DNA of 25,378 nucleotides from a virus, in the IMG/VR virus record IMGVR_UViG_3300021957_000274, positions 1 through 25,378 of that record; one strand, given 5' to 3'. Each line of letters starts with the position of its first letter. Within the stretch, counting starts at the first letter, position 1. Under the pieces are notes generated by a model. The model was not told where the DNA came from. It did no database searches and saw only the letters and a program-made list of their open reading frames with translations. This document shows positions 1-25,378 of the stretch, piece by piece. Made by a program: the position numbers and the translations under genes.

Positions 1-767
1 TCAGGCAGGGTATCGGTGGTTTTGGGTTGCCAGCAGTAATATCAAATCTATTTGATCGCAGTGGTCTCGTAGTTCCGGGGCAACCCGCTAGTGATGCGCG
101 TCGGCAGGACATTGGAATTTTTGATTTTGAAACGCCGAGAAACATGGATGAGTTGGTTTCTTCGGCGCTTCAAGAACAGGCGCCAAGAAGTATAGCTGGG
201 CTGACTGATATTGAAATTTTCGAGCCGTTTACTACTGATGAGGAACGGATGACGGAAGATGCTGTTCGTTATGAAACAGTGTCTCAATTTCCTCCATCGA
301 CTGGTTTCACTAGGCCAGATGATGCGGCTATGCCTACCGTGGCCGAGATTCTTGCTGCGGAGCCGACGGCAGCAACAGCGCCGGTGGCTGGCAGTGTTCT
401 CGTGAATCCCCGTCCGACTGTCACGACACCGGAAACAGCAAACGAACGACTTATGCGCGAACGCCAAGAAACGTTTAACGAGTCACTGCGCCGGCGCGCC
501 GAGGAAACTCAAGGATTCGGCGAAAGAATGAAGACATTTGCAGAGGAAGAAGCTGCACGTATGGAGCGAATAGACGCTCTTCTTGGGGATCCTTCGGATG
601 AAAGGTCGCAACCGGCTCCGGCGTTTCCGCAGGTTGATTTAACATCACTCATAAGTCCCGAGTTTCCTGTTCCGTCGCCAGTGACCCCTCCCCGAGGAAT
701 TGATCCAAGAGCATTATCATTAGCTCAAGAGTTGCAGCGTCTTGCTCGAGAAAGGGCAATGCAATGA
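1..767 (+). CDS. Unidentified phage protein, 5' end missing
   Basis: The frame is open from the left edge of the window, so the true start lies outside; the first in-window start codon (TTG at 27) has no convincing ribosome binding site. The visible 246 residues are acidic and Pro/Thr-rich, with a strongly charged, probably helical stretch about two thirds along (roughly residues 140-190, many Glu and Arg) and a basic helical tail. This looks like the disordered C-terminal part of a larger virion or head-assembly protein. It overlaps the next gene by ATGA (764-767), indicating translational coupling. I do not recognise the family; a portal or other head-gene tail is possible from position but unsupported by sequence. 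Confidence 0.7.
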   Translation, partial: RQGIGGFGLPAVISNLFDRSGLVVPGQPASDARRQDIGIFDFETPRNMDELVSSALQEQAPRSIAGLTDIEIFEPFTTDEERMTEDAVRYETVSQFPPSTGFTRPDDAAMPTVAEILAAEPTAATAPVAGSVLVNPRPTVTTPETANERLMRERQETFNESLRRRAEETQGFGERMKTFAEEEAARMERIDALLGDPSDERSQPAPAFPQVDLTSLISPEFPVPSPVTPPRGIDPRALSLAQELQRLARERAMQ

Positions 768-1132
768 AAATCGAAATCAAACTAATTCCAGACGGACTCG
801 ATCTGGCGAAAGAGATTCAAGACGGTATTCCGGTTGATCAGATGGTCAACGGTGGCGGTGACGATGGTTCTTGTCCTGTCGCAACACAGGACGTGGAGAC
901 CAACGAGGAGAACAAGCGCCTCGCCATGAAAGAGCACCAGTATGGTCCGGCGATTAATCCGGAGTCTTCGTGTGCTGTTTGTGCGTATTATAATGTGTCT
1001 CCGCAAATGCAGCAGTGCATGAAGGATGAGACAGGTGATCTGGGCTACTGCCAGCTTCTCAAGTTCATGTGCATGGGTGAGAATTCATGTGCGGCCTTCG
1101 AAGAGGGCGGACCGATCACAGAGATTATGTAA
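764..1132 (+). CDS. Small Cys-rich protein, HiPIP-like cysteine pattern
   Basis: A 122-residue protein whose C-terminal half carries cysteines at 70, 73, 85, 96, 103 and 109. The first four are spaced C-x2-C-x11-C-x10-C with aromatic residues after the CxxC (CAVCAYY) and Gly-Tyr before the fourth cysteine (GYCQLLKF). This resembles the C-x2-C-x~15-C-x~13-C ligand set of high-potential iron-sulfur proteins, which bind one [4Fe-4S] cluster, but with shorter loops. Zinc binding or structural disulfides are alternatives. There is no signal peptide. It is coupled to the upstream gene by ATGA and is the last gene before the hairpin/promoter element at 1139-1189. Seen: cysteine pattern. Inferred: metal binding. 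Function unknown. Confidence 0.8.
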   Translation: MKIEIKLIPDGLDLAKEIQDGIPVDQMVNGGGDDGSCPVATQDVETNEENKRLAMKEHQYGPAINPESSCAVCAYYNVSPQMQQCMKDETGDLGYCQLLKFMCMGENSCAAFEEGGPITEIM

Positions 1133-1138
1133 AAAAAT

Positions 1139-1189
1139 CCGGTTTTCTTTACATATCCCTTCCCTCATGTATAAAAAACGGGTTTTTTT
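1139..1189 (+). terminator. Long imperfect hairpin with T7 tract, possible terminator
   Basis: CCGGTTTTCTTTACAT (1139-1154) can pair with ATGTATAAAAAACGGG (1167-1182): 16 positions with three mismatches and a 12-nt loop. It is followed directly by seven T residues (1183-1189). A nested small repeat, AAAAAAC-GG-GTTTTTT (1173-1188), is an alternative fold. The stem is AT-rich in the middle, so efficiency is uncertain. It would end the transcript of the upstream genes just before the capsid operon. Confidence 0.45.
1148..1175 (+). promoter_or_regulatory. Candidate sigma70-type promoter for the capsid operon
   Basis: TTTACA (1148-1153) and TATAAA (1170-1175) each differ by one base from the -35 and -10 consensus, with a 16-bp spacer. 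Transcription would start near 1182, leaving only about 8 nt before the ATG at 1190, so the mRNA would be nearly leaderless. This agrees with the absence of a Shine-Dalgarno sequence before 1190. The promoter sits inside the hairpin at 1139-1189. Prediction from sequence only. Confidence 0.4.
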
Positions 1190-1396
1190 ATGGACGTTGT
1201 AGATTTTCTATCAAGGTATCAAAAAACCTTGCAAACACGGGTAGATGACATTAGCATCTCCGTTACTAGCGGTAGTGCTTCCGACATGGAGCAGTATCGC
1301 GCGATGATAGGTGAGATTCAGGGGATCACCTACGCGCTTGATGAACTCAAATCCCTGCTGACAAAGGCTAACTATGACGACGCTTCTAGTACCTGA
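1190..1396 (+). CDS. Small hypothetical phage protein
   Basis: A 68-residue, mostly helical, acidic protein with no cysteine and no membrane segment. Its second half (around the YRAMIGEIQG motif, residues 37-46) reads as an amphipathic helix. The ATG follows a T7 run directly and has no Shine-Dalgarno sequence, which fits either a near-leaderless transcript from the promoter at 1148-1175 or initiation by another route. It overlaps the GroES-like gene by 23 nt, so it is probably the first gene of the capsid operon. I recognise the type as a short protein seen next to head genes in marine phages, but no function is known to me. Confidence 0.75.
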   Translation: MDVVDFLSRYQKTLQTRVDDISISVTSGSASDMEQYRAMIGEIQGITYALDELKSLLTKANYDDASST

Positions 1397-1805
1397 TCAT
1401 ATTCTCCGGCAGCAGCAAGCCAAGAAAAAAGCTGAAGAAGAAGCCTCCAAGAAACCCATAACAGAGCGAATTCCGCAGCCTACTGGCTGGCGGATTCTTG
1501 TCATGCCCTATCAGGGCAGGGCCAAGACTGAGGGTGGAGTGTACGTTCCCGATCAAGCCAAAGACCGTGAAGCACGAGCCACTGTTGTGGCATATGTGGT
1601 TCGTCTTGGGCCACTAGCCTATCAGGATCCGGACAAGTTTGGTCCTGATTGCAAGCCGTGGTGTCAAGAGGGCGACTGGGTTTGTATTGGTCGGTACGCC
1701 GGATCGCGCTTCCAGATTGAAGGTGGCGAGGTCCGTATAATCAATGACGACGAAGTCATTGCAACCATCATCGACCCTGATGATATCAAGACATACGGAG
1801 CCTAG
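1374..1805 (+). CDS. GroES-like co-chaperonin (Cpn10 family)
   Basis: A 143-residue protein. After a charged Lys/Glu-rich N-terminal extension (about residues 11-32), residues 37-135 follow the Cpn10 barrel: GWRILVMP (GroES 'R.lV.p' strand), then KTEGGVYVPDQAK (residues 51-63), matching the GroES mobile loop region 'kT.gGI.lPd.ak', then a VVAYV strand, EGDWVCIGRYAG (GroES 'GD.V.f.ky.G') and a C-terminal 'DDEVIATI' strand (GroES 'dila'). It would cap host GroEL and aid folding of the capsid protein, as gp31 does for T4. It lies directly before the scaffold and capsid genes. The N-terminal extension and a longer loop with two cysteines (93, 97) depart from the roughly 95-residue bacterial GroES. 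Family call strong; specificity for capsid folding inferred from position. Confidence 0.85.
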   Translation: MTTLLVPDHILRQQQAKKKAEEEASKKPITERIPQPTGWRILVMPYQGRAKTEGGVYVPDQAKDREARATVVAYVVRLGPLAYQDPDKFGPDCKPWCQEGDWVCIGRYAGSRFQIEGGEVRIINDDEVIATIIDPDDIKTYGA

Positions 1806-1806
1806 T

Positions 1807-2694
1807 ATGCAAAACAACCTTGCTGAGAAGGAAGAAGAACTGGAAATCGTCGCGGCTGACGAAGAAGAGCAGCCAGAAGATGTTTCACGTGAAACATCTG
1901 AAGACGCCCCGGCGGAGCAAGAAGCAAAACCGGATGAGTTAGAGCAATATTCGGAATCTGTTCAGCGACGTATTTCAAAACTGACAAACAGGTTTCGTGA
2001 AGAAGAGCGTCAGCGTCAGGCGGCTATCGAGTACGCCGAGGCGGTCAAGCAGCAAAATGACGAGCTTCGTGCCCGCATTGACAAGCTCGATCAGTCCTAT
2101 GTTGGTGAGTTTGGCAGTCGCGTAGAAGCAGATGCTGCCGCTGCCAAGGAAGCCTACCGCAAAGCCTATGAAGATGGCGATGCAGACGGCATGTTTGAGG
2201 CACAGCAGCGCATCAGTCGTATCGCTCTGGAGCAGGCTCGGTATGAAGAAGCCAAGCGCCGGAACGAGCAGCGGCAGGAGCAGCCTGCGGCTGATCCAGC
2301 GCCGCAGCAGCGGCAGGCTCAACAGGAGCAGGTCCAACAACCTGATCCAAAGGCTGAAGCATGGGCGTCGAAGAACGAATGGTTTGGCAACGATCAGACT
2401 ATGACATATGCCGCTTTCGGTATTCATCGGCAACTTATTGAAGACGAGGGGTTTGACCCATCTTCCGATGAGTATTATAGTGAACTTGACAAACGTGTTC
2501 GCACGGAGTTCCCGCATAAGTTTGCGGAAGCGAAGCGCGATACTGGACCCAGAGTCGCTTCTGCTGGGTCAACGGCGTCAAAGTCGTCGTCACCAAAGGG
2601 GCGCAGAACAGTCAAACTGACTCCATCGCAGATTGCGATTGCGAAGCGATTGAATGTTCCGCTCGAGGAATATGCCAAGTACGTGAAGGAGTAA
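1807..2694 (+). CDS. Capsid scaffold/assembly-like protein (carries parS in its coding sequence)
   Basis: The ATG at 1807 is preceded by GGAG at 1797-1800 with 6-nt spacing and follows the GroES-like stop, so I prefer it to the in-frame ATG at 1744. The 295-residue product is highly charged and probably elongated: an acidic disordered N-terminus (1-45), a long coiled-coil region (about 48-150, rich in Glu/Arg/Gln/Ala), a Gln/Pro-rich linker (160-185), and a basic C-terminus ending in a short predicted helix-turn-helix (LTPSQIAIAKRLNV). This is the architecture of phage scaffolds, where the basic C-terminal helix binds capsid protein. Position two genes before the decoration and capsid genes agrees. 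Codons 25-31 contain the parS palindrome. The scaffold role is inferred. Confidence 0.75.
   Translation: MQNNLAEKEEELEIVAADEEEQPEDVSRETSEDAPAEQEAKPDELEQYSESVQRRISKLTNRFREEERQRQAAIEYAEAVKQQNDELRARIDKLDQSYVGEFGSRVEADAAAAKEAYRKAYEDGDADGMFEAQQRISRIALEQARYEEAKRRNEQRQEQPAADPAPQQRQAQQEQVQQPDPKAEAWASKNEWFGNDQTMTYAAFGIHRQLIEDEGFDPSSDEYYSELDKRVRTEFPHKFAEAKRDTGPRVASAGSTASKSSSPKGRRTVKLTPSQIAIAKRLNVPLEEYAKYVKE
1878..1899. promoter_or_regulatory. Perfect parS-like ParB-binding palindrome
   Basis: TGTTTCACGTGAAACA at 1881-1896 is the 16-bp consensus of bacterial chromosomal parS, the loading site for the ParB CTPase clamp. The symmetry extends three more bases on each side (AGA...TCT), giving a perfect 22-bp palindrome. 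It lies in codons 25-31 (Asp-Val-Ser-Arg-Glu-Thr-Ser) of the scaffold-like gene, in its acidic disordered N-terminus. I found no second copy in the window and no parA or parB gene here. Chance occurrence of a given 16-mer in 25 kb is about 6 in a million. Binding by host ParB is inferred. Confidence 0.75.
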
Positions 2695-2698
2695 GGTT

Positions 2699-3157
2699 AT
2701 GGCTGATAGAAAACCACGCGAAGCAACAACTCGCGCAAACACTCAGCGGCGCAAGCCCTGGACCCCGCCTTCTAAGCTAGAGGCACCCGAAGCACCCGCT
2801 GGTTACCAGCATCGTTGGGTCAGAACTCACCTCCGTGGTGACGACGACAAAACCAACGTACACGCGAAGCTCCGTGAGGGGTGGGAACCAGTACGTGCAG
2901 ACGAGTACCCCGAGATGGGAGATCGCTATCCAGTGATCGAGGAAGGCAAGAATGCTGGGATTATTGGCGTAGGCGGCTTGATGCTGTGTCGAATTCCAGA
3001 GGAAACGGTCGAAGAGAGAACTGAATACTATCGGGAACAGACCCGCAATCAGATGCGTTCCGTTGACGAAAACCTTATGAGGGAACAACATCCCTCAATG
3101 CCTATCCACAACGATAGGCAGAGTCGTGTAACCTTCGGGGGAAAAGATTCCTCCTAA
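2699..3157 (+). CDS. Conserved-type hypothetical head-region protein
   Basis: A 152-residue hydrophilic protein starting after a strong AAGGAGTAAGG ribosome binding site. It has a basic Arg/Thr/Pro-rich N-terminus (1-28), a small folded core (about 35-105) with RWVRTHLRGDDD and GGLMLCRIPEE motifs, and a charged helical C-terminus (105-135, many Glu/Arg). There is no membrane segment. It sits between scaffold and decoration genes, so a head-assembly or minor capsid role is likely. I recognise this layout from marine phage capsid modules but know no function. Its last 80 nt can fold into three consecutive stem-loops (see the entries at 3079-3120 and 3137-3154). Confidence 0.75.
   Translation: MADRKPREATTRANTQRRKPWTPPSKLEAPEAPAGYQHRWVRTHLRGDDDKTNVHAKLREGWEPVRADEYPEMGDRYPVIEEGKNAGIIGVGGLMLCRIPEETVEERTEYYREQTRNQMRSVDENLMREQHPSMPIHNDRQSRVTFGGKDSS
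3079..3120 (+). other. Two adjacent perfect stem-loops inside a gene end
   Basis: GAGGGA-ACAACA-TCCCTC (3079-3096) and TGCCTATC-CACAAC-GATAGGCA (3099-3120) are perfect inverted repeats, each with a 6-nt A/C-rich loop, separated by two bases. There is no T tract, so they are not intrinsic terminators. They lie in coding sequence just upstream of the putative decoration protein gene. An RNA-processing, mRNA-stability or protein-binding role is possible. Confidence 0.5.
3137..3154 (+). other. Third stem-loop before the decoration gene
   Basis: GGGGGAA (3137-3143) pairs with TTCCTCC (3148-3154) around an AAGA loop with one G-T wobble. It overlaps the stop of the 2699-3157 gene and lies about 20 nt before the next ATG (3174). 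It has no T tract. Together with the two hairpins at 3079-3120 it forms a run of three structures. Confidence 0.4.
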
Positions 3158-3173
3158 CCTATGAGGTAGAGCA

Positions 3174-3806
3174 ATGGCAAATGCCAATGTTGGCTTCGGT
3201 TTGAAGCCCATCAATACCGCTGGTAGCACTCCTGCTACTTCCGGTACTAATGCATACTTCATTGACAGTGCTGCAAGCGCGATCTTTCAAGGTTCTCCGG
3301 TCATCGCAACTGACGGCGGCGAAATCGCCGTCTCTAGTTCTGCTTCCGGTGACACTCTGAAGTTCGTGGGCGTATTCGCTGGCTGTGAGTATGTTTCTTC
3401 AACGACCGGCAAAAAAGTCTGGTCTAACTACTGGCCTGGTTCGGGCGCGGACACTAACTTCGATATCATCGGACATGTGTACGACAACCCGATGCAGCGT
3501 TTCGTCGTCTGTTCTGACGCATCGCTGACCAACAAGGCTGGTGCAATCGCAACCATCTTCGAGCTTGCTGAGTTCTCTGCTGAGACAGGTAAAGGCGCGG
3601 ACGATGGTAGCACGACCACTGGTATCTCGGCTGCACAGCTTGACGTATCGACTGTGGACGCTGCTGATCTTTCGCATCCGCTGAAGATCGTTGGTGTTCT
3701 GGACGATCCGGAGAACGCTGACTTCACCGCCGCCGGCATCCCGCTGATCGTGATGATCAATAACCATGCGCTTTTGGCCGGCTCGGCTGAAGCGACTGTA
3801 GCATAA
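3174..3806 (+). CDS. Putative head decoration/capsid-stabilising protein
   Basis: A 210-residue, beta-rich, Ala/Ser/Thr/Gly-rich protein beginning MANANVGFGL, immediately upstream of the major capsid gene, with a GAGGTAG ribosome binding site. Small beta proteins in exactly this position are usually decoration or capsid-stabilising proteins, and the codon choice here is of the same well-adapted type as in the capsid gene (many GAC, ATC, CTG, CGT), consistent with an abundant product. Features seen: a conserved-looking FVGVFAGCEY strand (about residue 63), a Trp-Ser-Asn-Tyr-Trp-Pro-Gly segment (about 83-89), and a C-terminal SHPLKIVGVLDDPEN segment. No membrane segment. Role inferred from position and composition; it could instead be a minor capsid protein. 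Confidence 0.7.
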   Translation: MANANVGFGLKPINTAGSTPATSGTNAYFIDSAASAIFQGSPVIATDGGEIAVSSSASGDTLKFVGVFAGCEYVSSTTGKKVWSNYWPGSGADTNFDIIGHVYDNPMQRFVVCSDASLTNKAGAIATIFELAEFSAETGKGADDGSTTTGISAAQLDVSTVDAADLSHPLKIVGVLDDPENADFTAAGIPLIVMINNHALLAGSAEATVA

Positions 3807-3820
3807 GGGGGTAGTGAGTT

Positions 3821-4735
3821 ATGGCTATTTCTCGCGCACAACTCGCCAAAGAGCTTGAGCCTGGCCTCAACGCCCTCTTTGGTATGGAATACAACCGCTA
3901 CGAGGGTCAGCATGCTGAAATCTTCGACACCGAAGGCTCAGATCGAGCATTCGAGGAAGAGGTCATGCTGTCGGGTTTCGGTGCCGCACCGGTTAAAAAC
4001 GAAGGCGCTGGAATCTCGTTCGACGACGCAAACGAGGCGTATACTGCACGGTATACCCACGAGACCGTCGCAATGGGTTTCTCGATCACCGAGGAAGCTG
4101 TTGAGGACAACCTCTACGACCGTCTAGCATCTCGCTACACTCGTGCCCTCGCCCGTTCGATGGCACACACCAAGCAAGTTAAGGCCGCTTCCGTTCTTAA
4201 CAACGCTTTCACCGCAGGCGCAACTGCCGGCGGCGACGGTGTAGCACTCTGTGATGCTTCGCACCCGCTTACCAGCGGTGGCACTTTTGCCAACGAGCCG
4301 TCCACTGCGGCAGACCTGAACGAAACTTCGCTCGAAGATGCGCTGATCAACATCGCAGGCTTCGTCGATGAGCGTGGTCTGGTCATCGCACTGCGTGGCA
4401 TGAAACTGATCATTCCGCGTCAGCTTCAGTTCGTTGCAGAGCGTCTGCTGGTATCGAACCTTCGTGTCGGCACTGCCGATAACGATGTTAACGCCCTGAA
4501 GTCGATGGGTATGCTTCCGGAAGGTTACGTAGTCAACGACTACCTGACCGACACCGATGCGTTCTTCATCAAGACTGACGCTCCGAATGGCCTCAAGCAC
4601 TTCGAGCGTATGCCTCTGGCGACCAACATGGACCCGGATTTCGACACCGGCAACATGCGCTTCAAGGCACGTGAGCGTTACAGCTTCGGATTCTCGGATC
4701 CTCGCTGCGTATTCGGTTCGCCGGGCGCAGCCTAA
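3821..4735 (+). CDS. Major capsid protein (HK97-fold, Mu gpT-like)
   Basis: A 304-residue protein with the hallmarks of the Mu gpT-like major head subunit family: an N-terminal helix region (AQLAKELEPGLNALFG), the segment ETVAMGFSITEEAVEDNLYD (about 86-105), a cluster DGVALCDASHPLTSGG (about 139-154), the helix and strand pattern ALRGMKLIIPRQLQFVAERLL (about 190-210), and a C-terminal ARERYSFGFSDPR strand typical of the HK97 P-domain closure. Strong GGGGGTAG ribosome binding site and codon usage suited to high expression. It forms the capsid shell; the GroES-like, scaffold-like and decoration-type genes are upstream. It is followed by two hairpins, one a terminator, so it probably ends the operon. 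High confidence. Confidence 0.88.
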   Translation: MAISRAQLAKELEPGLNALFGMEYNRYEGQHAEIFDTEGSDRAFEEEVMLSGFGAAPVKNEGAGISFDDANEAYTARYTHETVAMGFSITEEAVEDNLYDRLASRYTRALARSMAHTKQVKAASVLNNAFTAGATAGGDGVALCDASHPLTSGGTFANEPSTAADLNETSLEDALINIAGFVDERGLVIALRGMKLIIPRQLQFVAERLLVSNLRVGTADNDVNALKSMGMLPEGYVVNDYLTDTDAFFIKTDAPNGLKHFERMPLATNMDPDFDTGNMRFKARERYSFGFSDPRCVFGSPGAA

Positions 4736-4737
4736 AC

Positions 4738-4753
4738 GAGGAAACATTTCCTC
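4738..4753 (+). other. Hairpin directly after the capsid gene stop
   Basis: GAGGAAA (4738-4744) and TTTCCTC (4747-4753) form a perfect 7-bp inverted repeat around CA, three bases after the capsid stop codon. It precedes the terminator by six bases and may protect the 3' end of the capsid mRNA. No T tract of its own. Confidence 0.45.
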
Positions 4754-4759
4754 CCCACT

Positions 4760-4789
4760 GGGGGCCGCGATTGCGGCCCCCTTTTTTTT
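4760..4789 (+). terminator. Strong Rho-independent terminator after the capsid gene
   Basis: GGGGGCCGC (4760-4768), loop GATT, GCGGCCCCC (4773-4781), then eight T residues (4782-4789). The 9-bp, fully GC stem with a T8 tract is a textbook intrinsic terminator. It ends the capsid operon and separates it from the small virion-protein genes. Confidence 0.92.
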
Positions 4790-4832
4790 CGGGTATTATG
4801 CTCTTGTCCCTGACAGATTCATTGTGAATCTG
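4771..4832 (+). promoter_or_regulatory. Weak promoter candidate and leader hairpin before the 4858 gene
   Basis: TTGCGG (4771-4776) and TATTAT (4794-4799) are 17 bp apart and could act as a poor -35 and good -10, giving a start near 4806. The leader would then hold a perfect hairpin, CAGATTCA-TTG-TGAATCTG (4814-4832), flanked on both sides by the sequence TGACA. The hairpin has no T tract. It could be an operator, a leader stabiliser or a processing site. Promoter low confidence; hairpin clearly present. Confidence 0.35.
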
Positions 4833-4857
4833 ACACTAGCCACGACAGGAGTACAAA

Positions 4858-5073
4858 ATGGCTAATACTACTTTCACCGGTGCCGTCCGTTCTGAGAACG
4901 GTTTTAAGGACATCACCAAAAACGCTACCACGGGTGCAGTGACCGAGAACATTTCGATCACGCATGACGGAACCAACAGTGTCGTGATCCTCACTGATCT
5001 TCCGACATCTGATCCGTCCGTTGCTGGTCAGCTTTGGAGCAACTCAGGCGTCGTAACCGTCTCCGCAGGTTAA
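4858..5073 (+). CDS. Small virion-type protein with LPTSDP C-terminal motif
   Basis: A 71-residue beta-rich protein with an AGGAG ribosome binding site 8 nt upstream. The N-terminal half (TGAVRSENGFKDI, TENISITHDG) looks like short tail-fibre or decoration strands. The C-terminus contains LPTSDPSVAGQLWSNSG followed by a Val-rich strand. This end recurs in altered form at the C-terminus of the gene at 24189-24419 (LPTSATGLESGALYNDSG). I know this motif from the ends of several small phage structural proteins, but not its function. First gene after the capsid terminator. Probably a virion component. Confidence 0.75.
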   Translation: MANTTFTGAVRSENGFKDITKNATTGAVTENISITHDGTNSVVILTDLPTSDPSVAGQLWSNSGVVTVSAG

Positions 5074-5084
5074 GGAGATAGGTT

Positions 5085-5354
5085 ATGGCTGGTCCAGTAA
5101 AAGCCTACAACGCGACGGGAACCGGGGCTGTTGGTCCCGGTCGTTCACGTATCAAGCAGATCGGCGTGTATTGCACCGCCGCTGGCGCATTCACAATCAC
5201 AGACGGAAACGGTGGTGCAACTCTGTTGCAGCAGAAGTTCCCGGCTGGTCACACACTTCTTAACATCCCCGGTGATGGTATTATCGCGGAGAACGGAGTG
5301 TATGTGAGCGCAATCTCTGGTACGGCTTCTGAACTAACCATCTTCCTCGCGTAG
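5085..5354 (+). CDS. Small beta-rich structural protein
   Basis: An 89-residue Gly/Ala/Thr-rich protein with strands such as IKQIGVYCTAAGAFTITDG and a hydrophobic C-terminal strand. AAGGAG lies 8 nt before the ATG. There is no signal peptide, membrane segment or catalytic motif. It reads like a compact beta-sandwich similar in style to the 116-residue protein at 11977. It lies in a run of small virion-type genes between capsid and connector genes, so a decoration or tail-surface role is likely. Family not recognised. Confidence 0.7.
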   Translation: MAGPVKAYNATGTGAVGPGRSRIKQIGVYCTAAGAFTITDGNGGATLLQQKFPAGHTLLNIPGDGIIAENGVYVSAISGTASELTIFLA

Positions 5355-5365
5355 GGGAAATAAAA

Positions 5366-6166
5366 ATGACTGTCCACGAGATAAGATCTATATCTCAGGT
5401 AGGCACAAGCGAACCGTTTGAGCTACAGGTTTCTCGTGGGCAGATTCCCGGTCACTACTTTGTTCACAAGTTTGGCTACAACTCCGTCATAGGCACTGAC
5501 ACGGAAACCGTTTGGGCGCAAGGCGGTTTGTATGTCTACCCGACAACAGCATCCACGATGTATATTTCAAGCAGTTCTACCGCCGACACTTCTGCGGGAA
5601 CAGGAGCTAGAACAGCGACTGTTTCTGGCTTGGATGCAAATTTTGACGAAATAAGCGAAACAGTCTCCTTGAATGGTCAAACAGGAGTGCAGCTAAACGG
5701 CGCTTTAAACTGGTATCGTGTTAATCGGGTTGTTGTAAACACCGCAGGATCTGGTGGTGCTAATGCAGGCGTTTTGTATGTGGGAACTGAAGCTACTCCA
5801 ACAGGAGGCGTTCCAGTAAATAAATATGCTACAGTTGCTATTGGTGACAATCAAACCTTGATGTGCCTCTGGACAGTTCCAAGAGGATACACTGCCTATC
5901 TTCACCAAAAAGATGTTTCAGCTTCTTCCTCCGCAGGTAAGTTTGCTATTTTTTCATTACTCGCTAGACCAGATGGCGGCGTTTTCAACATAAAAGACAG
6001 GGTTGTTTTAGCCAACAACAGCACGGCTATTTCTTATTGGAACCCCATTCCTTTCACGGAAAAAACAGATGTTGAAATTAGAGCGCAGGCTGATTCTGCG
6101 GGGGGCACAATTACAGCTTCCGCCACGTTAGACGTTACATATATTAAGAACGATTCGAGGCTCTGA
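5366..6166 (+). CDS. Probable virion structural protein
   Basis: A 266-residue beta-rich protein starting MTVHEIRSIS with a GGGGAAATAAAA leader. Visible features: RGQIPGHYFVHKFGYN (about 25-40), a Ser/Thr-rich middle, a GLDANFDEISETVSLNGQTGV strand pair (about 87-107), and WTVPRGYTAYLHQKDVS (about 169-185). The pattern of 'distribution of measured quantity plus tail' strands is one I associate with structural proteins of marine podoviruses and T4-like cyanophages, but no enzymatic motif is present. Its DNA is visibly richer in A+T than the capsid genes (for example around 5941-6060), suggesting different ancestry. Overlaps the next gene by TGATGG. Confidence 0.7.
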   Translation: MTVHEIRSISQVGTSEPFELQVSRGQIPGHYFVHKFGYNSVIGTDTETVWAQGGLYVYPTTASTMYISSSSTADTSAGTGARTATVSGLDANFDEISETVSLNGQTGVQLNGALNWYRVNRVVVNTAGSGGANAGVLYVGTEATPTGGVPVNKYATVAIGDNQTLMCLWTVPRGYTAYLHQKDVSASSSAGKFAIFSLLARPDGGVFNIKDRVVLANNSTAISYWNPIPFTEKTDVEIRAQADSAGGTITASATLDVTYIKNDSRL

Positions 6167-6435
6167 TGGCGACGAAGAAGAAAAAATCTGTTAGTCTATC
6201 AGTCAAACGTGGAGAGAAGTTACCTGCTTCTCGAGGCGCTGGACTCACGGCCAAGGGCCGTGCCAAATACAACCGGGCGACAGGGTCGAAGCTGAAAGCT
6301 CCGCAGCCGGGTGGTGGCAAGAGACGAACGTCTTACTGTTCGCGGTCCAAGGGCCAAATGAAAATGCACAACATCAACTGTAAGAAGACGCCAAAGAAGC
6401 GTATCTGTGCGGCGCGTCGGAGGTGGAAATGCTAG
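6166..6435 (+). CDS. Small very basic Cys-containing protein (DUF6321-like)
   Basis: An 89-residue protein with more than a quarter Lys+Arg and cysteines at 58, 72, 81 and 89. It contains LPASRGAGLTAKGRAKYNR (19-37) and LKAPQPGGG (43-51), a combination I recognise from a domain of unknown function (I believe DUF6321) in marine phages and cyanophages. The C-terminal half alternates Cys with basic clusters, suggesting metal binding or nucleic-acid contact. Coupled to the upstream gene (TGATGG) and overlaps the next. It is the first of five small basic genes here. A role in genome packing, or as a small virion protein, is inferred only. Confidence 0.8.
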   Translation: MATKKKKSVSLSVKRGEKLPASRGAGLTAKGRAKYNRATGSKLKAPQPGGGKRRTSYCSRSKGQMKMHNINCKKTPKKRICAARRRWKC

Positions 6436-6755
6436 ATGAAAAAGCGTTGGCGAAAGCCATTGTTGTTGGTCTTGGTGGCGTGGCTCTTTCTCTTGTGGTT
6501 TGGATCCTCAGCACACTGATTGAGGTGGACAAGCGCACAGCGGTGATTGCCAGTAAGGTTGAAGCAAATCACAACATGCTGACACCGTTGTGGGAAGATT
6601 TTATTAGGAGGAAGGGCGATGGCAATCTCGCGCGGTTCGATGCGGCAACAGGTTTCAAAGCCGCCGCAGAAACGGAAGTGGAGCAAGGTCCGCAAATCGA
6701 AAGTCAACTGCAAGCGCCCTCGTGGTTTCAGCGAAAGAGCGCACTGCGCCAGTAA
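6429..6755 (+). CDS. Small membrane protein, possible holin-like
   Basis: I place the start at ATG 6429 because GGAGG lies at 6419-6423 with 5-nt spacing; a GTG at 6423 is in frame but lies within that site. The 108-residue product has one strong transmembrane helix near the N-terminus (about residues 10-31, Ala/Val/Gly/Leu-rich with one Trp), then an amphipathic, charged helix (KRTAVIASKVEANHNM) and a polar tail. Size and topology would suit a holin-like or spanin-like protein, but no family motif decides. The last 137 nt also encode the start of the 52-residue basic protein at 6619 in another frame, so the tail beyond residue 63 is double-coded. Confidence 0.65.
   Translation: MLDEKALAKAIVVGLGGVALSLVVWILSTLIEVDKRTAVIASKVEANHNMLTPLWEDFIRRKGDGNLARFDAATGFKAAAETEVEQGPQIESQLQAPSWFQRKSALRQ
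6606..6611 (+). promoter_or_regulatory. Ribosome binding site AGGAGG for the nested gene
   Basis: AGGAGG, a perfect Shine-Dalgarno core, lies inside the membrane-protein gene and 7 nt before ATG 6619. It is the main evidence that the short overlapping frame is translated. Confidence 0.7.
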
Positions 6756-6777
6756 AAGGAAACGCAGGAATGCCTAA
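6619..6777 (+). CDS. Tiny basic Cys protein nested in the membrane-protein gene
   Basis: A 52-residue protein, MAISRGSMRQ at the N-terminus and CKRPRGFSERAHCASKRKRR near the C-terminus (31-50). It has about 38 percent Lys+Arg and two cysteines (31 and 43). The motif 'C-K-R-P-x-G-F-S-x-x-A-H-C-A' is one I recognise from small proteins of marine phages, which argues against a chance frame. AGGAGG at 6606-6611 gives ideal spacing. It overlaps the upstream membrane gene by 137 nt in a different frame and the downstream gene by 8 nt (ATGCCTAA). Function unknown; with its basic neighbours a DNA-binding or virion role is possible. Confidence 0.8.
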   Translation: MAISRGSMRQQVSKPPQKRKWSKVRKSKVNCKRPRGFSERAHCASKRKRRNA

Positions 6778-7027
6778 AGATGCATGCTATCGCAAAGTTA
6801 AGGCAAGATATAAGGTCTTCCCGTCGGCGTACGCAAGCGGGGCCATCGCCAAGTGCCGTAAGGTCGGAGCCGCAAACTGGGGCAAAAGCACCAAAAAAGC
6901 TGTCGGTGGAATCCACGAACAAAAAGCCAAGCGACCGTTTCGGGGCAATCTAGATTCGAATCAGGTTGTCGCTCGAGGCTGCGGCGGAGTTATGAATGGG
7001 CGGCGAAAGAAAACCCGCTGCACCTAG
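6770..7027 (+). CDS. Small basic protein with CYRKVKARYKVFPSAYASG motif
   Basis: I choose ATG 6770 over the in-frame GTG at 6722 because it overlaps the preceding stop (ATGCCTAA) and begins just before the conserved part. The 85-residue protein contains ACYRKVKARYKVFPSAYASG (5-24) and AKCRKVGAANWG (27-38), a signature I know from marine phages and large algal viruses. Cysteines at 6, 29, 71 and 84 with many Lys/Arg suggest a metal-binding or nucleic-acid-binding mini-protein. The C-terminus holds RGCGGVMNGRRKKTRC. Known to be widespread, function unknown; I infer a virion-packaged or DNA-associated role from charge and neighbours. Confidence 0.8.
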   Translation: MPKDACYRKVKARYKVFPSAYASGAIAKCRKVGAANWGKSTKKAVGGIHEQKAKRPFRGNLDSNQVVARGCGGVMNGRRKKTRCT

Positions 7028-7029
7028 CG

Positions 7030-7218
7030 ATGATCCATGCGTTTTTACTGTTTGTTTACATTGGTGTAGGAGAAGACCGAAGGCTAACAAGCAACGACAT
7101 GTACTTTCGTGACTTGAACGAGTGCACGTATTTCGCGCAGAAGCTCCACAGACAGGGCAACAACATCACCGCGTATTGTGTGCCCCGGCAGGTAAGTAAG
7201 GAAACGAAGGTCTACTGA
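7030..7218 (+). CDS. Short protein with hydrophobic N-terminus
   Basis: A 62-residue protein beginning MIHAFLLFVYIGVGEDRR, a short hydrophobic start that could be a membrane anchor or a buried strand, followed by SNDMYFRDLNECTYFAQKLH (21-40), and ending near TAYCVPRQVSKETKVY. Two cysteines (32 and 50) could form a disulfide if exported. I recognise the type from marine phages, where the sequence is well conserved and unassigned. Two nt separate it from the previous gene and it overlaps the next by TGATG. The Shine-Dalgarno sequence is weak, so coupling is likely. Confidence 0.75.
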   Translation: MIHAFLLFVYIGVGEDRRLTSNDMYFRDLNECTYFAQKLHRQGNNITAYCVPRQVSKETKVY

Positions 7219-7649
7219 TGTTAGCCGAACTCGCAGCAGCAAACGCAGCCTTCGCCGTGATCAAGCAGGCTGTTCAGAACGGCAAGGAGATTGCAGCAGC
7301 AGGCAGCGCCATTGCAGAGTTTGTGGGTGCGAAGGAGAAGTTGCAAAAGAAAGCCTCCCGCAAGGGCGGCGGTTCTGATCTCGAAGAATTCATGGCTCTT
7401 GAACAGATTCGAGAACAGGAAGAGCAACTGAAGCAGATTATGATTTACGCTGGTCGTCCGGGGTTGTGGGCAGATTGGCAGAAGTTTCAGGCGAAGGCAC
7501 GAGTCGCAAGACGGGAGGCAGAAGAGGCACAGGCCCGTAAAAGAAGGAAGATCCTTGATATAGTGATCGTCTCGGTTTTCTTTGCTGTAGGTCTAACGGT
7601 GCTTGGCTGTGTTGTGGCTCTGGCGCTTCATACACAGGGTAAGTTGTGA
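7218..7649 (+). CDS. Coiled-coil protein with C-terminal membrane helix
   Basis: A 143-residue protein: an Ala-rich helical N-terminus (1-40), a Gly-rich linker with Lys/Arg (41-53), a charged coiled coil SDLEEFMALEQIREQEEQL (53-71), a GRPGLWADWQKFQ segment (79-91), a basic helix (92-111) and one transmembrane helix (about 112-137) near the C-terminus. The family occurs in marine myoviruses and podoviruses to my knowledge, without known function. Tail-anchored topology with a cytoplasmic coiled coil would suit a membrane-linked lysis regulator, or a virion protein that meets the membrane during DNA entry. Start overlaps the previous stop (TGATG). Confidence 0.75.
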   Translation: MLAELAAANAAFAVIKQAVQNGKEIAAAGSAIAEFVGAKEKLQKKASRKGGGSDLEEFMALEQIREQEEQLKQIMIYAGRPGLWADWQKFQAKARVARREAEEAQARKRRKILDIVIVSVFFAVGLTVLGCVVALALHTQGKL

Positions 7650-7927
7650 TGGCAGTACGAAAAACAAAAGAAGGCGCTGCGTTAAAGCGGTGGTTCAAGG
7701 AAGGCTGGAAAGATGTGCGTACCGGCAAGGCTTGTGGCCGGAAGAAGGGCGAAAAACGTGGCACACCGTACTGTCGTCCTACGAAGCGCGTATCATCCAA
7801 AACTCCCAAGACCGCTTCCGAAATGACTTCTGCTGAAAAGCGTAGTAGAATCAGTCAGAAAAAGCGTTTAGGGCAACCCGCCGGCAAGCCACGGCGCGTA
7901 AAATCGTTGAAGAGGAAGAAGAAATGA
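7649..7927 (+). CDS. Small very basic protein, DUF5872-like
   Basis: ATG 7649 overlaps the upstream stop (TGATG); an adjacent GTG at 7646 adds one residue at most. The 92-residue product contains RWFKEGWKDVRTGKACGRKKGEKR (short parts at 14-37), then PYCRP and SSKTPKTASEM (49-59), the order seen in the family I know as DUF5872 from marine phages and giant viruses. The C-terminus is almost all Lys/Arg (82-92). Two cysteines (29 and 42) flank the basic core. Protamine-like composition suggests DNA or RNA binding, but this is inference. Coupled by ATGA to the next gene. Confidence 0.82.
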   Translation: MAVRKTKEGAALKRWFKEGWKDVRTGKACGRKKGEKRGTPYCRPTKRVSSKTPKTASEMTSAEKRSRISQKKRLGQPAGKPRRVKSLKRKKK

Positions 7928-8124
7928 AGAAGAGCTTTCCGGACTTGAATAAGGACGGCAAGGTAACCAAGGCCGATGTTCTGAAAGGCCGTGGTGTTCC
8001 TGGGTTCAAAAAGGGCACATACATGTGTTCCCCTCGCAAGATGGAAGCCGGCGCTATGGAAATGCCTCGCATGAAGTGCGGTGGCATGAACAAGAAGCGT
8101 TACGGTGGCACCTATAAAAAGTAG
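7924..8124 (+). CDS. Small basic protein with EF-hand/dockerin-type calcium loop
   Basis: A 66-residue protein. Residues 7-18, DLNKDGKVTKAD, match a canonical EF-hand or dockerin calcium loop: Asp1, Asn3, Asp5, Gly6, hydrophobic Val8, Thr9 and Asp12. One loop is present, not two. The remainder is Lys/Met/Gly-rich with cysteines at 35 and 52 and ends GGTYKK. It is the last of five small basic genes and overlaps its predecessor by ATGA. Calcium binding is a family-based expectation; the biological role is unknown, perhaps virion stabilisation in calcium-rich sea water. Confidence 0.8.
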   Translation: MKKSFPDLNKDGKVTKADVLKGRGVPGFKKGTYMCSPRKMEAGAMEMPRMKCGGMNKKRYGGTYKK

Positions 8125-8130
8125 TGAGAT

Positions 8131-8799
8131 ATGGCAACTTCAGGATCCAGAGATTTTGACCTCGACGTAGCAGAGATTATCGAGGAGGCGTATGAACGGT
8201 GCGGGCTGGAAGTTCGCACTGGTTACGATGCGCGTACGGCTCGTCGGTCACTGAATCTAATGTTCGCTGACTGGGCCAACCGTGGCTTGAACCTGTGGAC
8301 GGTGAAGCAGGGAACGCAGGCTCTGACTTCTGGCACGGCGACCTATGCATTTGACGCCACCTACACAGATTTGCTTGAAGTTGTGATCCGCCGTAGCGGC
8401 ACAGACTATGAACTGGACCGTATGTCGCGCAGTGATTATCTAACCCTACCAAACAAGTCGCAGACAGGCCGGCCCAGTCAGTTTTTTTATAACCGCCAGA
8501 CCACGCCAGAGATCACACTGTGGCCAACACCAGACAGTTCGACTGACAGTCTTGTGTATTATTATGTGCAGCGGATCCAAGATGTAGACGCTTTGGTCAA
8601 CACGACTGACGCTCCGTTTCGGTTCTTGCCGTGCATGGTTGCCGGCCTTGCTTACTACATCGCGATGAAGAAAGCGCCGGAGAGGGTGCAGCTTCTCAAG
8701 GCGGTGTACGAGGAAGAGTTCCAGCGGGCAGCAGACGAGGATGAAGATCGCGTTGCACTGAAGCTGCAACCGAGCATGCAGTATCTGAGGGTGAACTGA
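8131..8799 (+). CDS. Head-tail connector protein, P22 gp4-like
   Basis: A 222-residue, mainly helical protein. The N-terminal pattern EIIEEAYERCGLEVRTGYDA (about 14-33), then RRSLNLMFADWANRGLNLWTV (about 38-58), is typical of the tail accessory/adaptor family of P22 gp4, which binds the portal and begins the tail. The middle is a beta segment with Trp-Pro-Thr-Pro-Asp-Ser, a motif common to these adaptors, and the C-terminus is helical and acidic (AVYEEEFQRAADEDED). It is followed by two genes of the same module and shares a stop/start overlap with the next. Family call by pattern; no tool search was possible. Confidence 0.75.
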   Translation: MATSGSRDFDLDVAEIIEEAYERCGLEVRTGYDARTARRSLNLMFADWANRGLNLWTVKQGTQALTSGTATYAFDATYTDLLEVVIRRSGTDYELDRMSRSDYLTLPNKSQTGRPSQFFYNRQTTPEITLWPTPDSSTDSLVYYYVQRIQDVDALVNTTDAPFRFLPCMVAGLAYYIAMKKAPERVQLLKAVYEEEFQRAADEDEDRVALKLQPSMQYLRVN

Positions 8800-9305
8800 T
8801 GGCGAGGTTTGCTTCGGGGAAAGATGCCTGGGGCTACTCTGACCGGTCTGGGTTTCGTTACCGGTTGGTTGACATGGTTACGGAATGGAATGGCTCGAAG
8901 GTCGGTAGGGACGAATACGAGCCAAAGCATCCGCAGCTAGAGCCGATCCGGGTTGGCCCGGATCCACAGGCGCTGCATGATCCGCGTCCGGATCAGCGCA
9001 CTGAGGTGGCAGTGGCTAGGCTTCTGCCCGCAAACGCATTTCTGTCGGGTTCTTCCGGCAGTGCTGTTATCACGGTTATTGAGCCTTCGCATGGACGCAC
9101 GACGGGCGATACTGTAAGGTTCCGCAAGGTAGAAGCCTTTGATGGCTTCACTGAGGCTGTTCTGGAGAGTGCAAGTGGTTACGAAATTACTGTCACTGAT
9201 TCGAATCTGTATACCTTCACGGCTTCGTCGGGTACGGCGACAGCCGGTAATTCACGAGGCGGCGGTGAAAGTGCGACTGTTGGGCCGGTGACGTTGGAGA
9301 AATAA
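8799..9305 (+). CDS. Virion protein with FCCH-like beta module
   Basis: A 168-residue protein. Its N-terminus (ASGKDAWGYSDRSGFRYR, then MVTEWNGSKVGRDEYEPKHP) belongs to a conserved type found beside connector genes of marine phages. The C-terminal half (about 82-150) holds AVITVIEPSHGRTTGDTVRF and a strand series ending YTFTASSGTA, a beta module often labelled as similar to the ubiquitin-activating enzyme E1 FCCH domain in phage annotations; this is a fold label, not evidence of ubiquitin chemistry. A similar module occurs in the nozzle protein at 22312. Function likely structural, at the neck or tail. Confidence 0.75.
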   Translation: MARFASGKDAWGYSDRSGFRYRLVDMVTEWNGSKVGRDEYEPKHPQLEPIRVGPDPQALHDPRPDQRTEVAVARLLPANAFLSGSSGSAVITVIEPSHGRTTGDTVRFRKVEAFDGFTEAVLESASGYEITVTDSNLYTFTASSGTATAGNSRGGGESATVGPVTLEK

Positions 9306-9953
9306 ATGGCATTCACGTATGCACAACTGAAAACAGCGATTCAAGATTACACGGAGAACACAGAAACGTCCTTCGTGACTAATCTGTCGACATTCATTCG
9401 TGCAGCCGAGGATCGTATCTTCAAGCTGGTTGATCTCGAAATCTTCCGGAAGAACGCCACGAGTGCGCTGACTAGCAGTGATCCGTACCTGTCTGTGCCT
9501 ACCGACTATTTGGCGTCGTTTTCACTGTCGATTACGAACGGCAGTTCCAAAGAATTCTTGCTTCAAAAGGATGTGAACTACATTCAGGAGTACAATCCGA
9601 ATCCGGCAACAACTGGTACGCCGAAATACTACGCCTTCTTCGACAAGGACAACTTCATCATTGCGCCAACGCCGGACAGTAACTATGTCGTCGAGCTTCA
9701 CTATTACTATCGCCCCGCTTCGCTGACTGCGGGCGCGGAAAGTGGCACGACCTGGCTCAGTGACAACGCCCCGAACGCCTTACTTTACGGATCGTTAGTA
9801 GAAGCGTATATTTACATGAAAGGTGAACAGGACATGCTTCAAATGTACGAGAAGCAGTTCACCGAAGCTATGACCAGGATCAAAGATCTGGCGGAAGCAC
9901 GGGAAAACAGCGATGCGTATCGCAGAGGTCTGCCAGATCGGCCTCGGACATAA
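9306..9953 (+). CDS. Tail adaptor protein, phiSU10 adaptor-like
   Basis: A 215-residue protein with helices FIRAAEDRIFKLVDLEIFRK (about 30-49), then YLSVPTDYLASFSLSITNG (about 60-78), KDVNYIQEYNP, GTPKYYAFFDKDNFIIAPTP (about 104-123), VELHYYYRPASL and a helical end (YGSLVEAYIYMKGEQDM). This order matches the tail adaptor family typified by phage phiSU10 and the T7-type tail tubular protein A. It would form the ring between portal and nozzle. GGAGAAATAA precedes the start. It follows the gp4-like gene after one intervening gene, giving a complete neck module. The nozzle gene is displaced 12 kb downstream. Confidence 0.82.
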   Translation: MAFTYAQLKTAIQDYTENTETSFVTNLSTFIRAAEDRIFKLVDLEIFRKNATSALTSSDPYLSVPTDYLASFSLSITNGSSKEFLLQKDVNYIQEYNPNPATTGTPKYYAFFDKDNFIIAPTPDSNYVVELHYYYRPASLTAGAESGTTWLSDNAPNALLYGSLVEAYIYMKGEQDMLQMYEKQFTEAMTRIKDLAEARENSDAYRRGLPDRPRT

Positions 9954-9963
9954 GGAGTAGAAG

Positions 9964-10407
9964 ATGGCAACATCAAACGCAGCAACCACTTACCTTGAGC
10001 ATGCGATTCTAGATTTCTTGTTCAAGAACAACTCAGAGTCGTTGGCGACTTTGGGCGACAGCATTTATATCGGCCTCGCGACGGCTGTGTCGGATGCAGA
10101 AGCTGGCTCGGTGACAGAAGTTAATACCACAACAGAAGATGCTAACTATGCACGGCAGCAGGTAGCGGCGTCTGGCTGGACTCTAACCTCTGTCGCTACA
10201 GACCAGCAAACGGTAACCAACGCAGCCAACATCGAATATTCGGCATCAAGCGGCGTAGCCACCTACACCGTAACACATGCTTTCGTTGCGGATGCTTCGA
10301 CCAGCGGCAACATTCTGTTTGTTGGCGCGCTTGATGCCAGCAAGACGATTGCATCTGGTGACATCTTCCGCATCAACGCAGGGAACTTTACCATCGAGTT
10401 GAAGTAA
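9964..10407 (+). CDS. Small tail/fibre-region structural protein
   Basis: A 147-residue, beta-rich protein starting MATSNAATTYLEHAILDFLF, with SIYIGLATAVSDAEAGSVTEV (about 38-58), NYARQQVAASGW and GNILFVGALDASKTIASGD (about 114-132). I recognise this composition from phage proteins located at the start of tail-fibre clusters; they are structural and unassigned. AAGGAGTAGAAG gives a good ribosome binding site. Ends TAATGG, coupling it to the large fibre gene. No signal peptide or enzymatic motif. Confidence 0.72.
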   Translation: MATSNAATTYLEHAILDFLFKNNSESLATLGDSIYIGLATAVSDAEAGSVTEVNTTTEDANYARQQVAASGWTLTSVATDQQTVTNAANIEYSASSGVATYTVTHAFVADASTSGNILFVGALDASKTIASGDIFRINAGNFTIELK

Positions 10408-11972
10408 TGGCACTGGTACTCAAGGACCGCGTCAAGGAGACAACCACCACTACCGGCACTGGCACATATACTTTGGCCGGTGCCGTTACTGGTTTTGAGG
10501 CTTTTTCCGGGGTTGGCGACGGCAATACGACATACTACGCATGTACGGACGGTACGGACTTCGAGGTGGGTATCGGCACCTACACCGCTTCGGGTACGAC
10601 CCTTGCGCGTACGACAATCTTGCAGTCGAGCAATAGTGATGCGGCAGTTAATTGGTCAGCGGGCAGTAAGACCATCTTCATCACGCAGCCAGCAGAAAAG
10701 GCGGTGTTCCTTGATGGAAGTGGGAACATCTCCATTCCCGGCACGATTGATGGACGTGATCTTGCGGCTGATGGTACAAAACTTGACGGCATAGAGGCAA
10801 ACGCTACCGCAGATCAAACTGCGGCTGAAATTCGTACACTCGTGGAGAGTGCGACAGATAGCAATGTCTTCACTGATGCTGATCACACGAAGCTGAACGG
10901 AATCGAAGCCAGTGCAGACGTAACCGACACTGCCAACGTCACCGCGGCTGGCGCACTTATGGACAGCGAGGTTACGAACCTTGCTGACGTGAAGTCATTT
11001 GACCCTGCTGACTACGCCACTGCGGCGCAAGGCACTACTGCTGATTCTGCTATGCAGGATTTGGTTGACGACACTACCCCTCAACTCGGCGGCGTACTAG
11101 ACACAAACGGCAACAACATCGAGTTTGGCGACTCGACAGGTGCAGAGGTCAATCGACTGAAGTTCGGTGCCGGTGACGACTTACAGATTTTTCATTCAGG
11201 CTCCAACTCTGCCATCCTTGATTCTGGCACAGGAAATTTAATTATTGGCGCAAATGATTTTCAGTTAACCAACAGCGGGATAACAGAAAATTATATAAAA
11301 GCATTTAGTAACGGCGCAGTCGAACTTTACTACGACAACGCCAAGAAGCTGGAGACGACAGCCGAAGGCGTCGATGTCACCGGTAAGCTAGACGGTGACG
11401 TAATTGAACTCGCTGGCGGCGTAACCTACGACCCGCCGGGTACTACCGGTACTGATACGGCGACGGATGTTGCGATTGCGTTACTTGATGGTCAACGAAT
11501 CGTTCTAGGCGAAAACGGTTTTATCCGCACCATCTTGGAGGCGGAGTGGGGTCAGCCTCTTGTTATTGGACAGAGTGGTACGGCTGCGTTTGGTGGCACC
11601 AATATTTTTGGTGGTAGTGGCTCAGTAAACCTACATTACGACTCGTCCAAAAAACTTGGGACGTTGACAGATGGCGTAGAGATTCGTGGCGCACTTTATT
11701 TTGAGGGCGACACAGATGACACCAATGAAACGAAATTAACCGTCACTGACCCAACCGCCGACCGCACCATCACCCTGCCCGACGCTACTGGCACGGTTTT
11801 AACCACTGGCAACTCTGACACGCCGACCACGACGACTAGCTCATCTGATGCTGACTTTGTTCTTGTGGATGACGGCGGCACAATGAAGAAGATTACACCT
11901 GCCAACTTGGGCATCACAGCGGGAGCGGCTTCGGTTGACGACGCAACCGCACTGGCAATCGCACTAGGATAG
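10407..11972 (+). CDS. Large tail fibre protein
   Basis: A 521-residue fibre. The N-terminal domain (about 1-100) contains the YTLAGAVTGFEAF and GDGNTTYYACTDG segments typical of phage fibre bases. It is followed by repeat-like shaft elements: TKLDGIEANATADQTAAEIR (about 128-147) and the related TKLNGIEASADVTDTANV, then NGNNIEFGDSTGAEVNRL, then NLHYDSSKKLGTLTDGVEIR. The end contains TADRTITLPDATGTVLTTGN (about 451-470), a motif widespread in marine phage fibres. A clearly A+T-rich block (about 11215-11320) inside otherwise GC-balanced sequence suggests a swapped shaft segment. It likely attaches to the tail and presents binding domains. Start overlaps the previous stop. Confidence 0.82.
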   Translation: MALVLKDRVKETTTTTGTGTYTLAGAVTGFEAFSGVGDGNTTYYACTDGTDFEVGIGTYTASGTTLARTTILQSSNSDAAVNWSAGSKTIFITQPAEKAVFLDGSGNISIPGTIDGRDLAADGTKLDGIEANATADQTAAEIRTLVESATDSNVFTDADHTKLNGIEASADVTDTANVTAAGALMDSEVTNLADVKSFDPADYATAAQGTTADSAMQDLVDDTTPQLGGVLDTNGNNIEFGDSTGAEVNRLKFGAGDDLQIFHSGSNSAILDSGTGNLIIGANDFQLTNSGITENYIKAFSNGAVELYYDNAKKLETTAEGVDVTGKLDGDVIELAGGVTYDPPGTTGTDTATDVAIALLDGQRIVLGENGFIRTILEAEWGQPLVIGQSGTAAFGGTNIFGGSGSVNLHYDSSKKLGTLTDGVEIRGALYFEGDTDDTNETKLTVTDPTADRTITLPDATGTVLTTGNSDTPTTTTSSSDADFVLVDDGGTMKKITPANLGITAGAASVDDATALAIALG

Positions 11973-11976
11973 AAAC

Positions 11977-12327
11977 ATGGCAAACACATTCAAAGTAAAG
12001 ACGAATGCGGCCATGCCAGCGAGTGCTGGTACGCCGCTTACCCTGTACACCGTACCGTCCAGCACGACCAGCGTGGTCTTGGGATTGATGCTGTGTAACG
12101 TACACACCAGTCAGGTGACTGCTGACGTACAGCTTGTGTCCGACACATCTGACACGGAAACCAACGAGACGGTGCTGCTGGTTAAGGACATCCCGATCCC
12201 GGCGGGATCTTCTGTTGAGTTGCTGTCTGGCAACAAGGTTGTGTTGCAGACCACCGACGTGTTGAAAATTGACTGCAACATCGCGGCCAAGATCGACGCG
12301 ACATTGAGCATTATGGAGATCACCTGA
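11977..12327 (+). CDS. Small beta-sandwich tail-fibre accessory protein
   Basis: A 116-residue protein: MANTFKVKTNAAMPASAGTP, then LTLYTVPSSTTSVVLGLMLC (about 22-41), VLLVKDIPIPAGSSVEL (about 66-82) and NKVVLQTTDVLKI. The alternating strands and the 'V.D.PIPAGSSVE' segment are the pattern of a small protein found after fibre genes in cyanophages and pelagiphages. There is no hydrophobic export signal. Probably a fibre-associated or decoration protein. It is separated from the large fibre gene by 4 nt and overlaps the next gene by TGATG. Confidence 0.75.
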   Translation: MANTFKVKTNAAMPASAGTPLTLYTVPSSTTSVVLGLMLCNVHTSQVTADVQLVSDTSDTETNETVLLVKDIPIPAGSSVELLSGNKVVLQTTDVLKIDCNIAAKIDATLSIMEIT

Positions 12328-12776
12328 TGCCGTTTATTGGCAACCCCATAACGTCACAGTTCCAGGCGAGGCCAGCTACCGAAGAGTTCAACGGTGACGG
12401 CTCGACCACTACGTTCACGCTAGGCACGGCGGTGACGCAGGAAGATATTATTGTATCTGTGGACGGGGTTATTCAGGAAAGCGTGGATGCGTTTACCGTG
12501 CCGGATGGCACAACCCTGACGTTTACGGCGGCACCGTCCAGCGGCACTGGAAACATTTTTGTTATTTACATGGGTGTAGCAGCGTCGTCTGTAACACCAC
12601 CTGATCAAAACAAGGGTAACTTCAAGGGTGGTGGCCTGTTCCGTACCAACGCACAGTCGTTGACTGCCGACACAACCATCCTTGCAACTGAGAACGCTAA
12701 CGTGACTGGGCCGTTTACCGTAGCCAGCGGTGTGACCCTGACAGTCGAAAGCGGCGGGACACTGGTGACGCTATGA
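12327..12776 (+). CDS. Tail-fibre protein
   Basis: A 149-residue protein with EEFNGDGSTTTFTLGTAVT (about 19-37), VSVDGVIQESVDAFTV, TLTFTAAPSSGTGNIFVIYMG (about 64-84) and a C-terminal beta repeat region (TGPFTVASGVTLTVESGGTL). The 'FNGDGSTTTFTL ... GV.Q ... LTF..APSSG.GN' order is widely used in phage tail fibres as a small beta module; a variant recurs in the gene at 16327. No receptor can be inferred. It is coupled by ATGA to the first GDLA-family gene. Confidence 0.78.
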   Translation: MPFIGNPITSQFQARPATEEFNGDGSTTTFTLGTAVTQEDIIVSVDGVIQESVDAFTVPDGTTLTFTAAPSSGTGNIFVIYMGVAASSVTPPDQNKGNFKGGGLFRTNAQSLTADTTILATENANVTGPFTVASGVTLTVESGGTLVTL

Positions 12777-13156
12777 GTACATTGAAGGCAGATACCATCC
12801 AGTCAACCAGCGGCGGTGCGGCTACGCTGACTAAGCAACACGCTGCGAAGGCGTGGGCGCAAATTCAACAGACAAGCACCCAGACCGTTCACGGCAGCTT
12901 TAATGTCTCAGGGATTGTTGACACCAATACATCTAGGACAGAGGTCAACTATACAAATGCAATGGGCGATGCAAATTACTCCGCACTGTCGTCTGGCTCA
13001 AAGGACTGGGACGCCACCCCTGCTGGGAATCAGAGCCTGATGGTCGGTGCAGTTTATGCGACAACAGGGGACAGCTATTACCAGTCAACGAACGATGGCG
13101 GTGCTGCTCAAGATAGCCCAAGATTTATGGTTGCAATCCACGGAGACCTCGCATGA
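12773..13156 (+). CDS. GDLA-family fibre cassette protein, copy 1
   Basis: A 127-residue protein starting MSTLKADTIQSTSGG and ending VAIHGDLA. The shared family features are a short N-terminal 'LK.DT' strand, an Ala-Lys-Ala-Trp motif (about 25-28), Ser-Phe-Asn near residue 42, an Asn-Tyr element and the terminal His-Gly-Asp-Leu-Ala. The middle is variable. Related copies lie at 14264, 16782, 17210 and 17602. The end is encoded by the 15-bp segment at 13139-13153 whose GGAG also serves the next gene. Probably a trimeric-fibre tip or exchangeable tail-surface subunit. Family relationship seen in sequence; role inferred. Confidence 0.8.
   Translation: MSTLKADTIQSTSGGAATLTKQHAAKAWAQIQQTSTQTVHGSFNVSGIVDTNTSRTEVNYTNAMGDANYSALSSGSKDWDATPAGNQSLMVGAVYATTGDSYYQSTNDGGAAQDSPRFMVAIHGDLA
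13139..13153 (+). repeat. Cassette-end repeat, copy 1
   Basis: CACGGAGACCTCGCA, encoding the His-Gly-Asp-Leu-Ala end of the 12773 gene (last base shared with the following ATG). GGAG lies 8 nt before ATG 13153. Identical copies are at 14606 and 17193. Confidence 0.85.
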
Positions 13157-13521
13157 GTACTATTGTGGTAGATACGATAACAGGTGCAAGTAAGGCAGGA
13201 CCAAACATTCTGTTTGCTATAAACGCTCAAACAGGAACTAGCTATACTACTGTTCTTGCTGACGGCGGCAAGGTCGTCACCTTAAATAATAGTGGTGCAA
13301 TTTCACTAACAATACCACCCAACTCTAGTGTTGCTTATCCCGTAGGCACCCGTATTGATTTTATTCAAACAGGAGCCGGACAGGTGACAGTAGCTGGAGG
13401 CGCTGGCGTCACCGTAAATTCAACCCCAACCTTGAAACTTAGAGCGCAGCACTCTGGTGCAAGTTGCATTAAGATTGCTACTAATACTTGGCAACTTCTT
13501 GGAGATTTGGCGTCCTCATAA
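13153..13521 (+). CDS. Small fibre protein of a common phage type, GDLA-like end
   Basis: A 122-residue protein. The start MSTIVVDTITGASKAG resembles the GDLA family N-terminus, while the body is a different fold: VVTLNNSGAISLTIPPNSSV (about 41-60), then YPVGTRIDFIQTGAGQVTVA (about 62-81), a beta unit common in phage fibres. The end LLGDLASS resembles the family terminus. Thus it may be a recombinant of a family N-terminus with another fibre domain. ATG overlaps the previous stop (ATGA). The body, of A+T-richer DNA, differs from its neighbours. Function: probable fibre/host-contact module. Confidence 0.75.
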   Translation: MSTIVVDTITGASKAGPNILFAINAQTGTSYTTVLADGGKVVTLNNSGAISLTIPPNSSVAYPVGTRIDFIQTGAGQVTVAGGAGVTVNSTPTLKLRAQHSGASCIKIATNTWQLLGDLASS

Positions 13522-14264
13522 TGCTTATACCTTTCGGCACAATGTCCTCTGGCAGTCAAGCGGCAGACGCTTCAAACCAGATTTTGTTTAATACTCGCAC
13601 CTATGACGAAGACACAACTGGTGCCACAGTGGAAGACGACACTAGGACGCTCACAACCAGCCTGTCTGCTGGCTCCGCAGGAGACCTAGCCATTTTGTGT
13701 GAGAGGCGAATTAATGGTGCAAGCACAACAGTCCCAGCCTCTAACCTAAACACAGGATGGACATTAATCGGAACCGGCCCGACCAACGCCGGAAATGAGT
13801 TTCGTTTTGACTTTAGCTACAAGATAATGACCGCCTCAGACATATCCAGCGGGTCAGTGACTACCGGCCAGTCTGAAATTCAACAGAATACCATCTTATT
13901 TTTTACGCCGTCTCAGGTCATCACGTCCGTGTCTTCATATGGCTTTACATATGCCGCAACTGCGGGGACGTTAAGCAATCAGACACAAAGCGTCACATCG
14001 TCAGGCGCATCAGCACCAGTGATTGTGTTTGGAATAAAGACGACGCACGCTGGGGTTCCTCATCCACGCCCAGCGACCTTTGGGACAGTAAGCTGGGATG
14101 CTGATTTTTACGAGTCCACCGACGGCCACGATTTAACAATTCAGAACGACGCCAGCCGTGTTGGTTACATAATACAAAACTCAACGCTTTCTGACGTGAC
14201 CATAAGTTACACTGACGAGGGCAACAACCAGCAAGCGGCCAGCTTTCATATAGAGGTTACATAA
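13521..14264 (+). CDS. Unidentified beta-rich fibre-region protein
   Basis: I place the start at ATG 13521 because it overlaps the previous stop (TAATG); an in-frame ATG at 13488 would lie inside the upstream gene. The 247-residue protein is Ser/Thr-rich and beta-rich with GDLAILCERRINGASTTVPA (about 54-73), GWTLIGTGPTNAGNEFRFD (about 79-97), a TILFFTPSQVITSVSSYGF segment (about 123-141) and an end SFHIEVT. The 'A.DL.il ... gWt.ig.g' order is found in phage surface proteins I have met without assignment. A receptor-binding or tail-spike accessory role is plausible. Its A+T content is higher than that of the flanking 12327 and 14620 genes. Confidence 0.72.
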   Translation: MLIPFGTMSSGSQAADASNQILFNTRTYDEDTTGATVEDDTRTLTTSLSAGSAGDLAILCERRINGASTTVPASNLNTGWTLIGTGPTNAGNEFRFDFSYKIMTASDISSGSVTTGQSEIQQNTILFFTPSQVITSVSSYGFTYAATAGTLSNQTQSVTSSGASAPVIVFGIKTTHAGVPHPRPATFGTVSWDADFYESTDGHDLTIQNDASRVGYIIQNSTLSDVTISYTDEGNNQQAASFHIEVT

Positions 14265-14623
14265 TGGCATTCGGTACACTCAAAGCAGACACCCTGACGC
14301 ACTCGACTGCGGGTTCGCTGACCACCGATTATGTCGTGAAGGGTAGTGCGAAAGTTTGGTCATATTTTGAAGACCAATCCGTAACAACTTCATTTAACGT
14401 GAGCAGCGGAACAGACACATCTGCCGGTGTTTTTGATTTAACCTTCACTAATGCTTTCAGCACTGACGATTGGTCTGGGCAATACACGCATGAAGACCAC
14501 GTTAATTATATTTCTGCTAGTGGTCGTGCCACAAACACACTAAAGACGGTTTCTAAAAATAGCAGCAACACTACTGTTGATGCTACTGATGGAAATGTTG
14601 TAGTTCACGGAGACCTCGCATGA
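14264..14623 (+). CDS. GDLA-family fibre cassette protein, copy 2
   Basis: A 119-residue protein: MAFGTLKADTLTHS at the start, GSAKVWSYFEDQ (about 27-38), SFNVSSGTDTSAG (about 43-55), TFTNAFSTDDWSG and the end VVVHGDLA. All family landmarks (LKADT, AK-x-W, SFN, terminal HGDLA) are present with a divergent middle. It starts at the TAATGG overlap and ends in the shared 15-bp segment (14606-14620), whose GGAG leads to ATG 14620 of the next gene. Separated from copy 1 by two unrelated genes, showing that family members are interspersed with other cassettes. Probable fibre or tail-surface subunit. Confidence 0.8.
   Translation: MAFGTLKADTLTHSTAGSLTTDYVVKGSAKVWSYFEDQSVTTSFNVSSGTDTSAGVFDLTFTNAFSTDDWSGQYTHEDHVNYISASGRATNTLKTVSKNSSNTTVDATDGNVVVHGDLA
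14606..14620 (+). repeat. Cassette-end repeat, copy 2
   Basis: CACGGAGACCTCGCA at the end of the 14264 gene, identical to copies at 13139 and 17193. GGAG precedes ATG 14620 of the next gene by 8 nt. Confidence 0.85.
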
Positions 14624-15087
14624 CAGTGACCCCAGAGTTTACCGGCACACATCTATGGGACAGGCTCTGCTGGGCCAAAGAGAACCTTGAAGGTGTGCAG
14701 TCAGACTACCGTGTCGTCTATGAGGATAGCGTCGATGAATGTGCAAAGATACTGGTTCCTGACCCTAACTGGATGGCGTGTGCATTGCAGGGCGGTATCC
14801 TGCCTCCTGTCGAAGTATACTGGGAACTAGCCAAAGACGAAGCACAGCCTGACTTCAAGAAGCACACCCGTGGCTACCTGTTGCATGAGACACCGCCCGT
14901 TGGCCCTATGACCGAAGAAGAGGCCATTGAGTACCTGATTATGAAAGATTGCCCACAGTCCGTATGGAAATCGTGGGACGAGGGCAACCGCCCGAAGATG
15001 GTAATCTGCAAGAAAGAGCAGTTGCCAGCAACTCGTGAGTGGAGAAACGCTTGGCGCATCTCCGACGACTTAGACCTAGCAGCATAA
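14620..15087 (+). CDS. Conserved fibre-region protein, possible assembly chaperone
   Basis: A 155-residue soluble protein: GTHLWDRLCWAKENLEGVQS (about 9-28), DPNWMACALQGGILPPVEVYW (about 48-68), HTRGYLLHETPPVGPMTEEEA and a C-terminal REWRNAWRIS element. I recognise it as a conserved marine phage protein. The C-terminal R-x-W-R-N-A-W element resembles the 'DR.FR.AW' motif of the next gene, which is typical of phage tail-assembly chaperones. It is not fibre-like (acidic, helix and Trp/Pro-rich), so a chaperone or folding helper for the fibres is a reasonable inference. The start uses the cassette-end GGAG. No membrane segment. Confidence 0.75.
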   Translation: MTVTPEFTGTHLWDRLCWAKENLEGVQSDYRVVYEDSVDECAKILVPDPNWMACALQGGILPPVEVYWELAKDEAQPDFKKHTRGYLLHETPPVGPMTEEEAIEYLIMKDCPQSVWKSWDEGNRPKMVICKKEQLPATREWRNAWRISDDLDLAA

Positions 15088-15097
15088 GGAGTAAACT

Positions 15098-15472
15098 ATG
15101 GCTGTAACAACCTACATCGTAGACAAGGACGGGAACCAGATTGACGCTTCCACGGCTACCGTTCCATCTGACCGTGCCTTTCGTGGTGCATGGTCTCTGT
15201 CAGGAAGCGTCATTTCGGAAGACATGACAAAGGCGAAGGAAATCTTCAAGGACAAGGTTCGTGAGGTTCGCAAGCCACTGCTTGATGCAGAGGACGTGAC
15301 CTACATGAAGGCACTTGAAGCTGGTGACACGGACGCACAGGCTGCATCTGTTGCTGCCAAGAATGCCCTGCGTGATGCACCTGCCGCTGCTGCAATCGAC
15401 GCTGCAACCGATATTGCAGGTCTCAAGGCAGCTTGGGATGCAGACACTCTTGGCGACTCGCCTTACGCATAA
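15098..15472 (+). CDS. Tail assembly chaperone-like protein
   Basis: A 124-residue protein: N-terminal beta hairpin (YIVDKDGNQID), PSDRAFRGAWSLSG (about 24-37), then a long helical part EDMTKAKEIFKDKVREVRKP (about 41-60), YMKALEAGDTDAQAASVAA and an Ala-rich end. 'DR.FR.AW' followed by a helical 'M.KA..I....R..R...L..LD' region is common in proteins annotated as phage tail assembly chaperones or XkdW-like. AAGGAG 8 nt before ATG. It lies in the middle of the fibre region, fitting a role in fibre folding or attachment. Name by motif, not by search. Confidence 0.75.
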   Translation: MAVTTYIVDKDGNQIDASTATVPSDRAFRGAWSLSGSVISEDMTKAKEIFKDKVREVRKPLLDAEDVTYMKALEAGDTDAQAASVAAKNALRDAPAAAAIDAATDIAGLKAAWDADTLGDSPYA

Positions 15473-15484
15473 GGATAACAGGCA

Positions 15485-15976
15485 ATGGCACTCACCCAAA
15501 TCACAGGAACAGGCATAGGTTCTGTAGATTCTCTTACGCCTACCACAATATATCTTGGTGGTTCGGGTAGTGCCAATGCGCTGGATGACTATGAGGAGGG
15601 TACGTTTACGCCGACGCTTACTGGCAGCAGTAGTAACCCTTCAGTTACCTACTCTGGACAAGAGGGGCATTACACCAAAGTCGGCAATTTAATTTCTTTT
15701 CAGATTAGGGTTCATACCTCTGCATACAGTGGCGGCAGTGGCAACTTATACATTAGTGGGCTTCCTTTTGCGTCAAGTTCGTCATTGGACAGTTACAGCG
15801 GTGCTGTTGGCCTGAATTACCAGTTTGCAAGCAACTTAAATCCTATGGCTTGGACGATTAATTCCAACGCTTCGTTTTTGACGCTTTGGAAAAATGACAA
15901 TATAGCCAACGTGGTTGTAACAAGCGACGGCGCATCAAGTCTTCGTATAAGACTACAAGGATTTTACTACACTTAA
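15485..15976 (+). CDS. Tail-fibre distal protein
   Basis: A 163-residue protein with ALDDYEEGTFTPTLTGSSSN (about 32-51) and GHYTKVGNLISFQIRV (about 61-76), a pair of segments I know from distal domains of tail fibres and from knob domains ('DDYEEGTFTPT ... G.YTK.GN.V'). The remainder is Ser/Gly/Tyr-rich beta structure, likely surface-exposed. In larger phage fibres this is the C-terminal tip; here it stands as a separate short gene. Ribosome binding site AAGGATAACAGGCA is moderate. Followed by a 62-nt gap with two stem-loops. Confidence 0.78.
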   Translation: MALTQITGTGIGSVDSLTPTTIYLGGSGSANALDDYEEGTFTPTLTGSSSNPSVTYSGQEGHYTKVGNLISFQIRVHTSAYSGGSGNLYISGLPFASSSSLDSYSGAVGLNYQFASNLNPMAWTINSNASFLTLWKNDNIANVVVTSDGASSLRIRLQGFYYT

Positions 15977-16018
15977 CCCCACCAGCGGTAGGGGTTGGAC
16001 AGGTCGCAGCCAAGCGAC
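15975..16018 (+). other. Two intergenic stem-loops
   Basis: AACCCC-(A)-ACC pairs with GGT-A-GGGGTT (15975-15996; about nine pairs with a bulged A and AGC loop), and GTCGC (16003-16007) pairs with GCGAC (16014-16018) around AGCCAA. The first begins in the stop codon of the 15485 gene. There is no T tract, so they are not intrinsic terminators. This is the only larger gap in the fibre region. Confidence 0.5.
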
Positions 16019-16038
16019 GGTAAACAAAGGAGTAAACA

Positions 16039-16317
16039 ATGGCACTAACAGAAACACTTGAATACGACTGCGAGGTTCGTGGTCCATACAAGGCCGTACA
16101 GGTTCGCAAAGCCCGCATTATTATGGATGGCAGCGAAGAGATTAGCCGCACCTATCACCGGCACGTCCTGCAATGTCGCACCAAGACAGGCGACACTTGG
16201 GGCGACACCGACATCTCTGGCGAAGATGCCAGCGTACAGGCTGTGTGCAACGCCGTGTGGACATCGGCAATCAAGTCCGCTTACGAGACGTTTGTGGATT
16301 CGCAAGAAACACCATAA
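16039..16317 (+). CDS. Small conserved fibre-region protein
   Basis: A 92-residue protein, MALTETLEYDCEVRGPYKAV at the start, then QVRKARIIMDGSEEISRTYHRH (parts at 21-42), and AVCNAVWTSAIKSAYE near the end. The order 'IQVRKA.II.DG.EIS...HRH' with 'V..IC...WT' is a marine phage family of unknown role. Three cysteines (11, 46, 70). GGAGTAAACAATGG gives a good ribosome binding site. It is not fibre-like (soluble, mixed alpha/beta), so an assembly or scaffold-like helper is possible. Position between fibre genes supports a tail role. Confidence 0.72.
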   Translation: MALTETLEYDCEVRGPYKAVQVRKARIIMDGSEEISRTYHRHVLQCRTKTGDTWGDTDISGEDASVQAVCNAVWTSAIKSAYETFVDSQETP

Positions 16318-16326
16318 GGACAGACA

Positions 16327-16785
16327 ATGGCATACATCGGTAAATCCCCAGAGTTCGGTGTCCGCAACCGCTTTGTGTATCAAGCTACTGCTGGTCAGAC
16401 TAGCTTTAGCGGATCTGATTCCGATTCGTTAGTGCTGACATACTCCGACAGCATGTACATGGACGTGTACCAGAACGGTGTTCTTTTGAAGCCTGGTACG
16501 GACTACACAGCCACGACAGGTACGACAGTTGTGTTGGTTACGGGTGCGTCCCTGAACGATGTTGTCGAGATGGTGGTGTACGATGCGTTCTCCGTCGCCG
16601 ACAGCTACACCAAATCCGAATCCGACACACGCTACCCGTTCAAGGGTAATGACAGCATCATCCGCCTCAACGGCCAGACCATCGACGCAGACATCACTAT
16701 CGACAGTGACGAGAATGGTGTGTCGGCTGGGCCGATTACACAGAATGCCACCGTCACTGTTAATGGATATTGGAGCATCGTATGA
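16327..16785 (+). CDS. Tail-fibre protein, AYIGKSP type
   Basis: A 152-residue protein starting MAYIGKSPEFGVRNRFVYQA, followed by a 'MYMDVYQNGVLLKPGTDYTA' strand block (about 43-62) and DVVEMVVYDAFSVADSYTKS (about 79-98). This 'YIGKSP ... V..NG..L..G.DY ... VE...YD.FSVADS' order is common in cyanophage and pelagiphage fibres. The C-terminus (DADITIDSDENGVSAGPIT) is a short beta repeat. A small beta module related to the one at 12327 is present. Overlaps the next gene by ATGA. Probable fibre base or shaft piece. Confidence 0.8.
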   Translation: MAYIGKSPEFGVRNRFVYQATAGQTSFSGSDSDSLVLTYSDSMYMDVYQNGVLLKPGTDYTATTGTTVVLVTGASLNDVVEMVVYDAFSVADSYTKSESDTRYPFKGNDSIIRLNGQTIDADITIDSDENGVSAGPITQNATVTVNGYWSIV

Positions 16786-17210
16786 CCAGCCAACTTAACG
16801 TAGATACCATTGTAGACAAGGCTGGCTCTGGCGGTACGAATATCACGGTTGGTAACACTGCTGTTGCTGTGGCTGAAGGCGGCAGTGCTACAACTACTGT
16901 TGTGCAGGGGCTGGCGAAGGCGTGGATGCATTCTGATTTTTCTTCTTTGCAAGACAGCTTTAATGCCTCTTCTCTTGTAGACACTGGTTCTGGGGATAAT
17001 GGAATTAATTATACTTCTGGTATGAGCAGTACTAATTACAGCGTTGGCGTCAAATCTCAGCCTACTAGCGGCAATGATACAAACTTAAACTCCATTGTAA
17101 AATTTAACAGTCAAACATCGTCAGCAGTTAATGGTCAGGCCGGAAATGTTGCTGGCGCACTTTTTGATTGCCCTGCTATTTATATTACTGTTCACGGAGA
17201 CCTCGCATAA
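16782..17210 (+). CDS. GDLA-family fibre cassette protein, copy 3
   Basis: I place the start at ATG 16782 (ATGA overlap), not the in-frame ATG at 16770 inside the upstream gene. The 142-residue protein begins MTSQLNVDTIVDKAGSGG, has GLAKAWMHSDFSSLQDSFNA (about 44-63), NYTSGMSSTNYSVG and ends TVHGDLA. Family landmarks are the 'NVDT' start, AKAW, DSFN, an Asn-Tyr element and HGDLA. The end is encoded by the shared 15-bp segment at 17193-17207. It is followed directly by copies 4 and 5, so three cassettes are in tandem here. DNA in the variable centre is clearly A+T-richer than the start. Confidence 0.8.
   Translation: MTSQLNVDTIVDKAGSGGTNITVGNTAVAVAEGGSATTTVVQGLAKAWMHSDFSSLQDSFNASSLVDTGSGDNGINYTSGMSSTNYSVGVKSQPTSGNDTNLNSIVKFNSQTSSAVNGQAGNVAGALFDCPAIYITVHGDLA
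17193..17207 (+). repeat. Cassette-end repeat, copy 3
   Basis: CACGGAGACCTCGCA, identical to copies 1 and 2, then TAATGG. It encodes the end of the 16782 gene and puts GGAG 11 nt before ATG 17210. Confidence 0.85.
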
Positions 17211-17602
17211 TGGCAAGCATACTCAAAGTAGATAGCATGCAGGGTGTAACCAGCGCAGGTGATATCACGATTACCAGCGAGGGTGGCGCAGCTACGATGC
17301 AGTTGCAGCAGGGCGTGGCTAAGATGTGGGTTGCCGCTGAGACGGACGCACAGCCATTTGACTCGTTCAACACGGCATCGGGAACAGATAACGGAACCGG
17401 CGACTATACCTATGCCTTTACGAATGTGATGAGCAACGACGACTATTCCATTACTGGTGGCTGCTCGTATGCCCTTATCTTGTCATTCGACCATCCAGAA
17501 AGAACGACCTCTAATTACAATGTAAGGATTTTTGCAAGAACGGATAGTCTGACCAATGACAATGCCAAGAACAATCAGGCAATTCACGGAGACCTCGCGT
17601 AA
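17210..17602 (+). CDS. GDLA-family fibre cassette protein, copy 4
   Basis: I place the start at ATG 17210 (TAATG overlap); the in-frame ATG at 17168 lies in copy 3. The 130-residue protein starts MASILKVDSMQGVTSAGDIT, has GVAKMWVAAETDAQPFDSFN (about 35-54), YAFTNVMSNDDYSITG and ends AIHGDLA. The landmarks match the other copies while the region after 'NDDYS' is different and polar (HPERTTSNYNVRIFARTD). Such a pattern, conserved frame with a variable central block, suits proteins under pressure to vary, as in receptor recognition. Shared end segment at 17585-17599 (one base different). Confidence 0.8.
   Translation: MASILKVDSMQGVTSAGDITITSEGGAATMQLQQGVAKMWVAAETDAQPFDSFNTASGTDNGTGDYTYAFTNVMSNDDYSITGGCSYALILSFDHPERTTSNYNVRIFARTDSLTNDNAKNNQAIHGDLA
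17585..17599 (+). repeat. Cassette-end repeat, copy 4 (one mismatch)
   Basis: CACGGAGACCTCGCG, one base different from the other three, followed by TAATGG. It places GGAG 11 nt before ATG 17602. Confidence 0.8.
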
Positions 17603-17964
17603 TGGCTAGTGAACTTAGAGTAAACACCCTGAAGGATGCAGCCGGTGCGAACAGCGTGGGCATGTCGTATGTTGCCAACGGTAGTGCGAAGGCTTGGGCA
17701 AAATGTTCAGCAGATGGCACCTCAATAACTGATAGCTTCAATATAACCAGCCTCGCAGATGACGGAACTGGTTTGCAAACCCTCACTATTGCCAGTGATA
17801 TGGCTAATACAAATTATGCTGGTCTAGCTACATCGATAAATTCCTTCTGTACCTGTATTGTAGATAGTCATGCGACAGGCACTTATAGGGCGGTAACAAG
17901 GAATCAGTCAGGCACTCTTAGTGACGCTATCACACAGTCAGCATTAATGGGAGATCTCGCATGA
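17602..17964 (+). CDS. GDLA-family fibre cassette protein, copy 5
   Basis: A 120-residue protein starting MASELRVNTLKDAAGANSVG, with GSAKAWAKCSADGTSITDSF (about 27-46), a 'MANTNYAG' element (about 67-74) and the end SALMGDLA. It is the most divergent copy at its end: the 15-bp segment is degenerate (17947-17961, ATGGGAGATCTCGCA), and His is replaced by Met. It still supplies GGAG for the next gene, ATG 17961. Two cysteines close together (about 82, 84) are not found in the other copies. It is followed by the long fibre with a carbohydrate-binding-type domain. Confidence 0.78.
   Translation: MASELRVNTLKDAAGANSVGMSYVANGSAKAWAKCSADGTSITDSFNITSLADDGTGLQTLTIASDMANTNYAGLATSINSFCTCIVDSHATGTYRAVTRNQSGTLSDAITQSALMGDLA
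17947..17961 (+). repeat. Cassette-end repeat, degenerate copy 5
   Basis: ATGGGAGATCTCGCA keeps the GGAGAxCTCGCA core and the Gly-Asp-Leu-Ala reading of the other copies but not the CAC start. GGAG is 8 nt before ATG 17961. Confidence 0.6.
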
Positions 17965-19058
17965 GTAAGGCAGCAGAACTCGCCGCACTGATTGGTGGAA
18001 CCTCTGGTTCCTCTTTATCAAACAGGAACCTGATTATCAACGGTGCGATGGCCTGTTTCCAGAGAGCCGCATCGTCTTCTACGTCTCAGGAATATGTTGC
18101 CGATAGATTTAGAAACGAATTTTCAGGTGCTAGCGTAACAACTAGCAGAGAAACTTTATCTAGCGGTAGCCCATATGACGAAGGGTTTCGGCACTTCATA
18201 CGTAATAGTAACACGTCTGTTTCATCGGCTACGAGTGCATATGTTTATCATGTCCATCTGATTGAAGCGCAGAACATAGCAAGTTCTGGGTGGCAATATG
18301 CTAGTGCCTCAAGTTACCTGACATTGCAATTTTGGGTAAGGTCTAGTCTTGCTGGCACATACTACGTATTGATGGAGACGCAAGACGGCAGTCCGAACAA
18401 GACATATTCGTTTACGTATACAGTGAGTGCCGATACGTGGACAAAGGTAACTCATACTTTCCCCGGCGATTCTGGCATAACCATAAATAATGATTCTGGG
18501 GCGGGGTATAGAATTAACTTTGTTGCCTATCTGGGTACGGATTTTTCCACATCGGGCCATACTAACGAGGCTTGGCAAACATTTAGTATTTCTGATTTGG
18601 TCGGTGATTTCTCACAAAACTGGGCCAATACAGCGTCTGCTACTTTTGACATCACCGGCGTGCAGCTTGAGGTTGGCGAACAGGCCACGCCGTTTGAGCA
18701 TCGGTCGTTTGGCGATGAGTTGACTAGGTGTCAGAGGTATTACTTCAAGTTTCTTGAAGGCAGCACAAAAGAGATTGGGGTGGCGTGGTACTACACAGCG
18801 GCTCATGCCAGCTTCATGTTCCGCTACCCGACAACGATGAGAGCCACGCCGACGGCGACAGACACCACCGGAACTGGTTATTACACCATCTATAGAAATG
18901 CTGGCAGTGATGCAATCGACAGCGTTACTTTTGAGAACGGCAGCACAGAACAGTATAGCGCATATAATAACACAAATGCTTCTGGAACAGCAGGGCAAGC
19001 AGGATTGGTGCGTTCCACAAATGCCTCTGCGAAAATTGAATTTGATGCGGAGTTATAG
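17961..19058 (+). CDS. Tail fibre/receptor-binding protein with CBM-like domain
   Basis: A 365-residue protein: short N-terminal helix (MSKAAELAALIGG), then LSNRNLIINGAMACFQRAAS (about 19-38), a beta domain to about 240 with a jelly-roll-like pattern ('TLQFWVRSS', 'YVLMETQDG', 'WTKVTHTFPGD'), followed by ITGVQLEVGEQATPFEHR (about 231-248) and FGDELTRCQRYYFKF. This order, 'NLI.NGAM ... GVQLE.G..ATPFE.R.....L..C.RYY', is a standard phage fibre/host-binding arrangement whose middle resembles carbohydrate-binding domains. The C-terminal quarter is a distinct variable beta region. Codon pattern is A+T-richer than the genes around 22312. Likely recognises a surface glycan; receptor not predictable. 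Confidence 0.82.
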   Translation: MSKAAELAALIGGTSGSSLSNRNLIINGAMACFQRAASSSTSQEYVADRFRNEFSGASVTTSRETLSSGSPYDEGFRHFIRNSNTSVSSATSAYVYHVHLIEAQNIASSGWQYASASSYLTLQFWVRSSLAGTYYVLMETQDGSPNKTYSFTYTVSADTWTKVTHTFPGDSGITINNDSGAGYRINFVAYLGTDFSTSGHTNEAWQTFSISDLVGDFSQNWANTASATFDITGVQLEVGEQATPFEHRSFGDELTRCQRYYFKFLEGSTKEIGVAWYYTAAHASFMFRYPTTMRATPTATDTTGTGYYTIYRNAGSDAIDSVTFENGSTEQYSAYNNTNASGTAGQAGLVRSTNASAKIEFDAEL

Positions 19059-19060
19059 CA

Positions 19061-19234
19061 ATGGATGAAATGACAATCACAGACGCCCAATATACGTCAG
19101 ACGCCAACGCCACAATTAAATGCACGATTGATGGTGTGGAAATGCAAGTGCCGTGTGACCCAGCCAACCGCCACTACGACGAAATCCAGCGACAGGTCGC
19201 CGCCGGTACGCTGACCATTCAGGATGCTGAGTGA
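19061..19234 (+). CDS. Short tail-fibre-associated protein
   Basis: A 57-residue protein too short for most gene finders: MDEMTITDAQYTSDANATIK, then CTIDGVEMQVPCDPANRHYD (21-40) and EIQRQVAAGTLTIQDAE. The 'V..DPANRHY.EIQR.V..G.LTI' end is a pattern I know from small proteins next to fibre genes in marine phages. It starts 2 nt after the preceding stop and its TGATG stop/start overlaps the next gene, so it is likely coupled. Two cysteines (21 and 32). Role unknown; a fibre-attachment or chaperone-like accessory is possible. Confidence 0.72.
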   Translation: MDEMTITDAQYTSDANATIKCTIDGVEMQVPCDPANRHYDEIQRQVAAGTLTIQDAE

Positions 19235-20256
19235 TGTTTTTTGGCACGTCCACTTTCGCTGACGCGGCGTTTTCCTCTCTGCCGCCGGAGCAGTTGTTTG
19301 GCACGTCCAGTCTAAGCGCGAACTTCACACAAACCAGTGTGGCCTCTTTTATAGCTTCCGGGGCTTCCGACATGACCGGGACCTCCAGTACGGTTAATGT
19401 TGGGGTCGGCATTCTTGTGGGCGCAACGTCGGTAGAATCGTTGTTCACGCAGACAGCCGATGGAATCGGCGTTCTTTCCGGTGTTTCCGATCAGAGTGCA
19501 AACTTTACACAAACATCTGACGGTATAGCAGTTTTATCTGGCGTTTCCTCACAAGACTTCAGCTTCGTGGTCAGTGGAACGGCAATCGGCGTTCTTTCCG
19601 GTGTTTCCGATCAAAGCGCGAATTTCACGCAAACCAGTGCCGCTATTTCAATATTGGTTGGCGCGTCTGATCAGAGTGCAAACTTCACACAGACCAGTAC
19701 GGGATCTGGAATATTCGTTGATAGCGCCTCGCTGTCCAGTAGTTTTGTTCAGACGGGTGTGGGTACAAGAGTACAAACCGGCTCTTCTGAAATGATTGGC
19801 ACATCTTCGGCCCTGTATGTCGGCACCGGGATTCTGGTGGGTGTGTCGTCGATATCGTCAAACTTTACGCAGGCTACCGCAGCAAACGCCACATTTAACG
19901 GCCTGTCTTCACAGAGTTTCTCCGCCGCGCAAACGATTGCGGCGACACGAGTGCGGCCAGGAAGTTCGGCACTGAACTTTTCGTTTGATCAGACATCCAC
20001 GGGTCTGGCGATTCTTTCGGGCGTGTCCGCACAAGAATTTAGTTTCCTTCAAGATGCTGCCGCTACCCTGATTGCAGGTGGCGCTTCAGATATTTCGTTC
20101 TTAATGATACAATCTGCCCTTGGGGAAATACTGTGGGTTGCTGTTGATGCGGGCGCAGATCCGGAGACATGGGCCACGATCACGCACACAGGGGATACTT
20201 GGACAGAAGTCTCCGCAGGTGGTACAACAGAGACATGGACAGAGATGGTGAAATAA
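19234..20256 (+). CDS. 20-residue-repeat fibre-like protein
   Basis: The ATG at 19234 overlaps the previous stop (TGATG). The 340-residue protein consists mostly of imperfect units of about 20 residues, for example SDQSANFTQTSDGIAVLSGV, roughly from residue 25 to 290, ten or more copies. Alternating polar/hydrophobic residues in each unit suggest a beta-solenoid or beta-roll shaft. The end is different: a Trp-rich ETWATITHTGDTWTEVSAGG and ETWTEM. DNA repeats are strongest at 19464-19493 and 19584-19613 (30 identical bases, two units apart). Likely a fibre shaft or adhesin whose length can change by recombination. No family name. Confidence 0.75.
   Translation: MFFGTSTFADAAFSSLPPEQLFGTSSLSANFTQTSVASFIASGASDMTGTSSTVNVGVGILVGATSVESLFTQTADGIGVLSGVSDQSANFTQTSDGIAVLSGVSSQDFSFVVSGTAIGVLSGVSDQSANFTQTSAAISILVGASDQSANFTQTSTGSGIFVDSASLSSSFVQTGVGTRVQTGSSEMIGTSSALYVGTGILVGVSSISSNFTQATAANATFNGLSSQSFSAAQTIAATRVRPGSSALNFSFDQTSTGLAILSGVSAQEFSFLQDAAATLIAGGASDISFLMIQSALGEILWVAVDAGADPETWATITHTGDTWTEVSAGGTTETWTEMVK
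19464..19613 (+). repeat. 30-bp direct repeat, 120 bp apart
   Basis: The 30 bases at 19464-19493 recur exactly at 19584-19613; both contain CGGCGTTCTTTCCGGTG. The 120-bp offset equals two 20-residue protein units. Unequal recombination between them would remove or add 40 residues in frame. Confidence 0.85.
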
Positions 20257-21084
20257 ATGGCATCCACCTATACAGACAACCTTGGTATCGAAAAACCTGG
20301 TTCCGGAGAACAGTCGGGCACTTGGGGTACGACGACCAACGCGAACTTTGACATCATTGATCGTGCAATTAACGGTGTCCTCGATCTGTCACTAACAGGC
20401 ACAACCACAACACTGACCACTTCAGACGGTGCGTTGTCTGATGGTGGGTACAAGGTTTTGGTTTTGGGTGGTTCGCCAACAGGCACTAATACCATCACCA
20501 TCGACCCCAATGATCAGGACAAAGTCTACCTCGTAAAAAACTCGTCCGGGCAGTCGGCGACCTTCACACAAGGCAGCGGCGGAGACGCCACACTGATTGA
20601 TGGCGAGACTGCATGGATCTTCGCTGACGGTGCGGGTGCCGGAGCGCAGGTTCAAAAGGCCAGCTTCAATATCACCACAGCACAGATATTAGACGATGCC
20701 GTTACTACGGCGAAGATAGCTGACGACAATGTTACTACGGCGAAGATAGCTGATGACAATGTCACTACGGCGAAGATAGCTGATGATGCTGCCACTTCTG
20801 CCAAAGTGGACATGGATGTGCAAACAAAATCGGCCACGGCCAGTGTGACGTTGAGCGCCACCGCCGTTCAAACCTATGTAAAACATTCTGGAACTGGAAC
20901 CTTGTCTGTGGGTGTGGGTCAATATGATGGACAAACAATAAACATCACAACTACTGGAACAATGACAGTATCTTGGTCGTCTGGGTCACAAGGCATAAGT
21001 CTTGGCAGTGACACTAAAATTGCTAGTGGAGTTTACGACAGCACCGCTGGATATTGGTTCTTTAGCGAGACAGTTACATCTTAA
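20257..21084 (+). CDS. Tail fibre protein with 10-residue repeats
   Basis: A 275-residue protein starting MASTYTDNLGIEKPGSGEQS, continuing GTWGTTTNANFDIIDRAING (about 21-40), a hallmark N-terminus of pelagic phage fibres. A middle beta section (DGGYKVLVLGGSPTGTNT) is followed by VTTAKIADDN repeats (149-178) in a larger 'T.AKI.DDAVT' shaft region. The C-terminus ends SLGSDTKIASGVYDSTAGYW, a beta tip. The N-terminal module is expected to dock to the tail and the rest to trimerise. Three near-identical 30-bp units (20701-20790) encode the repeats. Ribosome binding is weak; the start follows the previous stop with TAAATGG. Confidence 0.82.
   Translation: MASTYTDNLGIEKPGSGEQSGTWGTTTNANFDIIDRAINGVLDLSLTGTTTTLTTSDGALSDGGYKVLVLGGSPTGTNTITIDPNDQDKVYLVKNSSGQSATFTQGSGGDATLIDGETAWIFADGAGAGAQVQKASFNITTAQILDDAVTTAKIADDNVTTAKIADDNVTTAKIADDAATSAKVDMDVQTKSATASVTLSATAVQTYVKHSGTGTLSVGVGQYDGQTINITTTGTMTVSWSSGSQGISLGSDTKIASGVYDSTAGYWFFSETVTS
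20701..20790 (+). repeat. Three tandem 30-bp repeats in fibre gene
   Basis: Units at 20701-20730, 20731-20760 and 20761-20790 encode VTTAKIADDN, VTTAKIADDN and VTTAKIADDA. The first two differ by one base; the third differs at its first codon and last two codons. Copy number can change in frame by slippage, altering fibre shaft length. Confidence 0.9.
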
Positions 21085-21085
21085 A

Positions 21086-22312
21086 ATGCTTGTTGCAAAA
21101 GGATTATCGAAAGTAAATCTAACTGCCGGGGGTGATGTATCTACTGCGGCAGGGGCGGCATATGCACTGCCCGTACAAAAAATAGAAGTCACTTCATCCT
21201 TCACGGGTGTAGTAACCATTCCCAACAACGATAATCACGTTATCGTTGACTTGGACGTTGGCAGCAATAGCGTTGGTGGAAATGGATCCACTCCGATTGT
21301 TTACAACAATTCGAATAGTGTAACTCTTCGTATATCTGGTTCTGGAAAGATAGGATCTGGAACCATATCCGGCGGCTCTTTTGTCGCTAAAACAACTGAC
21401 GCAAATGTGTCCTTTACAGATGGCTTCGTTCCTTATGCTACGTCGGACAGTGAAAATTATACTTTGCCGCAAACAACAAAAAGTAAGGTAAACGGTCTTT
21501 CCACTTTTGTCACAACAACATCTGGGGTGGCCCGCTCTACCGGCGGCTCTTCAACGGATGGAAACGGCACCGGAACCTACACCGTCGCGCAAACGGGCCG
21601 TGTTTATTTTATCGTCCTTGGTGGCGGAGGCGGGGGTGGTGAATGGTTTGGCCGTGGCCCCGGTGGTGGTGCTGGTGGTGGCGCGTATGGATACTTTAAC
21701 AGTCTTTCTGCTTCTACCTCAATTAGCATAAATTTTGGCGGGTCGGGTTCCGGTAACGGTTCTGACGCAAAAGGTAGTGGAGGTCAGTCTAAACTGACCA
21801 TCGCCGGCACAGCCTTGGTGACTGCTAACGGAGGGGCTGGAGGTCAGACGCAAGGCGGTGGTGGTGGCGCAGGAGGCACGATAACTGTTGTCACCAATAA
21901 TGGAACTTATCCAGTCACTAGCACAACAACAAGGAATGGAACTGCGGGAGGAAATGCGCCGGGGAATGGTGGTCAAAGCTGGTTCACGCAAGATGGCGAG
22001 GACGACTACAACTGGAGAACAAACACAGTAGATGCTAACCCGGGTCAGGTTTGGGTGTCTGGAACTAACCACGGGTGGGGTGATGGTGGTGGCGGCGGAG
22101 CGGGTCCGAATAAAGGGGGCAACTCTGGCGCGCCGGGAATTGTGTTTTTATGGCAAGACTCTTACACAGTAACAAATGCGGGAGATCCGTATTATCCTGA
22201 AGTAAAAGCCTTTGGGGGCACTGGTGTGACGACGGACGCTCAAGGCACTCCAACATCTGGCATATCTTTAACATCGTTTTCTGGTGAGTATACTAGAGCG
22301 GAGCTTTCGTAA
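21086..22312 (+). CDS. Polyglycine-rich adhesin-like tail protein
   Basis: I place the start at ATG 21086, 1 nt after the preceding stop; there is no Shine-Dalgarno, so coupling is likely. The 408-residue protein has a beta N-terminal part (about 1-150) with AGGDVSTAAGAAYALPVQKI and NGSTPIVYNNSNSVTLRI, then a glycine-rich domain (about 170-330): VYFIVLGGGGGGGEWFGRG, GGGAGGGAYGYF, NGGAGGQTQGGGGGAGG, GDGGGGGAGPNKGGN. The strand 'VYFIVLGGGGGGG' with repeated poly-Gly loops resembles polyglycine-sandwich adhesins (T-even gp38 style) and phage glycine-rich fibre domains. A host-range tip is therefore likely. The C-terminus (PEVKAFGGTGVTT) is a short domain. Receptor cannot be inferred. Confidence 0.78.
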   Translation: MLVAKGLSKVNLTAGGDVSTAAGAAYALPVQKIEVTSSFTGVVTIPNNDNHVIVDLDVGSNSVGGNGSTPIVYNNSNSVTLRISGSGKIGSGTISGGSFVAKTTDANVSFTDGFVPYATSDSENYTLPQTTKSKVNGLSTFVTTTSGVARSTGGSSTDGNGTGTYTVAQTGRVYFIVLGGGGGGGEWFGRGPGGGAGGGAYGYFNSLSASTSISINFGGSGSGNGSDAKGSGGQSKLTIAGTALVTANGGAGGQTQGGGGGAGGTITVVTNNGTYPVTSTTTRNGTAGGNAPGNGGQSWFTQDGEDDYNWRTNTVDANPGQVWVSGTNHGWGDGGGGGAGPNKGGNSGAPGIVFLWQDSYTVTNAGDPYYPEVKAFGGTGVTTDAQGTPTSGISLTSFSGEYTRAELS

Positions 22313-24189
22313 TGCCACTGACGAAACTACAATTCCGCCCCGGTGTGAATCAAGAAATCACCTCGTATTCCAACGAAGGTGGTTGGCGCGACTGTGACAA
22401 AATCCGCTTCCGCTTTGGCTACCCGGAAAAGATCGGCGGCTGGGAAAAATACACGTCCAGCACCTACCTTGGTTCGGCCCGTGCGCTGCACAACTGGATT
22501 GCACTCGACGGTTCGAACTACCTCGGCATCGGCACTCACCTGAAATATTACATTGAAGAAGGTCAGGGGCTGAATGACATCACCCCTATCCGGGTCACGA
22601 CCAGCGCGGGGGATGTGACGTTTGCAGCCACCAACGGAAGCACAACTATCACTGTCAGTGACACCGCGCACGGCGCATTCGAGAACGACTTTGTCACCTT
22701 CTCCGGTGCAGCATCCCTCGGCGGCGACATTACTGCCGACGTACTGAACAAAGAGTATCAGGTCGTGCGCGTCGTTGATGCGGACAGTTACGAAGTAACC
22801 AGCGCAGTTGCAGCCGACTCTTCTGACACAGGAAACGGTGGCGGAAGCACCGTTGGCACTTATCAGATCAACACGGGCCTCGACACATCTGTTGGCGGCA
22901 CAGGTTGGGGTGCGGGCACATACGGTCGTGACGGCTGGGGCGATGCTGCGTCCAGCGGCCTGACCACCACCAACCAGATCCGTCTGTGGTCACACGACAA
23001 CTTTGGTGAAGATCTGTTAATCAACCCGCGTGACACAAACATTTACTATTGGGACAAAAGCAACACGCTGTCCAACGCCGCCGTTGAACTCTCCACGCTT
23101 TCCGGCACACCGACCAGTGTCCCACAGATTGCAAAGCAGGTTCTCGTATCAGACAGAGACCGGCATATTATCGCCTTTGGCTCAGACGGTCTTGGCGCTA
23201 ACTCGGCAGCTACGCAGGGTGACGGTGTACAAGATCCACTGCTTATTCGTTTCTCGTCGCAAGAAAACCCGATTGACTGGTGGCCAAGTAGCACGAACAC
23301 TGCCGGCGATCTTCGCCTTGGCGCAGGTTCGACTTTCGTGCAGGCGGTGGAAACCAAGCGTGAGATTCTGATCTGGACAGACACGGCACTGACTTCCATG
23401 CGGTTTATCGGCCCGCCATTTACATTCGGCCTTCAGCAGCTTGCCTCAAACATTACGATTATGAGCCCGAATGCTGCCGTTGCCACCGAGGACGTTGTCT
23501 TCTGGATGGGTATCGACAACTTCTATGTCTATGCCGGTCAGACGCAGCAGCTTCCCTGCACGGTAAAAGACAAGGTGTTCCTGGACTTCAACCTTGAACA
23601 AGCAGACAAGGTCACGTCTGGTATCAACTCCGAGTTCTCGGAAGTCTTCTGGTTCTATCCATCAGCGGACAGCACCGACAACGACCGGTACGTTGTGTAC
23701 AATTATGGCGAAAAAGTGTGGTACTTCGGTACTCTGGAACGCACAGCTTGGCTGGACCGTGGTGTTCGGAGCTATCCGATTGCGACTGGATCCTCGTACA
23801 TTTACAACCACGAGTTAGGCTACGACGATGACGGTTCTGCGATGAACTCCTTCATCGAGTCCGCAGCGATTGACATTGGCGACGGGGACAAATTCACGTA
23901 TATACAAAGGGTGATTCCGGACCTGACGTTTAATGGTTCGACGAATCTTAGCAGCCCGCAGGCCACGTTTACGGTCAAAGCTAGAAACTTTCCGGGCGCA
24001 AGTTTCGACAACACGGCATCCGGTGATGCAGTCCGCACGGCAAGTTCCCCGGTTGAGACGTTTACAAACCAGTTGTTCCTTCGTGCCCGTGGTCGCTCCT
24101 TCGCATTGCGGGTGGAGTCAGAGGCGCTGGGAGCAAAGTGGAAGCTGGGTAGTCCGCGCATTGATCTGCGGCCAGACGGGAGGCGCTAG
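22312..24189 (+). CDS. Tail nozzle/hub protein, P22 gp10-like
   Basis: A 625-residue protein starting MPLTKLQFRPGVNQEITSYS with EGGWRDCDKIRFRFGYPEKI (about 22-41), a long beta-propeller-type body (for example 'DRHIIAFGSDG', 'LIWTDTALTSMRFIG', 'EDVVFWMGIDNFYVYAG'), and a C-terminus with GRSFALRVES and LGSPRIDLRPDGRR. These features match P22 gp10-type nozzle proteins (packaged-DNA stabilisation), here longer than the roughly 470 residues of P22. An inserted module about 98-165 (VTFAATNGSTTITVSDTAHG ... VVRVVDADSYEV) resembles the FCCH-like unit in the gene at 8799. Placed after the fibres and well away from the adaptor genes. Good match by pattern. Confidence 0.82.
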   Translation: MPLTKLQFRPGVNQEITSYSNEGGWRDCDKIRFRFGYPEKIGGWEKYTSSTYLGSARALHNWIALDGSNYLGIGTHLKYYIEEGQGLNDITPIRVTTSAGDVTFAATNGSTTITVSDTAHGAFENDFVTFSGAASLGGDITADVLNKEYQVVRVVDADSYEVTSAVAADSSDTGNGGGSTVGTYQINTGLDTSVGGTGWGAGTYGRDGWGDAASSGLTTTNQIRLWSHDNFGEDLLINPRDTNIYYWDKSNTLSNAAVELSTLSGTPTSVPQIAKQVLVSDRDRHIIAFGSDGLGANSAATQGDGVQDPLLIRFSSQENPIDWWPSSTNTAGDLRLGAGSTFVQAVETKREILIWTDTALTSMRFIGPPFTFGLQQLASNITIMSPNAAVATEDVVFWMGIDNFYVYAGQTQQLPCTVKDKVFLDFNLEQADKVTSGINSEFSEVFWFYPSADSTDNDRYVVYNYGEKVWYFGTLERTAWLDRGVRSYPIATGSSYIYNHELGYDDDGSAMNSFIESAAIDIGDGDKFTYIQRVIPDLTFNGSTNLSSPQATFTVKARNFPGASFDNTASGDAVRTASSPVETFTNQLFLRARGRSFALRVESEALGAKWKLGSPRIDLRPDGRR

Positions 24190-24419
24190 TGTCATCGAAT
24201 CAGATAGCACCGCCAAGGCTACCCGAACCGCCTTTCGAGTACACGCAGCAGTACATGGCTGACCTGACTCGTGCATTGGAGTTGTTTATCGCGCAGGAAC
24301 GCAACCCCGGCGAGTTGCGCGGCACGAAAATTACGCTGACGGATCTTCCGACCAGCGCGACTGGACTAGAGAGCGGCGCACTGTATAATGATAGTGGCAC
24401 TGTAAAAGTGGTGACCTGA
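24189..24419 (+). CDS. Small tail-region protein with LPTS motif end
   Basis: A 76-residue protein using GTG 24189, supported by GGGAGG at 24178-24183 with 5-nt spacing and by the TAGTG overlap. N-terminus Pro-rich: PPRLPEPPFEYTQQYMADLT (about 8-27), then a helix ALELFIAQERNPG and a C-terminus with LPTSATGLESGALYNDSG (about 52-69). 'P.LP.PP.EY...YM..L.R.L..F' is common in small marine phage tail genes; the end recurs at 4858-5073. No membrane segment. Role unknown; position after the nozzle suggests a tail component. Confidence 0.75.
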   Translation: MSSNQIAPPRLPEPPFEYTQQYMADLTRALELFIAQERNPGELRGTKITLTDLPTSATGLESGALYNDSGTVKVVT

Positions 24420-24940
24420 TGGGACTGTTTAGAAACATTACAAAAAACATCAGCAAGATTGCACCGATTGCCATTCCGGCAATGATCGGTTTTGGTCTTG
24501 GTGGTGGCTCGATGGGCGGCATCGGCAGTTTTTTTAGCGGTCTGTCTGGCGGGCAAAAACTTGGTCTGGGACTTGGCGCCTTGGCGTTGGCGGGAGGCTT
24601 GGGCCAGCGGCAGGAGTACAGTTTCGAGGAACGCCCCGAGCCTGTTGGCAAGGACTTTGCGATCACGTCTCGTATGCAGGATGGCAGGATCGTACAGTTA
24701 AATGACCCGGAAGACCTCGCAGACTACCGTCGTGAGATTCAGGGCGGTATCGCTACCATGATGCATGGTGGGGAGGTCAACGGACCAGGGACCGGCACAT
24801 CTGATTCAGTTCCTGCCCGTCTGTCCGACGGTGAATTCGTAATGACAGCAGCGGCTGTCCGTGGAGCCGGTGGCGGAGATAGAGATATCGGCGCTGCTAG
24901 AATGTATGATATGATGGCCGAACTGGAGGCCCAAGCGTAA
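24419..24940 (+). CDS. Gly-rich hydrophobic protein with tape-measure-like end
   Basis: A 173-residue protein: basic N-terminal helix (MGLFRNITKNISKIAPIAIP), a Gly-rich hydrophobic stretch (about 18-62) that could cross or insert in a membrane, an acidic linker, and a C-terminal GGEVNGPGTGTSDSVPARLS (about 117-136) followed by DGEFVMTAAAVRGAGGGDRD. 'GPGTGTSDSVPARLSDGEFV' is a motif familiar from C-termini of phage tape-measure and internal proteins. With the downstream gene it may belong to the ejected internal proteins that make a channel for DNA. Overlaps the previous stop (TGATGG) and couples to the next (TAATGG). Confidence 0.72.
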   Translation: MGLFRNITKNISKIAPIAIPAMIGFGLGGGSMGGIGSFFSGLSGGQKLGLGLGALALAGGLGQRQEYSFEERPEPVGKDFAITSRMQDGRIVQLNDPEDLADYRREIQGGIATMMHGGEVNGPGTGTSDSVPARLSDGEFVMTAAAVRGAGGGDRDIGAARMYDMMAELEAQA

Positions 24941-25378
24941 TGGCTGTAGCATCTCAACAAGTGACAACGAGACTGCCCGAGTTTCAGGAGCAGTATATTG
25001 CAGATCTTCTGACTTCGGCGCAGAACCTGTTCAAACCCGTGTCGGAGGGCGGCAAGGGCTTGTCCATGCCGTTTGTCCAGCAGCAGCTTGCTGGTCTATC
25101 AGAGGGTCAGCAGCAGGCGATTAGCTCGGCACTCTCTGGTGTTGGGGCATATCAACCGTTCTTGCAGGGGGCACAGGCAGGACTGACTGGGGCGATGCAA
25201 ACCGCTGCCGGGGCCAGTATGGATCCGAATGCATATAAGCAGTATATGGACCCGTATCTGGAAGACGTGGTTCAGCGGGCGCAGTCCGACATCGGTCGTC
25301 AGGGTCAGATTCAAGAGCAACAGGCAGCAGCTTCGGCTGTTGGTTCTGGCGCATTTGGTGGTAGCAGGCAAGCAGTTC
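24940..25378 (+). CDS. Internal/ejection protein, 3' end missing
   Basis: The gene starts at ATG 24940 (TAATG overlap) and runs off the right edge; 146 residues are visible. MAVASQQVTTRLPEFQEQYI at the start, then GLSEGQQQAISSALSGVGAY (about 52-71), YKQYMDPYLEDVVQRAQSDI (about 98-117) and AAASAVGSGAFGGSRQA near the edge. The 'Y.DPYL.DVV......I.RQ......AA.AV..GAFGG.R' order is a pattern I know from long marine phage proteins of the internal or DNA-transfer type. High Gln/Ala content and helical prediction fit ejection proteins. The length of the full protein cannot be seen. Confidence 0.78.
   Translation, partial: MAVASQQVTTRLPEFQEQYIADLLTSAQNLFKPVSEGGKGLSMPFVQQQLAGLSEGQQQAISSALSGVGAYQPFLQGAQAGLTGAMQTAAGASMDPNAYKQYMDPYLEDVVQRAQSDIGRQGQIQEQQAAASAVGSGAFGGSRQAV

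Follow-up and report, generated by a model that had tools for sequence, protein, structure and literature searches.

A host-type parS palindrome in HTVC023P-type marine phages and its probable use of host ParB

The window analysed here is a linear IMG/VR fragment of 25,378 b, less than half of the full genome size in its phage family, and it carries an exact bacterial chromosomal parS inside a phage gene. The palindrome is probably a functional parS of the host type on a phage without ParB, which would load the ParB of the host onto phage DNA. The data are best explained by recruitment of host ParB: parS is of the host type, does not occur at random and has been retained, and ParB is absent from the family phages that could be searched. 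The reading builds on sequence-level results: exact parS identity, enrichment of the variants that ParB can read, conservation, no phage ParB or ParA, and the same site beside alphaproteobacterial parAB. The binding of host ParB to the phage parS is predicted from them.

The palindrome and the scaffold-like gene

The features of the window are as follows.

1374..1805, + strand: GroES-like co-chaperonin, the upstream neighbour of the scaffold-like gene
1807..2694, + strand: scaffold-like gene, 295 aa, acidic, phrog_28737 (function unknown), with VSRET encoded by parS
1878..1899, no strand: perfect 22-bp palindrome AGATGTTTCACGTGAAACATCT enclosing parS
1881..1896, no strand: parS TGTTTCACGTGAAACA, an exact match to the published consensus parS (PMC7383237)
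3821..4735, + strand: major capsid protein, which groups the phage with HTVC023P, HTVC027P and CRP-901

An earlier note on this DNA had described an exact chromosomal parS in a perfect 22-bp palindrome, and both were confirmed without mismatch. The consensus parS and a 20-bp DNA co-crystallised with the ParB DNA-binding domain have been published (PMC7383237); positions 1879-1898 of the window are identical to this 20-mer letter for letter. The parS is the sole match in the window even when 3 mismatches are allowed, and 0.13 matches at up to 3 mismatches are expected in the shuffled window. From the base composition (GC 0.52), about 5e-6 exact copies of the 16-mer are expected in 25 kb, in agreement with the value of about 6e-6 given earlier. 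The binding site of Noc (TATTTCCCGGGAAATA-type) was not matched, and the window has the parS bases at the positions that separate parS from this site. No tRNA was found in the window.

The parS is in frame with the gene for the acidic 295-aa protein, close to the N-terminus, and its codons are GTT TCA CGT GAA ACA; the gene stands between the GroES-like gene and that of the major capsid protein. The placement described in the earlier note is therefore correct, with the reservation that the name scaffold is taken from gene position alone. The phage is related to HTVC023P, HTVC027P and the Roseobacter phage CRP-901, whose genomes are 52-61 kb.

Enrichment, placement and retention of parS in phages

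IMG/VR was searched for the exact TGTTTCACGTGAAACA, for the other classic symmetric parS TGTTCCACGTGGAACA, and for two control palindromes. Each of the two parS forms was found in at least 120 stretches; whereas the control TGTTTGACGTCAAACA, the parS palindrome with two bases exchanged, occurred in 1 stretch, and the control TGTTACACGTGTAACA, a symmetric change to the TTAC form, occurred in 4 stretches on 3 contigs. Thus the enrichment in IMG/VR concerns the two symmetric sequences used by ParB and does not extend to their neighbours. Members of the window's family, defined by the terminase large subunit TerL, portal, MCP, scaffold or GroES shared at 45% identity or more, accounted for between roughly a quarter and a third of the matches listed (35/120 for TGTTTCACGTGAAACA; 27/119 readable loci for TGTTCCACGTGGAACA). 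A ParB domain above the cut-off was present in 3 of the 120 listed records with TGTTTCACGTGAAACA and in 1 of the 50 records checked for the TGTTCCACGTGGAACA form, and part of the IMG/VR matches will be prophage or host sequence. Separately, the viral contig IMGVR_UViG_3300037423_000235 (L238, L241) contains about 8 copies of TGTTACACGTGTAACA, which is nearly absent elsewhere; it may come from a phage that has a diverged ParB and a centromere of its own.

In the HTVC023P-type family, parS was found in at least seven non-homologous placements, of which the scaffold-gene position is not the main one. The commonest placement is 60-175 bp upstream of TerL, at the head of the packaging operon (L007, L019, L027, L029, L042, L066, L083, L088, L093, L097, L101, L111, L119 and L120). 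Other sites are located near the N-terminus of the scaffold-like gene (the window, L122, L123 and L212-L221), at a different codon position of this gene (L008), between TerL and portal (L110, L121 and G106), between portal and GroES (L032 and L059), and before a small basic gene (L057, L187 and L188). G150 has an exact parS between other genes, although it belongs to a clade without the TerL-upstream parS. Most family genomes contain a single, intact parS, and the favoured region is the packaging/head half. The cultured SAR11 phage HTVC027P carries an intergenic 15/16 version of parS, CGTTTCACGTGAAACA, at 16412, and the more distantly related Alcaligenes phage QDWS535 carries TGTTCCACGTGGAACA. 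No parS was detected at up to 2 or up to 3 mismatches in HTVC023P, CRP-901/902, 023Pt_psg01, G008, G018 and G155. This patchy distribution suggests that parS is dispensable in some lineages.

Two apparent cases of movement were set aside. Judged by their flanks, the sites at -327, -381 and -1058 from TerL lie in the intergenic block that holds the near-TerL sites, which an inserted gene separates from TerL; they are therefore not counted as separate placements. A relocation from TerL to the scaffold gene in the window's clade is not claimed, as the longest relative (G001) starts inside TerL. A check for linkage of parS to a replication origin gave a cumulative GC skew running in one direction throughout the contigs, which showed no origin.

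Several arrangements with more than one palindrome were also observed. In three distant relatives, 3-5 exact parS are grouped near TerL in a span of about 1 kb (L017:2657-3444, L044:10535-11462 and L053:240-961); these clusters resemble a chromosomal parS cluster, and the ParB domain is absent from those records. Upstream of TerL in L331, L327 and L338, the two parS forms adjoin in a tandem of TGTTCCACGTGGAACA, 8 bp and TGTTTCACGTGAAACA. Two exact parS with repeated flanks lie 60 bp apart in a 437-aa reading frame (L043:6704 and 6764). A 14-bp palindrome, CATCATTAATGATG, occurs in eight family contigs (L169, L172, L176, L180, L182, L184, L185 and L186).

Retention of the site was examined in the best 80 TerL relatives of one family member, a sample taken irrespective of parS. 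In the 250 bp preceding TerL, the exact 16-mer was present in 52/80 loci, which is not a family-wide rate because the TerL query itself came from a parS carrier; one locus had one mismatch, none had 2-4 mismatches, and 27 had five or more. None of 200 shuffled palindromes of equal composition was found in the same 80 regions. Seven of the 27 loci lacking the near-TerL site have an exact parS at a greater distance within the intergenic block, separated from TerL by an inserted gene. After dereplication, parS was present in 24 of 34 TerL clusters. Comparison of the cluster representatives showed that parS is 99% identical, and the 60 bp on each side are 67-72% identical. In the parS-free clade, a compact block is cleanly deleted and the surrounding intergenic sequence is intact. 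The perfect-or-absent pattern at the TerL-upstream loci is that of a selected site, and in these TerL-selected loci parS has been evolutionarily retained as a DNA element of the family. Almost every family member, even where parS has been lost, has another conserved element, TAGGGGCCCC or TAGGGGTCCC, directly before the TerL start codon (e.g. L281); it is perhaps a cos/pac or translation element.

For the scaffold-gene site, fewer relatives are informative. Among the unselected sequences, parS is exact in L122 and keeps 15/16 bases in L123, where a change of GAT to GAG alters the outer T; the parS codons are missing altogether from L124-L126, which are nearly as similar to the window. Synonymous erosion of the palindrome, which the earlier note had named as evidence against its proposal, was thus not seen in these relatives. 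Between the window and L122, the five parS codons are unchanged and synonymous differences occur in 85 of 292 codons; 16 other invariant five-codon windows lie in the 3' part of the gene. Five of the 80 scaffold-selected contigs, which are fragments, carry parS, the fifth with one mismatch. L212-L221 were retrieved by a pattern containing GTTTCACGTGAAACA, and their invariance is therefore partly due to selection of the sequences and is not used as proof. Taken alone, retention in the window's clade is only suggestive, with few unselected sequences; the test gains weight from the family evidence.

Partition genes, host sites and explanations

No ParB domain (PF02195) was found in 25 long family records, no ParA domain (PF13614) in 26 records, and no tyrosine integrase (PF00589) in 18 long family records; the window record, a fragment, also had none of the three. 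The earlier statement that no parA or parB is visible was supported, and a hidden phage ParB is rejected for the family by the PF02195 and PF13614 searches. A lysogenic or plasmid lifestyle was rejected on the 18 long records without a PF00589 match, a search that covered tyrosine integrases. The earlier note had offered two readings, recruitment or titration of host ParB and a plasmid-like phage with ParB elsewhere. The first agrees with a host-type, non-random and retained site in phages where no ParB was found; the second is not supported by the domain searches.

In each of three alphaproteobacterial MAGs (SAR116, Maricaulis and Rhodobacteraceae), two exact parS about 2 kb apart flank gidA, followed by gidB and parAB. 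In the Maricaulis and Rhodobacteraceae MAGs, gidB encodes the second parS as VSRET, with ParB just downstream. The phage gene also reads parS as VSRET, and a copy of the host gidB site was considered; it was rejected because no flank homology was found. As the phage flanks are unrelated to those of host parS, copying from the host is not evident. Capsid relatives of the window's phage were found in MAGs of mixed taxa and are probably stray phage contigs in the bins.

The proposed recruitment might proceed as follows. When phage DNA is in the cell, host chromosomal ParB would bind parS, close as a CTP clamp and slide onto the phage DNA. The clamps may then bring in SMC or ParA, by which phage genomes would be organised, positioned or spread. 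A long-range action of parS, rather than an operator of one gene, is most likely, since parS is usually single and intact but accepted at many positions of the packaging/head half. Late-gene silencing stays in play because parS is found most often where the packaging operon starts, and titration of host ParB is possible; sequence cannot separate positioning or compaction, silencing and titration. The wider proposal is that a lytic marine phage lineage has repeatedly evolved, at non-homologous positions, host-type centromeres that capture host ParB, and with it SMC or ParA, for the organisation or positioning of viral DNA, a hijacking in cis only. We regard the chances of this as evenly balanced.

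In a decoy model, replicated phage genomes with parS would draw ParB off the host chromosome by titration, so that segregation or the cell cycle is disturbed. Apart from the site, only a high copy number of the phage is required, and the clusters of 3-5 sites in the distant relatives L017, L044 and L053 would suit it. However, a decoy should profit from more sites, whereas most family genomes have one, and there is no evident reason why it should prefer the packaging/head half; it is rather unlikely as the main explanation.

P1 ParB and KorB silence nearby genes. The phage parS could similarly act as a timing switch, where ParB spreading from it silences the late (packaging/head) operon early, and replication then dilutes ParB and lifts the silencing. 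The commonest site, 70-160 bp upstream of TerL, is well placed for this; but the parS of the window is embedded deep within the scaffold-like gene and has no intergenic space around it, a search near the scaffold-gene and TerL-upstream sites gave no convincing promoter, and one clade has lost the parS block without other change. We consider such a switch unlikely.

An operator for a phage-encoded DNA-binding protein that reads the same sequence by coincidence is very improbable. Small unknown proteins are abundant in the family genomes; however, the half-site forms TTTC and TTCC are enriched and the equally symmetric TTAC is not, which is the tolerance of ParB, and the placements are too varied. 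A chance occurrence, or host DNA left over as a neutral remnant, which might be entertained for the window's clade alone, where the gene is otherwise ordinary and independent sequences are few, is scarcely credible against an expectation of about 5e-6, the at least 120 stretches against 1-4 for the controls, the bimodal perfect-or-absent pattern in loci not selected for parS, which contradicts it for the family, and flanks without homology to those of host parS.

Comparison with known systems

To our knowledge, ParB, SMC and ParA are not generally counted as phage host factors. A conserved host parS, in both forms readable by ParB, in a very abundant marine phage family makes the use, self-silencing or sabotage of host segregation machinery testable, and the two forms may be a clue to host range. 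A culture system exists, since the nearest isolate HTVC027P, which carries the 15/16 parS, grows on SAR11 HTCC1062.

The site matches the chromosomal parS of the alphaproteobacterial ParABS, to which Caulobacter ParB belongs. The 16-mer is the same, positions 1879-1898 equal the crystallised 20-mer, and the symmetric TTCC form is also used; the VSRET reading frame is common to the phage gene and the host gidB. Caulobacter ParB is loaded at parS and, with CTP, spreads from there (PMC7053999). The chromosomal sites differ in their setting; whereas the sites found here are on lytic-type phage genomes without parA or parB, usually as one copy in the packaging/head half.

Phages with centromeres are known. 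P1 and the RedRock-type mycobacteriophages are extrachromosomal prophages with their own ParABS, and the RedRock site consists of 8-bp repeats (PMC7157519). Their DNA likewise bears a centromere; however, they encode ParA and ParB and use different sites, whereas neither protein was found here and the site is that of the host. In E. coli with lambda-parS and CFP-ParB, ParB loads onto injected phage DNA bearing parS and forms foci (PMC13190303); that is an engineered reporter, whereas the present site is natural. A literature search, which did not extend to the Livny 2007 parS survey, revealed no report of a natural host-type parS in phages, only the engineered lambda-parS, self-encoded phage ParABS and SGI1.

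SGI1 carries copies of a plasmid-type (IncC) parS that exploit the ParB of another replicon, and both binding and stabilisation have been demonstrated (PMC10954446). Like the phage, it has only the cis site, without its own ParB, matching the parS of another replicon, which for the phage would be the host chromosome. SGI1 mimics a plasmid parS, whereas here a chromosomal parS is carried by a virus with no known maintenance phase. The parS mimicry of SGI1 is thus the closest in kind, and what is new here is that the target is the segregation system of the host chromosome and the carrier is a lytic-type virus.
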